Assembly: GCF_947488715.1 (NCBI RefSeq)
Contig: NZ_CANLAG010000012.1
Location: 1 to 64,000, forward strand
DNA: 64,000 nt
Direction: 5' to 3'
Source: an uncultured Tateyamaria sp.
GTDB taxonomy: Bacteria > Pseudomonadota > Alphaproteobacteria > Rhodobacterales > Rhodobacteraceae
Shown: positions 1 through 64,000 of the stretch, piece by piece
Layout of the letters: each line of letters starts with the position of its first letter
Numbering within the stretch: the stretch's first letter is position 1
Notes under the pieces: model-generated
The model's database searches: none
The model's input: the letters and a program-made list of their open reading frames with translations, nothing else
Told to the model about the DNA's origin: nothing
Translations under genes and position numbers: made by a program

Positions 1-15
1 GTCCCCGCGGGGACA
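1..15. repeat. parS-like palindrome, copy 1 (cut by window edge)
   Basis: GTCCCCGCGGGGAC followed by A; the leading T of the 16-bp unit TGTCCCCGCGGGGACA would lie before base 1. It belongs to the palindrome family clustered around parAB. A binding site for the adjacent ParB is inferred. Confidence 0.75.
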
Positions 16-77
16 ACCATAATCCCCTTTTGCTTTTTCCGCAAAACCGGCGTAAATCTGGAACTGAGCAGAATTAG

Positions 78-93
78 CGTCCCCGCAGGGACA
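78..93. repeat. parS-like palindrome, degenerate copy
   Basis: CGTCCCCGCAGGGACA, which differs from the 16-bp consensus at the first base and at one base right of the centre. It lies 10 bp before a perfect copy. Confidence 0.6.
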
Positions 94-102
94 AACACCA
101 CC

Positions 103-118
103 TGTCCCCGCGGGGACA
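103..118. repeat. parS-like palindrome, perfect copy
   Basis: TGTCCCCGCGGGGACA, a perfect 16-bp palindrome that ends 17 bp before the parA start. Its position suits partition-complex nucleation and possible autoregulation of parAB (inference). Confidence 0.8.
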
Positions 119-135
119 CATATCACAGGCAGCGC

Positions 136-1440
136 ATGTTCACACATTCCGACCTCGCCCAGCTACAGGCCCAGTCCCTCAAAATGCAGGGCTTCATCCG
201 CCAGCAGACCTACTCGCCCCAAAGCGAAAAGACCCTGCGCCGCTTCTCCAGCTGGGAGGTGGCGGAACTCATCTTCAAGGCCAACCAATCCACCTTGCGC
301 GGCCGCCTCGCCGCTGACCCCTCCCTGCCCCAAGGCACGGTCGAGGAAGACGGCCGCCAACGCTGGTACTCCCTCGACGAGATCAACGAGTTGCGTCGCC
401 GCATCAAGGTCAACCGCAAGACCCTGATGCCGTACCGCCCCGCAAACAAACGCGCCATCCGCGCCGCCATCGCCAACTTCAAAGGGGGGGCCGGCAAATC
501 CACCACCGCCCTCCATTTCGCCCACGCCGCCGCCCTCGACGGCTACCGCGTGCTCTGCGTCGACTTCGACCCGCAGGCGACACTCAGCCACTCCATGGGC
601 CTCAGCGACGTGGCCGAGGAATACACCGTCTGGGGCATCATGGCGCGCGACTTGGGCCATGAAACCGACCGCATGAACTCCGCCCTACAGGGGGCCGAAT
701 CCGGCACCGCCCTGCCCCAACGCAAACTGCCCGCCGCGATCACCGACATGGGGCTGAACGACCTGCGCGCCTCCGACTTCATTAAGCCCACGAACTGGCC
801 CACCATCGACATCGTGCCGTCCTGCGCCAACGCGGCCTTTGTCGAATTCGCCTCCGCCCAGTACCGGCACATCAACCCCGAATGGTCGTTCTTTGCCGCC
901 GTCTCGCGCTTTCTCGATCAACTCAGCCCCGACGCCTACGACCTCATCATCTTCGACTGCCCACCGGCCATCGGTTACCAATCCATGAACGCGGTCTTCG
1001 CCGCGGATGTCCTCTACATCCCCTCCGGCCCCGGCTACTGGGAATACGATTCCACCACATCCTTCATCGGCCAGCTCTCCGAGGCGCTCGAGGATCTCTC
1101 CCGCTTCAACGGTCTTGTCCCCGCGGGGACAATGGGCCTGCCCAAGTCGTTCCTCGACCTGCGCTTCTTGCTGACCCGTTACGAGCCGGGCAACGAATTG
1201 CACCGCGCCATGCACGGCGCTTTCCAAAAGGTCTTCGGCGACCGCGTCTGCGAACACCCGATCGAGATGACCCGCGCCGTCGAACAGTCGGGCCGCTTTC
1301 TCAGCAGCATCTACGAAATTGATTACCGGGATATGACCAGAGAGACCTGGCGCCGCGCCCGCGCGTCCTTCGACCGGGCCTATGACGAATTCAAAACAAA
1401 TCTGGGCCAAGCCTGGGACAATCTGGAGGATGAGGCATGA
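136..1440 (+). CDS. parA: ParA/RepA-type plasmid partition ATPase
   Basis: This 434-residue protein has the form of the long plasmid ParA family. An N-terminal winged-helix-like region (about residues 30-95) precedes the deviant Walker A motif FKGGAGKSTT at about 115-124. A conserved DFDPQ follows at about 143, and IIFDCPP marks the Walker B region near 273. Such ATPases bind DNA non-specifically and, with ParB and parS, move plasmid copies apart. Its stop overlaps the parB start (ATGA), so the two are translationally coupled. One palindrome (1116-1131) lies inside the gene and encodes LVPAGT. The family is clear; which replicon class it belongs to is not. Confidence 0.9.
   Translation: MFTHSDLAQLQAQSLKMQGFIRQQTYSPQSEKTLRRFSSWEVAELIFKANQSTLRGRLAADPSLPQGTVEEDGRQRWYSLDEINELRRRIKVNRKTLMPYRPANKRAIRAAIANFKGGAGKSTTALHFAHAAALDGYRVLCVDFDPQATLSHSMGLSDVAEEYTVWGIMARDLGHETDRMNSALQGAESGTALPQRKLPAAITDMGLNDLRASDFIKPTNWPTIDIVPSCANAAFVEFASAQYRHINPEWSFFAAVSRFLDQLSPDAYDLIIFDCPPAIGYQSMNAVFAADVLYIPSGPGYWEYDSTTSFIGQLSEALEDLSRFNGLVPAGTMGLPKSFLDLRFLLTRYEPGNELHRAMHGAFQKVFGDRVCEHPIEMTRAVEQSGRFLSSIYEIDYRDMTRETWRRARASFDRAYDEFKTNLGQAWDNLEDEA
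1116..1131. repeat. parS-like palindrome inside parA
   Basis: Perfect TGTCCCCGCGGGGACA within the parA coding frame, read as VPAGT between two otherwise ParA-like segments. Confidence 0.8.
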
Positions 1441-2489
1441 GCAAGCGCCGCGTATTCGACATCGACTTTGAACCCGGCAGCGACACGCCCGAACCTGCGG
1501 CCCCTGCCCCGGAGCCTGCGCGCCGTGGGCCCATGGCCTCCGCCATCTCGGAGAACGCCGAGGCGCTGACCGAACGCGCCGCCGCCGAGGCCGCGATTCG
1601 CGCCGAAAATGACCGCCTCGCCCATGAATACGTCTCGTTGAAACGTGACGGCGCCATCGTGGCACGCGTGCCCCTCGGGGACGTTGCCATGACCAAGCTG
1701 ACCCGCGACCGTGGCACCGGCAACGATCCTGACTTCGAAGAGCTGAAAACCTCGATCCGCGACCTGGGCCTGTCCAACCCGATCCAGGTCGAGGATACCG
1801 GCGAAGGCTATGAACTGATCCAGGGCTTTCGCCGTCTCAAGGCGCACAAGGCGCTGTTCGAGGAAACCGGCGACGACCGGTTCGCGACCATCCCCGCCGT
1901 GCTGGTGGCCAAGGGCGAGGCGCTGGAAAAACTCTATCGCCGCATGGTCGACGAAAACCTGATCCGCCGCGACATCTCCTTTGCCGAGATGGGCCAGCTG
2001 GCCGCTGCTTATGCTAGCCAGATGGGGCTGGAGGTCAGCGATGCCATCGCCACGCTCTACGCCTCTGCGGGCCGTCAAAAGCGAAGCTACATCGCCCATT
2101 TCGCGACGCTGATGTCCCTCGTGGGACACAAGCTGCAATATCCCGAGGCGATCCCCCGCTCGCTGGGTCTGCGCCTGTCCAAGGCCTTTGTCGACACGCC
2201 CAAAGTGCGGCAGCAGCTTGATGCGGTTCTGAACGCGCACCAACCCGAAACACCCGAGGCAGAGCTTGCCTTGCTCAGCCAGGTGTTGATGCCGCCCGCG
2301 GACAAGGCCGCCGCCGGTCCCTCCGCCTCGTCAAAGACGACGCTGAAACTCAGCCGCAAGGAAGGCGCGGTCAAGGTCACCGGCGCCAAGGGCAAGATCG
2401 AATTGCAGATGGATCGCGACTTTGGCGCGGTTGACCCCCGGCGGCTCGAGGCGGCGGTGCGGGCGATGCTGGACGAGTTGGGGCTGTGA
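1437..2489 (+). CDS. parB: ParB-family partition protein
   Basis: This 350-residue protein has the ParB order. A variable proline/alanine-rich N-terminus is followed by a ParB/Srx-like domain (about residues 75-160) with LGLSNPIQV and ELIQGFRRLKAHK. A helix-turn-helix region comes next, around DISFAEMGQLAAAYASQ and the stretch after it (about 180-215), and then a C-terminal dimerisation-type segment. It should bind a palindromic centromere and load CTP-dependent clamps. The 16-bp palindromes around it are the obvious target, by inference. A weak near-palindrome, TGTCCCTCGTGGGACA, lies within the gene at 2113-2128. No repC follows; the next gene is convergent bchO. Confidence 0.88.
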   Translation: MSKRRVFDIDFEPGSDTPEPAAPAPEPARRGPMASAISENAEALTERAAAEAAIRAENDRLAHEYVSLKRDGAIVARVPLGDVAMTKLTRDRGTGNDPDFEELKTSIRDLGLSNPIQVEDTGEGYELIQGFRRLKAHKALFEETGDDRFATIPAVLVAKGEALEKLYRRMVDENLIRRDISFAEMGQLAAAYASQMGLEVSDAIATLYASAGRQKRSYIAHFATLMSLVGHKLQYPEAIPRSLGLRLSKAFVDTPKVRQQLDAVLNAHQPETPEAELALLSQVLMPPADKAAAGPSASSKTTLKLSRKEGAVKVTGAKGKIELQMDRDFGAVDPRRLEAAVRAMLDELGL

Positions 2490-2490
2490 C

Positions 2491-2506
2491 TGTCCCCGCG
2501 GGGACA
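2491..2506. repeat. parS-like palindrome between parB and bchO
   Basis: Perfect TGTCCCCGCGGGGACA beginning one base after the parB stop codon. Confidence 0.8.
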
Positions 2507-2520
2507 CGCGCGCACTGATC

Positions 2521-2536
2521 TGTCCCCGCGGGGACA
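2521..2536. repeat. parS-like palindrome between parB and bchO, second copy
   Basis: Perfect TGTCCCCGCGGGGACA, 14 bp from the previous copy. The two lie between convergent parB and bchO and could also act as a weak terminator hairpin. Confidence 0.8.
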
Positions 2537-2545
2537 GATGCGTCT

Positions 2546-3418
2546 TTAGCCCGCCATTTCCTGGATAAGTTCGAGGATCAGGCCCGCCACTTCGGCGGGC
2601 TTTTCTTCGTGCGCCAGATGGCCAAGACCCGGCAGGTTCGTGACGGTCGCATCGGCCATGTCGCGTGCCGCATCCAGCGACACGGTGGGCGGCACGGTCT
2701 TGTCCCGCTCGCCCACGATAAACCGCACCGGCCCTTCATGTCCCGGCAGGGCGCGCAACAGCGGCGGCAGCTTCCATTGCGACATCATCAAAAGGGTGCC
2801 ATTCACATGGTTCCGGTCGCCTACAAGACGACGGTACAGCTCCAGCCCTTCGGCATCCAGGTGAGACCCTGTTGAGCCGATCAGAGCCTCAATGCGCGCC
2901 GGGTTGGCCGAGGCGCCGGAAAACAGGCTGGCCGTGAACGGCATCGCCGCCAGCGCCTTGGCCATCACCGGAAAGACAAGGCCCGCCAGCCCCGGAAACT
3001 CACCCAAAGCGGCGTTGATCCCGATGATCTGCGGCGTTTGTCCCCGCGGGGACAAATCGGCTTGCGCCATCCGCAGGGCAATCGCACACCCCGCTGAATG
3101 ACCAACGATTGTGGTGGGGCTCCAGCCCTCCTGCCCGCACAGCGCCGCGATGTCCGTGGCCATCGGGTCCAGCCCGCAACGATGCCGCGCGCCCAGCTGT
3201 GTGAACCCCTGTCCCGGCAGGTCCAGCGCGACCACGTGATGCGTGGCCGCGAGCAGTGGGATCATGTGCCGGAACGAATGCGTCGATCCGCCTGCGCCGT
3301 GCAGTAGCAGGATCGTGTCGCCCGTCCCGGTTTCTTGGATATGCCACCGATGCACGGGCCCCTGTCCCCGCCGGGACAGCGCCGCGTTTGGCCAAGTGTC
3401 GATGTGATCCCACTGCAT
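2546..3418 (-). CDS. bchO: Magnesium chelatase accessory protein BchO (alpha/beta hydrolase fold)
   Basis: This 290-residue alpha/beta hydrolase has the oxyanion segment LLLHGAGGSTHSF, the nucleophile elbow VGHSAGCA and a late GLGHLAHEEKP histidine motif. BchO is the usual third partner after bchI and bchD; its exact biochemical role is not settled. The ATG at 3418 lies three bases after the bchD stop, so the two are co-transcribed. Two palindromes fall inside the gene: a perfect copy read as SPRGQ near residue 125, and a one-mismatch copy near the N-terminus read as SRRGQ. No break in the frame is seen. Confidence 0.88.
   Translation of the reverse strand: MQWDHIDTWPNAALSRRGQGPVHRWHIQETGTGDTILLLHGAGGSTHSFRHMIPLLAATHHVVALDLPGQGFTQLGARHRCGLDPMATDIAALCGQEGWSPTTIVGHSAGCAIALRMAQADLSPRGQTPQIIGINAALGEFPGLAGLVFPVMAKALAAMPFTASLFSGASANPARIEALIGSTGSHLDAEGLELYRRLVGDRNHVNGTLLMMSQWKLPPLLRALPGHEGPVRFIVGERDKTVPPTVSLDAARDMADATVTNLPGLGHLAHEEKPAEVAGLILELIQEMAG
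3039..3054. repeat. parS-like palindrome inside bchO
   Basis: Perfect TGTCCCCGCGGGGACA; on the bchO strand it reads as LSPRGQ. Confidence 0.8.
3363..3378. repeat. parS-like palindrome inside bchO, degenerate copy
   Basis: TGTCCCCGCCGGGACA, one mismatch from the perfect palindrome, near the N-terminus of bchO. Confidence 0.65.
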
Positions 3419-3421
3419 CGC

Positions 3422-5068
3422 TCAGCCGTCCAAGGCGGCGGTGACGGCCCCGGTCAGCTTGTGCGCATCGGCGCGGGGCAGGGCGATGTAGGGTGCGTCG
3501 AGTGTGGTTGCGAGGGCTTGCAGCGTGGGCTGTGGTCGGTTGGACATGTCGATCACCAGCGCGGCGATCCCCTGTCCCCGCAGGCCCGCTGCCATCAGCG
3601 TCGCATCTGCGCCTGCCTGTGCACGGTTGGCCGTCCCGTCGAGCGCAATGTTTGCGCGTCCATCCGTGATGAGGACAACCGTGGGGGTCAGGCCTTTGGA
3701 TCGGTTTTGTAGCGCGGTCAGCATCGCGGTCTGGAGACCTGTCGCGAGTGGCGTTCCCCCGCCGCCGGGCAGGGCGGAGAGACGGCGTTTGGTCTGGACC
3801 AAAGACCGCGTCGGAGGCAGCAGCGTTTCCGCTTCGGTGCCGCGGAAGGAGATCAGCGTGACGTGGTCGCGGCTCGCATAGGCTTCGGCCAGCAGGAGTT
3901 CGATGGCGCCCTTCGCCTCGCCCAGCCGGGACACGGCGGCCGAGCCGGAGGCGTCCACGCAGAACACGAGCAGACGGTCGGAGTGTTCGGCGTAGCGCTT
4001 GAGGCGGATGTCTGCGGGGGTGATCAGCAATCCGGCGCGGTCCGGTTGCTGTTGACGCCGGAGCGGTTGCCAGGGGGCTGCGGCGCGCAATGTGGCGATG
4101 AGGTCGATGCGGGAGGTGCCGTCGAGCCGACCGGGTCGCGAGGGGAAGGGGCGGCCGCGGCGGTTGGAGGTGCGCTTTTGCCCCGCGCCGGAGCCTTGGG
4201 ATGTGCGGGTTGTCCCCGCGGGGACAAGGCCATCGAGCAGGTTCTTGGGAAGCAGGGATTTCACCGCGTCTATGAGCATGTCGCCGTCGGGGAGGGCGTC
4301 TTTTTCGTCGCTGTCCCCGCGGGGACAGTCGTCCTGTTCCGCGGGTGGCGGGGGTGGCGGATCGTCTGGGGTGTCGTCCTCGGGGATCACCGTCGCGCGT
4401 TGGGGGTAGACGAGGGAGGCGGCGACCTCGAGGTCGGTGTCGGTGAGGTGCGTGCGGTCCAGTAACACTGCGTGGGCGCGGGCGGTGCGCAGGGCAAGCG
4501 TCGGCGCGCGCAGGGATGTGATGCCGAAACGGGCGGCGAGGAGGGTCAGTTGCACAACGGCGTCGGCGGTGGAGACCTCTGTCCCCGCGGGGACAGACGG
4601 GGGTGTCCCCGCGGGGACAGGGGGTTTGCGGCCCTCGGGTGCGAGGTGGAATGCACAGCGGTCGGCGAGGGCGTCGGGGGTGCGTTCGTCGGGTTCGATG
4701 CCCTCGTCGATCAGCAAAAACCCCTGTGTTAGAGACTGATCTGCGAGCTGAGAGAGCTTGGCCGCGAGGGCAGGGGGGCAGCGTTCGGCCATGGGAACCT
4801 GGGCGATACAGGGCCTTTGAAAAAATGATTTATTTTCAATGACTTGCGAGGAGGCAAGCGTGGCGGTCAGGTCGATGCCGCCGAAAAGCTGTTCGTCGGA
4901 GATGGAGATGGGCAGTTTGCGGACGGGCAGGGCGGGGCGGAAGGTGGCGAGCAGGGCGTCGCGGTCGGGGCTGGCGCGCATGCGGATGACCGCGCCGCCG
5001 AGCCCGGCGGGGTCCACGGCCAGCAGGCGCAGGGCCAGAGCGGCGTTATGCCAGCTTTCGGCGGTCAT
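3422..5068 (-). CDS. bchD: Magnesium chelatase subunit D
   Basis: This 548-residue AAA-like plus von Willebrand A (integrin I) subunit couples BchI ATP hydrolysis to BchH during Mg2+ insertion into protoporphyrin IX. The N-terminal AAA-like half lacks a Walker A. The middle is an acidic, proline-rich linker (EDDTPDDPPPPPP), and the C-terminal VWA domain shows the MIDAS motif DASGS in FCVDASGS. The start is placed at ATG 5068 (MTAESWHN); the open frame continues upstream without BchD-like sequence. Four perfect palindromes lie in the gene and appear as VPAGT twice, CPRGD and LVPAGT, all in low-complexity or linker parts. Confidence 0.92.
   Translation of the reverse strand: MTAESWHNAALALRLLAVDPAGLGGAVIRMRASPDRDALLATFRPALPVRKLPISISDEQLFGGIDLTATLASSQVIENKSFFQRPCIAQVPMAERCPPALAAKLSQLADQSLTQGFLLIDEGIEPDERTPDALADRCAFHLAPEGRKPPVPAGTPPSVPAGTEVSTADAVVQLTLLAARFGITSLRAPTLALRTARAHAVLLDRTHLTDTDLEVAASLVYPQRATVIPEDDTPDDPPPPPPAEQDDCPRGDSDEKDALPDGDMLIDAVKSLLPKNLLDGLVPAGTTRTSQGSGAGQKRTSNRRGRPFPSRPGRLDGTSRIDLIATLRAAAPWQPLRRQQQPDRAGLLITPADIRLKRYAEHSDRLLVFCVDASGSAAVSRLGEAKGAIELLLAEAYASRDHVTLISFRGTEAETLLPPTRSLVQTKRRLSALPGGGGTPLATGLQTAMLTALQNRSKGLTPTVVLITDGRANIALDGTANRAQAGADATLMAAGLRGQGIAALVIDMSNRPQPTLQALATTLDAPYIALPRADAHKLTGAVTAALDG
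4211..4226. repeat. parS-like palindrome inside bchD
   Basis: Perfect TGTCCCCGCGGGGACA, read as LVPAGT between the acidic linker and the VWA domain. Confidence 0.8.
4312..4327. repeat. parS-like palindrome inside bchD, acidic linker
   Basis: Perfect TGTCCCCGCGGGGACA, read as CPRGD within the acidic linker. Confidence 0.8.
4580..4595. repeat. parS-like palindrome inside bchD, first of a pair
   Basis: Perfect TGTCCCCGCGGGGACA, only 8 bp from the next copy. The pair reads as VPAGTPPSVPAGT on the bchD strand. Confidence 0.8.
4604..4619. repeat. parS-like palindrome inside bchD, second of a pair
   Basis: Perfect TGTCCCCGCGGGGACA. This is the last copy seen; none was noticed from here to the end of the window. 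Confidence 0.8.
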
Positions 5069-5141
5069 GGTGTTGCGGCGTTTGTTTGGGTGTTTGGCGG
5101 GCATATTCCCCACCCTACGGCGTGGTGAGCCGCCGCGCCCG

Positions 5142-6149
5142 TCATGCGAGGACGGCGTCGACGGTGCGGGCGACGCGGGTGCTGCTGCCGGCCTCGTCGA
5201 GGGGGTCGCGGCGCAGACGGTGGGACAGTGCAACCGGTGCGATCCGGCGGAGATGGTCGCGGGTCAACACCTTTTTGCGGTCATAGGCGGCGAGCGCGCG
5301 GGCCGTGCGCAGGAGGGTCAGTTCGCCCCGCAACCCGTCAGAACCCAGCGCGATGCACAGCTCGGCACAATCGTGCAGGATCGCGTCGGGGGTTTCGATC
5401 TGGGGCAGGAGCTTGCGCGCGGCGAGGATCTTGCGCCGGATCTTGGCGTCTTCTTTTGTGTAGACGTCCATGAAGGCGTCGAAATCGGTCTCGAAGGCGT
5501 CGCGGCGTTTGATGACTTCGATCCGCTGGGCGACGTCCTGCGGGCTGCGCACCTCGACGGACAGGCCGAAGCGGTCGAGGAGTTGGGGGCGCAGTTCGCC
5601 TTCCTCCGGGTTGCCGCTGCCTACCAGCACGAAGCGGGCGGGGTGGCGGATGCTGAGCCCCTCCCGTTCGACCACGTTTTCACCGGATTGGGCGACGTCG
5701 AGCAGGAGATCGACGATGTGATCCTCGAGCAGGTTGACCTCGTCAATGTACAGGTAGCCGCGATTGGCGCGGGCGAGCAGGCCGGGTTCAAAGGCTTTTT
5801 CGCCACGTGTCAGGGCGCGTTCGATGTCGAGGGCACCGACCACGCGGTCCTCTGTCGCGCCAAGGGGCAGGTCGATGACGGGGGTGGGAACCTTGTGGGT
5901 CTTTTTCGTCTCTACATTGGCCCAATCGGGGCATTCGTCGTGACTGGCCGCGTTGATCGGGCAGCCCTGAACAGCGGTGATGGGGGGCAGGAGGGCGGCC
6001 AGCGCACGCACGGCGGTCGATTTGCCGGTGCCACGATCACCAAAGACCAGAACGCCGCCGATGCCCGGATCGATCGCCGTGAGGATCATGGCGCGTTTCA
6101 TGTCGTCCTGGCCCACGATGGCCGAAAAGGGGAAGGGTGTTTTGGTCAT
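5142..6149 (-). CDS. bchI: Magnesium chelatase ATPase subunit I
   Basis: This 335-residue AAA+ ATPase has Walker A GDRGTGKS at about residues 37-44, a Walker B region in [13 protein letters not shown] and a sensor/arginine region in [19 protein letters not shown]. It drives Mg2+ insertion into protoporphyrin IX together with BchD and BchH. The ATG at 6149 overlaps the crtA stop as ATGA, which fixes the start although the frame is open further upstream. A 73-nt gap separates it from bchD. Confidence 0.96.
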
Positions 6150-6850
6150 TTCAACTTGTCCAGTGGGCTGGTGCCGTTCCAGGTGCCGCTGTCGCCGAGG
6201 ATGGCAAAGCGGGCATAGAGTTCTTCGCGAAACCACGCGCCGTCGCGCACGGCCTGAATGGCGGCGGCGTGGGGGCCGTTGGTGCGCGCGAATTGGGCCA
6301 TTTCTTGAGCACCCGGCCAGATCGAGAAGGTGACCTGATGCAGCATGGGCACCTCGCCGATGCCGATCTTGAACACGACATTGGGGTCGGAGCCGATCAT
6401 GGCGGAGATGTCGGGCACGCGGCCCCAGAATTTGGTCAGGATGCGGGGTTTGATCGTGGCGCGGGTAAGGGCAGCAAGGGGGCCCGTTTGCGGCTCTGAT
6501 ACAGGGGAAAAGGGGGTCTGTCCGCTCCAGGCGCCACGGGCCGATGTAGGGGCCAGAAAGACCGTCCAGTGTTCGGTGGCGCGGGCGCGGTAGCGTTGGA
6601 AGATGCGGGTGGTTTCCAGTCGGTGGCGTGCGGTGTCGGCGTCGGGCCAGGTGCAGAGGATGGCGTAGACGGCGGGGTTCATGGTGGGTGTGAACCCCTC
6701 GCCCGTGCCGGAGCCGCAGAGTTTCCAGAAGCCCAGATCGGGGACGCGCGCCATGGCCAGACGTGCGCCGCCCATCATCGTCAGCGCCCAAGCCCTGTCG
6801 CGCCACCGCGCAAAGCGGAAGAAGGTTATCGTCGTGGTCTGGTTCATCAT
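6146..6850 (-). CDS. crtA: Spheroidene monooxygenase CrtA
   Basis: This protein of about 234 residues resembles CrtA, which oxidises spheroidene to spheroidenone in oxygen. Recognisable blocks are [31 protein letters not shown] and a C-terminal [17 protein letters not shown]. Either ATG 6850 or ATG 6847 (MNQTTT) could start translation; neither has a strong ribosome binding site. The gene is divergent from crtI across a region with two PpsR-type sites and heads the crtA-bchI-bchD-bchO operon, the classical arrangement in purple bacteria. Confidence 0.9.
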
Positions 6851-6907
6851 TTCGCACTGGCAGTGTGCCGCCGGGCACGGAATAAGCCTGTCGCGTGGAA
6901 AAGAAAT

Positions 6908-6925
6908 TGTCAACTAAACTAGACA
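6908..6925. promoter_or_regulatory. PpsR/CrtJ-type operator, crtA-crtI
   Basis: TGT-N12-ACA (TGTCAACTAAACTAGACA) in the divergent crtA/crtI region, 7 bp from a second site. Paired TGT-N12-ACA sites are the known PpsR target; occupancy here is inferred. Confidence 0.75.
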
Positions 6926-6932
6926 CATCTAT

Positions 6933-6950
6933 TGTTCTTGGCAGATGACA
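6933..6950. promoter_or_regulatory. PpsR/CrtJ-type operator overlapping the crtI start
   Basis: TGTTCTTGGCAGATGACA fits TGT-N12-ACA. Its last six bases include the crtI ATG at 6945-6947, so the operator extends into the coding sequence. Confidence 0.65.
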
Positions 6951-8471
6951 CGCCTTGATCCTCTCGAATCAAAGACCCGTTTGGGCAACCGCGCCATTGT
7001 GATTGGTGCGGGCCTTGGTGGTTTGGCCTCGGCCATGCGGCTGGGAGCCAAGGGGTATACCGTCACTGTGATCGACAAGCTGGACGTGCCGGGGGGGCGA
7101 GGGTCTGCGATTTGGCAGGACGGGCACCGGTTTGATTTGGGGCCGACAATTGTGACGGTGCCGCAGTTGTACCGAGAGTTGTGGGCGGCGTGCGGGCGGC
7201 GGTTCGAGGATGATGTGGAGCTGCGGTCGCTTGATCCGTTCTATGAGATCCGGTGGCCGGACGGGACCAAGTTTGTTGCCCAGCATGATACAGAGGCGAT
7301 GCGCGCCGAGGTGGCGAAGATCGAGCCGCGCGACGTGGCGGGGTTTGACACGTTCCTACAGGATTCGGCCAAGCGGTATTGGTTCGGCTTTGAGGATCTG
7401 GGCCGCCGGTCGATGCACAAGCTGTGGGATCTGGTGCAGGTCTTGCCGACCTTTGGCATGCTGCGTGCGGACCGGTCGGTTTATGCCCATGCGGCGCGTC
7501 GGTTCCGGAATGAAAAGCTGCGCATGGCGTTTTCGTTTCATCCGCTCTTTATCGGGGGCGATCCGACCCATGTGACCAGTATGTATATCCTCGTGAGCTA
7601 CCTCGAGAAGGAATTCGGGGTGCATTACGCCATGGGTGGTCTGGCGGGCATGGCGCGCAAGATGGCCGATGTGATCGAGGATCAGGGCGGTACGCTGTTG
7701 ATGGACACGGAAGTGGACGAGATCGTCGTTGAGGGCGGGCGTGCGCGGGGTGTGCGGCTGGCCTCGGGCCTCGAGCTGGGGGCGGATGTGGTCGTGTCCA
7801 ATGCGGATGCGGGGCATACGTATAACCACCTGATGCGCGATGCGCCCAAGCGGCGGTGGACGCCTTCGCGGCTGAAGCGGACGCGGTATTCGATGAGCCT
7901 GTTCGTGTGGTATTTCGGGACCAGGGGGACGCGGGACGACTGGGCGGATGTGGGGCATCACACCATCCTGAACGGGCCGCGCTATACGGGGCTGTTGCGC
8001 GATATCTTCATGAAGGGGACGCTGTCGGATGACATGAGCCTTTATGTGCATCGCCCGTCTGTAACTGACCCGAGTGTGGCGCCAGAGGGGGATGACACGT
8101 TCTATGTCCTCAGCCCAGTGCCGCATCTGGGCCATGGCGGCGTGGATTGGGAGACGGAGGCGGAGGTCTACAAGGCCAAGATGCTCAAGGTGCTCGAGGA
8201 TCAGCTTTTGCCCGGATTGGGGTCGAAGATCAGCACCGAGCAGGTGTTCACGCCCGAGACGTTCCGCGACCGGTACCTGTCGCCCTATGGGGCGGGGTTC
8301 TCGATCGAGCCGCGGATTTTGCAATCGGCCTGGTTCCGGCCGCACAATGTGAGCGAAGAGGCCGAGGGGCTGTATCTGACCGGTGCGGGAACGCATCCGG
8401 GTGCAGGTGTGCCGGGTGTGATTTCCACGGCGGAGGTTCTGGGACAGCTGGTTCCGGATGCGGTCACATGA
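6945..8471 (+). CDS. crtI: Phytoene desaturase CrtI
   Basis: This 508-residue flavoprotein carries the N-terminal dinucleotide-binding motif [14 protein letters not shown] at about residues 20-33 and the C-terminal bacterial phytoene desaturase signature around [18 protein letters not shown]. It introduces double bonds into phytoene to give neurosporene or lycopene. Length is normal for the family. It is the first gene of crtI-crtB-tspO, with an ATG inside a PpsR-type site. Confidence 0.95.
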
Positions 8472-8499
8472 GGTGCGGTGCGCGCAGAGCGGGGGTGGC

Positions 8500-9534
8500 A
8501 TGATCGATCCACGTGATCTTGAGGCCTGCACCGAAGCGATCCGCCATGGGTCGCTGTCGTTTCACGCGGCCTCGAAACTGTTGCCCAAACGGGTGCGGGA
8601 TCCGGCGCTGGCGCTTTATGCGTTCTGCCGTCTGGCGGATGACGAGGTCGATCTGAAGGCGGAGAAGGTCGAGGCGGTGCTGCGGCTGCGGGATCGGTTG
8701 GATCTGGTCTATGCCGGGACGCCCAAGGATGCCGCGCCTGACCGGGCCTTTGCTGCCGTGGTGGACCAATTCGACATGCCGCGCGCGCTGCCGGATGCGC
8801 TGCTGGAGGGGCTTGCGTGGGATGCAGAGGCGCGCACCTACGCCACGCTCTCGGGGGTCAAGGATTACTCCGCCCGTGTCGCGTCTGCCGTGGGCGCGAT
8901 GATGTGCGTGCTGATGCAGGTACGCGACGCGGATGCTCTGGCGCGGGCCTGTGATCTGGGCGTGGCGATGCAGTTGACCAATATTGCCCGCGATGTGGGC
9001 GAGGATGCGGGCGAGGCACGGCTGTACCTGCCGACGGACTGGCTGGACGAGGCGGGGATCGACCGGGATGCGTTCTTTGCCGACCCGCGCCCGACCAAGG
9101 CCGTGCGGGCCATGGTGAAACGTCTGATTGTCGAGGCGAACCGTCTCTACTACCGCTCGGAGGCCGGTCTGGGCGCTTTGCCGCGCGGCTGCCGTCCGGG
9201 GATCTATGCGGCGCGCTATATCTATGCAGGCATCGGGGGGCAGCTGACGGCCATGGGCTATGACAGCATCTCGGTCCGCGCCCGCACCTCCAAGCGGCAG
9301 AAACTTGGCTGGCTCGCGCAGTCGATGATGATGTCGGGGCTGAGCATGGTCACGCCCCGCTCGCCCGTCCTCTATGCCCGCGCATTGCCCGAGGTACAGT
9401 TCCTCGTGGATGCTGCGTCTCAGGGCACGCCGCGTGCGCGCAGCGACAGCCTGTTCGAGGCGCTGGCCGCGCTGGAAGCGAAACGCCAATCGGACCGAGC
9501 GACGCGGGTGGCCCCGCGTGCTCGGGCGACGTGA
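8500..9534 (+). CDS. crtB: Phytoene synthase CrtB
   Basis: This 344-residue squalene/phytoene synthase condenses two geranylgeranyl diphosphates. Both aspartate-rich regions are present: ADDEVD in CRLADDEVDLK and NIARDVGEDAGEARLYLP. ATG 8500 was chosen because GGGGGTGG lies just upstream; the frame is open back to 8458, but that extension overlaps crtI and looks unlike CrtB. The TGA overlaps a GTG that may start tspO. Confidence 0.95.
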   Translation: MIDPRDLEACTEAIRHGSLSFHAASKLLPKRVRDPALALYAFCRLADDEVDLKAEKVEAVLRLRDRLDLVYAGTPKDAAPDRAFAAVVDQFDMPRALPDALLEGLAWDAEARTYATLSGVKDYSARVASAVGAMMCVLMQVRDADALARACDLGVAMQLTNIARDVGEDAGEARLYLPTDWLDEAGIDRDAFFADPRPTKAVRAMVKRLIVEANRLYYRSEAGLGALPRGCRPGIYAARYIYAGIGGQLTAMGYDSISVRARTSKRQKLGWLAQSMMMSGLSMVTPRSPVLYARALPEVQFLVDAASQGTPRARSDSLFEALAALEAKRQSDRATRVAPRARAT

Positions 9535-10016
9535 CGCCGATGTTCTGGCTGTTGTTCTGCATCTTTTTCGCCGCCTGCCTTGGGGCAGGGATCACCGGTG
9601 GGCTGTTCCCACCGGGGCCGTGGTACAGGGCACTGGCCAAGCCGTGGTGGACACCACCCGACTGGGTGTTTCCGGTCACGTGGATGGTGCTCTACGTCTG
9701 TATGGCCACGGCCGGCGCGCGCGCTGCGATGGTCGAAGGCAATGGCATCGCCATGGCGTTCTGGGCCATGCAGATCGCCTTCAACGGGCTGTGGACGCCT
9801 GTGTTCTTTGGCCTGCGCAACATCCGGCTTGGGTTGGGCATTATCGTGATCCTCTGGCTGACTGTGTTGAGCGGCCTTTTGGCCATGTGGGCCGTGGACT
9901 GGCTCGCGGGGGCGCTGTTTGTGCCATACCTGATTTGGGTGAGCATTGCCGCGGCTCTCAACGTAGAGGTCTGGCGGTTGAACCCCGATGAGGCGGCCAA
10001 GGGCAAAGCCTCCTGA
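9531..10016 (+). CDS. tspO: TspO/MBR-family membrane protein (tryptophan-rich sensory protein, CrtK)
   Basis: This protein of about 161 residues has five predicted membrane segments and many tryptophans. Family motifs include PGPWYRALAKPWWTPPDWVFPVTW and NGLWTPVFFGLRNI. In Rhodobacter, TspO (formerly CrtK) is an outer-membrane porphyrin-binding regulator of photosynthesis gene expression. The start is GTG 9531 (overlapping the crtB stop as GTGA) or ATG 9540. It ends the crtI-crtB-tspO unit. Confidence 0.92.
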   Translation: MTPMFWLLFCIFFAACLGAGITGGLFPPGPWYRALAKPWWTPPDWVFPVTWMVLYVCMATAGARAAMVEGNGIAMAFWAMQIAFNGLWTPVFFGLRNIRLGLGIIVILWLTVLSGLLAMWAVDWLAGALFVPYLIWVSIAAALNVEVWRLNPDEAAKGKAS

Positions 10017-10052
10017 TCCCTGTCTGTTGGGACAGTGCGCCACGCTCCGTTG

Positions 10053-10155
10053 TCATCTTGCCAGGAAAACTCTCCCCGAAGGGTCGTTCTGTCACTGCAG
10101 GCGAACGGCCGAATTGCGTCCCGGCCCTTCGGGGAGAGTTTATGGGGCAAGATGA
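10053..10155. terminator. Large imperfect inverted repeat between convergent tspO and crtC
   Basis: TCATCTTGCCAGGAAAACTC at 10053-10072, continuing as TCCCCGAAGGG, is mirrored on the other arm by CCCTTCGGGGAGAGT and GGGCAAGATGA ending at 10155. The arms are about 31 bp with a few mismatches around a 41-bp centre. The position between convergent genes suits a bidirectional terminator. The arms resemble an intergenic motif seen again at 39814. Confidence 0.6.
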
Positions 10156-10159
10156 CGTG

Positions 10160-11077
10160 TCAGGAGAAGGTCCAGTTGCGCCGCCGTGGCACGCGCACGG
10201 CGAGCATGGGTTTGATCAGGGGTGAGCGGAAGCGCGTGAGGTCGAGCGCCTCGTGCACCCCGGTGGTACGCGTGCCGTTCAGCGTGGTTTCGACCGCCGA
10301 GCGGGAATAGAAGGGCGCGTCCAGCATGTTCTGGACCTGGCGTGCGCGCGTGCCTGCGTCGCCACGGGTTTCGCGCCGAACCGCCCAGAGGGATCGGCGC
10401 ATGGGCGATTTGGGCGGCAGGGGGATTTCGGTGGCCGCACCGGTGTCGTCAAATGCGAAGCCTGCGGCCAGTTCCGATCCGTCGAGGCGGGTGGCGTCGT
10501 AGAAACAGGTGGCCCCGGTGCCCGTGGGGTAGCGGCCCCAGGTCCAGTAGCTGAAGTCGTCCTCAAGCGCGCGGGTGCCGAAATTGGCGTCGAAGTAGCC
10601 TTCGCCCTGCCATTGCCAGCCTTTGCGGTCGATCTGGACGTCGATGCGCGATCTGGGCGCAAAGGGGCGCCAGATATGCGCGCCGTCCGGGGTCAGGGGC
10701 AGTTCGACCGAGGTGAGCGCCGAGGGTGTGATCGTGATCTGGCCGGTGATGCGCGAGATCATGGGGGGCGAGGACACCTCGTTGATGTCGATGATCAGTT
10801 GCCCGCCCTGCCAGCGCATGCGGGAGGGGCCGACCTCGAACCGGGACGCGGTTTGGCGCAGGGCGGATTGGCCCCGGTCGGTCATGGTGAACCGGCCCCC
10901 CGGCCCGTAGGTGGCGACGTTGATGCAGACGTGGTTTTGCGGGTTCTTGCGGCCGGACCATTTGTACCAGGGTGAAAACACCGACCCGATAAAGCCGATG
11001 ACGGATACCGCGCGGGTGCCGCAATCGCTCAGGCCGTCGACATACCACCACGCATAGCCGTTCGGGCAGACGTCGAT
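10160..11077 (-). CDS. crtC: Carotenoid 1,2-hydratase (hydroxyneurosporene/spheroidene synthase) CrtC
   Basis: CrtC adds water across the C1-C2 bond of neurosporene or lycopene. The conserved N-terminal block NGYAWWYVDGLSD, then IGFIGSVFSPWYKWSGR and NFGTRALEDDFSYWTWGR, identify it. The 3-prime end is clear at 10160. The start is not: in this frame no ATG, GTG or TTG occurs for about 100 codons upstream of NGYAWW, although the frame stays open to 11521. The coordinate given assumes an ATC at 11077 (IDVCPNG) and is only a marker for the homologous N-terminus. It overlaps the end of crtD. Confidence 0.8.
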   Translation of the reverse strand: MDVCPNGYAWWYVDGLSDCGTRAVSVIGFIGSVFSPWYKWSGRKNPQNHVCINVATYGPGGRFTMTDRGQSALRQTASRFEVGPSRMRWQGGQLIIDINEVSSPPMISRITGQITITPSALTSVELPLTPDGAHIWRPFAPRSRIDVQIDRKGWQWQGEGYFDANFGTRALEDDFSYWTWGRYPTGTGATCFYDATRLDGSELAAGFAFDDTGAATEIPLPPKSPMRRSLWAVRRETRGDAGTRARQVQNMLDAPFYSRSAVETTLNGTRTTGVHEALDLTRFRSPLIKPMLAVRVPRRRNWTFS

Positions 11078-12570
11078 GTTGAAGTTTGGTCGTTCAAGAT
11101 CGCCTCGGCCGCGTGCCGGGCGGAGAGTGTCGCCATCGGGACACCCGCCCCCGGATGGGTCCCGCCCCCCGCCAGGTAGAGGTTCGTGATCTGCGTACGC
11201 GCGCGCGGTCGGTTCAGCGCCGCCGTCAGCCCGTGCGGGGTCTGGCCGTAGAGTGCGCCCAAGCTTGCCGGAAACATCTGTGCGAACACGTGTGGGGGTG
11301 TCACGGCGTCCGTCGTCGGGGTCGGGCTGAAAGTGATGCCCGCCTGTGTCATCTGTTGCGTGATCTGATGAAGCCATGGGGAGAGGTCCTCGGGCGGATT
11401 GTCGGCGGCTGTGGCCGGGGCGTTGGTGATGATCTCGAACCGTTCGAGCGGCGGCGGCGTGCCTGTCTGGCCGCGGTCGAGGGCGCAGATATAGAAGGAT
11501 GGCGTGGATGGCACGCGGCACGCCAAGAGGTCGCGGAATTCGGCCTCGGCATCGGCGGCGAAGAACACGTTGTGGTGGGCGAGGTCCGGGCCGTGGGGCG
11601 TGGCGGCAAAGCTGAGCACGCGGGCGGAAAAGCTGCGTTTTGCGCGGGTGGTTTGCGGGGCGAGGTGTTCCGTGGAGGGGCCGAGTGCGCCGGTCGCCAG
11701 CGCGCGCGGGTCGCCTGCGTGCACCAGCACGTCACAGGGCAGGCGCGCGCCGCCCGACAGGTGGACGGCAGAGGCGCGGCCTTGCTGCACTTCGATCCGG
11801 TCGACATGGGCGCCGGTGCGGGTGTCGACGCCGTGCTGGTCCAGCAGGGCGGCCAGCGCCTGGGTGAGTTTGTGCATGCCGCCCTCGACCACCCAGACGC
11901 CCTGCGCCTCGGCCTGCCAGATCAGCGACAGGAGAGCGGGGGCGTGGGTCGGGCTGCCGCCGACATAGGTGGCGTAGCGGCCAAAGAGCTGGCGCAGGCG
12001 GGGGTCGTCAAAGCTGCGCTGCAGGAGGCCGCGCAGGGTGGACAGGGGTGCCATGGCGGGGATCAGCGCGGGCTGGGCCAGCACCTTGGCGGCGAGCGTT
12101 GTGATCCGGGGATCGGCAGTTTGCATCATGGGCGCGTCAAAGGCGCTGAAGAGCGACCGGGTGCGCGCGCAGAAGCGGGTGAACTGAGCGGCCGCCTTGG
12201 CCCCGGCAAAGGCGCGGATGGCCCCGATGCTGCGTTCGTGATCGGCGTAGAGGTCAAGCTGAGACCCGTCGGGCCAGAAGTGGCGCGCCAGCGTGTCCTG
12301 TTTGATCAGCGTCACGTGATCGTCCAGCGTCGTGCCAAGCTGGGCAAAGAGGTCGTCGAAGACGTGGCGCATCGTCAGCACCGTGGGCCCGGCGTCGATG
12401 GGCCCGGCGGGGGAGGGGATCGTGCGGATCTTGCCCCCCACCGCGTCGTGCCGTTCCAGCAGCGTTACCGCATAGCCCGCCGCGCGCAGGCGCACGGCAC
12501 AGGCCAGCCCCGCGATGCCCGCGCCGATGATCACCGCGCGCAGCGGTGCGGGGGCAGACAGGTGAGTCAT
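11029..12570 (-). CDS. crtD: Methoxyneurosporene dehydrogenase / hydroxyneurosporene desaturase CrtD
   Basis: This 513-residue CrtI-like desaturase introduces the C-3,4 double bond. The N-terminal FAD motif VIIGAGIAGLACAVRLRAAGY and the C-terminal [16 protein letters not shown] are present. ATG 12570 (MTHLSAPAP) sits just before the dinucleotide fold; the longer open frame upstream is not CrtD-like. The last roughly 15 residues (TSTSARTAMRGGMSTA) look like an extension read through the crtC start region. It is divergent from crtE across two PpsR-type sites. Confidence 0.93.
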   Translation of the reverse strand: MTHLSAPAPLRAVIIGAGIAGLACAVRLRAAGYAVTLLERHDAVGGKIRTIPSPAGPIDAGPTVLTMRHVFDDLFAQLGTTLDDHVTLIKQDTLARHFWPDGSQLDLYADHERSIGAIRAFAGAKAAAQFTRFCARTRSLFSAFDAPMMQTADPRITTLAAKVLAQPALIPAMAPLSTLRGLLQRSFDDPRLRQLFGRYATYVGGSPTHAPALLSLIWQAEAQGVWVVEGGMHKLTQALAALLDQHGVDTRTGAHVDRIEVQQGRASAVHLSGGARLPCDVLVHAGDPRALATGALGPSTEHLAPQTTRAKRSFSARVLSFAATPHGPDLAHHNVFFAADAEAEFRDLLACRVPSTPSFYICALDRGQTGTPPPLERFEIITNAPATAADNPPEDLSPWLHQITQQMTQAGITFSPTPTTDAVTPPHVFAQMFPASLGALYGQTPHGLTAALNRPRARTQITNLYLAGGGTHPGAGVPMATLSARHAAEAILNDQTSTSTSARTAMRGGMSTA

Positions 12571-12625
12571 GCGGAAGAGGCCAGGCGTTCGTACATGGCG
12601 CAATTGTTGACTCGTGATCGCAATG

Positions 12626-12643
12626 TGTCCAGTATGATTTACA
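12626..12643. promoter_or_regulatory. PpsR/CrtJ-type operator, crtD-crtE, first site
   Basis: TGTCCAGTATGATTTACA matches TGT-N12-ACA in the crtD/crtE divergent region, 6 bp from the next site. Confidence 0.75.
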
Positions 12644-12649
12644 CTTTGG

Positions 12650-12667
12650 TGTCTCGTTTGTGTGACA
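12650..12667. promoter_or_regulatory. PpsR/CrtJ-type operator, crtD-crtE, second site
   Basis: TGTCTCGTTTGTGTGACA matches TGT-N12-ACA. It ends 24 bp before the chosen crtE start. Confidence 0.75.
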
Positions 12668-12691
12668 TCCTGCATCTTGGGGAGCCTTGCC

Positions 12692-13573
12692 ATGGGCCTG
12701 AACACACGAATCGAAGCGGCCATCGCAGAGGCGGTTGCCGTCGGGCAGGGCAAGGGGCGCGCGACGCCGCCACGGCTGGCCAGTGCGCTGCAATACGCCA
12801 CGGCACCGGGCGGGGCGCGGATCCGGCCCACCATCCTGATGTCGGTCGCGATGGCTTGCGGCGACGACCAGCCCAGGATTGCCAATGCCGCCGCCTCGGC
12901 ACTGGAGATGATCCACTGCGCCAGCCTTGTCCATGATGACCTGCCCTGTTTTGACGACGCGGATGTGCGGCGCGGCAAGCCGAGCGTGCACAAGGCCTAT
13001 TCCGAACCTCTGGCGGTGCTGGCGGGCGACAGCCTGATCGTGCTGGCCTTTGAGACGCTGGCGCGGCAGTCGGGTCTGGCGCCAGACCGTGTGGCGCAAC
13101 TGATCATCACGCTGGCGCAGCGCACGGGCATGCCCGGTGGCATCTGTGCCGGGCAGGGATGGGAAAGCGAAACGGAGGTCGATCTGTCGGCCTATCATCA
13201 GGCCAAGACCGGCGCGCTGTTTATTGCGGCCACACAGATGGGGGCCATTGCCGCAGGGCAGGAGGCCGAGCCGTGGTTCGAGCTGGGTGACCGGATTGGC
13301 GAGGCGTTTCAGGTGGCCGATGATCTGCGCGACGCATTGTACGACGCGGACACGCTGGGCAAGCCTGCGGGTCAGGACGATCTGCATGGGCGGCCCAATG
13401 CGGTGACGCTGTTGGGTGTGCAGGGGGCGATCAGCCGCCTCAAGGATATTCTGGGCGGTGCGATTGCGTCGATCCCAAGCTGCCCCGGTGAGGCGCAGCT
13501 GGCCGAGATGGTGCGCATGTATGCAGAGCGTCTGACGCCCGTGGTCGCACCGAGCCGCGTGCCCGGCGAATGA
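12692..13573 (+). CDS. crtE: Geranylgeranyl diphosphate synthase CrtE
   Basis: This 293-residue trans-prenyltransferase shows a first aspartate-rich region in LVHDDLPCFDDAD and a second in QVADDLRDALYD, plus GARIRP near residue 45. It makes the C20 precursor for both carotenoids and the bacteriochlorophyll tail. ATG 12692 is preceded by GGGGAG at 12679; an earlier in-frame start at 12662 would fall inside the PpsR site. Its stop overlaps crtF (ATGA). Confidence 0.94.
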   Translation: MGLNTRIEAAIAEAVAVGQGKGRATPPRLASALQYATAPGGARIRPTILMSVAMACGDDQPRIANAAASALEMIHCASLVHDDLPCFDDADVRRGKPSVHKAYSEPLAVLAGDSLIVLAFETLARQSGLAPDRVAQLIITLAQRTGMPGGICAGQGWESETEVDLSAYHQAKTGALFIAATQMGAIAAGQEAEPWFELGDRIGEAFQVADDLRDALYDADTLGKPAGQDDLHGRPNAVTLLGVQGAISRLKDILGGAIASIPSCPGEAQLAEMVRMYAERLTPVVAPSRVPGE

Positions 13574-14685
13574 GTGTCGAGGCCCATGATCTGCCTGCAT
13601 GGCGTGGCGGCTGGTTGAACCGGCTGATTGCGCGGCCGGGGTTCCAGAGCTGGGCCAGCAAGTTTCCCCTGACCCGTGGCCGTGCGCGCGCCGATGGTGC
13701 GGCGCTGTTCGATGTGGTGCAGGGGTTTGTGCAGAGCCAGGTGCTGATGGCCGTGGTCGAGTTGGACCTGTTGCGCCGGTTGCGTGCGGGGCCGCAAAGT
13801 GCCGAGGCGCTGGCGCGGGCCTGTGATGTACCTGCGGACCGGATGCAGGTGCTGTTGCAGGCGGGTGCTGCGCTGGGGCTGCTGCGGCGCAAGCGCGACC
13901 GGTTTGGTCTGGCCCGCAAGGGGGCGGCGTTGATGGGCGTGCCGGGGCTGGAGGCGATGATTCGTCACCACAAGGCGTTCTATGATGATCTGCGCGATCC
14001 GGTGGCGTTGCTGCGCGGACCGGAGGAGACGCAATTGAGCCAGTTCTGGCCCTATGTGTTTGGCGGCGACGTACCCGCGCCCGAGGCCGCGATCTATTCC
14101 GACCTGATGGCGCAGTCGCAGCGGCTGGTGGCCGAGGACACGCTGCGCGCGGTGTCGTTGAAAGGTGTGCGGCATTTGCTGGATGTAGGTGGTGGCACCG
14201 GCGCGTTTCTAGAGGCGGCCGGGCGTGCCGCGCCGTCCATGCAGATGACGCTGTTTGATTTGCCCGCCGTTGTGCCCGATGCGCAGGCGCGGTTTGATGC
14301 GGCTGGCATGGCGGGCCGCGTGTCCATCGTGCCGGGGTCGTTCCGTGAGGATGCCTTGCCCGGAGGGGCCGATACGGTGTCCTTGATTCGTGTGCTTTAT
14401 GATCATTCCGATGACACGGTGCGCGCGCTGCTGGCGCGGGTGTATGATGCGTTGCCTGCGGGCGGACGGTTGATTGTGTCCGAGCCGATGGGTGGTGGCG
14501 CGCGGCCTGATCGGGCCGGGGACGTGTATTTTGCGTTCTACACCATGGCGATGCAGACGGGCCGCGCCCGGTCCGCCGCCGAGATCACAGCCCTTTTGCA
14601 AGAGGCAGGGTTTGCCCAGATCAACAGCCCGGCGCCTGCGCGGGCCTATGTGACCCGTGTTCTTACGGCGGTGCGCCCAAGTTGA
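13570..14685 (+). CDS. crtF: Hydroxyneurosporene O-methyltransferase CrtF
   Basis: This 371-residue SAM-dependent O-methyltransferase has an N-terminal dimerisation/winged-helix region and a C-terminal methyltransferase fold with LLDVGGGTGAFLEAAGR as the SAM-binding glycine loop. It methylates the 1-hydroxyl left by CrtC to form the methoxy group of spheroidene. It is coupled to crtE by a four-base overlap and followed by the bchC promoter. Confidence 0.93.
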   Translation: MSVEAHDLPAWRGGWLNRLIARPGFQSWASKFPLTRGRARADGAALFDVVQGFVQSQVLMAVVELDLLRRLRAGPQSAEALARACDVPADRMQVLLQAGAALGLLRRKRDRFGLARKGAALMGVPGLEAMIRHHKAFYDDLRDPVALLRGPEETQLSQFWPYVFGGDVPAPEAAIYSDLMAQSQRLVAEDTLRAVSLKGVRHLLDVGGGTGAFLEAAGRAAPSMQMTLFDLPAVVPDAQARFDAAGMAGRVSIVPGSFREDALPGGADTVSLIRVLYDHSDDTVRALLARVYDALPAGGRLIVSEPMGGGARPDRAGDVYFAFYTMAMQTGRARSAAEITALLQEAGFAQINSPAPARAYVTRVLTAVRPS

Positions 14686-14697
14686 TTCACAGGAATG

Positions 14698-14715
14698 TGT
14701 CCATTCTAATTGACA
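14698..14715. promoter_or_regulatory. PpsR/CrtJ-type operator, bchC promoter, first site
   Basis: TGTCCATTCTAATTGACA, TGT-N12-ACA. Its last six bases form a TTGACA that can act as the -35 element of the bchC promoter. Confidence 0.82.
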
Positions 14716-14737
14716 CATCAGAATGTCCATCTAGAAT
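14710..14737 (+). promoter_or_regulatory. Putative sigma-70-type promoter of bchC
   Basis: TTGACA at 14710-14715 and TAGAAT at 14732-14737 are 16 bp apart. The two flanking PpsR-type sites overlap both hexamers, so PpsR binding would block RNA polymerase. Hexamers were read by eye. Confidence 0.55.
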
Positions 14738-14741
14738 GACA
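14724..14741. promoter_or_regulatory. PpsR/CrtJ-type operator, bchC promoter, second site
   Basis: TGTCCATCTAGAATGACA, TGT-N12-ACA, 8 bp from the first site. This is the spacing known for cooperative PpsR binding at bchC promoters. Confidence 0.82.
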
Positions 14742-14816
14742 CTAACCAAAATGTCGCACGGCTGAGTCTTTTTGAGAAAGAGGCGGCACGATGCGGCGCC
14801 AACAAGGAGATCGTCT

Positions 14817-15752
14817 TTGGACACCACCGCCGTTCTGCTCAAGGGTCCGAGAGACCTGGCCGTGGACACGCTCGCGCTGACGGCGCCGGGTGCGGCGGAC
14901 CTTGTTGTTCAGGTGACCCATTCAGGTATTTCGACCGGAACCGAAAAGCTGTTCTGGTCGGGCGAGATGCCGCCCTTTCCGGGGATGGGGTATCCGCTGG
15001 TGCCGGGCTACGAGGCTGCGGGCGAGGTGATGGAGGCCGGTCCGCTGACCGGGTTCAAGCCGGGCGACCGTGTGTTTGTGCCGGGGGCGAATTGCTATGA
15101 GGGGGCCTTTGGCCTCTTTGGTGGTGCGTCGCGTTTGTTGGTATCCGACAGTGGGCGGGTGACGCGGATCGATGCGGGCATGGGGCCTGAGGGCGCGCTG
15201 CTGGCGCTGGCTGCGACGGCGCGTCATGCGATGGCCGGGATGAACAAGGCGGTGCCGGACCTGATCGTAGGTCACGGTGTGTTGGGCCGGTTGCTGGCGC
15301 GGCTGACGATTGCCGCCGGTGCGCCCGCGCCCACCGTTTGGGAGATTGACCCCGCCCGCCGCAGCGGCGCGCAGGGTTACGAGGTGGTGGATCCCGAGAG
15401 CGATCCGCGCCGCGATTACAATTCGATTTACGACGCATCGGGGCAGGGCGCCTTGCTGAACGATCTGGTGGGGCGCATCGCCAAGGGTGGCGAGATCGTG
15501 CTGGCCGGGTTCTATTCCGCGCCTTTGTCCTTTGCCTTTCCGCCCGCCTTCATGAAGGAGGCGCGGTTCCGCGTGGCCGCCGAGTGGACGCGCGAAGACC
15601 TCGCCGCGACGCGCGCGTTGGTGGAATGCGGGGCGCTGAGCCTTGCGGGATTGATCACACATACACGGGCGGCGGCAGATGCGCGCGCGGCCTATGAGCA
15701 GGCGTTCACCGATGGGAATTGCCTGAAGATGATTTTGGACTGGGAGCACTAG
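14817..15752 (+). CDS. bchC: 2-desacetyl-2-hydroxyethyl bacteriochlorophyllide dehydrogenase BchC
   Basis: This protein of about 311 residues, medium-chain-dehydrogenase-like, oxidises the C3 hydroxyethyl group to acetyl. Family blocks include [28 protein letters not shown] and [12 protein letters not shown]. The frame opens at 14772, but TTG 14817 ([12 protein letters not shown]) has AAGGAGA 6 bp upstream and matches the expected N-terminus. It is the first gene of the bchCXYZ-puf transcription unit. Its stop lies two bases before the bchX GTG. Confidence 0.93.
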
Positions 15753-15754
15753 CC

Positions 15755-16756
15755 GTGAAAGACGAAGTACCGAACCTCAAGGATTTCGATCAGCGTCTGC
15801 GTGACGAGGCCAACGAAGATCTGGCCGATGTGCTGCCCGCCGAGGCGACCAAGGACACGCAGATCATCGCGATCTATGGCAAGGGCGGCATCGGCAAGTC
15901 GTTCACGCTGGCCAACCTCAGCCACATGATGGCCGAGCAGGGCAAGCGCGTGCTGCTGATTGGGTGCGATCCCAAGTCGGACACCACATCGTTGCTGTTT
16001 GGTGGCAAGGCGTGCCCCACGATCATCGAGACCTCGACCCGCAAAAAGCTGGCGGGCGAAGAGGTGCAGATCGGTGACGTCTGTTTCAAGCGCGGCGGCG
16101 TGTTCGCCATGGAGCTGGGCGGGCCCGAGGTTGGCCGCGGTTGCGGCGGGCGTGGGATCATCCACGGGTTCGAGTTGCTGGAAAAGCTGGGGTTCCACGA
16201 TTGGGACTTTGACTACGTCCTGCTCGATTTCCTGGGCGATGTGGTCTGCGGTGGCTTTGGTCTGCCGATTGCGCGGGACATGGCGCAGAAGGTGATCCTG
16301 GTGGCGTCCAACGATTTGCAGTCGCTGTACGTGGCGAACAACGTCTGTTCGGCGGTGGAGTATTTCCGCAAGCTGGGTGGCAATGTCGGTGTCGCCGGTC
16401 TGGTCATCAACAAGGATGACGGGTCGGGCGAGGCGCAGGCCTTTGCCGAGGCTGTGGACATTCCGATCCTGGCGTCGATCCCGCAGAATGATGACCTGCG
16501 CAAGAAATCCGCCAACTACCAGATCGTTGGCACGGCCGAATCCGAATGGGGTGCGCTCTTTGCCGAGTTGGGCATGAACGTCGCCGTGGCCCCACCTGTG
16601 CGGCCCGCGCCGCTGAGCCAAGACGGGTTGCTGGAGCTGTTCGACGGGTCGGAAACCGGCGCGGGCATTGAATTGCAGCCCGCCACGGATATGGACATGC
16701 GCGGCAAGAACGCGGCGCCCAAGGAGAGCCTCGAGGTGATCTATGACGAGGCGTGA
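15755..16756 (+). CDS. bchX: Chlorophyllide reductase iron protein BchX
   Basis: This 333-residue NifH-like ATPase reduces BchY/BchZ. Walker A is GKGGIGKS at about residues 42-49. Cluster-ligand cysteines are expected in the GGRGI and FLGDVVCGGFGLPI regions, where GCGGRG and DVVCGG are seen. The GTG at 15755 gives the usual length; a longer open frame from 15719 overlaps bchC. It is separated from bchY by 87 nt holding two strong hairpins. Confidence 0.95.
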   Translation: MKDEVPNLKDFDQRLRDEANEDLADVLPAEATKDTQIIAIYGKGGIGKSFTLANLSHMMAEQGKRVLLIGCDPKSDTTSLLFGGKACPTIIETSTRKKLAGEEVQIGDVCFKRGGVFAMELGGPEVGRGCGGRGIIHGFELLEKLGFHDWDFDYVLLDFLGDVVCGGFGLPIARDMAQKVILVASNDLQSLYVANNVCSAVEYFRKLGGNVGVAGLVINKDDGSGEAQAFAEAVDIPILASIPQNDDLRKKSANYQIVGTAESEWGALFAELGMNVAVAPPVRPAPLSQDGLLELFDGSETGAGIELQPATDMDMRGKNAAPKESLEVIYDEA

Positions 16757-16767
16757 GATCAGGGGTT

Positions 16768-16789
16768 TCGGACCGCTGACGCGGTCCGA
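16768..16789. terminator. Hairpin between bchX and bchY
   Basis: Perfect 9-bp stem (TCGGACCGC / GCGGTCCGA) with a TGAC loop, directly followed by a second hairpin. It has no U-tract. In this operon position it may stabilise or process mRNA rather than end transcription. Confidence 0.55.
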
Positions 16790-16793
16790 CCGG

Positions 16794-16837
16794 CTGGGGG
16801 CAAGCCCCCAGACCCCCATGCATATTTTTGGAACAAT
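16794..16837. repeat. Intergenic GC-hairpin plus GAACAATGAAG element
   Basis: CTGGGGG-CAAG-CCCCCAG hairpin (16794-16811), then GACCCCC, then CATATTTTTGGAACAATGAA. The same layout recurs near 26171, 29402, 45786 and inside bchB near 61107, and more distantly near 39814. It ends just before the bchY GTG at 16844. Confidence 0.6.
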
Positions 16838-16843
16838 GAAGCC

Positions 16844-18409
16844 GTGAGTGATCGGGTCACATATGACGCCGCCGATGAGGTGGAGGTGACAACGGGTCAT
16901 CCGCGCGAGGCAGAAATGCCTACCGCTACGGGCGTGGACGGTTTGGGATGTCATTCCGGGTCGGAGATGGAAAAGGCCGCCCGGATGGCGGGCAATTCCG
17001 AGATGCTGGACAAGTTTGCAGAGGATTATCCGCAAGGGCCACATGACAAGCCGCAGTCGATGTGCCCCGCCTTTGGGTCGCTGCGCGTGGGGTTGCGGAT
17101 GCGCCGTGTGGCGACCGTGCTGTCTGGGTCGGCCTGCTGTGTCTATGGGCTGACGTTCGTGTCGCACTTTTACGGTGCGCGGCGGTCGGTGGGCTATGTG
17201 CCGTTCAATTCCGAGACTTTGGTGACTGGCAAACTTTTCGAGGACATTCGCGAGTCTGTGCACGATCTGGCCGATCCTGAGAAATACGATGCCATTGTGG
17301 TGACGAACCTCTGTGTTCCCACGGCCTCTGGTGTGCCGCTGCGGTTGTTGCCGGATGAGATCAACGGCGTGCGGATTGTGGGTATTGATGTGCCGGGTTT
17401 TGGTATTCCGACCCATGCGGAGGCCAAGGATGTCTTGGCCGGTGCGATGTTGAAATACGCACGCGAAGAGATTGAAGCCGGGCCGGTGGCCGCACCTGTG
17501 GGTGGCAAGTCGGATCGCCCGACAGTTGCCTTGCTGGGTGAGATGTTTCCGGCGGACCCGATGATGATTGGTCAGATGCTGGCGCCTTTGGGTTTGGCGG
17601 CGGGGCCTGTGGTGCCGTGCCGTGAGTGGCGTGAGCTTTATGCCGCTTTGGACAGTGCCGTCGTGGCGGCAGTGCATCCGTTTTACACATCGGCTGTGCG
17701 CGAGTTTCAAGCGGCTGGTCGGCCTGTGGTTGGATCTGCGCCCGTGGGGCGCGATGGCACGGCGGAATGGCTGAAGAATATCGGTGCGGCCTATGGGTGT
17801 AGCGCCGAGCAAGTGGCCGAGGCGCAGAACGCCATCCTCCCGGCGATTTCTGGTGCCTTGGCTGCGACACCGATCAAGGGGACGATCACGTTGTCGGGCT
17901 ATGAAGGGTCCGAGCTGCTGGTCGCACGCCTGTTGATCGAGAGCGGGGCGGAGGTGCCTTATGTGGGCACGGCCTGTCCGCGGACGCCGTGGAATGCGGA
18001 CGATCAGGCGTGGTTGGAGGCCAAGGGCGTGAAGGTGAAATTCCGCGCGTCGCTGGAAGATGATTGTGCGGCGATGGAGGCGGTGCAGCCCGATCTGGCC
18101 ATTGGCACGACGCCGGTGGTGCAGAAGGCCAAAGAGTTGGGCATTCCGGGTCTGTATTTCACCAACCTGATTTCGGCACGGCCCCTGATGGGTGTGGCCG
18201 GGGCCGGGTCGCTGGCTGAAGTGATCAATGCGGCCATCGCCAACAAGGGGCGCATGGATCATATGAAGGCGTTCTTTGAAGGTGTGGGTGAGGGTGACAC
18301 GGCGGGCGTCTGGGAAGGCGCGCCGAACCTGCGGCCAGATTTCCGGGCGCAGAATGCGAAGAAGCTGGAACGTCAAGCCAAGGCCGCGAAGGCGGCGGAG
18401 ATGATCTAG
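16844..18409 (+). CDS. bchY: Chlorophyllide reductase subunit BchY
   Basis: This 521-residue NifD/BchN-like subunit forms, with BchZ, the site that reduces ring B of chlorophyllide a. Cysteines suited to the [4Fe-4S] cluster lie in GLGCHSGSEM, SMCPAFGSL and SGSACCVYGLTF. The start is GTG 16844, as no earlier in-frame ATG fits; no strong ribosome binding site is visible, because the upstream bases are the GAACAATGAA element. Length is normal. Confidence 0.94.
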   Translation: MSDRVTYDAADEVEVTTGHPREAEMPTATGVDGLGCHSGSEMEKAARMAGNSEMLDKFAEDYPQGPHDKPQSMCPAFGSLRVGLRMRRVATVLSGSACCVYGLTFVSHFYGARRSVGYVPFNSETLVTGKLFEDIRESVHDLADPEKYDAIVVTNLCVPTASGVPLRLLPDEINGVRIVGIDVPGFGIPTHAEAKDVLAGAMLKYAREEIEAGPVAAPVGGKSDRPTVALLGEMFPADPMMIGQMLAPLGLAAGPVVPCREWRELYAALDSAVVAAVHPFYTSAVREFQAAGRPVVGSAPVGRDGTAEWLKNIGAAYGCSAEQVAEAQNAILPAISGALAATPIKGTITLSGYEGSELLVARLLIESGAEVPYVGTACPRTPWNADDQAWLEAKGVKVKFRASLEDDCAAMEAVQPDLAIGTTPVVQKAKELGIPGLYFTNLISARPLMGVAGAGSLAEVINAAIANKGRMDHMKAFFEGVGEGDTAGVWEGAPNLRPDFRAQNAKKLERQAKAAKAAEMI

Positions 18410-18514
18410 TGCGCGGATATGGAACATATGCGCGCAACGGCGCGAGGCAGTGTTTGGCGCAAGCCGAACGCGTTCGCGCACGGTTGTATAGCAGCGGATC
18501 GGTTGTCGCGTTCC

Positions 18515-18535
18515 GCCCGGCGGGCACCGCCGGGC
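18515..18535. other. Hairpin in the bchY-bchZ gap, first
   Basis: Perfect 9-bp stem GCCCGGCGG / CCGCCGGGC with a three-base loop, in the 208-nt gap before bchZ. No T-run follows. It may affect mRNA processing. Confidence 0.5.
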
Positions 18536-18536
18536 A

Positions 18537-18564
18537 GCGCCCGTCCGCCCCCCTGGGCGGGCGC
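18537..18564. other. Hairpin in the bchY-bchZ gap, second
   Basis: GCGCCCG (18537-18543) pairs with CGGGCGC (18558-18564) around a GC-rich centre, one base after the previous hairpin. Confidence 0.45.
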
Positions 18565-18617
18565 TATGCGCCCACCCGCGGACGCGCGATGCCCTTTGTT
18601 CTGTCCGGAGGTGCCGC

Positions 18618-20141
18618 ATGCTGATCATGGATCACGATCGGGCCGGGGGCTATTGGGGCGCTGTCTATGCGTTCTGTGCTGTCAAAGGTTTGCAGTGTGT
18701 GATTGACGGGCCTGTGGGGTGCGAGAACCTGCCGGTGACGTCTGTGCTGCACTACACCGACGCCTTGCCGCCGCATGAGTTGCCGATTGTGACCACCGGT
18801 CTGGGCGAAGAAGAGTTGGGCCGGGATGGCACCGAGGGCGCGATGAAGCGGGCCTGGGGTACGCTGGATCCGGCACTGCCTGCTGTCGTTGTGACGGGTT
18901 CGATTGCCGAGATGATCGGCGGGGGTGTGACGCCCCAGGGTACGAATATTCAGAGATTTCTGCCGCGCACCATTGATGAGGATCAGTGGGAAGCGGCGGA
19001 TCGGGCGATGACCTGGATCTTTACCGAGTTCGGTATGACCAAGGGTCGGATGCCGCCCGAGAGGAAACGCGAGGAAGGTGCGCGTCCTCGCGTGAATATC
19101 CTTGGTCCGATGTATGGCACGTTCAATATGCCATCCGACCTGGCCGAGATCCGCAGGCTGGTCGAAGGGATCGGCTGCGAGGTCAACATGGTGATGCCTT
19201 TGGGCGCGCATGTGGCCGAAATGAGAGATCTGGTGAATGCGGATGTGAACATCTGCATGTACCGCGAGTTCGGGCGCGGGTTGTGCGAGCTTCTTGCCAA
19301 GCCGTATCTACAAGCCCCGATAGGGGTCGAGAGTACCACCAAGTTCCTGCGCGCACTGGGGACCTTGGTGGGCCTCGACCCCGAACCTTTTATCCAGCGC
19401 GAGAAACACTCGACGCTGAAGCCCGTGTGGGACCTGTGGCGGTCCGTGACGCAGGATTTCTTTGCCACCGCGTCCTTTGCCGTGGTCGCGAACGAGACCT
19501 ATGCGCGGGGCATTCGCCTGTTTCTTGAGGACGACATGGGGTTGCCCTGTGCCTTTGCCACCGCGCGGGTCGCGGGCAAGAAGACCAACAACGAGGAAGT
19601 GCGGGCCTGGATGGGTCAGAAGCGCCCCTTGGTGGTGTTCGGGTCGATCAATGAAAAGATGTATCTGGCCGAGCTGAAGGGTGGGCATGGGCCGAGCCCT
19701 GCGTTCATCCCGGCCTCTTTCCCCGGTGCCGCGATCCGGCGGGCGACGGGCACGCCGTTTATGGGCTATGCGGGCGCGACCTACCTCATTCAGGAAGTCT
19801 GCAACGGGCTTTTTGATGCGCTGTTCCACATTCTGCCTCTGGCCACCGACATGGATGCCGCCGAGGCCACACCGACGACCCTGCGCCGCGACTTCCCCTG
19901 GGATGATGACGCGCAGGCCATGCTGGACCGCATTGTCGCCCAGCACCCCATCCTGACCCGAATTTCCGCGGCAAAAACCCTGCGCGATGCGGCTGAGCAA
20001 GCAGCCCTCGCAAGCGGTGCGGACCGGGTTGTGATTGAAACCGTGCGCGCTCTCGATCCTGCTCTGGCCGGATCGTCAGAGGACAAGGACCCTGCATTGG
20101 CCGGGTCGTCAGACAACGTTTCCGAGGGAGGAACACCATGA
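18618..20141 (+). CDS. bchZ: Chlorophyllide reductase subunit BchZ
   Basis: This 507-residue NifK/BchB-like partner of BchY begins [26 protein letters not shown] and has cluster-region cysteines in [13 protein letters not shown]. The C-terminus carries a short tandem repeat (two DPALAGSS units) that looks added relative to the conserved core. The ATG at 18618 follows a CGGAGGTG ribosome binding site. The stop overlaps the pufQ ATG. Confidence 0.94.
20055..20117 (+). repeat. Short tandem repeat at the bchZ 3-prime end
   Basis: Two diverged units of 33 and 30 nt encode [11 protein letters not shown] and [10 protein letters not shown]. Synonymous differences between the units suggest the duplication is not recent. 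Confidence 0.7.
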
Positions 20142-20365
20142 CTGACATGACGTCGAACCTGAGCACCGAGGCGCCGAAGAAACGCAGCGGAGAAAAGACC
20201 GAGTTCATGGTCTATTTCGCGATCATCTTTGTGGCGACGCTGCCGCTGGCGTGCCTGACATGGGCGCTGGCCGCGATCAAATCGCGGTCGTTCACCGACA
20301 AGGGCCCGATGGCCCGCGCGTGGACCCAGGCCCGGATCATCACGCCGATGATCTTTAACGCGTGA
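20138..20365 (+). CDS. pufQ: PufQ, bacteriochlorophyll-related assembly factor
   Basis: This 75-residue protein has a charged N-terminus and one membrane helix (about residues 24-48, [25 protein letters not shown]). PufQ is thought to aid bacteriochlorophyll intermediate handling and complex assembly. The location between bchZ and pufB and the C-terminal RIITPMIF support the call. The ATG overlaps the bchZ stop. Confidence 0.88.
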
Positions 20366-20551
20366 TCCGCGACGACCTGCATATCTGCGCCGGCCCCTCG
20401 GGCCGCGCCACCGAATGTCCCAGCCTGTGTGCGCCTGCTGTGACCCAAGACTGGACGCCTGATCTCAGGTGGACAGAGCCCGGAGGGGGTGACCCCAATG
20501 GACCCGGCCGCGGGGTGCGCGGCTTCAGCATGCAATTCCGGAGGAATTCTT
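20366..20551 (+). promoter_or_regulatory. pufQ-pufB intergenic leader
   Basis: This 186-nt region has no credible gene. It ends in a strong ribosome binding site, GGAGGAAT at 20540-20547, for pufB. In related bacteria this region carries mRNA processing sites and 5-prime structure for the pufBA message; nothing more specific can be read here. Confidence 0.45.
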
Positions 20552-20695
20552 ATGGCTGACAACCTGTCTTTCACAGGTCTCACAGACGAGCAGGCGCAAG
20601 AGCTGCACGCTGTCTATATGAGCGGGCTCTGGCTGTTTTCAGCCGTGGCCGTCGTCGCTCACTTGGCAGTGTTCATCTGGCGTCCGTGGTTCTGA
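20552..20695 (+). CDS. pufB: LH1 antenna beta polypeptide
   Basis: This 47-residue single-helix antenna peptide starts [19 protein letters not shown] and ends FIWRPWF, the typical beta C-terminus. His37 (VVAHLAV) is the expected bacteriochlorophyll ligand, with His19 near the membrane edge. The ATG at 20552 has a near-ideal ribosome binding site; a longer open frame from 20489 is not antenna-like. Confidence 0.95.
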
Positions 20696-20709
20696 GGAGG
20701 GATTAGCAA

Positions 20710-20868
20710 ATGGCAAAGTTCTACAAGATCTGGCTCATCTTTGATCCCCGTCGTGTGTTTGTCGCACAAGGCGTTTTCCTGTTCCTGCTGGCGGCGATGA
20801 TTCACCTCGTCCTGCTGAGCACGGACCACTTCAACTGGTTCGAGCTGGCCGCGCAAAGCGCCCAGTAA
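20710..20868 (+). CDS. pufA: LH1 antenna alpha polypeptide
   Basis: This 52-residue peptide ([20 protein letters not shown] onward) has the FDPRRVF motif before its single membrane helix and His32 in AAMIHLVLL as bacteriochlorophyll ligand. GAGGAGGGAT upstream overlaps the pufB stop region and gives strong translation. Its message ends at a large hairpin before pufL. Confidence 0.95.
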
Positions 20869-20896
20869 GGACCGCGCGAAGCGGATCTCAAGCAAA

Positions 20897-20938
20897 GTTG
20901 CGGGCGGGGCGAACAGTGCGCCCTCGCCTGCCCGCAAC
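20897..20938 (+). other. pufA-pufL intercistronic hairpin
   Basis: A perfect 9-bp stem GTTGCGGGC (20897-20905) / GCCCGCAAC (20930-20938) is extended by further G-C and G-U pairs. In Rhodobacter, hairpins here protect the 3-prime end of the pufBA mRNA and set the antenna to reaction-centre ratio; the same role is inferred. Confidence 0.75.
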
Positions 20939-20965
20939 AAACCAACCGATTTTTCTAAGACGGTC

Positions 20966-20996
20966 GTTGGCGCCATGGCGGTGCCGCGCCGCCAAC
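20966..20996 (+). other. Second hairpin upstream of pufL
   Basis: GTTGGCG (20966-20972) pairs with CGCCAAC (20990-20996), ending 16 bases before the pufL ATG. It may modulate pufL translation or add to pufBA 3-prime stability. Confidence 0.5.
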
Positions 20997-21012
20997 TGCG
21001 GAGATTGAGAAG

Positions 21013-21876
21013 ATGGCCTTGCTGTCCTTCGAGAGAAAGTATCGCGTCCGTGGCGGGACGCTGATCGGCGGTGATTTGTTCGACTTTTGGGTGGGCCCTT
21101 TTTATGTGGGGTTCTTCGGGGTCACGACCGCCTTTTTCACCCTGCTGGGCACGGTGCTGATTTTCTGGGGCGCGTCCCAGCAAGGCACGTTCAATCCCTG
21201 GCTCATCAACATCGCGCCGCCGGACCTCAGCTATGGTCTGGGGATGGCGCCGCTGCTTGAAGGGGGTCTGTGGCAGATCATAACCTTCTGTGCGACGGGC
21301 GCGTTCATCTCTTGGGCGCTGCGCGAGGTTGAGATTTGCCGCAAGCTGGGCATGGGATACCACGTGCCCATCGGCTTCAGCTTTGCCATTCTGGCCTATG
21401 TCACGCTGGTCATTTTCCGCCCGCTGTTGATGGGCGCGTGGGGGCATGGGTTCCCTTACGGGATCTTCAGCCACCTCGATTGGGTGAGCAACACCGGCTA
21501 TGCCTATCTGCACTTCCACTACAATCCGGCGCACATGCTGGCGGTCACGCTGTTCTTTACCACGACGCTGGCGCTGGCGCTGCACGGGGCGCTGATCCTG
21601 TCGGCGGCCAACCCCGAAGAGGGCAGCACCGCCCTGACGCCGGATCACGAAGATACGTTTTTCCGCGACTTCATCGGCTATTCGATTGGCACGTTGGGCA
21701 TTCACCGTCTGGGCTGGCTGCTGGCGATCAACGCGGTGTTTTTCAGCGCGGTCTGCATCATCATCTCTGGCCCGATCTGGACGTCCGGTTGGCCCGAGTG
21801 GTGGAACTGGTGGCTGAACCTGCCGATCTGGGGCACCGATCCGTTGCCTGTCTATCAATCCGGTTTTGGGGGGTGA
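21013..21876 (+). CDS. pufL: Photosynthetic reaction centre L subunit
   Basis: This 287-residue protein with five membrane helices begins [34 protein letters not shown], a near-invariant start. Histidines in [11 protein letters not shown] and [15 protein letters not shown] are the bacteriochlorophyll and iron ligands. It binds half of the special pair and the electron-transfer cofactors with PufM. Only a weak GGAG ribosome binding site precedes it, as is common for pufL. Confidence 0.97.
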
Positions 21877-21880
21877 TCAG

Positions 21881-22867
21881 ATGATCGAGTATCAAAACAT
21901 TTTCACGCAGGTGCAGGTTCAGGGCAATCCTGAATGGGGCATGGACGACAGCGGCGAGATGCTGCAGGAGCGCGTGGGCAAGCCGTTTTTCTCGACCCTT
22001 GCGGGGTTTGTGGGCAACGCGCAGATTGGGCCGATCTATCTGGGTTGGACCGGGATGGTGTCGCTGGCCACGGGCCTGATCTGGTTCGTGATTGTGGGTC
22101 TGAACATGCTGGCGCAGGTCGGCTATTCGATCCCCGAGTTCATTCGCCAACTGTTCTGGCTGGCGCTGGAGCCGCCGAGCCCGGAATACGGTCTGTCGAT
22201 GCCACCCTTGGACGAGGGGGGGTGGTATATCATCGCCTCGCTGTTCCTGCTGGTGTCGGTGATGACCTGGCTGCTGCGCAGCTATCTGCTGGCGGCCGAG
22301 CACAAGATGGGCAAGCACGTGTTCTGGGCGTTCGCCTCGGCCGTGTGGCTGTTCCTTGTGCTGGGTCTGTTGCGCCCAGTGTTGATGGGATCGTGGAGCG
22401 AGGCCGTGCCTTACGGTATCTTCCCGCACCTTGACTGGACCACGGCGTTTTCGATCCGCTACGGCAACCTTTATTACAACCCGTTCCACTGTCTGAGCAT
22501 TGTGTTTCTTTATGGCTCTGTCCTGCTGTTCTGCATGCATGGCGGCACCATTCTGGCGGTGACCCGTTACGGCGGCGACCGCGAGCTGGAGCAGATCTAT
22601 GACCGTGGCACGGCGACGGAACGTGCGGCCCTGTTCTGGCGCTGGACCATGGGGTTCAACGCCACGATGGAGGGCATTCACCGCTGGGCCTGGTGGTTTG
22701 CGGTGCTGACCCCGATCACGGGGGGCATCGGCATCCTGCTGACCGGCACGGTCGTGGACAACTGGTTCATCTGGGCGCAGGAGCACAATTTCGCGCCGAT
22801 GTATGACGGGGCTTACGGCTACGAAGATTACGGCTCGTACGAAGCCTTCATTGGGAAGGAGAACTGA
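21881..22867 (+). CDS. pufM: Photosynthetic reaction centre M subunit
   Basis: This 328-residue partner of PufL begins [20 protein letters not shown]. The conserved [17 protein letters not shown] and [14 protein letters not shown] blocks contribute special-pair and iron ligands. ATG 21881 lies four bases after the pufL stop; the frame is open to 21866, but that extension is not PufM-like. The C-terminus has a [12 protein letters not shown] tail that may reach towards the cytochrome subunit or H. Confidence 0.97.
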
Positions 22868-22868
22868 T

Positions 22869-23990
22869 ATGTTTCCCAAGTGGTTTGACAAATGGAACGC
22901 GGACAATCCGACCAACATCTTTGGTCCTGCCATTGCGGTGGGTGTGGTTGGCGGGGCGATCTTTGCCGCGGCACTGATCGTGACCTGGGGCAATCCGTAC
23001 CAGACGGAGAGCATGCAGACCGGCCCGCGTGGCACGGGCATGTCGGTGCCGGAATACAACGTGGCCCGCACCGCCGCCGATCCGACGATCGAGGCGTATT
23101 ACACCGAAGAGCCGTACATCCCCGAGGGCGGCGAAGAGCTGGCCAAGGACATCTATGAGAATGTCCAGGTGCTGGGCGATCTGACGGATGACAATTTCAA
23201 CCGCGTGATGCTGGCCATGACCCAGTGGGTCAGCCCCGAAGAAGGCTGTGCCTATTGTCACGGGGATGTCGACATCTCGGAATACGGGTCGGATGACCTC
23301 TATACCAAGGTGGTCAGCCGGCGCATGATCCAGATGACCCAGAACATCAACGAGAACTGGGATGGGCATGTGAACGCCGTCGCTGAGGTGGGGGTGAACT
23401 GTTACACCTGTCACCGTGGTGAGAACGTACCCAGCGACATCTGGTTCAACGTGACACCTGTGAACGAGGCGGCAGGGGGCTGGGCCGCTGTTCAGAACCG
23501 CGCCACCGCGATGAGCGCGTCCACGTCGCTGCCGTCCTCCGCGCTCGAGGTCTATCTGACCGACTATGACAGCGAGGTGAACGTGCACGATCTGGAAAGC
23601 CGCGTGGCCGGTGTGCCGGGGCTGACCGAGGATGTGCACACGATCCAGAAGACCGAGATGACGTTCTCTCTGATGAACTATTTCTCGAACTCGCTGGGGG
23701 TGAACTGTGTGTTCTGTCACAACAGCCGGGCGTTCTATGACGCGGCGCAATACACGCCGCAGTGGGGCATCGCCCAGCAGGGCCGCCAGATGGTGATCGA
23801 GATGAATCAGGAATACCTGATCCCGCTCAAGGACACCTATCCCGAAAACCGCCTTGGCCCGATCTATGCCGATGCGCCCAAGGCCGCCTGCCGGACCTGT
23901 CACAAAGGGTATCAGCGTCCGTTGCAGGGCATGAACATGACCGCAGATTGGCCCGAGCTGACCTCGAGCGACGCGCCGGTCTACGAATAG
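22869..23990 (+). CDS. pufC: Reaction centre tetraheme cytochrome c subunit
   Basis: This 373-residue protein has an N-terminal membrane anchor (about residues 18-40) and four CXXCH heme sites: CAYCH, CYTCH, CVFCH and CRTCH. It reduces the photo-oxidised special pair from the periplasmic side. No lipobox cysteine is seen at the N-terminus, so it is probably anchored by an uncleaved helix. ATG 22869 overlaps the pufM stop region. A hairpin terminator candidate follows. Confidence 0.96.
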
Positions 23991-24031
23991 CGCCTGCCCG
24001 GGCGCGGCCCGGTCGAGCGATCCACGATGTG

Positions 24032-24054
24032 GCGGGGCGGTATGCCTGCCCCGC
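24032..24054 (+). terminator. Candidate terminator after pufC
   Basis: GCGGGGC (24032-24038) and GCCCCGC (24048-24054) form a 7-bp stem extended by inner pairs. No U-run follows, so it may rather be an mRNA-stabilising end. The rest of 23991-24235 holds GC-rich repeats of short words but no credible gene. Confidence 0.45.
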
Positions 24055-24235
24055 GACGCCAGGCACGGACCATTGGCTTCCTTGGTCCGGGCACGGGGTC
24101 TTCCCGGCCCCGGTTCCCTTCCTGTTGGCTACAGGAACCCTGGCGTCGTGCTTGATTCCCTCAGGCACGGCGCCTTTTTGCCCCAAGGGTCCGTTGGCAA
24201 GGCGGATGGGGCACGCGATGAAAGGATGTGCGCCC

Positions 24236-26167
24236 ATGACCGACCGTAAGAGCAAGACACCCCTGTTGGACACCGTGGCGGGCCCCGCCGATCTCAAACG
24301 CCTGTCGGATGGCGAATTGTCCACGCTGGCGCATGAGTTGCGCAGCGATGTCGTCGAAGCGGTCAGCCGCACCGGCGGGCATCTTGGATCTTCGCTCGGT
24401 GTGGTCGAACTGACCGTGGGCATCCACGCCGTGTTCGACACGCCACGCGACAAGGTGATCTGGGACGTGGGCCACCAGTGTTACCCGCACAAGATCCTGA
24501 CCGGGCGCCGCCACCGCATGGGTACCCTGCGCCAGAAGGACGGGCTGAGCGGGTTCACCAAACGGTCCGAGAGCGACTACGACCCCTTTGGCGCGGCGCA
24601 TTCCTCGACCTCCATCTCCGCCGCTTTGGGGTTCACCGTGGGCCGCGACATGGGCATGCCCACGGGTGACGCGATTGCCGTGATCGGCGACGGGTCGATC
24701 AGCGCGGGCATGGCCTATGAGGCGCTGAACAACGCAGGCCACGAAGGCCGCCGCCTGTTCGTCATCCTGAACGACAACGAGATGTCCATCGCCCCGCCCA
24801 CCGGCGCGATGAGCACATACCTGTCAAACCTCAGCCGCAATTCACCCTTTGCCCCGCTGCACGCCATCGCCGAAGGGATGGAGCAGGCCCTTCCCAAACC
24901 GATGCGCGACGGCGCGCGCCGCGCCCGCGAGATGGTCACGGGTGTGGAGAGCAAGGGCACGTTTTTCGAGGAACTGGGGTTCGATTATATCGGTCCCATC
25001 GACGGGCACGACATGGATCAGGTGTTGAGCGTGTTGCGCGGCGCGCGTGCGCGGGCCACGGGGCCGGTGCTGATCCACGCCTGCACGGTCAAGGGCAAGG
25101 GCTATGCCCCCGCCGAAGGGTCGGCGGACAAGTATCACGGCGTGTCGAAATTCGACGTTGAAACCGGCGAACAGTCCAAAGGCAAAAGCAACGCGCCCGC
25201 CTACACCTCGGTGTTCGGAGAGACGCTGGCCGATCTGGCCGCGCGCGATCCGGCCATCGTGGCGGTGACGGCGGCGATGCCGGGCGGCACCGGCGTGAAC
25301 AAGATGGCCGACCGGTTTCCGGGCCGCGTCTTTGACGTTGGCATCGCCGAACAGCATGGCGTGACCTTTGCCGCCGGGATGGCGGCCAGCGGGCTGAAAC
25401 CGTTCTGCGCGATCTACTCGACCTTCCTGCAACGCGGATACGATCAGGTGGTGCACGACGTGGTGCTACAGGGTCTGCCGGTGCGTTTTGCCATCGACCG
25501 GGCGGGGCTGGTTGGTGCCGATGGCGCGACCCATGCCGGGTCTTTCGACATCGGGTATCTCGCGTCGCTGCCGGGCATCGTGGTCATGGCCGCCGCCGAC
25601 GAGGCGGAGCTGGTCCATATGGTCACGACCGCCGCCGCCCATGACAGCGGCCCCATCGCCTTCCGCTATCCGCGCGGCAACGGGCGCGGGGTTGAGATGC
25701 CGGAACGGGGCGAGGTGCTCGAGATCGGCAAGGGCCGGATGATCCAGGAGGGTACGGATGTGGCGCTCCTGTCGCTGGGCACGCACCTTGACGCCTGCGA
25801 ACGCGCCGCCGCACGGCTCGAGGCGGACGGGCTGTCGGTCTCCATCGCCGATGCCCGTTTTGCCAAGCCGTTGGACATGGACCTGATCCGCGATCTCGCC
25901 GCCCGCCACCAGTTGCTCGTCACGGTCGAACAGGGGGCGATGGGCGGTTTCGGCGCGATGGTTCTGCAAGCGATGGCCGCCGAGGGGCTGCTGGATCACG
26001 GGCTCAAGCTGCGCACGATGCACCTGCCTGACCGCTTCATCGATCAGGCCAGCCCGGACGAAATGTACGCCGATGCAGGCCTCACGGCGGACGACATCGC
26101 AAACACCGTCCGCGACGCCATGGGCCAGACCGCCACAAATGTGATCGACCTGAAAACCGGCGCTTGA
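24236..26167 (+). CDS. dxs: 1-deoxy-D-xylulose-5-phosphate synthase
   Basis: This 643-residue thiamine-diphosphate enzyme makes DXP from pyruvate and glyceraldehyde-3-phosphate, the first step of the non-mevalonate pathway. The [15 protein letters not shown] block, the TPP motif [18 protein letters not shown] and the transketolase pyrimidine domain ([20 protein letters not shown]) are present. ATG 24236 has AAGGA 9 bp upstream; an in-frame ATG at 24218 is the alternative, and the frame is open far upstream without homology. Its place after puf suggests precursor supply for pigments. Confidence 0.95.
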
Positions 26168-26170
26168 GCC

Positions 26171-26225
26171 CTTCATTGTTCGGGAAATATGCCGGGGAGC
26201 GCGAGGGGCTGGCCCCTCGCTCCGC
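26171..26225. terminator. Bidirectional terminator / intergenic element after dxs
   Basis: Read on the minus strand this is a GCGAGGGG-ccag-CCCCTCGC hairpin (26201-26220) followed by GCTCCCCGGCATATTTCCCGAACAATGAA, the same layout as near 16794. It lies between convergent dxs and the TPR gene. A further perfect 8-bp stem, CGCCTGTG/CACAGGCG at 26223-26245, overlaps the TPR gene end. Confidence 0.6.
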
Positions 26226-26234
26226 CTGTGGAAA

Positions 26235-27590
26235 TCACACAGGCGTCGCAATCCGCGCACGCGCCGCTGCCGCCTGGTCGGGTAGGCCCGACCGGTCATA
26301 GACCTCGGCCAGCATCGCATTGAGCGGCACGCCATCGGGGTCAAAGGTGCGGCGCATCTCCAGCACCTGTTGCGCCTGCGAGGTACGCCCCGAACGGATC
26401 AGCGCGTCCAGATGGATCTGTTCGAAGAGGTCACGCTGCGCGTGGCTGCCGCCGCCTTCGGCCAGACGCGGCAGGGCCTTGCCCAGAAAACGGATGCAGT
26501 CCTCGTAATCCTCCGCCGCGTGGGCCGCGATGCCGTGGGCGGCCCAGAGCGCCACGTCTCGCCAGACCGCACAGTCGTGGCGGCTTTCGTCCTCGGCGCG
26601 CGCCTCGATGGCTTTGAGCAGGTCCTCGCCCTCAGGCCGGCCCGTGCGCCCCAGCGCGTAAAGGTATTGCAGGGTCAGGAACGGGCTTGTCGTGTCCGCG
26701 CCGCGCTTGGCCACGTGATCGGCCACGTCGGCCCAGCGGTCGCCCACGTTGACGCCCGCAAACTCCATCCGCGCCAGCAGCGACACCGCGCCGACCTGGT
26801 CCTGGCTGTAGTCCTTGGACAGGCCCCAGACATGGGTATCGTACGCCGCCAGCAGGTCATCCGTCCGCCTCGCAGAGATGTAGAACAGCGCCAAGTGCCA
26901 CCAGTTGTGTGTGTGCATGAAGCTGTTGAGGTCGGCCCAGTGATGCGCCACGGATTCCAGAAACGCTGTGCCCTCGGCCACCTGGCCACGGGTGAGGTAG
27001 ACATGCGCCAGCGCGTGATGCGCCCAGGGCTCGCTGTCGTCAATGGACAGGGCGTGGCGCGCCGCCGCCTCTGCATCGTCCAGCAGGTGGCATTCCTCGA
27101 AACCAAAGGCGAGCATCCCGTGGGCATAGGCAATGTCCGCCGCCCCCGGCTGCGCCTTTTGCGCGACGCGCAGCATGGCCGGAAAGTCGCCCGCGTTGAA
27201 CGTGTGGTACTGGCCCAGTTTCAGCATCACCATGTCGCGGGGATAGGCGCTGACCGTGGCCTCGCAGAGCTGGATCAGCTTGGGGATCTCACCGGCGACA
27301 AAGAGGCGCGCGGCCTCGACAGCGGCGTCCTCGCGCGCGGTCAGGCCGGTGGCGGCCAGCGCGTTGTCGAGAAACGGCTGCGCCAGTTTCGGGGCCACGG
27401 GGGCCTCGAGCAGCATGTAGAGGATCGCGGCATAGGCATTGGCCAGCCCGTTGGCGGGGTCGCTTTTGGCGGCCTTCAGCACATTGGCGGCCTTGGGCTG
27501 AAAGCTGATGAACCCGTGCACAAAGTCGTCGATGCCCTGGCGCGTGGCGTCATCGGTGCAGGTGATGGGCAGGCCGTAGAGGTCGTGCAT
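26235..27590 (-). CDS. Tetratricopeptide-repeat protein, TTC38-like
   Basis: This 451-residue, mostly helical soluble protein has repeated 34-residue-like units around AYAHGMLAFGFEECHLLDDAEAAARHALSIDDSEPWAHHALAHVYLTRGQ. The long HTHNWWHLALFYI segment resembles the TTC38-type TPR family, which is of unknown function. ATG 27590 (MHDLYGLPIT) is preceded by GGGGGA. It is the last gene of the long minus-strand run that starts at tetR. No catalytic motif is seen. Confidence 0.75.
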   Translation of the reverse strand: MHDLYGLPITCTDDATRQGIDDFVHGFISFQPKAANVLKAAKSDPANGLANAYAAILYMLLEAPVAPKLAQPFLDNALAATGLTAREDAAVEAARLFVAGEIPKLIQLCEATVSAYPRDMVMLKLGQYHTFNAGDFPAMLRVAQKAQPGAADIAYAHGMLAFGFEECHLLDDAEAAARHALSIDDSEPWAHHALAHVYLTRGQVAEGTAFLESVAHHWADLNSFMHTHNWWHLALFYISARRTDDLLAAYDTHVWGLSKDYSQDQVGAVSLLARMEFAGVNVGDRWADVADHVAKRGADTTSPFLTLQYLYALGRTGRPEGEDLLKAIEARAEDESRHDCAVWRDVALWAAHGIAAHAAEDYEDCIRFLGKALPRLAEGGGSHAQRDLFEQIHLDALIRSGRTSQAQQVLEMRRTFDPDGVPLNAMLAEVYDRSGLPDQAAAARARIATPV

Positions 27591-27600
27591 GATGTCCCCC

Positions 27601-28392
27601 TCAGATCGGGTGTTTGGCGGCGTAAGCGCGCAGCAGATCGGCCACGTTTTCCGGCGCGTCCCAGTGGATCGAGTGGCCTGCCCCCTCAAGGATGTGGTGC
27701 GGCAGGTGGCTGAGCACGGCAAGGATGTGATCCGGCGGCACGATCAGATCCAGCGCGCCGATCAGCACTTGGGTCGGGCAGGTTGGGCTGGCCAGTGCCG
27801 TGCCGTCGAACCCGCGCAGGGCGGTCAACTGGTGTTCCATCGCGTCCGCCGATTGTGCATAGGGATAGGCAAGGCTGTCGGCCACAGCCAGATCAACCGC
27901 CGAAGGGTCGTGAAATACCAGCGGGTTGAACAGCCACGGGAACAGCGCGCGTAACCACGTGTCAGGGGGCGCATCGCTGCGCCGGATCGCGATCATGTTC
28001 GCAAAAAGGGCGGTGTTGCGCGGCAGGCGCACAGGGGCGGATGCCGCGATATGGGTGGAGGCCAGGCGTTCCGGCACGTCCTGGGCCATATGCAGTGCGA
28101 TGATCCCACCCATGGAGTGCCCGATCACGTGATAACGGTCGTGGCCCAGGTGATCCATCAGCGCCAGCGCGTCCTTGCACATCAGGTCAATCGAAACCGG
28201 CGCATCCCAGGGTGTCGTGCGTCCGGTGGTGCGGTTGTCGGGTGTGATGCAGGTAAAATGATCGCTGAGCAGCGGCACCAGCGGGGTCCAGCTGGCGTTG
28301 TCTGACATGAAACCGGCCAGCATCAACAGCGGTGGCCCGTCCCCCGTCACCTCGTAGTGCAGTGTGATGTCCGCGCGATCAAGTGTCGGCAT
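27601..28392 (-). CDS. Alpha/beta-fold hydrolase
   Basis: This 263-residue hydrolase has the oxyanion region LMLAGFMSDNASW, the nucleophile elbow IGHSMGGIIAL and a C-terminal histidine in LEGAGHSIHWDAPENV. It resembles esterases of the 3-oxoadipate enol-lactonase group, but the substrate is unknown. ATG 28392 overlaps the end of the upstream peptidase gene by 14 bases, so the two are coupled. Confidence 0.85.
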   Translation of the reverse strand: MPTLDRADITLHYEVTGDGPPLLMLAGFMSDNASWTPLVPLLSDHFTCITPDNRTTGRTTPWDAPVSIDLMCKDALALMDHLGHDRYHVIGHSMGGIIALHMAQDVPERLASTHIAASAPVRLPRNTALFANMIAIRRSDAPPDTWLRALFPWLFNPLVFHDPSAVDLAVADSLAYPYAQSADAMEHQLTALRGFDGTALASPTCPTQVLIGALDLIVPPDHILAVLSHLPHHILEGAGHSIHWDAPENVADLLRAYAAKHPI

Positions 28393-29383
28393 TGAGCTGT
28401 CCCCATGTGGGCAAGAGATCGTTTGGCGCAGGTGTGGCCGCATGGACCCCGCGCGCGATGGCGCGTGTCAGACATAGGGCTGCGGCATGGCCGATGAGGC
28501 CCAGATCGGCGGGTGCGGTCAGCGCCATCGCCCCGGTGGAGACGGCAAAAACCAGATCGCCATCGCCGGGGCTGTGCGCGGGCACGCAAGCGCGGCCGAT
28601 CCCGTCATGGGCGGCAATCGCGACCCGCTGGCACTGGGCCTTGTCGAGGGTCGCGTCTGTGGCGACGATGGCGATGGTGGTGTTGGCGCGTTCCAGCATG
28701 GCCGTCAGTTTACGGCTGTCCAGGCTGCGGCCAAGCCCTGACGCCGGGTCCGGCCCCAGCCCGCCGAATTCACCGTCGATCTCGAAGGGGGCGGCCCAGA
28801 AATGGCGGTCGCCGGGTGTTGTGACGCTGCCCATCGGGTTGGCGACGACCAGCGCCGCGACCGTGGCCCCGGTGTCGAGGCGCAGGGACGCAGTACCAAG
28901 CCCGCCTTTCATCATCGCGGTCATCGCCCCGGTGCCTGCCCCCACTGTGCCGATATCCGTGTGGTCAGTCGCCGCATCAAACGCCGCGCGCCCGAGGGCC
29001 GGGTAGGGCGTGTCGGTCCATTCCTTGTCACCGCCCGACAGCAGATCAAAGATGATCGCCCCCGGCACCAGCGGGATGATCGCGTCGCCCACGCGAAATC
29101 CACGCCCCTGCGCGCGCAGACCCGCCACCACGCCGGAACAGGCGTCGAGGCCGTAAGCGCTGCCGCCCGACAGGACCAGCGCGTCTACCTGTGCCACGGA
29201 TTTGTCGGGCGCCAGCAGGTCGGTTTCGCGGGTGCCGGGCGCGCCGCCCATGACGGAGACCGAGGCGGTGAACGGCGCATCGGCGGTCAGCACGGTCACG
29301 CCGGATTTCAGCGCGTCATCCTGTGCGTTGCCGACGCGGAGCCCGGAAACATCGGTGATCGCATTGTGCGGGCCTGGGATCAT
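28379..29383 (-). CDS. P1 family peptidase (DmpA/BapA-like N-terminal nucleophile aminopeptidase)
   Basis: This protein of about 334 residues has the P1 (MEROPS S58-like) layout: ITDVSGLRVGNAQDD at the N-terminus, LVLSGGSAYGLDACSGV, and VGAGTGAMTAMMKGGLGTAS in the middle where self-cleavage occurs in the family. It may act on beta-amino or D-amino peptides. ATG 29383 (MIPGPHNAI) has GGAGG 7 bp upstream; the frame is open seven more residues. Near transporter and hydrolase genes it could serve peptide or amide catabolism (inference). Confidence 0.85.
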   Translation of the reverse strand: MIPGPHNAITDVSGLRVGNAQDDALKSGVTVLTADAPFTASVSVMGGAPGTRETDLLAPDKSVAQVDALVLSGGSAYGLDACSGVVAGLRAQGRGFRVGDAIIPLVPGAIIFDLLSGGDKEWTDTPYPALGRAAFDAATDHTDIGTVGAGTGAMTAMMKGGLGTASLRLDTGATVAALVVANPMGSVTTPGDRHFWAAPFEIDGEFGGLGPDPASGLGRSLDSRKLTAMLERANTTIAIVATDATLDKAQCQRVAIAAHDGIGRACVPAHSPGDGDLVFAVSTGAMALTAPADLGLIGHAAALCLTRAIARGVHAATPAPNDLLPTWGQLNADT

Positions 29384-29395
29384 TTTTGCGCCTCC

Positions 29396-29422
29396 GGCGG
29401 GCATATTTTAGGGAACAATGAA
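29396..29422. repeat. Intergenic GGCATATTTT..GAACAATGAAG element
   Basis: GGCGGGCATATTTTAGGGAACAATGAA, without an obvious GC hairpin here, between the cupin and P1 peptidase genes. It belongs to the element family described near 16794. Confidence 0.5.
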
Positions 29423-29425
29423 GGG

Positions 29426-29776
29426 TCAGATGCGCGGTTTGGCGGCAGCTGTTGCCGGGTCGCCGGTGTTGGGCTCGCCAGCGGGTTCGATCAGTAGAAC
29501 CTTGCATTCGTGTTCTGCGCGGGGGCGGTGGGTAACGCCCTTGGGGACGATGAACAGCTCGCCGGCCTTGACCGTGTGGCTGGTGGTGTCGAGGTCCATC
29601 ACCATTTCGCCGTCGAGCACGAGGAAAAAGTCGTCGGTATCCTCGTGCAGATGGTAGGGGAACGCGCCCTGGAATTTGACCACCATCACCTCGTTGTCAT
29701 TGTAATCGGCGACGACGTGCGGGTCCCAGTGGCTGTCAAATTGGGCGAGTTTGGCGGCGAGGTTGATGGGGTGCAT
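29426..29776 (-). CDS. Cupin-domain protein
   Basis: This 116-residue single-cupin protein has the metal-binding motifs PYHLHEDTDDFFLVLDGE and IVPKGVTHRPRAEHE, which supply histidines and glutamate. Small cupins of this form have varied or unknown enzymatic roles. ATG 29776 has AAAGGAG upstream; the longer open frame to 29866 is not cupin-like. It is part of the long minus-strand gene run. Confidence 0.85.
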   Translation of the reverse strand: MHPINLAAKLAQFDSHWDPHVVADYNDNEVMVVKFQGAFPYHLHEDTDDFFLVLDGEMVMDLDTTSHTVKAGELFIVPKGVTHRPRAEHECKVLLIEPAGEPNTGDPATAAAKPRI

Positions 29777-29843
29777 GGGCGTCTCCTTTTGTGGGGCCAT
29801 CATGCCGGTATTGGGCGGGGCGGCAAGGGGACGCGTGGGCGGA

Positions 29844-30167
29844 TCAGGTGAAGAAGCGGTCCGCATCGAAGGGGATCAGGTGATCATGCGTCACGCGCCG
29901 CTCGGTTTTTGCGGTGACCGGGCGGCCGTTGTTCCGAACGGTGCGCAGGGTGGGTCGGTCGGGGTCGCCCCGGACGATCAAATATACAATGCCGATCTTG
30001 TAGGGGCTCATTCTAAGCTGGGCGGGGTCGAATTGCGCCAGGTGGTGAACGCGGTGTTGCGTTTTGCGACGGTGACGCATCCAGAGCATGGCCGCCATAT
30101 AGACAGCCAGACCGCTGAGGAACGCGATGTAGGCATCGAGGCTAATTTCGACGAAGAGAGCATTCAA
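29844..30167 (-). CDS. Small membrane protein of unknown function
   Basis: This protein of about 107 residues has a single predicted membrane helix near the N-terminus (AYIAFLSGLAVYMAAMLWM) and a basic cytoplasmic-like tail. The TTG at 30167 overlaps the stop of the upstream SDR gene (TTGA), which supports this start and translational coupling. I do not recognise the family; it could be an accessory of the neighbouring dehydrogenase. A plus-strand open frame across it looks like a shadow. Confidence 0.55.
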   Translation of the reverse strand: MNALFVEISLDAYIAFLSGLAVYMAAMLWMRHRRKTQHRVHHLAQFDPAQLRMSPYKIGIVYLIVRGDPDRPTLRTVRNNGRPVTAKTERRVTHDHLIPFDADRFFT

Positions 30168-30904
30168 ATGCAACGCCCGCCGTCGATTTCCATGGCGACG
30201 CCGGTGATCATCGAGGCGGCGTCGGAGCACAGGAACGTCGCGGCCGCACCCATGTCCTGCGGGGTGGAGAAGCGGCCCAGGGGGATGGTGGAGAGGAATT
30301 TCTCGCGGATTTCGGGGGTGTCTTCGCCCATGAACGATTTGAGCAGAGGGGTTTCGCCTGCCACGGGGTTGATGGCGTTGACGCGGATTCCGTGGGGGGC
30401 CAGTTCGACCGCCATGGCCTTGGTCGCAGTGATCATCCAGCCCTTGGAGGCGTTGTACCAGTTGAGCCGGGGGCGGGGCGACACGCCTGCGGTGGAGGCG
30501 ACGTTGAGGATCGCGCCCGCGTTGCGGGATTTGAAGTGCGGGACCAGGGCGCGGGCGGTGAGGTAGACGGACTTGGCATTCACCGCAAGGACGCGGTCAA
30601 AGTCGTCTTCGGTCACGTCCTCAAGGGCCTGGGGTAAGTGGGTGATGCCCGCGTTGTTCACGAGGATGTCGAGGTGGCCGAAGGCGGCGAGCGTGGCGTC
30701 GGCCATGGCCTGTACGGAGGCGCCATTGGCCACGTCGACCTGCACTGCCTGGCCGCCGATGTCATCCGCCACGGCCCTTGCGCCGTCGCCGTTCAGGTCG
30801 GCCACCATGACGCGCGCGCCTGCGTCGGCGAATGCGCGGGCGATACCGTCGCCAAAGCCGGATGCGGCCCCGGTGACCAGTGCGGTTTTGCCTTCGAGTT
30901 GCAT
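30164..30904 (-). CDS. Short-chain dehydrogenase/reductase (SDR), first
   Basis: This 246-residue classical SDR has the NAD(P) motif GAASGFGDG near residue 12, NNAG at about 85, and the catalytic S...YNASK tetrad (WYNASKGW). An aspartate in VADLNGDG after the second beta strand suggests NAD preference. ATG 30904 follows AAAGGGGGA. Substrate unknown; probably an alcohol in the catabolic route of this operon (inference). Confidence 0.9.
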   Translation of the reverse strand: MQLEGKTALVTGAASGFGDGIARAFADAGARVMVADLNGDGARAVADDIGGQAVQVDVANGASVQAMADATLAAFGHLDILVNNAGITHLPQALEDVTEDDFDRVLAVNAKSVYLTARALVPHFKSRNAGAILNVASTAGVSPRPRLNWYNASKGWMITATKAMAVELAPHGIRVNAINPVAGETPLLKSFMGEDTPEIREKFLSTIPLGRFSTPQDMGAAATFLCSDAASMITGVAMEIDGGRCI

Positions 30905-30998
30905 GGGATCCCCCTTTGCCGGCATTTGGTGTCCGGTCATTGAACGTGTGTTCGGGTCAAAAGTCGACCATCAGTTTGCGCCTTGGTCCGGCGTAGGA

Positions 30999-31397
30999 TC
31001 AAAGCGCGCAGGCGCCGTTTTCGAGGTCGATAATGGCAGAGCGCGCGATGTAGGTGTCCTGGCCCCCGACCTTGGGGCCGTAGAAATCCAGTTGCAGTTT
31101 CAGGAGCGACACGTCGGGGGCGTCGTCGATCGTGGCGGCAAACTCCAGTAGCGGTTTGACGTTGGAGGCGCAGAACGCAGGGACAAGGGCCTGAAAGTCT
31201 GCTTCGGTGGCGAGGCGGTTGGTGGGCACATAGACGGTCAATCCGGCGACGGGCGGGCCATCGTCCTGCGCCTGCTGGAAAAAGCCAAGCTCCATCGCGG
31301 GCCAGTCCAGTTCGATGTCCTGTGCGTGGGCGGGCGTCGTGGCCAGCAGGCACAGGGCCACGAGAAGCGGACGGGGGGAGGCGGGGCTGTGCGGCAT
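30999..31397 (-). CDS. Secreted protein of unknown function
   Basis: This 132-residue protein has a clear N-terminal signal peptide (PLLVALCLLATTPAHAQ, cleavage likely after AHA). The mature part is small and acidic and I cannot assign a family. Two cysteines (FCAS, GACAL) could pair in the periplasm. It lies between two SDR genes on the same strand, 21 bp from the upstream gene. Confidence 0.6.
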   Translation of the reverse strand: MPHSPASPRPLLVALCLLATTPAHAQDIELDWPAMELGFFQQAQDDGPPVAGLTVYVPTNRLATEADFQALVPAFCASNVKPLLEFAATIDDAPDVSLLKLQLDFYGPKVGGQDTYIARSAIIDLENGACAL

Positions 31398-31418
31398 GTT
31401 TGTTTCCTGCGCTATGTT

Positions 31419-32144
31419 TCAGGCCGTTGCGCGGCCCCCGGATTGGTCAAAGCAGAAGCCGGTGGAAAAGCTTGCCTCGTCGGAGGCCAGCCAGCAGGCC
31501 ATGGCGGCAATCTCCTCGACCGTGCCAAAGCGGCCCATGGGGATCTTGGACTGCATGAAGTCGATATGTTCCTGCGTCATCTGGTCAAAGATCGCGGTGC
31601 GCACGGCGGCGGGGGCGATGGCGTTGCAGGTCACGCCGGTGGTGGCCAGTTCCTTGCCCAGCGATTTGGTCAGGCCGATCACGGCGGCCTTCGAGGACGA
31701 ATAGGCTGGGGCGTTGGGGTTGCCTTCCTTGCCCGCGATGGAAGCGATGTTGACGATGCGGCCCCAGCCTTTGGCCGCCATCAGGGGGGCGGCGGCGCGG
31801 CAGCAGTAGAAGACGGCGTTGACGTTGAGGTTGTGCACGGCCAGCCAGTCTTCGACCGGGTAGTCCCACGTGGTGGTGTTGGGCCCGGTGATCCCGGCGG
31901 AGCAGACGAGGATGTCGGGGTTGGTCTGGGCCATGGCATCGGCCACGGCGGAGGCGTCGGTGACGTCGATCTGGCGGGTGGTCATGCCGGGGGTGTCGAT
32001 GGACGCGAGCGCGTCGGGGTTGATGTCCCAGACCTCTGCGGTGCCTCCTTCGGCCACAATCCGGCCCGCGATGCCTGCGCCGAGGCCCGCGGCCCCGCCT
32101 GTCACGACGGCGCTGCGCCCTTTGAACCGGTTTTCGAAAATCAT
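31419..32144 (-). CDS. Short-chain dehydrogenase/reductase (SDR), second
   Basis: This 241-residue classical SDR has GGAAGLGAGIAG as glycine motif, CSAGITG as the NAG-like block, and catalytic YSSSKAA. The C-terminal Rossmann-SDR end (GFCFDQSGGRATA) is typical of the family's oxidoreductases of sugars or hydroxy acids. The ATG at 32144 overlaps the GNAT stop (ATGA). Substrate unknown. Confidence 0.9.
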   Translation of the reverse strand: MIFENRFKGRSAVVTGGAAGLGAGIAGRIVAEGGTAEVWDINPDALASIDTPGMTTRQIDVTDASAVADAMAQTNPDILVCSAGITGPNTTTWDYPVEDWLAVHNLNVNAVFYCCRAAAPLMAAKGWGRIVNIASIAGKEGNPNAPAYSSSKAAVIGLTKSLGKELATTGVTCNAIAPAAVRTAIFDQMTQEHIDFMQSKIPMGRFGTVEEIAAMACWLASDEASFSTGFCFDQSGGRATA

Positions 32145-32638
32145 GCTGTGTCGTTCCTTAAGTCGTATCTTTGTACGTGCCGCAGCTGTCCGTCGCCTGC
32201 GGTTGTGGATTTTTCGTGGGCAAAGCCCTGTCGGACCCAGAAGGCCCGACCGCGTGGGTTGGCGTCAAGCACGGAGATGCGCAGGCAGGTGCTGCCATCG
32301 GCGCGGGCCTGGTCCGACACATGGGCGACCATTTGCGCGCCAAGGCCGCGACCGCGCGCGGCAGGGTCCAGCAGCAAGAGGCCGAGATACCAGTCGTCGG
32401 GGCCGTAGAACCCCTTGAGGCAGGTGGCGATGCCGGTGAGCCTGCCGCCCGCCTGCGCACCCCAGATCCAGATCTGGTCGGGCGGGACGGTGGGGGGCGC
32501 GTCGGTCATTGCCTCTTGGACATAGGCCATGTCCGGCCCGGCCCCGGTTTCCAGTTCGATATAGTCGCGGGCGCGCAGGCACAGGTGCAGGACGCGGTCG
32601 CCATCGGCGGGCCATGTCAGGGGCACGATCTCAGCCAT
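32141..32638 (-). CDS. GNAT-family N-acetyltransferase
   Basis: This 165-residue protein has the acetyl-CoA motif LLLDPAARGRGLGAQMVAHV and the downstream FWVRQGF typical of GNAT enzymes. The acceptor is unknown. ATG 32638 overlaps the 3-prime end of the ALDH gene by eight bases, and its stop overlaps the SDR start, so it sits in a tightly coupled operon. The open frame is longer upstream but not acetyltransferase-like. Confidence 0.88.
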   Translation of the reverse strand: MAEIVPLTWPADGDRVLHLCLRARDYIELETGAGPDMAYVQEAMTDAPPTVPPDQIWIWGAQAGGRLTGIATCLKGFYGPDDWYLGLLLLDPAARGRGLGAQMVAHVSDQARADGSTCLRISVLDANPRGRAFWVRQGFAHEKSTTAGDGQLRHVQRYDLRNDTA

Positions 32639-34073
32639 GGTGGGCGGCGACAGTTTTGAGGGTGGAGAAGCCGTAGAGCGCCTCGAACCCTTTTTCGCGG
32701 CCATGGCCGGATTTGCCGACCCCGCCGAAGGGCAATTCCACCCCGCCGCCCGCGCCGTAGTTGTTGATGAACACCTGGCCTGCATGCAGGGCGCGGGCCA
32801 GTCGCATTTGCCGCGCGCCGTGGGCCGCCCAGACGCTGGCAACCAGCCCGTAGTCGGTGCTGTTGGCGATGGCTATGGCCTCGTCTTCGGTGTCGAAGGG
32901 GATCAGCACCTGCACGGGGCCAAAGATTTCGTCCCGTGCCAGCACATGATCGGGGGGCACGTCGGCAAAGAGGGTTGGGACCACATAGGCCCCATGTTCG
33001 GGCGCGTTTTTCAGGTGGCCCTGCGCGGCGATGGTCAGGTCCGCGCCCTGGGCGAGGAAGTCGTTCACGATCTGCTGTTGCCGGGTCGAGATCAGGGGGC
33101 CCACGCGCAGGTCATCCATGGCGGGGCCCACGGACAGGGCGGCATAGGCATCAGCCATGCGTTCGCGCACTGCGTCATAGGCACCGCGCTGAACGAGGAT
33201 GCGGGAAGAGGCAGAGCAGGTCTGGCCCGCGTTCTGGATGCCAGCGTTCACGAGGAAGGGCAGGGCGGCATCAAGGTCCGCATCGTTGAACACGATCTGC
33301 GGGGATTTGCCGCCCAGTTCCAGTGTGACGGGCACCACGTTGGCCCCGGCCGCCTGCTGGACCAGCGCGCCGGTGCGGACCGATCCGGTAAAGCTGATGT
33401 GCTGGACGCTGGCGTGGCTGGCCAGTGCGGCCCCAGCCTCGGCCCCCAGCCCCGGCACCACGTTCAGCGCACCGGCGGGCAGGCCCGCATCGCGGCAGAT
33501 ATGGGCAAAGGCGAGGGCGGTCAGGCAGGCCTCCTCTGCCGGTTTGAGAACACAGGCGTTGCCCATGGCAAGGGCTGCACCGACGCTGCGCCCGATGATC
33601 TGCATCGGGTAGTTCCACGGCACGATATGGCCCGTCACCCCGTGTGGTTCGCGCAGGGTATAGACGGTGTAGCCATCAAGGTACGGGATCGTCTGACCGG
33701 TGATCTTGTCCGCCGCGCCGCCGTAGAATTCCATGTAGCGGGCCAGCGCCACGGCGTCGGCGCGGGCCTGGGTCAGGGGTTTGCCGACGTCGTGCGCCTC
33801 GATCTCGGCCAGGTCATCGACGCGGGCCAGGACGGTGCGGCCAATCTCCGTCAGAATGCGGCCCCGTTCGGTGGCGGTCATCCGGCCCCAGTCGTCTGCG
33901 CGCGCGGCATGGGCGGCGGTTACGGCGGCATCGATGTCGCCCGCCTGTCCGCGCGCGATCTGCGCCAACGGGCTGCCATCGGAGGGGTTGGTCAGGGGCA
34001 GGGTGGCTTGGGCGGCGCGCCATTCCCCGCCGATCAGCATCAGGGACGGGTCGAACCAGAGGGCGTCTGTCAT
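32631..34073 (-). CDS. Aldehyde dehydrogenase (NAD(P)+), ALDH superfamily
   Basis: This 480-residue enzyme has the catalytic glutamate in VTLELGGKSPQIV, the catalytic cysteine in NAGQTCSASSRI and a C-terminal GGVELPFGGVGKSGHGREKG. It resembles betaine/aminobutyraldehyde-type dehydrogenases, but the substrate is not fixed by the sequence. ATG 34073 overlaps the ABC transporter stop (ATGA). With the SDRs and HDAC-like amidohydrolase nearby, an amine or aldehyde catabolic role is possible. Confidence 0.92.
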   Translation of the reverse strand: MTDALWFDPSLMLIGGEWRAAQATLPLTNPSDGSPLAQIARGQAGDIDAAVTAAHAARADDWGRMTATERGRILTEIGRTVLARVDDLAEIEAHDVGKPLTQARADAVALARYMEFYGGAADKITGQTIPYLDGYTVYTLREPHGVTGHIVPWNYPMQIIGRSVGAALAMGNACVLKPAEEACLTALAFAHICRDAGLPAGALNVVPGLGAEAGAALASHASVQHISFTGSVRTGALVQQAAGANVVPVTLELGGKSPQIVFNDADLDAALPFLVNAGIQNAGQTCSASSRILVQRGAYDAVRERMADAYAALSVGPAMDDLRVGPLISTRQQQIVNDFLAQGADLTIAAQGHLKNAPEHGAYVVPTLFADVPPDHVLARDEIFGPVQVLIPFDTEDEAIAIANSTDYGLVASVWAAHGARQMRLARALHAGQVFINNYGAGGGVELPFGGVGKSGHGREKGFEALYGFSTLKTVAAHHG

Positions 34074-35632
34074 GGTGTCAGCTCCAGTTGGGGCAGGGTG
34101 GGGGCGGCGTCGATCAGGGTGCGGGTATAGGGATGCGCGGGGGCGGTGAACACTGTCTCGGTCTGGCCGTCCTCGACGATTTTGCCCGCCTGCATCACCA
34201 GCACGCGGTCGGTGATCGTACGCACCACGCTGAGGTCGTGGGAAATAAAGAGATAGGTCAGGTTGTACTGCGCGCAAAGCCCCGCGATCAGGTCGAGGAT
34301 CTGGGCGCGCACGGACACGTCGAGCGCGCTGACCGCCTCGTCAAAGATCACAAGTTCGGGGCGGATGATCAGGGCGCGGGCGATGGCGAGCCGCTGGCGT
34401 TGGCCTCCGGAGAACTGGTGCGGGTACTTGTCCGCGTCGGCGGGCGACAGGCCCACATCCGTCAGTGCGGTGGCGATGCGGTCGGCCCGGTCGGGGGGCG
34501 GTTCGGGCAGCAGGTGAAAGGGTTCGGTGATCAGGCGCGACACCCGGTGGCGGGGGTTGAAGCTGCCGTAGGGGTCCTGGAACACCACCTGCATTTTGCG
34601 CCGCACGCTGGGGTCGGTGACTGGTGTGCCGTCCAGAGTGATGGAGCCCGCCTGCACCGGTTCCAGCCCGAGGATGGCGCGGGTGAGGGTGGATTTGCCG
34701 CAGCCGCTTTCGCCGACAAGGCCGATGCGCCCGCCGCGGGGGATGTCAAAGCTGACCCCATCCACGGCGCGGTGGTGGCGGGCGGGCGCAAAGAGGCGCG
34801 TGCGGGGCAGGGCATAGTCGCGCACGACGCCGTCGACCCGGAGAAGCGGTGCGTCTGACGACGCCTCTGGCAGGGCGACGCGGTGGGTCGAGGCGGCGAG
34901 CAGGGCGCGGGTGTAGTCATGGGCGGGGTTGGCCAGCAGGGGGGCAGTGGCGCCGTGCTCTACCACCGCGCCGTGGCGCATGACGGTGATGCGGTCGGCC
35001 ATTTGCGCCACGACGGCGAGGTCGTGGGTGATCATCAAAAGGCCCATGCCGTCCTCGGCGGCGAGACGTTTGAGCAGGGCGAGGATCTGCGCCTGCGTGG
35101 TCACGTCGAGCGCGGTGGTCGGTTCATCCGCGATCAGCAGTTTCGGCCCGCAGGCAATGGCGATGGCGATGACAACCCGCTGGCGCTGGCCGCCGGACAG
35201 CTCGTGCGGGAACCGCGCCATGGGGATGTCGTGCAGTTCGACGCGGTCGAGCACGGCGCGGGCCTGGGCGTCGGCGTTCAGGTCAGGGCGGTGCAGGCGC
35301 AGGGTTTCGGCCACCTGCGCGCCGATGGTCATCACCGGGTTGAGAGCGGTCATGGGTTCCTGAAACACCATGCCGACCGTGTTACCGCGCAGGGTGCAGA
35401 GCGTCGGCTCGTCCAGCTGCAAGAGGTCGTGGCCATCCAGTGTGACTGCCCCTGTGGCCTGTGCGCCGTCCGGCAAAAGCTGCATCACCGACAGGGCGGT
35501 CATGGACTTGCCCGAGCCGCTTTCGCCGGTGACGGCCACGACCTCGCCCGCGGCGACGTTGAGTGACACGTCGCTCAGGATCGGGGTGCCACCTATCTGC
35601 ACATTCAGGGCGTCGATCCGCAGCAGGGTCAT
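34070..35632 (-). CDS. Dipeptide/oligopeptide ABC transporter, fused double ATPase (DppD-DppF type)
   Basis: This 520-residue protein fuses two ABC domains. Walker A motifs are GESGSGKS (N-terminal half) and GESGCGKS (C-terminal half), with signatures LSGGQRQR and FSGGQRQR. It powers uptake through the two permeases encoded upstream. The ATG at 35632 overlaps the stop of dppC. Fused DppDF ATPases are common in alphaproteobacterial peptide or glutathione-type importers. Confidence 0.94.
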
Positions 35633-36444
35633 GTTCGCGCCACCCGCAGTTTGGGATCGAGCGCGTCACGCAGCCCGTCACCCAGCAGGTTCAGCCCCAG
35701 CACGGTGAGGATGATCGCAATGCCCGGCACCAGCGCCATATGCGGTGCGATGCTGACCAGCGTTTGCGCGTCGGCGAGCATACGGCCCCAACTGGGGGTC
35801 GGGGGCTGCGCGCCGAGGCCCACATAGGACAGGGCCGCCTCGGCCAAGATGCCAAGGGAGAACTGGATCGTGGCTTGCACGATCAGCAGGTTGGCGATGT
35901 TGGGCAGGATGTGTTCGACGCTGATCCGGGCGGCGCCCTTGCCCGACACGCGGGCGGCGAGGATGAATTCCCGCGCCCACAGCGGCAGCGCCCCGCCGCG
36001 TGTCACACGGGCAAAGACGGGGATGTTGAAGATGCCGATGGCGATGATCGCGTTGACCGCGCCCGCACCGAAGATGGCGGTGATCAGGATGGCGATGACG
36101 AGGCTGGGGAAGGCAAAGATCAGGTCGTTGCCGCGCATGATGATCTCGTCCGCCCAGCCGCCCTGGCGTGCGGCGGCCCAGAGGCCCAGCGGCACGCCCA
36201 GCCCGATGCCGATGCCCACTGCGACCAGCGCCACGGCGATGGAGGTGCGCGCGCCCACCATGATCATCGAAAACAGGTCGCGGCCAAAGTGGTCGGTGCC
36301 GAGCCAGTGGGTACCGTTGGGTGTTTGCAGCTTGTCGGGGATGTTCATGGCCGCGTGGTCGAACGGCGTCCATAGAAAGGACAGGCCCGCCGCCACCAGC
36401 ACCAGCGCCGACAGCGCCCCGCCCAGCCACAGCGCGCGGCTCAT
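35629..36444 (-). CDS. dppC: ABC transporter permease, DppC-like
   Basis: This 271-residue inner-membrane protein has about six helices. The GTDHFGRDLFSMIMVGARTS block and the cytoplasmic EAALSYVGLGAQPPTPSWGRML loop are typical of DppC/OppC. It pairs with the DppB-like permease, whose stop overlaps its ATG. The ligand is probably a peptide or related compound. Confidence 0.93.
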   Translation of the reverse strand: MSRALWLGGALSALVLVAAGLSFLWTPFDHAAMNIPDKLQTPNGTHWLGTDHFGRDLFSMIMVGARTSIAVALVAVGIGIGLGVPLGLWAAARQGGWADEIIMRGNDLIFAFPSLVIAILITAIFGAGAVNAIIAIGIFNIPVFARVTRGGALPLWAREFILAARVSGKGAARISVEHILPNIANLLIVQATIQFSLGILAEAALSYVGLGAQPPTPSWGRMLADAQTLVSIAPHMALVPGIAIILTVLGLNLLGDGLRDALDPKLRVART

Positions 36445-37388
36445 GTCCGGCCTCGCAGGCGCGGATCGACGGCGGCATAGGCCAGATCGACGGCGAAATT
36501 CACTACGATGACGGCAAAGACCAGCAGCATCGTCACAGATTCCACCACGATCAGGTCACGGGCCGAGATGCTCTGAAAAATCAGCCGTCCGAGGCCGGGT
36601 AGGTAGAATACCTGTTCGATGATGATCCCGCCTGCCAGGAGGAACGAAAATTGGAGGCCCAGGATGGTCAGCACCGGGATCAGCGCATTGCGCAGCCCGT
36701 GGCGGCGCAGGGCCTGTGCGCGGGTCAGCCCCTTGGCCCGTGCGGTGCGCATGAAATCCTCGCCCATGATATCGAGCAGCGACGAGCGCATGACGCGCGC
36801 CAGGATCGCCGCCTGCGGCAGGGCCAGTGCGATGGCGGGCAGCGTGAGGGATTTGAGCGCGGCGAATACGCCCTTGTCCCAGCCGGCGAAACCGCCCGCG
36901 CTGAACCAGCGCAGGTTGATGGCAAAGACCAGTACGAGCATCATCGCGAACCAGAAATTGGGGATGGCGATGCCGATCTGCGTGGCCCCCATGACGCCCA
37001 CATCGCCTGCCTTGCCCCGGCGCGAAGCGGCATAGATTCCGGCGGGAAAGGCGATCAGCGTCGACAGCGCCAACGAATAGAGCGCCAGAGGCAGCGACAC
37101 CCAAAGCCGTTGGGCAATCATGTCGGACACGGGCGTGCGGTACTGATACGAGGTGCCGAAATCCCCCTGCACCATGCCGCCGACCCAGGCCAGATACCGC
37201 TGCACCTTGCTCTGATCCAGACCCAGTTCGGCGCGCAGGGCGGCGAGCGTGTCCTCTTGGGCGTTCACCCCCAGCATGAAGGAGGCGGGATCGCCCGGCG
37301 CCACCTCGATCACCGCAAAGATCACGAGCGACGCGATGGCGAGGCTGATCAGCAGGGAGGTCAGGCGTTTGAGGGCATAGCGGAGCAT
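36441..37388 (-). CDS. dppB: ABC transporter permease, DppB-like
   Basis: This 315-residue protein has about six helices and begins MLRYALKRLTSLLISLAIASLVIFAVIEVAPGDPA, the usual DppB start. The EAA-like loop ENLMRTARAKGL-type segment appears as GEDFMRTARAKGLTRAQAL. It forms the channel with DppC. It begins 12 bp after the tetR stop, so tetR and the transporter are co-transcribed. Confidence 0.93.
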   Translation of the reverse strand: MLRYALKRLTSLLISLAIASLVIFAVIEVAPGDPASFMLGVNAQEDTLAALRAELGLDQSKVQRYLAWVGGMVQGDFGTSYQYRTPVSDMIAQRLWVSLPLALYSLALSTLIAFPAGIYAASRRGKAGDVGVMGATQIGIAIPNFWFAMMLVLVFAINLRWFSAGGFAGWDKGVFAALKSLTLPAIALALPQAAILARVMRSSLLDIMGEDFMRTARAKGLTRAQALRRHGLRNALIPVLTILGLQFSFLLAGGIIIEQVFYLPGLGRLIFQSISARDLIVVESVTMLLVFAVIVVNFAVDLAYAAVDPRLRGRT

Positions 37389-37400
37389 GGTGCGCCGACG

Positions 37401-38033
37401 TTAGGCGGGGGGGTCGGGACAGGCAAGCACGTCTGTCAGCGCGCCGACATCCTGCGCCAGCGCGGCCAGTGCCAGCCCGCGCACGGTGTCGATGTAACAG
37501 GCCTGATCCCAGCCGCAGGTCTGTGTCAGGTTCTCCCAAGTGCGCACAGACAGGATTGTCCACAGCAGGTCGGTCGCCTGTTCCGGGTCGACATTTGCGG
37601 GCAGGGTGCCTTCGTTTGCCAGCGCCTGTACGGCGGCGGCACACCCCTCGCGCATGTCGGCCATGCGGGTGTTCCACGCGGCGGCGGCCTCTGCGTCCGT
37701 GTCGACGACTGCAAGGATGGCGCGGGCCACGCCGTAGATCTTGGGGATGTAGTTGCCCCAGGCGGTCACGAAGGCATCGAGCCGTTCGGTGCCCGACGTG
37801 GCGCTGCGACTGGCGGTGAGCGCGGCATCGATGTCGTTCTGCATGTCCTGCAACCGGGTCGCCGCGATCAGCAGGTCGGTGCGGCCCGGAAAGTGCAGAT
37901 AGACCGCCTGCCGGCTGACACCGCTGGCGCGCGCAATGTCGGACATCGTCGGCAGTTTGGCACCGGGCCGCTCCAACAGCGCCAGCGTGGCGGTCAGGAT
38001 TTTTGTCGGGGTATCGATTGTGGTGCTTGACAT
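37401..38033 (-). CDS. TetR-family transcriptional regulator
   Basis: This protein of about 210 residues has an N-terminal helix-turn-helix SDIARASGVSRQAVYLHFPGRTDLL and a variable helical ligand domain. ATG 38033 (MSSTTID) is used here; a GTG at 38048 would add five residues. Two abutting 15-bp palindromes lie 20-49 bp upstream. It heads a 14-gene minus-strand run and is divergent from an NQO-like oxidoreductase, so it probably represses both in response to a substrate (inference). Confidence 0.9.
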   Translation of the reverse strand: MSSTTIDTPTKILTATLALLERPGAKLPTMSDIARASGVSRQAVYLHFPGRTDLLIAATRLQDMQNDIDAALTASRSATSGTERLDAFVTAWGNYIPKIYGVARAILAVVDTDAEAAAAWNTRMADMREGCAAAVQALANEGTLPANVDPEQATDLLWTILSVRTWENLTQTCGWDQACYIDTVRGLALAALAQDVGALTDVLACPDPPA

Positions 38034-38038
38034 GCTGT

Positions 38039-38067
38039 AAAGTACCACTTACTTGACAGGCTGTCAA
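38039..38067 (-). promoter_or_regulatory. Putative promoter of the tetR operon
   Basis: On the minus strand, TTGACA (38067-38062) and TACTTT (38044-38039) are 17 bp apart. The -35 lies inside the first operator palindrome. Transcription would start near 38032, at or next to the ATG, so the message may be leaderless; no ribosome binding site is seen. Confidence 0.45.
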
Positions 38068-38082
38068 TTGACACTGTGTCAA
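38053..38082. promoter_or_regulatory. Twin palindromic operator between tetR and the NQO-like gene
   Basis: TTGACAGGCTGTCAA (38053-38067) is followed directly by TTGACACTGTGTCAA (38068-38082). Both are 15-bp inverted repeats sharing TTGACA and TGTCAA ends. Their placement between divergent genes, one encoding a TetR protein, indicates an autoregulatory operator (inference). Confidence 0.65.
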
Positions 38083-38107
38083 GCGACTTGGCTTCAGGAG
38101 ACCTCAT

Positions 38108-38677
38108 ATGACCAAACGTATTTTCATCTGGGTGGCACACCCGAAACCCGGATCACTGAACGCGGCATTGGCAGAACGCTATGCCACCGGCGCGCGGGCG
38201 CGGGGCGCTGATGTGCGCATCATGCATCTGGCCGAGATGCAGACCGAAACCGGCTATGCCGACGGGGCAACGCTGTCCCCGGATGTGGTGGCCTGGCAGG
38301 ACAATATCCGCTGGGCCGAACACGTAATGATCGTGCACCCGTACTGGTGGGGGGCCATGCCCGCACAGGCCAAGGCGGTGATGGATGCGGGCCTGCAATC
38401 GGGTTTTGCCTACAAATACAAGGCACGTGGCGTGGCCTGGGACAAGCTGCTGACCGGGCGCACGGGTGATGCGATCATCACCTCCGACACGCCGCCCTGG
38501 ATCGACACGCTGCTTTATCGCAGTCCGGGCCGCCGCGTGATGCGCAATCAGGTGATGAAGTTCGTGGGCGTCAAACCGCGCCGGGTGATCCAGCTTGGGT
38601 CGGTCAAGCTGGCCAAGCCGGAAAAGCTGGATCGCTGGTTGCAGCAGGCCGAGGCGATGGGGGCTGCGGCGGCCTGA
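38108..38677 (+). CDS. NAD(P)H dehydrogenase (quinone)-like flavodoxin-fold protein
   Basis: This 189-residue protein has the flavodoxin-fold NQO/KefF-like pattern: WVAHPKPGSLNAALAERYA at the N-terminus, MIVHPYWWGAMPAQAKAVMD and a late TSDTPPW segment. It probably reduces quinones or electrophiles with FMN or FAD. Divergent from tetR across the twin operator, it is a likely direct target. A LEDLA-type ribosome binding site is present as CAGGAG. Confidence 0.85.
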   Translation: MTKRIFIWVAHPKPGSLNAALAERYATGARARGADVRIMHLAEMQTETGYADGATLSPDVVAWQDNIRWAEHVMIVHPYWWGAMPAQAKAVMDAGLQSGFAYKYKARGVAWDKLLTGRTGDAIITSDTPPWIDTLLYRSPGRRVMRNQVMKFVGVKPRRVIQLGSVKLAKPEKLDRWLQQAEAMGAAAA

Positions 38678-38715
38678 CCCCTCGCCAGCCGCGCGCCAAC
38701 CGCTACAACAGGGGC

Positions 38716-39807
38716 ATGGAACGGCCCCTGTTCATCGGATCCGACATCTATCGCGGATCAAGCTATGGCACGTGGCACCCCTTGCGGGTGCCGCGGGTGT
38801 CCACGGTCATCGACCTCAGCCGCGCAATGGGCTGGTTGCCGGGCGACGTCTATGTGCCCAGCCCACGGGTCAAGCCGCATGCGTTAACCATCTGGCACAC
38901 ACCCGAATACGTGGCCGCCCTGCACGCGGCCGAAGCCGCCCAAGAGGTGAGCGATGCCGTCCGCGCCCGCCACGCGCTTGGCACGCCCAACAACCCCGTT
39001 TTCCCCGAGATGTATCGCCGCCCGGCAACGGCGGCGGGCGGGTCGCTGCTGGCCGGGGAACTGCTGCGCGATGGCGGCATCGTCTACCACCCGGCGGGCG
39101 GCACGCATCACGGGATGCCGGACCGGGCGGGGGGGTTTTGCTATCTCAATGACCCGGTGCTGGCGATCCTGTCGCTGCGCCGCAACAGGGCTGCGCGCGT
39201 GGCCTATATCGACATCGACGCGCATCACCCCGACGGGGTCGAAGTCGCCTTTGCCACCGATCCGGACGTGCTGATGATCTCTGTGCACGAGGACGGGCTG
39301 TGGCCGCGCACCGGCGCGCTGGGGGCGACTGATACGCTGATCAACCTGCCCGTGCCGCGCGGGCTGAACGATGACGAAATGGCGCTGATCCGCGATGACC
39401 TGATCCTGCCGCGCTTGGCCGCGTTCCGCCCGGATGCGATTGTCCTGCAATGCGGCGCTGACGGGGTAGAGGAAGACCCACAGGCCCACCTGTCCCTGTC
39501 CAACCAGGCCCACTGGCACATCGCCCGCGCCCTGACCGGCATGGCCCCGCGCCTGCTTGTGCTGGGCGGGGGTGGCTACAACCCGTGGTCGGTGGGGCGC
39601 CTCTGGACCGGGATCTGGGCCACGCTCAACAGCCACACCATCCCCGACCGCGTCACGCCCGAGGCCGAAGCCGTCCTGCGCGCGCTGCGCTTTGACGGCA
39701 ACCGGCGCGGCAAAAACCCACCTGATCACTGGTTCACCACCCTCGCCGATACGGCCCGAACCGGCCCGATCCGGGACGACATCAGATCACGCCTGTCGCA
39801 GCTCTGA
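38716..39807 (+). CDS. Histone deacetylase-family (acetylpolyamine amidohydrolase / AcuC-like) enzyme
   Basis: This 363-residue zinc amidohydrolase has PAGGTHHGMPDRAGGFCYLND for the active-site histidines, YIDIDAHHPDG with metal-binding Asp and His, QCGADG with the second Asp and GGGGYNP with the catalytic Tyr region. Bacterial members deacetylate acetylpolyamines, acetoin-related or other acetyl amides. It follows the NQO-like gene by 38 bp and is convergent with the cupin-SBP pair. Confidence 0.9.
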   Translation: MERPLFIGSDIYRGSSYGTWHPLRVPRVSTVIDLSRAMGWLPGDVYVPSPRVKPHALTIWHTPEYVAALHAAEAAQEVSDAVRARHALGTPNNPVFPEMYRRPATAAGGSLLAGELLRDGGIVYHPAGGTHHGMPDRAGGFCYLNDPVLAILSLRRNRAARVAYIDIDAHHPDGVEVAFATDPDVLMISVHEDGLWPRTGALGATDTLINLPVPRGLNDDEMALIRDDLILPRLAAFRPDAIVLQCGADGVEEDPQAHLSLSNQAHWHIARALTGMAPRLLVLGGGGYNPWSVGRLWTGIWATLNSHTIPDRVTPEAEAVLRALRFDGNRRGKNPPDHWFTTLADTARTGPIRDDIRSRLSQL

Positions 39808-39813
39808 TCCCTG

Positions 39814-39870
39814 TCATCTTGCCAGATAAACTCCGGGGGAGCCCGCAGGGCGGGGGCTGGCCCCCTCCGC
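39814..39870. terminator. Intergenic element / terminator after the HDAC-like gene
   Basis: TCATCTTGCCAGATAAACTC followed by CGGGGGAGCCCGCAGGGCGG and then the hairpin GGGGG-CTGG-CCCCC (39852-39865). It lies between convergent genes. It is related to the inverted repeat near 10053 and, in reverse, to the GC-hairpin element. Confidence 0.5.
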
Positions 39871-39871
39871 A

Positions 39872-40267
39872 CTATCCACCGTAATCGGCGTCGCTCACAT
39901 GCTCCAACCAAGTGGCCGCCGACCCGTCCTGCATCTCCTGCATGGCGATGTGGGTCATCGCCGTCTCGGGGCCCGCGCCGTGCCAATGTTCAACCCCCGC
40001 AGGGATCCAGACCGTGTCGCCCGCGCGGATCGGCTGCGGGGCCTCCCCGCGCAAACAGACCAGCCCGGCCCCTTGGGTCACATGCAGAGTCTGGCCCAGC
40101 GGATGCGTGTGCCAGGCCGTGCGCGCGCCAGGTGCAAAATGCACGCTCAGTGCATTGAGCCGCCCCGGCGCAGGGGCCGAGATGATCGGATCCTGCCAGA
40201 CCTCCCCGGTGAAATAGTCCGGATTGGCCCGTAGGCTCGGGCGGCTGCCCGCCCGGTGCAGGATCAT
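39872..40267 (-). CDS. Cupin-domain protein, second
   Basis: This 131-residue cupin has ARTAWHTHPLGQTLHVTQGAG and WIPAGVEHWHGAGPETAM as its two metal-binding motifs, similar to carboxymuconolactone-adjacent cupins of unknown role. The ATG at 40267 overlaps the stop of the solute-binding protein gene, so the two are co-translated. Confidence 0.85.
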   Translation of the reverse strand: MILHRAGSRPSLRANPDYFTGEVWQDPIISAPAPGRLNALSVHFAPGARTAWHTHPLGQTLHVTQGAGLVCLRGEAPQPIRAGDTVWIPAGVEHWHGAGPETAMTHIAMQEMQDGSAATWLEHVSDADYGG

Positions 40268-41739
40268 TCCGCCCAGCTCACGCCGGTGAGGTCAGTGGCC
40301 TGTGTGGGCGCGTTGGTCCACAGGCCCTGCACACCGGCCTTGGCCACGGACAGTTGCGCCAGCTGGAACAGGTATCCGTTCACCGCGTCACCAGCGATGA
40401 TCTCTTGCGCCTTGGCCATCAGGTTGGTGCGTGTGTCGGGGTCTGTCGTGCTGTTCAGCGTGGTGATCAGCTCTTGGAACGCGGGGTTGTCGTATTGGAA
40501 GTAGTAGTCCGGGTTCGCGTAGATGCCGATGTCCATTGGTTCGGTGTGCGACACGATGGTGAGGCCGAAATTCTTGCCCCGGAACACGGTTTCCAGCCAC
40601 TGCGCCCATTCGACGTTGATGATCTCGGCTTTGATGCCAACCTCGGCCAGCTGGGCCGCGATGATCTCTCCGCCGCGGCGGGCATAGGACGGGGGCGGCA
40701 GGTGCAGGGTGGTCTCGAACCCTTCGGCCATGCCGGCCTCGGCCAGCAGTGCGCGGGCCTTGTCGGGGTCAAAGGACGAGCCGCCCGTCAGGTCCACATA
40801 GGCCGGGTTGTGCGGCGCGAAATGCGTGCCGATGGGCGTGCCATAGCCGAACATGGCCCCGTCGATGATCGCCTGGCGGTCAATGGCATGGGCAACGGCT
40901 TGCCGCACGCGGACATCGTCAAAGGGCGGCTGTTTGTTGTTGGTGGACAGAATCGTCTCGCCCTCGGTCGAGCCAACGAGCACCTGAAACCGCGGATCGG
41001 CGTCGAATTGCGGCAGGTTCTCGGGCGCGGGGAAGCCGGTAAACACGTCTACATCCTCGGCCATCATCGCGGCAAAGGCCGCCGTCGGGTCCGAGATGAA
41101 CTTGAACGTCGCTTCGGTCAGCGCGGGCTGATCACCCCAATAGCCGTCATATTGGCTGATCTGGATGCTGTCGCCTTGGGTCCATTGATCGAATTTGAAC
41201 GGGCCGGTGCCGATGGGCTGCTGTTTGATGTTCTCGATGCTTTCAGGGGCCACGATCACCGCATCGCCCCAGGCGAGGTTAAAGAGCATGTTGCCATTGG
41301 GCTCGGACAGGGTCAGGCGCACGGTTTGCGCATCCACCACCTCAACCGCGCTGATCGCGGCATAAAGCGCCTTTTGCGCATTGGCGCTGTCATCGGCGAG
41401 GATCCGGTCGAGGGTGAATTTCACGTCCTCGGCGTCCATCGTGGTGCCGTCGTGGAAGGTCACACCGTCCCGCAGGGTGAACGTATAGGTCAGCCCGTCA
41501 TCCGAGATTTCCCAGCTTGAGGCGAGGCCCGGTACAACCGATCCGTCGCCCATGAAACGCGTTAGACCCTCGAACACGTTGGAGTACAGGACCGAGTCAA
41601 TCGCCCCCGCCGCGGCAGAGGTTGGATCAAGATGCGGCGGCTCAAGCTGCATGGCGACGGTGATGTCGGTTTTGGCCCAGAGGCCCGTGGCACTCAACGC
41701 CAGAGCGGCGGTGGTCATCATCATCGTACGGTGGAACAT
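40264..41739 (-). CDS. ABC transporter solute-binding protein, family 5 (dipeptide/oligopeptide type)
   Basis: This 491-residue periplasmic protein has a signal peptide (TTAALALSATGLWAK) and family 5 blocks: AMQLEPPHLDPTSAA, VPGLASSWEISDDGLTYTFTLRDGVTFHDG and RVRQAVAHAIDRQAI. It is the likely ligand-capture partner of the DppBCDF-type transporter encoded 3 kb away. ATG 41739 was chosen for the signal peptide; the open frame extends to 42060 without meaning. Divergent from an SDR gene. Confidence 0.92.
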   Translation of the reverse strand: MFHRTMMMTTAALALSATGLWAKTDITVAMQLEPPHLDPTSAAAGAIDSVLYSNVFEGLTRFMGDGSVVPGLASSWEISDDGLTYTFTLRDGVTFHDGTTMDAEDVKFTLDRILADDSANAQKALYAAISAVEVVDAQTVRLTLSEPNGNMLFNLAWGDAVIVAPESIENIKQQPIGTGPFKFDQWTQGDSIQISQYDGYWGDQPALTEATFKFISDPTAAFAAMMAEDVDVFTGFPAPENLPQFDADPRFQVLVGSTEGETILSTNNKQPPFDDVRVRQAVAHAIDRQAIIDGAMFGYGTPIGTHFAPHNPAYVDLTGGSSFDPDKARALLAEAGMAEGFETTLHLPPPSYARRGGEIIAAQLAEVGIKAEIINVEWAQWLETVFRGKNFGLTIVSHTEPMDIGIYANPDYYFQYDNPAFQELITTLNSTTDPDTRTNLMAKAQEIIAGDAVNGYLFQLAQLSVAKAGVQGLWTNAPTQATDLTGVSWAE

Positions 41740-41938
41740 GGCTGTCTCCCCTTCGGTGGTCCGGTTGCCCCGCCAGCTTTCCCGCAAAAGGGGCACCTTG
41801 CAAGCCCTGCGTGGCCCCGATCCGTTTCTTGCGCAATGCAGACGCGGAAACACGCGGGCGCATGATCCGGGTCGGCGGGCCCTGTGCGCACAGTCTAGGT
41901 CCGGCCCTGTCACGCCAGAAACAGGAAAGGGCAAAGAC

Positions 41939-42694
41939 ATGCGACTAAAGGACAAAACGATCATTATCACCGGGGCCAGCAGCGGGATCGGAGCCGCCGC
42001 CGCACGCCTTTTTGCGCGGCACGGGGCGCAGGTGGTGCTGGGCGCACGGCGTGGCGACATCCTGGAACAGACAGTGGCCGAGATTGCCGCATCAGGTGGT
42101 CACGCCGCCTATGTGGCGGGCGATGTCGGTGATCCAGACGTGGCGCAATCGCTGCTCGAAAAGGCGGTGACGACCTTTGGCGGGCTGGACGGTGCGTTCA
42201 ACAACGCAGGCATGGTCGGCCCCATGGGACCCGTGACCGAGATGACGGATCAGACCTGGGCCGAGGTGATCCAGACCAACCTGACGAGCGCGTTTTTGTC
42301 AGCGCGCGCACAAATCCCGGCAATTGTGGCGCAGGGCGGTGGGTCGCTGGTCTTTACCGGGTCCTTTGTCGGTGTCGCCAATGGCGGGATGCCCGGCATG
42401 GCCGCCTATGCCGCGTCCAAGGCCGGGCTGATGGGGCTGGTGCAATCGCTGGCGATGGATTGGGCCGGTGACGGTGTGCGGGTCAATGCGGTGCTGCCCG
42501 GCGGGACAAAGACCGCAATGGCCGGCGATGACCCGGCCGCGCACGATTTTGTCGCCAACCTGCACCCGGTCAAACGTCTGGCCACCCCGGACGAGATCGC
42601 GCAGGCGGCCTTGTTCCTGCTGTCGGATGAGGCGTCCTTTGTAACGGGTGCGCCGCTCGCGGTGGATGGCGGCATGTCGGTGCGCATGCTGTAA
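41939..42694 (+). CDS. Short-chain dehydrogenase/reductase (SDR), third
   Basis: This 251-residue classical SDR has GASSGIGAAAARLF, NNAGMVG and the catalytic YAASKAG. It ends AVDGGMSVRML, typical of the family. ATG 41939 follows AGGAAAGGG; an open frame continues back to 41552 across the promoter region and is not coding. The 199-nt gap to the divergent solute-binding gene should hold both promoters, but no clear operator was seen. Confidence 0.9.
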   Translation: MRLKDKTIIITGASSGIGAAAARLFARHGAQVVLGARRGDILEQTVAEIAASGGHAAYVAGDVGDPDVAQSLLEKAVTTFGGLDGAFNNAGMVGPMGPVTEMTDQTWAEVIQTNLTSAFLSARAQIPAIVAQGGGSLVFTGSFVGVANGGMPGMAAYAASKAGLMGLVQSLAMDWAGDGVRVNAVLPGGTKTAMAGDDPAAHDFVANLHPVKRLATPDEIAQAALFLLSDEASFVTGAPLAVDGGMSVRML

Positions 42695-42772
42695 CGTCGC
42701 GGCGGCGGGTCGTGACATTGCGTGCCTGTGCCTGCTATGGGCGCGCAACGACCCCTAGGAAAGACCCCGCCG

Positions 42773-43606
42773 ATGAGTGCCACCGCCCGCAAGACCGCCC
42801 CGATGCCCGACGATATCCGGGCGATGAAAGGCGGCACGCCCATCGTCAGCCTGACGGCCTATACAACGCCGATGGCACAGATGATGGACGCCCATTGCGA
42901 CTTTGTGCTGGTGGGCGACAGCGTGGGCATGGTTCTGCACGGCTTGCCGTCGACCCTGGGCGTGACGATGGAGATGATGGAGATGCACGGCCGCGCCGTT
43001 GCCCGTGGTCTGAGCCGCGCAATGATGGTCATCGACATGCCCTTTGGCAGTTATGAGGAAAGCCGTGAACAGGCGTTCCGCAATGCAGCGCGGTTGATGG
43101 CCAGCACCGGCGCGGGCGCGGTAAAGCTGGAAGGCGGCGTTGCCATGGCTGACACCATCGCCTTTCTGGTGGCGCGGGGCATTCCGGTGATGGCCCATGT
43201 GGGCCTGACGCCTCAGTCGATCAATACGCTGGGTGGCTACAAGGTGCAGGGACGCGGCGATGCCGGTCAGGCGCTGATGGCCGACGCGCAGGCGGTGGCA
43301 GATGCCGGGGCCTTTGCGGTGGTGCTGGAAAAGGTACCAGAGACCCTCGCCGATGAGGTGACTGCCGCCGTGCACATTCCCACGATCGGGATCGGCGCGT
43401 CGGCGGGCTGTGACGGGCAAATCCTTGTGCTCGATGACATGCTGGGCCTGTTCACCGCGTTCAAGGCCAAGTTTGTGAAACGCTATGCCGAACTGGGCGC
43501 GGATGGTGCAGCGGCCATTGCGGCCTATGCCGACGACGTGCGCGCCCGCCGCTTTCCCGGCCCCGAACACGTGTTCGGCGACGCGGCACCGGGGGCAAAA
43601 CCATGA
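42773..43606 (+). CDS. panB: 3-methyl-2-oxobutanoate hydroxymethyltransferase PanB
   Basis: This 277-residue enzyme makes ketopantoate for pantothenate and CoA. Recognised blocks are [35 protein letters not shown] and [22 protein letters not shown] 42773 follows TAGGAAAG; the longer open frame from 42722 is not PanB-like. The stop overlaps panC (ATGA), the common panBC operon. Confidence 0.95.
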
Positions 43607-44457
43607 CCGCGCCGATCATCCGCACGCGGCAGGAATTGCGCGAGATGACAAATGCGTGGCACCGCGCGGGAGAGACAATTGGCGTTGTGCCGACCATGGG
43701 CGCGCTGCATGACGGGCACCTGAGCCTCGTGGCGCGAGCCAAAGAGATGAGCGCCCGTGTCATTGTCACCATCTTTGTGAACCCGAAACAGTTCAACAAC
43801 CCGGACGATCTGGCAAACTACCCCCGCACCGAACATGAGGACGCGCGCAAGCTGGAACGCTTTGAGGTCGACGCGATCTATGTGCCGGATGGGGCGCAGA
43901 TGTACCCGGACGGCTTTGCCACGAATATCAGCGTCTCGGGCCTGACGGACGTGCTGTGCGGTGCGCACCGGGCGGGGCATTTCGACGGTGTGGCGACGGT
44001 GGTGACCAAGCTTTTCACCCAGACCGCCGCCGATTTCGCCTTTTTCGGCGAAAAGGATTTTCAGCAGTTGCAGGTGGTGCGGCGGCTGGCACAGGACCTC
44101 GATCTGGGGGTCGAGGTTGTGGGCTGCCCGACAATCCGCGAGATGGACGGGCTGGCCATGTCATCACGCAACCTGATGCTGTCCGATCAGGCGCGCAGCC
44201 GGGCCTCGGCCCTGAACGAAGTGATGGAAGAGATGGCGGATGCGCTGGGGCAGGGGGCGGCGATAGCTGACTTGCTGCCCGATGCACAGGCACGGCTGGC
44301 CGCAGCAGGGTTTGGCGACATCGACTATCTTGAAATGCGGTCCAATGACACGCTGACGCTGTTGGAGCGGGCGACCGCGCCTGCGCGCCTCTTTGCCGCC
44401 GTGTTCATGGCCGGCGTGCGGTTGATCGACAATATCGATGTGCCACTAGCGCGGTAG
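43603..44457 (+). CDS. panC: Pantothenate synthetase PanC
   Basis: This 284-residue ATP-dependent ligase joins pantoate and beta-alanine. The HIGH-like motif appears as [14 protein letters not shown], followed by [34 protein letters not shown] and the KMSKS-like region MSSRNLMLS. Its 3-prime end overlaps the convergent M20 peptidase by 12 bases. Confidence 0.95.
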
Positions 44458-45717
44458 CAGCAGCGTCTCCAACGCCGCGCCCATTACCTTGGCACTGTCG
44501 AGCATATCGGTGATGCCGATCCACTCATCGGGCTTGTGCGCCAGTTCCAACTCGCCCGGACCATAGGCGATGCAATTGCGCAGCTTGCCAATGCGGTCGA
44601 TGTGTTTCTGGTCGTAAGAGCCGGGCGAGGCCACATAGGTCGGTTCCACCCCCAGCACCGCCTCGATGGCGGCATGTACGGTTTCGACCACGGGCGCGGC
44701 CTTGTCCGTCATGGACGGCAGCACCACGTTCAGCTCGCGCATCTCGTAGTCGAACCGGTCGCGCGACGCCTTGAGCCCTTCGAGAAGTTCCACGACTTCG
44801 GCGCGCACCTGTTCGACGTTTTCCTCGACCAGAAAGCGGCGGTCGATCACGATGCGGCAACTGTCGGGCACGCAATGGGCGGGCAGGCCGTCGTAATCAT
44901 CGCCCTGTTCCGGCTGGCCCCCGTGGATGGAGTTGATGTTCATGGTCGATTGCCGCGCGCCTTCGGGCACCACGGGCATATCAGTGTGACGGGCGGCCAT
45001 AGCGGGGAACAGGTCGCGTTCGAACGTGTCCAGCACCGCCCCCATGTGACGCACGGCGCAATCGCCCAGGAACGGCATGGAGCCGTGGGCAATCTCGCCC
45101 TTGGTCTCGATCTCGGCCCACCAACCGCCGCGATGGCCGAGGCAGATACGGTCCTTGTTCAGCGGTTCGGGGATGATGACGTGCTGGACGCGCGCCGGGT
45201 CAAAGAACCCCTGTTCGGCCAGATAGGCGACACCGCCGTAGCCGCCCGATTCCTCATCCGCCGTGGCGCTGATTTCGACCGCACCGGAGAAATGCGGGTG
45301 TTCAGCGATGAACGCCTCGGCGGCAATGATGGAGGCGGCAAGGCCCCCCTTCATGTCACAAGCGCCGCGGCCATAGATCTTGTCGCCCTCGATCTCGGCG
45401 CCAAAGGGGTCGCGGGTCCAACCCTGGCCGACCTCGACAACATCGTGGTGGCTGTTGAAATGCACGCATTCGCCCGGTGTCTTGCCGTCGCGCCGCGCCA
45501 CCACGTTCCAGCGCGGATAGGTATCGCTGTCGCCCGGCGTGCCGTGGGCGCGGATCATCTGGACGTCAAAGCCGTGTTGGCGCAGCCGATCACCGACCAG
45601 CGCGCAGATGTCGTGATAGTGCCGCCCCGGCGGGTTCAGCGTGGGGATGCGGATCAGGGCCTGGGTCAGCGCGACCAGATCGTCGCGGGCGGTGTCGATG
45701 CGTGTGGCGAGGGTCAT
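44446..45717 (-). CDS. M20-family metallopeptidase (ArgE/DapE/ACY1 type)
   Basis: This 423-residue zinc enzyme has the first metal motif VHFNSHHDVVEVGQGW, the bridging GRGACDMKGG and the catalytic ADEESGG. A dimerisation domain with SRIVIDRRFL-like strand follows. Acetylornithine deacetylase, succinyl-diaminopimelate desuccinylase or another N-acyl amino acid amidohydrolase are all possible. It is preceded by an intergenic element rather than by a clear promoter. Confidence 0.9.
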   Translation of the reverse strand: MTLATRIDTARDDLVALTQALIRIPTLNPPGRHYHDICALVGDRLRQHGFDVQMIRAHGTPGDSDTYPRWNVVARRDGKTPGECVHFNSHHDVVEVGQGWTRDPFGAEIEGDKIYGRGACDMKGGLAASIIAAEAFIAEHPHFSGAVEISATADEESGGYGGVAYLAEQGFFDPARVQHVIIPEPLNKDRICLGHRGGWWAEIETKGEIAHGSMPFLGDCAVRHMGAVLDTFERDLFPAMAARHTDMPVVPEGARQSTMNINSIHGGQPEQGDDYDGLPAHCVPDSCRIVIDRRFLVEENVEQVRAEVVELLEGLKASRDRFDYEMRELNVVLPSMTDKAAPVVETVHAAIEAVLGVEPTYVASPGSYDQKHIDRIGKLRNCIAYGPGELELAHKPDEWIGITDMLDSAKVMGAALETLLLPR

Positions 45718-45777
45718 GGCGCAACTGTCGGGCGGCGCGCCTCGAATGGCAAGGGAGGGCGCGCGTCAAAACGGCCC

Positions 45778-45807
45778 TCCGGGGGGCATATTTGCCGGAA
45801 CAATGAA
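45778..45807. repeat. Intergenic GGGGGCATATTTGCCGGAACAATGAAG element
   Basis: TCCGGGGGGCATATTTGCC followed by GGAACAATGAA between the MBL-fold gene end and the M20 start. It is a further copy of the element family described near 16794, with a CCTCCGGGGGG stretch in place of a full hairpin. Confidence 0.5.
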
Positions 45808-45810
45808 GCC

Positions 45811-46686
45811 CTAGAGCTTGCCCAGTGGCACCTTGAGCGCCATGTCGCCTGCGTCGTCGCGGGGGATTTCGCCGGCGCGCATGTTGACCTGAAGGGCAGG
45901 GATGATGAGGGAGGGCATGGCCAGTTGGGCATCGCGTTCGGTGCGGAACTTGATGAAATCGGCGCGGGTTTTGCCGCCGCCCACATGGACGTTCTTTTCC
46001 CGCTCTTCGGCGACAGTGGTTTCCCAGGCAATGGCGCGCCCGCCGGGGCCGTAGTCGTGGCAGATGAACAGGCGCATATCGTCAGGAAGGGCCAGGACGC
46101 GCATGATGCTGTCATAGAGTTCGCCCGCATCACCACCGGGAAAATCGGCGCGGGCCGAGCCACCGTCGGGCATGAAAAGCGTGTCGCCGACAAAGGTGGC
46201 ATTGCCCATCACATGCACCATACAGGCGGGTGTGTGGCCGGGCGTGTGCATGGCGAAGCAGGACATCGCGCCCACCTGATAGGTGTCGCCATCGGTAAAG
46301 AGCGCGTCGAACTGGCTGCCGTCGCGCTGGAATTCGGTGCCTTCGTTAAAGACTTTGCCGAAGGTGTCCTGCACCTCGGTGATCTTGGCACCGATGCCGA
46401 TCTTGCCCCCGAGCGCCTGTTGGATATAGGGCGCGCCAGAAAGGTGGTCGGCGTGCACATGGGTTTCGATGATCCAGTCGAGCCGCAGGTCATTGGCGCG
46501 GATATGGGCGATCATCTGGTCCGCCCCGTCGAAATTCAACGCACCGGCGGCATAGTCGATGTCCATCACCGCATCGATCACGGCGCAGCCCGCGCCATTC
46601 GGTTCCTGCACCACGTAGGAGATCGTGTTTGAGCGTTTGTCGAAGAACGGCGTGACAGTTGGACAGCAGTTCATGTCGGGCGTCAT
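45811..46686 (-). CDS. MBL-fold hydrolase (persulfide dioxygenase / Blh-like)
   Basis: This 291-residue metallo-beta-lactamase-fold protein has the zinc motif THVHADHLSGAPYIQ, HTPGHTPACMVHVMG, FVGDTLFM and CHDYGPGGR. The form matches ETHE1/Blh-type persulfide dioxygenases that oxidise sulfane sulfur. It is coupled by an ATGA overlap to a rhodanese gene, a pairing often seen in sulfide detoxification. Confidence 0.88.
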   Translation of the reverse strand: MTPDMNCCPTVTPFFDKRSNTISYVVQEPNGAGCAVIDAVMDIDYAAGALNFDGADQMIAHIRANDLRLDWIIETHVHADHLSGAPYIQQALGGKIGIGAKITEVQDTFGKVFNEGTEFQRDGSQFDALFTDGDTYQVGAMSCFAMHTPGHTPACMVHVMGNATFVGDTLFMPDGGSARADFPGGDAGELYDSIMRVLALPDDMRLFICHDYGPGGRAIAWETTVAEEREKNVHVGGGKTRADFIKFRTERDAQLAMPSLIIPALQVNMRAGEIPRDDAGDMALKVPLGKL

Positions 46687-47081
46687 TGCTTGTCTTCCTT
46701 CTCTATGGGGCCGCCCTGCGCGTCCCAGGTCGAGAACCCTTCGCGCAGGTGGGCGGCCTCGAACCCCATGTCCTGTAGTGTGGCAACAGTCAGGGCGGAC
46801 CGCCAGCCAGAGGCACAGTGGAACAGGTAGGTCTTGTCCGCTTGGCCAAACACCTCTTTGAAATAGGGGCTGTCTGGATCGACCCAAAATTCGATCATGC
46901 CGCGTGGAGCGTGGACCGATCCGGGGATATAGCCGCTGCGCTGGCGTTCACGGATATCACGGATGTCGACGATCACCACGTTCGGATCATCCACCATGGT
47001 GATGGCGTCCGCCGTTTCGACCTCTTTGATCCGGGCGCGGGCATCGGCCACCATCTGAGCCGCAGTTGTCTTGAGAGCCAT
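46683..47081 (-). CDS. Rhodanese-domain sulfurtransferase
   Basis: This 132-residue single-domain rhodanese has the active-site loop HCASGWRSA with the catalytic cysteine, preceded by DIRDIRERQRSGYIPGSVHAP. It transfers sulfane sulfur and probably supplies the adjacent MBL-fold dioxygenase. It starts 90 nt after the isochorismatase-like gene, and that gap probably holds its own promoter. Confidence 0.9.
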   Translation of the reverse strand: MALKTTAAQMVADARARIKEVETADAITMVDDPNVVIVDIRDIRERQRSGYIPGSVHAPRGMIEFWVDPDSPYFKEVFGQADKTYLFHCASGWRSALTVATLQDMGFEAAHLREGFSTWDAQGGPIEKEDKQ

Positions 47082-47171
47082 CGGTTCCTCCTGCCAATGG
47101 TCAAACTGTGCCAGCGCACGCGGCGTCGGGCAAGCCTGTCCTTTTCGCAGGTAATGAGAGTTATGTTAAAT

Positions 47172-47798
47172 TCAACCGTTCTGTGCAGCGAGCGTGGACA
47201 CAACTTCGTCCAGGCTGCGGCGCGCACCGGTTTGCAGGTACTCCATTGCGCGCAGTGCACTGTCGTGCGCCGGTAGGCTGGACCCGGCCACACAATCCTC
47301 GATCACACGGCAGAAATAATCGTGCTGATGCGCGTCGACAAAGGTGTAATGCACACACACGTCCGTCAGGCCGCCAACCAGAAGCAGGGTGTCGACCTTG
47401 AGCCCTTTGAGCAGGATTTCAAAGTCGGTGCCAAAAAAGGCTGAGTAGCGCCGTTTGCGCACGATATAATCGTCCGGGCGCACATCCATTTCGGCAACAG
47501 CCAAGGCTGTGGCGGGGTTGTCTTCGAGGCAGTGGACGTCTTCGTCACCGTCCAGTTCGCGGCCGAAATCCACCATCGACGGGTGGTGGACCTCTTGGAC
47601 AAAGATCACCGGCACATCAGCGGCGCGGGCCGCGTCGATGGCGGTGCGGGCGCGCAGCATCCGGTCTTTGTAACCCGGCATGTTGTCGATGGACCGCACG
47701 GCGCTGTCGTCGATAAAGGTGCTGGCTTGAATGTCGATCACGATCAATGCCGCGCGGCCCTCGATCAGTGCGCGCGGCGTTTTCTGTGCGTTGGCCAT
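47172..47798 (-). CDS. Cysteine hydrolase (isochorismatase-like family)
   Basis: This 208-residue protein has the family Asp in ALIVIDIQASTF, a Lys in the VRKRRYSAFFGTDFE region and the nucleophile Cys in GGLTDVCVHYT. Members include nicotinamidase, ureidomalonase-like and N-carbamoyl hydrolases; the substrate here is unknown. Its ATG overlaps the glpK stop by one base. Confidence 0.88.
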   Translation of the reverse strand: MANAQKTPRALIEGRAALIVIDIQASTFIDDSAVRSIDNMPGYKDRMLRARTAIDAARAADVPVIFVQEVHHPSMVDFGRELDGDEDVHCLEDNPATALAVAEMDVRPDDYIVRKRRYSAFFGTDFEILLKGLKVDTLLLVGGLTDVCVHYTFVDAHQHDYFCRVIEDCVAGSSLPAHDSALRAMEYLQTGARRSLDEVVSTLAAQNG

Positions 47799-49256
47799 CA
47801 GACCGCCTGTGTTGCGGCGATGGCCCGTTGCCAGCGCGCATAGCCTGCTCTGCGGTCGGCATCGGACATTTGCGGATCAAACCGTGCCTCGTGGGCCCAA
47901 GTTGCGGCAAACCCGTCCATGTCGGGGTAAATCCCCGCGCGCATACCGGCCAGCCACGCCGCCCCCAGCGCGGTGGTCTCAAGGCCTGCAGGTCGGTCCA
48001 CCGGCGCGCCCAGCATATCCGACAGGAACTGCATCGCCCAGTCATTGGCGCTGAGACCCCCGTCCACACGCAGCACCGCATCGCCGCCATCGGGCCAGTC
48101 GGCGCGCATCGCTTCCCACAGGTCACGTGTTTGAAAACCGATGCTTTCCAGTGCGGCCCGCGCCATGTCCGCAGGGCCGGTGTCACGGGTCAGACCGAAT
48201 GTCGCGCCTCGGCAATCGGGGTTCCAATAGGGCGCGCCCAGCCCGGTGAAGGCGGGCACAAGGGTCACATTGCCACTGCCCTGTTCGGCCAGCGCCTGCG
48301 TCTCGCTTGCTGTCTGGATCACGCCCAGACCGTCGCGCAACCACTGCACCACGGCACCCGCGATGAAAATCGATCCCTCCAGCGCATAGGTCGGCTTGCC
48401 GTCCAGCTGATAGGCCACGGTGGTCAGCAACCGGTTTTGCGAGGTCACAGGCGTGTCGCCCGTGTTCAGCAACGCAAAGCACCCGGTGCCATAGGTCGAT
48501 TTCAGCATACCAGCCTGGAAACAGGCCTGCCCGATCGTCGCCGCCTGTTGGTCCCCCGCTACGCCATAGATCGGCGTCTCGCCGCCCAGCCGGTCGGTCA
48601 CACCGAAATCGGATGCACAGTCGCGCACCTCGGGCAGCATCTCCATCGGGATATCCAGCATCGCGCACATCTCGGGACTCCACGCGCCCTTGTGGATGTC
48701 ATAGAGCATTGTGCGCGCCGCATTCGTCGCATCCGTCACGTGGTTGGCCCGGTCCGTCATGTGCCAGATCAGGAAACTGTCAACCGTCCCAAACAGCAGC
48801 TTGCCCGCCCGCGCCCGGTCGCGCGACCCCTCGTGTTGGTCGAGGATCCACTTGACCTTGGTGGCAGAGAAATAGGGATCCAGCAGCAGCCCGGTGATCG
48901 CCATGACCCTCGGCCCGCAGCCCCTCGCACATCGCGGCCGTGCGCCGATCCTGCCAGACAATCGCATTGTGCAACGGTTCGCCTGTTTCCGCGTCCCAGA
49001 TCACGGTTGTCTCACGCTGATTGGTGATGCCGATGGCGGCAATGTCCGCCGCGCCTAGACCGGTCTTCTCCATCACCGCTTTGCAGGTGGATTTCACCGT
49101 ATCCAGCAGGTCCTGCGGATTGTGCTCCACCCAGCCACTGTTCGGGAAATGCTGCGTAAACTCCTCCTGCGCAGAGGCAACAGGGCGCATGTCACCGTCA
49201 AAGATGATCGCCCGCGAGGACGTGGTGCCCTGATCAATGGCGAGAATATGGGTCAT
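47798..49256 (-). pseudogene. glpK: Glycerol kinase, frameshifted
   Basis: Two frames together make a normal GlpK. The N-terminal part (49256 down to about 48905) reads [22 protein letters not shown] to the [21 protein letters not shown] segment. The C-terminal part (about 48900 down to 47798) begins [18 protein letters not shown] and continues to the end. Compared with the family spacing, about 14 bases are missing near 48896-48912, which shifts the frame. The total of 1459 nt is not a multiple of three. It could be a true pseudogene or a sequencing error. It is coupled to glpD by an ATGA overlap. Confidence 0.8.
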
Positions 49257-50788
49257 GCGGCGTTTTCCTTCATCCAGTCGTCAACGGCCGTGCGTTGTTC
49301 GGGCGTCAGCCGCAGACCCAACTTGGTCCGCCGCCACAACGCATCCTCGCCACGCACCGCGTATTCGCGGGCCATCATCCATTTCAGCTCGGCCCCGGTC
49401 AATGTCGCACCGAAATCCGGGCCCAGATCCTCGGCCGTTTTGGCGCTGCCCAGCACCTCCCACGCCTCGGTCCCATAGGCGCGGATCAGACGCGCGGCCC
49501 ATTTGTCGTCCAGAAACGGATACTCCGCCACCAGCCGCGCACGCAGCGCAGGCACATCCGACACCTTGAAATCACCACCGGGCATCAGCACCCCGGCGGT
49601 CCACGCCTCGCCCAACCCCATCTTGGCCAGCGCCTGTTCGGCCAGCTTGCGATAAGTGGTGATCTTGCCGCCAAACACGCTCAGCACCGGCGGGCCATTT
49701 TCATCCAGCGCCAGCACGTAATCCCGCGTGGCCGCCGTGGCCGACGACGCCCCATCATCATAAAGCGGGCGCACACCCGAATAGGTCCACACCACATCCT
49801 CGGGCGTCACGGGTGTCTCGAAATACTCGGATGCAAAATTGCACAGGTAATCGCGTTCGGTGTCGGAAATCGCGGGTTTTGTGTCCGGGTCCGTATGATC
49901 CGCATCGGTGGTCCCGATCAGGGTGAAATCCTGCTCGTAGGGAATGGCAAAGATGATGCGCCCATCAGTCCCTTGAAAGAAATAGGCCTTGTCGTGATCA
50001 TAAAGCCGCTTGGTCACGATGTGGCTACCGCGCACCAGCCGGATGCTGTGCTGGCTGTTCTGCCGCATCACGCCGGTCAGGATGTCAGCCACCCACGGGC
50101 CACCGGCATTGACCAGCGCCTTGGCACGAAACGTCCCCTGCTCTGTCTCGATCCGCCAGGTGTCGCCGTCGCGCGCGGCTTGTGTCACGGCACAGCGGGT
50201 CAGGATCGTGGCCCCCCGCGCCTCGGCGTCACGTGCGTTCAGCATCACCAGCCGCGCATCCTCGACCCAGCAGTCACTGTATTCATAGGCCATCTTGAAC
50301 CGCGACTTCAGCCCCTTGCCCTCTGGCGCAGTGGTCAGGTCCAGCGTCTTGGTGCCCGGCAAAATCTCGCGCCCGCCCAGATTGTCGTAGAGAAACAGGC
50401 CCAGCCGCACCAGCCACGCAGGTCGCCGCCCCTTTTCGATCCACGGCATCACAACGCGCAACAGACGCGAAGTGGGCGTGTCACTGTCAAACCGCATGTC
50501 AGGCGCGTATGGCAGGACAAAGCGCATGGGCCAGCTGATATGCGGCATCGCTTTCAGCAGCACTTCACGCTCTTTCAGCGCCGATTTGACCAGACCGAAT
50601 TCAAAAAATTCGAGGTAGCGCAGCCCGCCGTGAAACAGTTTGGTCGACGCCGACGACGTCGCCCCGCCCAGATCACCGGCCTCGGCCAGACCCACGGACA
50701 GGCCCCGCCCGGCCGCATCCCGTGCAATCCCGGTGCCGTTGATACCACCGCCAATAATGAACAAATCAAAGACTTTTTCGTCGGCCAC
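49253..50788 (-). CDS. glpD: Aerobic glycerol-3-phosphate dehydrogenase
   Basis: This protein of about 511 residues, a membrane-associated FAD enzyme, oxidises glycerol-3-phosphate to DHAP and passes electrons to quinone. FAD motif [29 protein letters not shown] and the late [16 protein letters not shown] are present. GTG 50788 has GGAGGG upstream; another GTG at 50818 extends the frame ten residues. Its stop overlaps the glpK start. With glpK frameshifted, glycerol use from this locus may be lost while glycerol-3-phosphate oxidation remains. Confidence 0.92.
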
Positions 50789-50856
50789 GCCCGAACCCTC
50801 CGCCTGCGTCAAGACCACCTCTTAAAACTTTAGTAAGCAGTCTTCAATCGTTAGCG

Positions 50857-51486
50857 TTAACGCTGCGGCGTGATGTCCTTGATTCCCAACAGAACCGCGG
50901 CGCCGATCATCAACGCGCCACACATGCGATTGATCCACACAAAAGACAAGCGTACCAATCGCGCGGCCACACGGTCCCCGGCCCAACCCCACAGGATCAG
51001 GGTCGCGCCGTCCACAAGGATATAGGTGAGGCCCAGGATTAGAAGCTGTGGCAAGACGGCGGCGGATGGGTCGATGAACTGCGGAAACAGGGCCGCGAAA
51101 AACACCACAGCAAAGGGGTTGGTCATCGACGTCACGAACCCCATGCGGAACAACCGGCCCGGTCGGCCCGAAGCGGCAGCACCCCGCGTACCCGCACCTT
51201 CACGCGACAGCATCAGGCGCACGCCGATCCACACCAGATACGCCACGCCCAGCCACTTGATCCAGCCAAAGGCCACGGCAGAGCTGGCAATCACCGCCGC
51301 CAGACCAAAGGCGGCGGCCGTCATCTGCACCGCATTGGCGCTCAGATCTCCGGCAATCACCCACAGACTGCGGCGCAGCCCGTGTTTCATCGCGTTCGAT
51401 ACAATCAACAGCTGGCTGGTATCCGGCGGCGTGGCAAAGAACACGGCCACCGCCGCAAGGTACAGCAGATAGGTCTCGGCGCTCAC
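50857..51486 (-). CDS. LysE/RhtB-family amino-acid exporter
   Basis: This 209-residue protein has about six membrane helices and the LysE start pattern YLAAVAVFFATPPDTSQLLIVSNAMKHG. The start is GTG 51486 overlapping the idi stop (GTGA), so it is the last gene of the bchG operon. Exporters of this family move lysine, homoserine/threonine or related amino acids; a role in photosynthesis is not obvious. Confidence 0.88.
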   Translation of the reverse strand: MSAETYLLYLAAVAVFFATPPDTSQLLIVSNAMKHGLRRSLWVIAGDLSANAVQMTAAAFGLAAVIASSAVAFGWIKWLGVAYLVWIGVRLMLSREGAGTRGAAASGRPGRLFRMGFVTSMTNPFAVVFFAALFPQFIDPSAAVLPQLLILGLTYILVDGATLILWGWAGDRVAARLVRLSFVWINRMCGALMIGAAVLLGIKDITPQR

Positions 51487-52016
51487 GCCTGTTCCAGATC
51501 AGTGCCGAAAATCACGTCTGCATGTTCGGACAGATAGATGCGCAGCCACGGCGTGAACCGTTCCGGATCGCGGGCAACCGCGTCGCGCAGGGCGTGGAAC
51601 TCGATCCACTCCACGGCCATGACCTCGTCGGGGTTCGGCACAACCTCCAGATCATCGGGCGCATGGCCCACATAGACGTCGACCACCTCGTGTTCGATCA
51701 GGCCGCCGCCCACATCCGCGCGGTATTCCAGATGGTGCCGGTGGTCGAGCGCCAGCCCCGTGATCCCCACCTCTTCCTCCAGCCGCCGCACGGCGCAATC
51801 GCCGGGGGTCTCGTCCCAATCGGGATGGGTGCAGCAGGTGTTCGCCCACAGGCCCGGCGTGTGGTACTTGCCCATCGCCCGCTGCTGCAACAGCACCTGC
51901 GTGCCCCGGATCACGAACACCGACACCGCCTTGTGCTTGAGGCCCTTCACGTGCGCCTCCAGCTTTTCAACCGGAACAAGGGTGCCATCGACCCAAGCAG
52001 GGATCATGATGCTCAT
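51483..52016 (-). CDS. idi: Isopentenyl-diphosphate delta-isomerase, type 1
   Basis: This 177-residue Nudix-fold enzyme has the catalytic Cys in GLWANTCCTHPDWDE, the glutamate-rich Nudix helix RRLEEEVGI and the late PNPDEVMAVEW. It balances IPP and DMAPP for carotenoids and phytol-type tails. ATG 52016 overlaps the bchP stop; ATG 52007 (MIPAWVDG) is an alternative. Within the bchG-bchP unit it supports pigment precursor supply, together with dxs. Confidence 0.94.
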   Translation of the reverse strand: MSIMIPAWVDGTLVPVEKLEAHVKGLKHKAVSVFVIRGTQVLLQQRAMGKYHTPGLWANTCCTHPDWDETPGDCAVRRLEEEVGITGLALDHRHHLEYRADVGGGLIEHEVVDVYVGHAPDDLEVVPNPDEVMAVEWIEFHALRDAVARDPERFTPWLRIYLSEHADVIFGTDLEQA

Positions 52017-53191
52017 ACGTGGTTCGCCTTCACCAGACCCGTCAGGTGGGCCATGTTCTTGATGCCGATCTTGATGTGGGCCATGGGCCGCGCCTTGACC
52101 AGCTTCTTGTTCATATACGCTTCAAACGTCAAACGCTGCACATCAATATCGTGGCACAGCGACACAAAGCGCTCGCGCCGGTCATCGCTGCGGTAATAGG
52201 CGTTCTGCATCGACGCCAGCACTCGGAACACCGTCTTGTGCTCGCGCATGAACAGCTTGCGCGCCAGTTTCAGGTCCTTGGCCCGGCCCGAGGCGAGCGT
52301 CGCCGCACAGGCCGTCGCCGCCACGCGGCCACCAACCATCGCGTAATAAATCCCCTCGCCTGAGGACGGGGCCACAACCCCCGCCGCATCACCGGCCAGC
52401 ACCACGTCCTTGCCATTGTCCCAGCAATCCAGCGGTTTCAGCGGAATGGGCGCGCCTTCCTTGCGCAGGGTTTCGCACTGGTCCAGCCCACTCGCCACGC
52501 GCAGGGCCGCCGTCGCCTCCTTGAGGTTCACGGATGACAACTCGGACCCCATGCCGACACTGGCACTGTCCCCGTGCGGGAACACCCAGCCGTAAAAGTC
52601 AGGCGAAATCGCCCCGTCATAGATCACGTCACAGCGCACCGGGTCGTACACTTCGGTCTTGGGCGGTGCCTTGATGATCTCGTGATAGGCAAAGACCAAC
52701 GGCACCTTGTCCGCATCCTTCACCTCGGCCAGACCCACCCGCGATTTCGCGCCGTCCGCCCCGATCACCAGCTTGCAGGGCAGCTCGTGATATTCCTGCG
52801 TGGCCTTGTCGCGATAGATGACAACGGGCGTGCCTTCGGGCCGTTCAATCCGCACGAACGTACCGGTAAACCGCTCGGCCCCCGCCGCCTCAGCACGGGC
52901 GCGCAGGAACGGGTCGAAATCCTTGCGATCCACCATCCCGACATAGCCGTTCTCGATGGGGATATCGACATGCCGCCCCGTGGGCGAAATCATCCGCGCG
53001 GTCGTCACCTTGGTCAGCAACTGATCCTCGGTCACGTGGAAATCCTGCATCAGGCGCGGCGGAATGGCCCCGCCACAGGGCTTGATCCGCCCCTCCCGGT
53101 CCAACAGAGCCACCTTGTGACCCGACCGCACCAGATCCTCGGCGGCTGTGGCACCGGACGGGCCTCCGCCCACAACAACTACATCATACAT
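52013..53191 (-). CDS. bchP: Geranylgeranyl reductase BchP
   Basis: This 392-residue flavoprotein reduces the geranylgeranyl tail of bacteriochlorophyll to phytyl. The FAD motif VVVGGGPSGATAAEDLVRSGHKVALLDREGRIKPCGG and LAGDAAGVVAPSSGEGIYYAM are typical. ATG 53191 (MYDVVVVGG) was chosen over an upstream extension to 53221 because it begins the Rossmann fold and GGGGGA lies upstream. Confidence 0.95.
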   Translation of the reverse strand: MYDVVVVGGGPSGATAAEDLVRSGHKVALLDREGRIKPCGGAIPPRLMQDFHVTEDQLLTKVTTARMISPTGRHVDIPIENGYVGMVDRKDFDPFLRARAEAAGAERFTGTFVRIERPEGTPVVIYRDKATQEYHELPCKLVIGADGAKSRVGLAEVKDADKVPLVFAYHEIIKAPPKTEVYDPVRCDVIYDGAISPDFYGWVFPHGDSASVGMGSELSSVNLKEATAALRVASGLDQCETLRKEGAPIPLKPLDCWDNGKDVVLAGDAAGVVAPSSGEGIYYAMVGGRVAATACAATLASGRAKDLKLARKLFMREHKTVFRVLASMQNAYYRSDDRRERFVSLCHDIDVQRLTFEAYMNKKLVKARPMAHIKIGIKNMAHLTGLVKANHV

Positions 53192-53195
53192 ATCG

Positions 53196-54452
53196 TCATT
53201 CCCCCGGAACCAAGGTTGCATCTTCCATCTCTGCCCCGCGCATCACCGACGCGGCCATCACGGCAGCGGCCAGGAACAGAACAGCCTCAAGCGTGAACAC
53301 CGAAGCATAGGCCAAGGCGTCCGGCAAAATCAGGCGTGTGAGGTCCAGCATCGCGGTCGCGACCAGCCCCGCCAGCCCCGCGGCAATCGCCTGCGCCGCG
53401 CCAAAGACACCCATGCGGGTGCCCGTGCTGCGCGCATGTGCTGCAGCCAGTTGCATCATCGACCCGACCGCACCCACGACAAACAGCCCGTTGCCCAGAC
53501 CCAGCACCACCGTACTCGGCACCAGCGCCAGACCCGCGCCCAGACCCAACAGACCGGCGGCAGAAATCACACAGCCCGCAATCGCCCAGACCCGCAACGA
53601 CCCGATGCGCAGTTGCGACAGCACGCCCGCCCCGATCATGCCCAGCAATGCGGCCCCGTCCTTGCCCCCCGACAGCTTGGTGCTGTCCTCCGGACCAAGG
53701 CCGTGGATATGCCCGGCAAAGGGCTCAAGGATCAGTTCGGACAGGTAGAATGCAAGGATCGACAGAAACACGAAACCGGTGAACCGCCGCGCCACCGGGT
53801 CGCCCCATGTCTGGCGCAATGCCACGCGCAGCGGCGTGTCATCCCGTTCGACAACCGCGCCCGCGCGCGCCTCGACGCCAAGGGTCGCCACGACACAGAG
53901 CAGAAGGGCAATGCCCACCACAACGGCCACAACCGTGACCAGCCGCGCGGGGCTATAGGGTTCCAGCGCGATGCCCGTCCCAACGGACGCTGCAATCGCG
54001 CCCGCGATCAGGAACAGCCAGGCGGTTGTCGCCACACCGCCCTTGCGCGCACCGGACGCACTCGCCAACAGGGCAAGGAAAGACGTCCCCGCCGCCCCGA
54101 TCCCCAGACCAATGGCAATATAAGAGACAAGCCAGACAATCAGCGCCATGGGCACCGACGTCTCCGCCACAGAGATACCCCAGGCCGCACCCAGCACACC
54201 CGCGCCGACCACCGCCATACCGCCAAGGATGAACGGCGTCCGCCCACCCTTCACATCACTCCGATGCCCCCACACGGGCCGCGTCAACTGCACCCCATAG
54301 TGCAAGGCGACCAACAAACCGGGCAGCAGCGCAGGCAGCGCCAGCTCCACCGTCATCAACCGGTTGAACAGGTTCACGGGCAGTGCGGCCAACCCGCCAA
54401 TCGCGGCGTTCACCAGACACAGCCGCGCCAATGTCGCCCAACCCACGCTCAT
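53196..54452 (-). CDS. PucC/BCH2-family bacteriochlorophyll synthase-associated carrier (MFS-like)
   Basis: This protein of about 418 residues has 12 predicted membrane helices of the PucC/LhaA/Bch2 family, which assist assembly of antenna complexes or pigment delivery. Motifs PVNLFNRLMTVELALPALLPGLLVALHYGVQLTRPVWGHRSDVKGGRTPFILGG are characteristic. Located between bchG and bchP, it corresponds to the 'bch2' gene of Rhodobacter clusters. ATG 54452 overlaps the bchG stop. Confidence 0.9.
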   Translation of the reverse strand: MSVGWATLARLCLVNAAIGGLAALPVNLFNRLMTVELALPALLPGLLVALHYGVQLTRPVWGHRSDVKGGRTPFILGGMAVVGAGVLGAAWGISVAETSVPMALIVWLVSYIAIGLGIGAAGTSFLALLASASGARKGGVATTAWLFLIAGAIAASVGTGIALEPYSPARLVTVVAVVVGIALLLCVVATLGVEARAGAVVERDDTPLRVALRQTWGDPVARRFTGFVFLSILAFYLSELILEPFAGHIHGLGPEDSTKLSGGKDGAALLGMIGAGVLSQLRIGSLRVWAIAGCVISAAGLLGLGAGLALVPSTVVLGLGNGLFVVGAVGSMMQLAAAHARSTGTRMGVFGAAQAIAAGLAGLVATAMLDLTRLILPDALAYASVFTLEAVLFLAAAVMAASVMRGAEMEDATLVPGE

Positions 54453-55348
54453 GCCAGCCCCCGCAGGGCAAAGGCCGCGACCATCATTCCCGAAACGTAC
54501 AGCAACACGCCCGTCCCGTTGTACCACGGCGCCTTGGCGCGCGGGTCGCGGAACATGATCGTCATTGCCCAGAATTGCAGGACCAGCACCAACGCCACCC
54601 CCGCCGCATGGGCGGGCCGGTCCCACAGCGCCAGCAGCGCAATCACCGCCGCCTGCGGCACCGCCATCACGACGCAAGCCACCTGCGCCGCCCGGCGCGG
54701 GCCCAGCGTCACGGGCAGGGAATTGACCCCCATCTGGCGGTCACCCTCCAGCGCCTTGAAATCGTTCAGCGTCATGATCCCATGCGCGCCCAGACCGTAC
54801 AGCAGCGCAACCACCAGCACTTCCCAACGCGGCGCGCCCGCACTCAGCACGGCGGCCCCGGTCACCCACGGCAATGTCTCGTAACTCAGACCCACAAGGC
54901 CCGGACCCCACCAGCCCGACCGTTTCAGGCGGACCGGCTCGGCGGAATAGGCCCAGGCAGCGGCGACGCCCACAACCGTCGCGGCAAAGCCCCAAGGCCC
55001 CAGCTGCCAGCCCACAAACAGCGACAGCGCCGACATGGCCAGCGCGATCCACAGACCCCAGCGGCCCGGAATGCGCCCCGACGGGATCGGGCGATCCGGT
55101 TCGTTGATGGCGTCCACATGGCGGTCGCACCAGTCGTTCGCCGCCTGTGACATCCCGCAAACGATAGGTCCGGCCAGCAAAACGCCCAACAGCACCAGAT
55201 GCCACTGCCCCGCCACGGCAGCGCCCGAGGCAATCAACCCGCACACATAGGCCCACATCGGCGGGAACCACGTGATCGGCTTGATCAGACGCAGGGCGGC
55301 GGCGGGTTCGGGAAATCGACGCGTTGGTAAAGTTTGGCTGACATCCAT
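54449..55348 (-). CDS. bchG: Bacteriochlorophyll synthase (geranylgeranyl transferase) BchG
   Basis: This 299-residue UbiA-like prenyltransferase attaches the C20 tail to bacteriochlorophyllide a. The aspartate-rich NDWCDRHVDAINEPDRPIPSGRIPG motif in QAANDWCDRHVDAINEP and the second NDFKALEGDRQMGVNSLPV are present with about eight membrane helices. ATG 55348 lies one base from a PpsR-type site. It is 46 nt downstream of ppsR and heads the bchG-bch2-bchP-idi-lysE unit. Confidence 0.95.
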   Translation of the reverse strand: MDVSQTLPTRRFPEPAAALRLIKPITWFPPMWAYVCGLIASGAAVAGQWHLVLLGVLLAGPIVCGMSQAANDWCDRHVDAINEPDRPIPSGRIPGRWGLWIALAMSALSLFVGWQLGPWGFAATVVGVAAAWAYSAEPVRLKRSGWWGPGLVGLSYETLPWVTGAAVLSAGAPRWEVLVVALLYGLGAHGIMTLNDFKALEGDRQMGVNSLPVTLGPRRAAQVACVVMAVPQAAVIALLALWDRPAHAAGVALVLVLQFWAMTIMFRDPRAKAPWYNGTGVLLYVSGMMVAAFALRGLA

Positions 55349-55349
55349 G

Positions 55350-55367
55350 TGTCAACTATGTCTGACA
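55350..55367. promoter_or_regulatory. PpsR/CrtJ-type operator, ppsR-bchG gap
   Basis: TGTCAACTATGTCTGACA matches TGT-N12-ACA directly upstream of the bchG ATG and 27 bp after the ppsR stop. Only one copy is seen. It could repress bchG, or pause read-through from ppsR. Confidence 0.7.
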
Positions 55368-55394
55368 CTTTGAGTCGGTGCAAGGGTGTGGACG

Positions 55395-56816
55395 CTAGCC
55401 GTCTTTGCTCAGCAAGCCGAACTTGCGCAGCTTCACGTAGAGCGACTGCCGCGACAGGCCCAGCATCTCGGCCGCGGCCACACGGTTGTTGCGCGTCAGG
55501 TTCACTGCCGTCTCGATGCACATCTTTTCGACGACATCCGTGGTTTCGGCGACAATCTCTTTCAAAGACGCCGACCCCACCAGGTCCATCACATTGCGCC
55601 CCGGATCAGGCAGGGTGTCACCCCGGCCCGTGTCGGCCTTGCGCACCGCCTCAAGGCGGCTGACATCGCGGATGATCAGGGCCACGGCGGGATTGTTCGG
55701 GTCTTCGAGACGGGTGGCAGACACTTCGATCGGCACCCGCGCGCCCAGATCGTTGACAAGGCGCGTGGCATAGACCCGCACCTGCCCCGACTTTTCCGCG
55801 TTCTCGAGCAACACGCCCATGTCAATCTGACCACGCACGAGGAAATCGGCCAGCGATGCCCCCACCACGTCGCTCAGATGCGCCGCACCGACGAGATCAA
55901 GAAACGCATCATTCACCGACAGCACAGACCCGCGCGGGTCCATGAACACCATCGCATCCGATGTCGACCGGAACAGAGCCGCCGCATGGCTGGCCGCTGC
56001 GTCCGGCTTGGCGGTGGCCGTGTCGTCACCGACCAGACGGCACATCAACACCCGCTGCCCAGCCGTGCGGAACACCATCGGGATCACATTCAACACCTGC
56101 CGCGTGCGGCTGGCGCGCAATTGAACCGGCCCTGCATCGTCGGACAGGGTCGCATTCAACAGGTTCTCGGTCAGCTCAGCCCCCGACCGATCCGAAAACA
56201 GGCTGGCAAAGGTTGCCCCCACCAGCGCCTCGGTCTTCAGACCCAAACACGCCGCGGCCAGATCATTGGCATCCTCAACCCGGCCCGTCTGGACCGACAC
56301 AAAGACAACCGCATCTTCGACATTGCCCATGACAACCCGGTACCGGGTGTCGAACTCACGCCGCGCTTCGTATCCCTGCTCCAGCGCAATCTGCGCCTGA
56401 ACCAACTGCTGCTGCGTCTCGGCAATCGGGCGCAAATCCCGGCCCAGCAACAGAACCGCGTTCTCCTTACCAAACCGATGAAAGGTGTACCGCACCGGAT
56501 ACTGCCACTGCGCATTGTCCGTGTGGTTCAGCTCCACCGACTTCTTCGGTGGCGTCCCCGCCAGATAGGCCCCATGGGCGTTCTGAAACTTGTCGATGCT
56601 GTCATCGGTGAGGAACTCGACCATCGGCCGCCCCTCCCAATGGGACAGGTTGCCGAAACTGTCATCCTGCGCGTTCAACAACACGGACAGAATGCTGCCC
56701 TCTGCCGACACGACCAACGCAATGTCCGACGCCGCCGAAATGATGCTGCTGAGAAATTCTGGCTCGATCAGCGGGACTGACCCGCTTGTCCAAAAACTGC
56801 TGCCGTCAGTTGTCAT
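55395..56816 (-). CDS. ppsR: Photosynthesis repressor PpsR (CrtJ)
   Basis: This 473-residue regulator has PAS-like domains and a C-terminal Fis-type helix-turn-helix (NNRVAAAEMLGLSRQSLYVKLRKFGLL, residues 443-467). Cysteines at 190, 259 and 433 are seen; C259 and C433 fall where Rhodobacter PpsR has its redox cysteines (around 251 and 424). It represses bch, crt and puc genes under oxygen or light. It is encoded after ppaA with an overlapping start (ATGA at 56813-56816). Confidence 0.95.
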   Translation of the reverse strand: MTTDGSSFWTSGSVPLIEPEFLSSIISAASDIALVVSAEGSILSVLLNAQDDSFGNLSHWEGRPMVEFLTDDSIDKFQNAHGAYLAGTPPKKSVELNHTDNAQWQYPVRYTFHRFGKENAVLLLGRDLRPIAETQQQLVQAQIALEQGYEARREFDTRYRVVMGNVEDAVVFVSVQTGRVEDANDLAAACLGLKTEALVGATFASLFSDRSGAELTENLLNATLSDDAGPVQLRASRTRQVLNVIPMVFRTAGQRVLMCRLVGDDTATAKPDAAASHAAALFRSTSDAMVFMDPRGSVLSVNDAFLDLVGAAHLSDVVGASLADFLVRGQIDMGVLLENAEKSGQVRVYATRLVNDLGARVPIEVSATRLEDPNNPAVALIIRDVSRLEAVRKADTGRGDTLPDPGRNVMDLVGSASLKEIVAETTDVVEKMCIETAVNLTRNNRVAAAEMLGLSRQSLYVKLRKFGLLSKDG

Positions 56817-57595
56817 CTGCCACTCAGCGCCTTCTTGCGCTTCGTGCAGAAGCCCACAACATCGGTAGCTGTATTCGTCACAAGATCGACGCCTGTTTGG
56901 TCCCGTATCCCATCCGCATTCCCACGCAGCGGACCGCCCAAAGCCAGGACAGGCATACGTTCGGCAGATGATCTGATCCTTTTAACCGTTCTAGAGACGG
57001 TTTCAAGGGCTGCAATCCGTGCACAAGATATCAGGACCATGTCCGGCGCATCGCAAACAATGCGCGTTGTGATCTGCCGGGGTTTCTCGCTGATCGATAG
57101 CGCGACACCGCAGCCCAGGCGCCGCAACTGCGCCGCCAGAACGCAGGCACCCAGGAAATGCTGTTCACCCTCGGGGACAATCACCAAGGCCTGCAAGGCC
57201 GAACCGTCCTCCGGGCTGCTGCCCGGTGTCACCACGGCGGCCTCGGCCAACAACGCCTGCAACCGCAGCGCGCCCACCGTCACACCGGCAAAATCCAGAT
57301 CCGACGATTTCCACATCAGACCCAGCGTTTCCGCCGCCTGCGGGATATAAAGGTCGATCACCCCGTCCAGCGTCAGCCGATAGCCGCGCAACTCGTCCAG
57401 CACCTGCGCCGGGTCAAAAGGCTCGGGCGTGATACAGGCCCGCACCAGATAATCCAACGCCACCTGACGCGCCCCCGCAGAGGTAACGGTCTGCCGTTCA
57501 CACAGCACCGAAATCACTTGATGCGCCAACGGCTCCAGCCCTGCTGAAACATCAGCAGACATGTGGGTCCGGCCATGTAGATCGTCATGCGTCAT
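56813..57595 (-). CDS. ppaA: PpaA/AerR-type cobalamin-binding antirepressor
   Basis: This 260-residue protein contains a B12-binding-like (SCHIC) domain. The motif PEGEQHFLGACVLAAQLRRLGCGV holds the histidine that, in AerR, ligates cobalamin. It is known to bind PpsR/CrtJ and change its DNA binding in response to light-sensitive B12. It is divergent from bchF and upstream of ppsR, the conserved arrangement. Confidence 0.93.
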   Translation of the reverse strand: MTHDDLHGRTHMSADVSAGLEPLAHQVISVLCERQTVTSAGARQVALDYLVRACITPEPFDPAQVLDELRGYRLTLDGVIDLYIPQAAETLGLMWKSSDLDFAGVTVGALRLQALLAEAAVVTPGSSPEDGSALQALVIVPEGEQHFLGACVLAAQLRRLGCGVALSISEKPRQITTRIVCDAPDMVLISCARIAALETVSRTVKRIRSSAERMPVLALGGPLRGNADGIRDQTGVDLVTNTATDVVGFCTKRKKALSGR

Positions 57596-57686
57596 GGACT
57601 ACCTCGATCCGGTCAAACGCAATGGACAACTCTGGCGCGACAGAGTCGGGGAAATTCAACAAAACTGTCTGCCTGGACAGGTCGAT

Positions 57687-57704
57687 TGTCAACCTCATTT
57701 GACA
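57687..57704. promoter_or_regulatory. PpsR/CrtJ-type operator, ppaA side
   Basis: TGTCAACCTCATTTGACA matches TGT-N12-ACA, 92 bp upstream of the ppaA start. A shorter TGT-N8-ACA (57666-57679) lies just beside it but has the wrong spacing for PpsR. Confidence 0.72.
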
Positions 57705-57829
57705 TATTGCAGCGCATCAAACTGATCACTTCTCGCGTAAAAAGCCCATTTTCTCCTGAAAACAGTGAAAAACGCCGCCAAACCCCTGGGCCAGGCAGCC
57801 TCCAGCACAGGGAAACCCCTCTCTGCAAC

Positions 57830-57847
57830 TGTAACTTTTAATTGACA
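57830..57847. promoter_or_regulatory. PpsR/CrtJ-type operator, bchF side
   Basis: TGTAACTTTTAATTGACA matches TGT-N12-ACA, 43 bp before the bchF GTG. Its last six bases form a TTGACA that may be the bchF -35 element, with a weak TAGTTT near 57866. The remaining 57596-57890 shows no gene. Confidence 0.75.
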
Positions 57848-57890
57848 CTTTTTGACCCGCCCCGATAGTTTCAATCATGGAGAGACAAAA

Positions 57891-59686
<1,796 letters not shown>

Positions 59687-59752
59687 TACAACGCCCAGAA
59701 GTTCAGGGGTGTGCGCCCGCCATCGGCTCTGCCGATAGCTTCCGCGCACCGT

Positions 59753-59773
59753 TCACCTCGCGACGCGAGGTGA
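59753..59773 (+). promoter_or_regulatory. Hairpin masking the bchB ribosome binding site
   Basis: TCACCTCGC (59753-59761) and GCGAGGTGA (59765-59773) form a perfect 9-bp stem with loop GAC. The right arm contains GAGGTGA, the bchB ribosome binding site, which ends four bases before the ATG at 59778. The arrangement could restrict bchB translation; a regulatory role is inferred. Confidence 0.5.
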
Positions 59774-59777
59774 CAGC

Positions 59778-61328
59778 ATGAAGCTCACCGTCTGGACATA
59801 TGAGGGCCCGCCCCACGTGGGTGCCATGCGCGTCGCCACCGGCATGACCGGCCTGCACTACGTGCTGCACGCACCGCAGGGCGACACCTACGCGGACCTG
59901 CTCTTTACCATGATCGAACGGCGCGACCACCGCCCGCCCGTGACCTACACCACCTTCCAGGCCCGCGACCTCGGGGCCGACACCGCCAACCTGTTCAAGA
60001 CCGCGGCGCAGGATGCCTATGACCGGTTCGAGCCGGAGGCGATCATCGTCGGTGCCTCCTGCACGGCAGAACTGATCCAGGACGACCCCGGCGGCATGGC
60101 CGAAACCATGGGCCTGCCCGTGCCGGTAATCCCGCTGGAACTGCCCAGCTACCAGCGCAAGGAAAACTTCGGCGCGGACGAGACGTTCTTTCAGATTGTG
60201 AAAACACTCGCCAAACCGATGGCGCGCACGGCGCAGATCACCGCCAACCTGATCGGCCCCACTGCGCTCGGCTTCCGCCACCGCGACGATATTCAGGAGG
60301 TCACCGCCCTGCTGTCGGACATGGGCATCAGCGTCAACGTCGTTGCCCCGATGACGTCCTCGCCCAGCGACATCGCCCGCATGGGGGCCGCACATTTCAA
60401 CGTGCTGATGTATCCCGAAACCGCCGAAAGCGCCGCGCGCTGGATGGAACGTGAACTGGACCAGCCCTACACCAAGGTCGTGCCCATCGGCGTCGGCGCC
60501 ACCCGCGATTTTATCGCGGAAGTGGCCGCGATCACTGGCCGTGACGCCTATCTCGACACGTCCCGCCTGCGCCTGCCCTGGTACTCGAAATCTGTGGACA
60601 GCACCTATCTGACCGGCAAGCGGGTGTTCGTCTTTGGCGACGGCACCCACGTGCTGGCCGCCGCCCGCGTAGCCCGTGACGAGATGGGTTTCGAGGTGGT
60701 GGGCATGGGCTGCTACAACCGCGAAATGGCCCGCCCCGTGCGCGCCGCCGCCAAGGAAATGGGGCTGACCGCCACTATCACCGACGACTATCTTGAGGTC
60801 GAGCGCGTGATCGAAGCGCTGCAACCCGAGATGATCCTCGGCACCCAGATGGAGCGCCATATCGGCAAACGTCTGGGCATCCCCTGCGCCGTGATTTCCG
60901 CACCCGTACACGTACAGGACTTCCCCGCGCGCTATTCGCCGCAAATGGGGATCGAAGGGGCCAATGTGCTCTTTGACACCTGGGTGCATCCGCTGGTCAT
61001 GGGGCTCGAAGAGCACCTGTTGCACATGTTCCGCGAGGACTTCGAATTCCACGACGCGGCGGGGCCATCGCACCATGGTGGGCATGCGCCCAATCCAACG
61101 GCAGACGGGGGGCCAGCCCCCCAGACCCCCCGAGGTATTTCCGGCGAAAGGAAAGACGAAGCGGGCGCGGTCATCTGGCTGGATGCTGCCGAGCGCGAGT
61201 TGAAGAAGATCCCGTTTTTCGTGCGCGGCAAGGCGCGGCGCAACACCGAAAACTTTGCCGCCGAACGTGGCGTGGCGGAGATTTCTGTCGACACCCTCTA
61301 CGAAGCAAAGGCCCATTTTGCGCGATGA
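59778..61328 (+). CDS. bchB: Light-independent protochlorophyllide reductase subunit B
   Basis: This 516-residue NifK-like subunit begins [40 protein letters not shown]; Asp36 is the known fourth cluster ligand. The C-terminal protochlorophyllide-interacting domain (residues about 465-516, [27 protein letters not shown]) is present. Between these lies a variable linker that here contains an in-frame copy of the intergenic hairpin element, read as [19 protein letters not shown]. Confidence 0.95.
61107..61150 (+). repeat. Intergenic-type element captured inside bchB
   Basis: GGGGGGC-CA-GCCCCCC (61107-61122), AGACCCCCC and GAGGTATTTCCGGCGAAAGG match the layout of the bchX-bchY element (hairpin, GACCCCC, then ATATTT..GGAA). 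It is in frame in the linker before the C-terminal BchB domain. The ACAATGAAG end is degraded to GAAAGGAAAG. Confidence 0.55.
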
Positions 61329-61347
61329 GACTGGCATAACAGGGCGC

Positions 61348-64000
61348 ATGCCCGGCTACCGCGTGGTGATCATCACGCTGGACAGTCACGCCGCGGGACC
61401 TGCGCGGCGGGCGATGGAGCGGCTTGCCTCGGATTATCCCGGTCTGGATTGCCAGATCCATGCCGCCGCTGAATGGGGCGAGACCCCCGGCAGTTTCGAG
61501 GCCGCCGAAGAGGCCGTGCGGCACGGCGACATCATCATCGCCAACCTGCTGTTTCTCGAAGAGCACGTGGCGCGGATTTTGCCAGCGCTGCGCGCGCGGC
61601 GCGATCAGTGCGATGCGATGATCGGCGTGGTGGCCGATGCCGAGGTGGTCAAGCTGACCCGCATGGGCACGCTCGATATGACCGCCCCGCCCAGCACCAT
61701 GGGCAAGCTGATGAAACGGCTGCGCGGGTCGTCCAAGCCCAAGACCGAGGATGGCGCCAAGAAGATGCAGATGCTGCGGCGTCTGCCCAAAATCCTCAAG
61801 TTCATTCCCGGCAAGGCGCAGGACCTGCGCGCCTGGTTCCTTGTGATGCAGTACTGGCTGGGCGGGTCGGACGACAATGTCCGTGCGATGATCCAGTTCC
61901 TGCTGAACCGCTATGCCACCGACACCGGCTGGCAGGATGCGCCCGAAGCGGCCCTGCCCATCGATTACCCCGATACCGGCCTTTATCACCCCGACCTGCC
62001 GGGCCGCATCACCAGCAACGCGGCGGATATTCCCGGACCCAAAGGGGCCGCGATGACCGTGGGTGTGGTCATGTTGCGGTCTTATGTGCTGGCCGGAGAC
62101 ACGGATCACTATGACGGCGTGATCCGCGCGCTCGAGGCCCGGGGGCTGCGGGTGTTGCCCGCCTTTGCCGGAGGGCTGGATGCGCGACCCGCGGTCGAGA
62201 CCTATTTCATGGGCCAGGTCGACGCGATGGTGTCCCTGACCGGGTTCAGCCTTGTGGGCGGGCCGGCCTATAACGACAATGACGCCGCCGTGGAGATGTT
62301 GGCGCGGCTCGACGTGCCATATCTCGCCGCCCATTCGCTGGAATTCCAGACGCTGGGGCAATGGGCCCAGAGCAGCGGTGGCCTTGGCCCGATCGAGACG
62401 ACGATGCTGGTGGCCCTGCCGGAACTTGACGGTGCGACGTGCCCCACGGTCTTTGGCGGGCGGTTGGGGCCGGAGGGCTGCGCGGGCTGTGTGCGGGGCT
62501 GCATGGCGGGGGCGGAACCCAAGGCGATGGTGCCGTGCTTTGAACGCGCCGAGGTGTTGGCGGACAAGACGCTGAAACTGGCGCAGCTGCGCCGCCGCGA
62601 GAATGCCGACAAGAAGGTGGCGATTGTCCTCTTTGGCTTCCCGCCCAATGCGGGTGCGGTTGGAACTGCGGCATACCTTTCCGTATTCGAAAGCCTTTTC
62701 AATACGCTGCATGCGATGAAGGCGCGCGGTTACCAGCTTGAGGTCCCGGCCACGGTCGAGGATCTGCGCGCCCAAGTGATCCAGGGCAACGCCGCGCAAT
62801 ACGGGCAGCAAGCCAATGTGGCCGCCCATGTGGATGCCGACACCATCGTGCGCACCCAGCCCCATCTGGCCGAGATCGAGGCGACCTGGGGCCCTTCGCC
62901 GGGCCGGGTACAATCGGATGGGCGCGGCGTGTTTGTGCTGGGCGCGGATCTGGGCAACGTCTTTGTCGGCGTGCAACCGGCCTTCGGTTACGAAGGCGAC
63001 CCGATGCGGCTGCTTTTCGAGCACGGCTTTGCCCCCACCCACGCCTTTGCCACGTTCTACCAGTGGCTGCGCGACGGATATGGTGCGGATGCGGTGCTGC
63101 ATTTCGGGATGCACGGCGCGCTGGAATTCATGCCAGGCAAACAGGCGGGTGCCAGTGGCCTCTGCTGGCCCGACCGCCTGATCGGGGCGTTGCCCAACAT
63201 CTATCTCTATGCGGCCAACAACCCGTCCGAGGCGTCGCTGGCCAAGCGTCGGTCGAATGCCGTGACCATCACCCACCTGACGCCCCCGCTGGCGCAATCG
63301 GGGCTCTACAAGGGCCTGGCGGAGTTGAAGGATTCGCTGACCCGCTGGCGCGAGATGGACGGGGATGTCCCGGCGCGGACCGAGCTAGAGGCGTTGATCG
63401 CAGAACAGGCCGTCGCCGTGGATATGGGCGGCACCCCCGCCGACACACTCTGGCTCAAGCTGCTGGAGACGGAGGACGCGCTGATCCCCGACGGGCTGCA
63501 CGTGGTGGGCCAACCGCTGAGCGACGCGGCGCGGAGCGAATACCTCGACGTGATGCGCCACGCCGATGACGACGCGCGCGCACGGGCGGATGAGCTGTTG
63601 CGGCAGGACAGCGAGTTGGACGCGCTGATGACGGCGCTCGATGCCCGCTATATCGCGCCGGTGCATGGCGGAGACCTGATCCGGTCGCCCGACATCCTGC
63701 CCACGGGCCGCAACATCCACGCCTTTGACCCGTTCCGCATGCCCACGGCTTTTGCCTGCCGCGAGGGTGAGAAACAGGCGCAATTGCTGCTCGACACGCA
63801 CCCGACCCTGCCGCGATCGATTGCGCTGGTGCTTTGGGGGTCGGACAACATCAAATCCGACGGCGGGCCGATTGCACAGGCGCTGGCGCTGATGGGTTGC
63901 ACCCCGCGTTTCGACAGCTTTGGCCGTCTGGCGGGGGCTGACCTGATCCCACTGGCCGAATTGGGCCGCCCGCGCATCGATGTGATCATGACGCTGTCGG
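61348..64000 (+). CDS. bchH: Magnesium chelatase subunit H (partial at window end)
   Basis: The frame runs from ATG 61348 (MPGYRVVIITLDSHAAGPARRAMERL) through the last base, giving about 884 residues of the roughly 1200 usual for BchH, which binds protoporphyrin IX and is the catalytic subunit. Blocks such as HFGMHGALEFMPGKQAGASGLCWPDRLIGALPNIYLYAANNPSEASLAKRRS are typical of CobN/BchH. It starts 19 nt after bchB. The C-terminal third lies outside the window. Confidence 0.95.
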   Translation, partial: MPGYRVVIITLDSHAAGPARRAMERLASDYPGLDCQIHAAAEWGETPGSFEAAEEAVRHGDIIIANLLFLEEHVARILPALRARRDQCDAMIGVVADAEVVKLTRMGTLDMTAPPSTMGKLMKRLRGSSKPKTEDGAKKMQMLRRLPKILKFIPGKAQDLRAWFLVMQYWLGGSDDNVRAMIQFLLNRYATDTGWQDAPEAALPIDYPDTGLYHPDLPGRITSNAADIPGPKGAAMTVGVVMLRSYVLAGDTDHYDGVIRALEARGLRVLPAFAGGLDARPAVETYFMGQVDAMVSLTGFSLVGGPAYNDNDAAVEMLARLDVPYLAAHSLEFQTLGQWAQSSGGLGPIETTMLVALPELDGATCPTVFGGRLGPEGCAGCVRGCMAGAEPKAMVPCFERAEVLADKTLKLAQLRRRENADKKVAIVLFGFPPNAGAVGTAAYLSVFESLFNTLHAMKARGYQLEVPATVEDLRAQVIQGNAAQYGQQANVAAHVDADTIVRTQPHLAEIEATWGPSPGRVQSDGRGVFVLGADLGNVFVGVQPAFGYEGDPMRLLFEHGFAPTHAFATFYQWLRDGYGADAVLHFGMHGALEFMPGKQAGASGLCWPDRLIGALPNIYLYAANNPSEASLAKRRSNAVTITHLTPPLAQSGLYKGLAELKDSLTRWREMDGDVPARTELEALIAEQAVAVDMGGTPADTLWLKLLETEDALIPDGLHVVGQPLSDAARSEYLDVMRHADDDARARADELLRQDSELDALMTALDARYIAPVHGGDLIRSPDILPTGRNIHAFDPFRMPTAFACREGEKQAQLLLDTHPTLPRSIALVLWGSDNIKSDGGPIAQALALMGCTPRFDSFGRLAGADLIPLAELGRPRIDVIMTLS

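What the first reader, a model, noticed from the sequence alone, without database searches (positions are those of the whole stretch)
1..4619. A 16-bp palindrome family clusters at parAB and extends into photosynthesis genes
TGTCCCCGCGGGGACA occurs ten times without mismatch (the first cut by the window edge), plus two near-perfect copies, in the first 4.6 kb; by eye none is found in the other 59 kb. The length and TGT...ACA ends match the form of the chromosomal parS site (TGTTTCACGTGAAACA). Adjacent parB makes it the likely centromere. The unusual part is that six perfect copies sit inside coding sequences of parA, bchO and bchD.
Basis: partly seen in the sequence, partly recalled or inferred. 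Interest (0 to 1): 0.78.

Follow-up and report, generated by a model that had tools for sequence, protein, structure and literature searches.

The report
Plasmid centromere sites scattered across chromosome
A 16-letter DNA palindrome that marks the likely centromere of a photosynthesis plasmid in marine Tateyamaria bacteria also occurs dozens of times around the chromosome, in step with the plasmid's DNA-binding protein ParB, which suggests that a plasmid partition protein has gained a chromosome-wide role.

Summary
In detail: nine full perfect copies, one cut by the window edge and two near copies of TGTCCCCGCGGGGACA lie in window 1-4619. Copies in parA, bchO and bchD recur, in part, at the same places in other photosynthesis plasmids, and Paracoccus and Limimaricola relatives carry altered palindromes. 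This supports a centromere (parS) of the plasmid's ParB; the spread into bch genes is conserved, not odd.

The surprise lies outside the window. The same genome holds 71 exact copies against 0 for the reversed control. Among 20 Tateyamaria genomes, exactly the 14 with this ParB hold the palindrome, and 12 of these carry 22-95 copies. T. omphalii DOK1-4 has 45 on its chromosome and 10 on the plasmid; 15 of the 45 are intact at the matching place in the window's genome, in alignments 72-83% identical. Two other genera with 79 and 62 copies carry a ParB of this family without its ParA and without its N-terminal segment. Another ParB's palindrome has 0-3 copies per genome. Best reading: a plasmid ParB recruited to a chromosome-wide, Noc-like site network. 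Binding and function are untested.

The parts
1..15 (.). parS-like palindrome cut by the contig edge (15 of 16 bases)
   Evidence: sequence; the T. omphalii plasmid has a full copy at the matching place (L017:6000)
78..93 (.). near copy, 2 mismatches
   Evidence: L017 also has a 2-mismatch copy there
103..118 (.). perfect palindrome upstream of parA
136..1440 (+). parA (434 aa partition ATPase)
1116..1131 (.). perfect palindrome inside parA, codons VPAGT
   Evidence: intact in 10 of 17 plasmid parA genes, 1 mismatch in 2, CTTCCCC-type variant in 4, lost in 1
1437..2489 (+). parB (350 aa), proposed binder of the palindrome
2491..2506 (.). perfect palindrome after parB
2521..2536 (.). perfect palindrome between parB and bchO
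2546..3418 (-). bchO
   Evidence: NCBIfam TIGR03056
3039..3054 (.). perfect palindrome inside bchO
3363..3378 (.). near copy (1 mismatch) inside bchO
   Evidence: the same variant in L017
3422..5077 (-). bchD (magnesium chelatase subunit D); start not checked
   Evidence: NCBIfam NF009943
4211..4226 (.). perfect palindrome inside bchD
4312..4327 (.). perfect palindrome inside bchD; of the plasmids aligned there shared only with T. omphalii
4580..4595 (.). perfect palindrome inside bchD
4604..4619 (.). perfect palindrome inside bchD

Best explanation
TGTCCCCGCGGGGACA is the parS site of the ParB encoded at 1437-2489. On the photosynthesis plasmid the cluster at parAB-bchO-bchD is the centromere. 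In 12 of the 14 Tateyamaria genomes that hold this ParB, it also has landing sites around the chromosome: 45 counted in T. omphalii DOK1-4, and roughly 10-85 elsewhere if about ten copies per genome are on the plasmid. Selection keeps them, so ParB can load all over the nucleoid, much as Noc loads at its NBS sites in Bacillus. In two other genera a ParB of the same family lacks the partner ParA and the N-terminal segment conserved in the others, and the genomes hold 79 and 62 sites, which looks like full conversion into a genome-wide DNA-binding protein. Shown: the sites, their conservation, their co-occurrence with this ParB, and the missing ParA in the two orphan cases. Inferred: that ParB binds the sites, and that the network organises the nucleoid, couples it to division, or ties the chromid-like plasmid to the chromosome. 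I hold binding at about 0.8, and no single one of these roles above about 0.4.
For: Genome count 71 against a reversed control of 0. Copies in parA, bchO and bchD at matching places in other plasmids with diverged flanks. In 17 plasmid parA genes the internal site is intact in 10 while synonymous third positions are only 54-72% identical to the window's; the 4 Paracoccus genes carry CTTCCCC-type versions and Limimaricola carries GTTCCCCGCGGGGAAC elsewhere in its locus, as expected if site and ParB change together. Palindrome and ParB orthologue (71-100% identity) occur in exactly the same 14 of 20 Tateyamaria genomes, scatter in 12 of those 14 and in 0 of the other 6. G255 and G263 have a single ParB match at E <= 1e-10 yet 66 and 95 sites. 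15 of 45 T. omphalii chromosomal sites are intact at the matching place in the window's genome; chance at 78% identity would keep about 2%. In 1.2 Mb of chromosome sampled from two ParB-bearing species there are 16 exact copies, 2 with one mismatch, 2 with two, 6 with three and no palindromic variant, so the letters and not just the symmetry are kept. Another ParB paralogue's palindrome has 0-3 copies in the 8 genomes searched. Orphan ParBs in G063 and G247: in G063 parB lies beside bchO, bchD and bchI in the same convergent order as in the window; neither has a cognate parA, and both lack the N-terminal KRR.FDI.F segment.
Against: No binding data. T. pelophila (G251) and G260 have this ParB and ParA but only 2 exact copies, both near parB, so ParB does not by itself bring the sites. 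Of 22 palindrome-bearing genomes in the family survey 15 have only 1-6 copies. Co-occurrence within the genus is partly shared ancestry: the tree gives only 3 independent pairs on well supported branches, too few for significance. Only about a third of T. omphalii sites were seen intact in G000, so sites turn over. T. omphalii sites are spread evenly, also near the terminus, unlike Noc sites. No clear N-terminal amphipathic helix was seen. Extra parS sites on a chromosome would be expected to compete with the plasmid for ParB.
Confidence: 0.72

Rival explanations
1. Chromid tether: ParB on plasmid parS and on chromosomal sites bridges the two, so that the photosynthesis replicon rides with the nucleoid. 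The sites serve the plasmid, not division.
For: In T. omphalii DOK1-4 all 55 copies are on the chromosome (45, listed) and the photosynthesis plasmid (5 listed, 10 in the plasmid record), none on other replicons. The Tateyamaria photosynthesis replicons were called chromid-like in PMC6739100 (passages read). Even spread round the chromosome suits a tether.
Against: G063 and G247 hold 79 and 62 sites with a ParB that has no cognate ParA; in G063 the gene sits in a bch cluster with an efflux pump, a PhzF-like gene and an ABC transporter gene nearby.
Confidence: 0.28
2. The plasmid cluster is parS, but the chromosomal copies act through something else: an unrelated DNA-binding protein, or RNA hairpins near gene ends (REP-like).
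For: Chromosomal sites are enriched between genes: 32 of 58 in G000 against an 11% baseline and 21 of 45 in G249 against 10%, several within a few bases of a stop codon. The 16-mer could form a hairpin in RNA (inferred, not folded).
Against: 26 of 58 and 24 of 45 lie inside genes; no palindromic variants, as a hairpin would allow, in the 1.2 Mb searched; presence follows the ParB across the genus and in 11 of 11 family genomes checked.
Confidence: 0.13
3. The sites are operators of a transcription regulator, with ParB acting like KorB or VirB.
For: ParB relatives KorB and VirB control genes from DNA sites (PMC11790492 and PMC10770331, starts of abstracts in listing only).
Against: Divergent, promoter-rich gaps hold 1 of 30 classed intergenic sites in G000 (baseline 21%, p 0.007); in G249 it is 4 of 21 against 24%, no depletion but no enrichment either. 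About half the sites are inside genes.
Confidence: 0.12
4. A small mobile palindrome that inserts itself, with no binder.
For: Dozens of exact copies in one genome. Copies in genes mostly read VPAGT (20 of 26 in G000, 16 of 24 in G249). A few copies share short flanks: two of 58 sites in G000 share 12 adjacent bases and a third has nearly the same.
Against: Apart from these no two of 58 sites in G000 or 45 in G249 share 10 adjacent flank bases. At places that lack the site the 16 bases mostly align without a gap, with 6-8 mismatches, rather than as an absent block (8 of 10 alignments in G261, 3 of 4 site-less ones in G262), so gain or loss by substitution is usual. Sites are shared between species.
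Confidence: 0.04

Closest known systems
Noc and its NBS sites (Bacillus subtilis; PMC4331003 and PMC7383237, passages read)
   Same: ParB-family protein with dozens of short palindromic sites around one chromosome (about 70 in B. subtilis); the two orphan members here lack parA and the conserved N-terminal segment
   Different: Here the Tateyamaria ParB keeps its ParA and its plasmid; T. omphalii sites are not absent from the terminus half; no clear N-terminal amphipathic helix seen; the lineage is Rhodobacterales and the source gene is a plasmid parB beside bch genes
ParABS of DnaA-like I plasmids of Rhodobacterales (PMC6052148, passages read)
   Same: Plasmid module inside the photosynthesis gene cluster; a divergent DnaA N-terminal domain gene upstream of parA in relatives
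   Different: No chromosomal sites are described in the passages I read; 15 of 22 palindrome-bearing family genomes have only 1-6 copies. The replication gene of the window's own plasmid is beyond the contig edge and was not seen
Compatibility-specific palindromes of RepABC plasmids (PMC5613091, passages read)
   Same: Short perfect palindromes as specific sites for the plasmid's ParB-type protein, with a base change separating groups
   Different: Those are 14 nt, mostly two adjacent copies by the operon; scatter is not described in the passages read
KorB of RK2 and VirB (PMC11790492, PMC10770331, listing only)
   Same: ParB relatives with tasks beyond partition
   Different: They regulate genes; these sites are not enriched in promoter-rich gaps

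Membership tests
Plasmid ParABS partition system | parA and parB adjacent | tested here: met
Plasmid ParABS partition system | cluster of inverted repeats at the operon, conserved and changing with ParB | tested here: met
Plasmid ParABS partition system | ParB binds the repeats and stabilises the plasmid | not testable with these tools
   needs binding and stability assays
Noc / NBS nucleoid occlusion | ParB-type fold | tested here: met
   weak sequence matches to Spo0J, ParB and Noc structures and Foldseek matches to ParB and Noc (model pLDDT 73, pTM 0.38; full-length TM scores 0.19-0.24 by query length, so whole-chain superposition is poor)
Noc / NBS nucleoid occlusion | dozens of palindromic sites spread over the chromosome | tested here: met
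Noc / NBS nucleoid occlusion | sites absent from the terminus region | tested here: not met
   T. omphalii DOK1-4, 45 sites: no departure from even spread (KS p 0.24), no trend with distance from the origin; origin and terminus placed only by 20 GC-skew samples
Noc / NBS nucleoid occlusion | N-terminal amphipathic membrane helix | tested here: inconclusive
   no clear helix in window, G249, G063 or G247 proteins by a simple hydrophobic-moment scan without a Noc control; start sites of the orphans are guessed
Noc / NBS nucleoid occlusion | no partner ParA | tested here: not met
   parA adjacent to parB in the window and in all 13 other ParB-bearing Tateyamaria genomes (in G254 only its end is on the contig); the orphans in G063 and G247 do lack it
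REP-like / hairpin repeats | symmetry kept while letters vary between copies | tested here: not met
   no palindromic variants among matches with up to 3 mismatches in 1.2 Mb of G262 and G249

The most novel reading that the evidence does not exclude
A plasmid's centromere code has been taken up by the host chromosome: selection keeps dozens of exact parS copies on the Tateyamaria chromosome for the plasmid's own ParB, and in Actibacterium and one more genus the plasmid's ParA is gone and ParB is left as a genome-wide DNA organiser. That would be an independent evolution of a Noc-like system, with a ParA-bearing intermediate still alive.
Probability: 0.4. Interest if true: 0.88.

Novelty: new variant of a known kind. 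Interest (0 to 1): 0.74.

Why it matters
Noc is described as having arisen from a canonical parB by duplication and new function (PMC12704722, passage read). Here a set of species seems to show possible steps side by side: local cluster only; cluster plus chromosomal network with ParA still present; network with ParA lost. It offers a clean test of whether a plasmid partition protein can act on the host chromosome, and of how a chromid is tied to it. The passages that I read on Rhodobacter sphaeroides (PMC6315104) name nucleoid occlusion systems for E. coli and B. subtilis and MipZ for Caulobacter; a Noc-like network in Rhodobacterales would be new to me.

Tried and rejected
A first rpoB tree was wrong because half of the loci were on the other strand; it was redone with all rows oriented and only the second is used. 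I looked for regular spacing or origin/terminus bias of sites in T. omphalii and found none. I considered that gene-internal copies are insertions; most places without the site align without gaps, so this was dropped as the main route. I first took the ParB match at G249:C1:3686626 for the chromosome's own ParB; its 20-kb surroundings show no canonical parS with up to 2 mismatches on the strand read (part of the stretch is masked), so the chromosome's own parABS was not located. I expected decayed relics in G261, which lacks this ParB (its best match is a 35% paralogue) but sits inside the scatter clade on rpoB; it has only 3 matches with up to 2 mismatches (reversed control 0), and 0 of 10 alignments (8 distinct places) in 800 kb are intact. 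This fits loss, but also a wrong placing of G261 by one gene. Viral contigs gave 3 hits, not followed. A text search for the 14-base core found no paper; the listings showed nothing on chromosomal copies; the 2011 paper on DnaA-like plasmids (Mol Biol Evol 28:1229, seen only as a reference) was not read.

Limits of the counts. Of 71 copies in G000, 9 are in the window, 69 were located and 58 outside the window were read; 2 located ones were not read and 2 were not located. The G249 listing shows 50 of 55 sites; all 45 on C1 were read. Gene contexts come from a home-made gene caller. The 17 plasmid parA genes are 17 of 428 matching records, picked from the first 40 rows. ParB searches in the family covered 11 of the 22 palindrome-bearing genomes. 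In the control one of the three copies in G000 lies on another contig (C6) than the ParB that goes with it (C15).
Full report
Observation. The palindrome TGTCCCCGCGGGGACA has nine full perfect copies at 103, 1116, 2491, 2521, 3039, 4211, 4312, 4580 and 4604, a copy cut by the window edge at 1-15, and near copies at 78 and 3363. Shuffles give about one match with up to three mismatches per window; 0 of 100 reach twelve. Six perfect copies are in genes: one in parA, one in bchO, four in bchD. The finding is confirmed as described.

What the cluster is. The genes beside it are a partition ATPase and a ParB protein. The ParB matches ParB, Spo0J and Noc structures weakly by sequence and by predicted fold (mean pLDDT 73, pTM 0.38, poor whole-chain superposition). 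The closest plasmids are photosynthesis plasmids of Tateyamaria, Thalassococcus and Roseobacter with the same order parA-parB-bchO-bchD-bchI. The parA site is intact in all four of these; the bchO site is intact in three and has one mismatch in R. litoralis; the bchD sites are shared in part, the one at 4312 only with T. omphalii. Flanks are about 65-87% identical to the window's. Related plasmids have a DnaA N-terminal domain gene upstream of parA, which fits the DnaA-like I replication type that PMC6052148 (passages read) reports inside the photosynthesis gene cluster of Tateyamaria sp. ANG-S1 and others. In 17 plasmid parA genes taken from the similarity search without regard to the palindrome, the internal site is intact in 10, has one mismatch in 2, has a CTTCCCC-type form in 4 (all Paracoccus) and is lost in 1 (Limimaricola, which has GTTCCCCGCGGGGAAC elsewhere in the locus); synonymous third positions in the same genes are 54-72% identical. 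This is the pattern of a ParB binding site. The presence in bch genes is part of a conserved arrangement.

The same palindrome elsewhere in the genome. The window's genome has 71 exact copies and 0 of the reversed control. Nine are in the window. I read 58 of the other 62. They are scattered over many contigs, roughly one per 65 kb. By a simple gene caller 32 of 58 are between genes against a baseline of 11% (p 4e-16), and 21 of 45 in T. omphalii against 10% (p 7e-10). In G000 divergent gaps are poor in sites (1 of 30, baseline 21%); in G249 they are not (4 of 21, baseline 24%). Copies inside genes favour one reading frame, VPAGT: 20 of 26 and 16 of 24. The flanking base is most often C on the left and G on the right.

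Who has it. In 248 genomes spread over the family, 22 have the palindrome; 15 of these have 1-6 copies, while G000 has 71, G063 79 and G247 62. I searched 11 of the 22 for ParB: each has a ParB relative whose own locus holds the palindrome. Within the genus, 20 genomes were searched: 14 have the palindrome and the same 14 have the ParB orthologue (71-100% identity); 12 of the 14 have 22-95 copies, G251 (T. pelophila) and G260 have only 2; the 6 genomes without the orthologue have none. Of these six, G259 and G261 have 32-35% paralogues only. parA is adjacent in all 13 relatives checked, though only its end is on the contig in G254. G255 and G263 have one ParB match at E <= 1e-10, so in them the plasmid ParB is the only candidate of this kind at that cut-off. 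Fisher's test on these counts gives p 3e-5 and 7e-4, but it ignores ancestry; on the rpoB tree only 3 independent pairs exist, too few to reach significance.

Selection on chromosomal sites. G249 is T. omphalii DOK1-4 by its plasmid coordinates. It has 45 chromosomal copies and 10 on the photosynthesis plasmid. 15 of the 45 are intact at the matching place in G000, in alignments 72-83% identical, and five more lie in matching regions without a through alignment. At 78% identity chance would keep 2%. I could not count places where G000 has the region but not the site. In a further sample of 800 kb of G262, 3 of 7 alignments are intact. In 1.2 Mb of G262 and G249 there are 16 exact copies, 2 with one mismatch, 2 with two, 6 with three and no palindromic variant. 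Copies are nearly all or nothing, and exact letters matter.

A possible natural experiment. G261 lacks this ParB and has no copy. On rpoB it lies inside the clade with scatter (100/100 for the ten-genome fork; 97/98 for the twelve-genome fork). It has 3 matches with up to two mismatches in the whole genome, and 0 of 10 alignments (8 distinct places) in 800 kb are intact, with 7-8 mismatches or gaps. At one place (L044) its bases read VPMGT in the gene's frame where site-bearing relatives read VPAGT, so the peptide is nearly kept while the DNA palindrome is absent. This fits loss of the sites after loss of ParB, but it rests on one gene for the tree, and a genome that never had the sites would look the same.

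Control with another ParB. G000 and others carry further ParB paralogues with other palindromes at their own loci, such as GTTTCGCGCGCGAAAC. That palindrome has 2-3 copies in 6 of 8 genomes and none in 2; one of the three in G000 is on another contig than its ParB.

Two orphans. Its ParB (44% identity) lies beside bchO in the same convergent order as in the window, with bchD and bchI next, an efflux pump, a PhzF-like gene and an ABC transporter gene nearby, and no parA. G247 has 62 copies; its ParB (43%) stands divergently beside a RepABC operon and has no cognate parA. Both lack the N-terminal segment KRR.FDI.F...RRGPM that the 19 other aligned ParBs share, and both have long branches (which warns that their joining may be false). 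The Noc literature that I read in passages notes orphan ParBs that lack parA and the ParA-binding motif, Noc among them (PMC12704722, PMC4331003).

Mechanism. Most likely ParB nucleates on the 16-mer, loads as a CTP clamp and slides (known for ParB and Noc; inferred here), on the plasmid for partition and on the chromosome for a second task. That the sites are ParB sites is well supported (about 0.8). The second task is open: nucleoid organisation or division coupling as in Noc (about 0.4), a tether between chromid and chromosome (about 0.28), gene regulation (about 0.12). Against a strict Noc reading, sites are not missing from the terminus half of the T. omphalii chromosome (KS p 0.24) and no clear membrane helix was seen (no positive control). 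Against any reading by ParB alone, two Tateyamaria species and many other genomes have the ParB without scatter.

Novelty. Partition palindromes by plasmid ParB genes are known (PMC5613091, passages read). A plasmid ParB with dozens of conserved sites on the host chromosome is not in the passages I read, and text searches did not show it in the held library; subscription papers are mostly outside it.

On re-reading the calls I corrected the flank range (72-83%), the peptide at L044 (VPMGT), the spread of copy numbers outside the plasmid, the count of family genomes with few copies, the status of the membrane-helix test (inconclusive) and the statement on shared flanks.

Noticed in passing
L437 (Alloyangia pacifica plasmid plas2), L436, L438 (Leisingera): Local clusters reach 16, 9 and 10 perfect copies in 3.6-5.2 kb; copy number at the centromere varies widely between plasmids.
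   Followed up: no
L091 and G260:C9:42107-46592: T. pelophila and G260 have the ParB but only 2 perfect copies and degenerate plasmid sites such as CGTCCCCTCGGGGACA; plasmid sites are worn in the two species where chromosomal scatter is absent.
   Followed up: partly
G264 (22 copies), G001 (10), G081 (14): Intermediate counts; in G001 and G081 some copies are on other contigs than the ParB; possible early stages of spread.
   Followed up: no
L004, L011, L048 at the site: TTTAACATAAT directly precedes the palindrome at three of 58 sites in G000, the only shared flank of that length.
   Followed up: partly
L194, L192: Another ParB relative has the palindrome GGTAACCCATGGGTTACC at its locus, so several paralogues seem to have their own palindrome.
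   Followed up: partly
L094:350-491: A Dysgonamonadaceae MAG contig holds three exact copies within 142 bases, far outside Rhodobacterales.
   Followed up: no
L177, L178, L179: Three viral contigs hold one copy each.
   Followed up: no
window 1: The contig starts inside a palindrome copy, so the other part of the plasmid, with the replication gene, must be on another contig; two of the 71 copies were not located.
   Followed up: no
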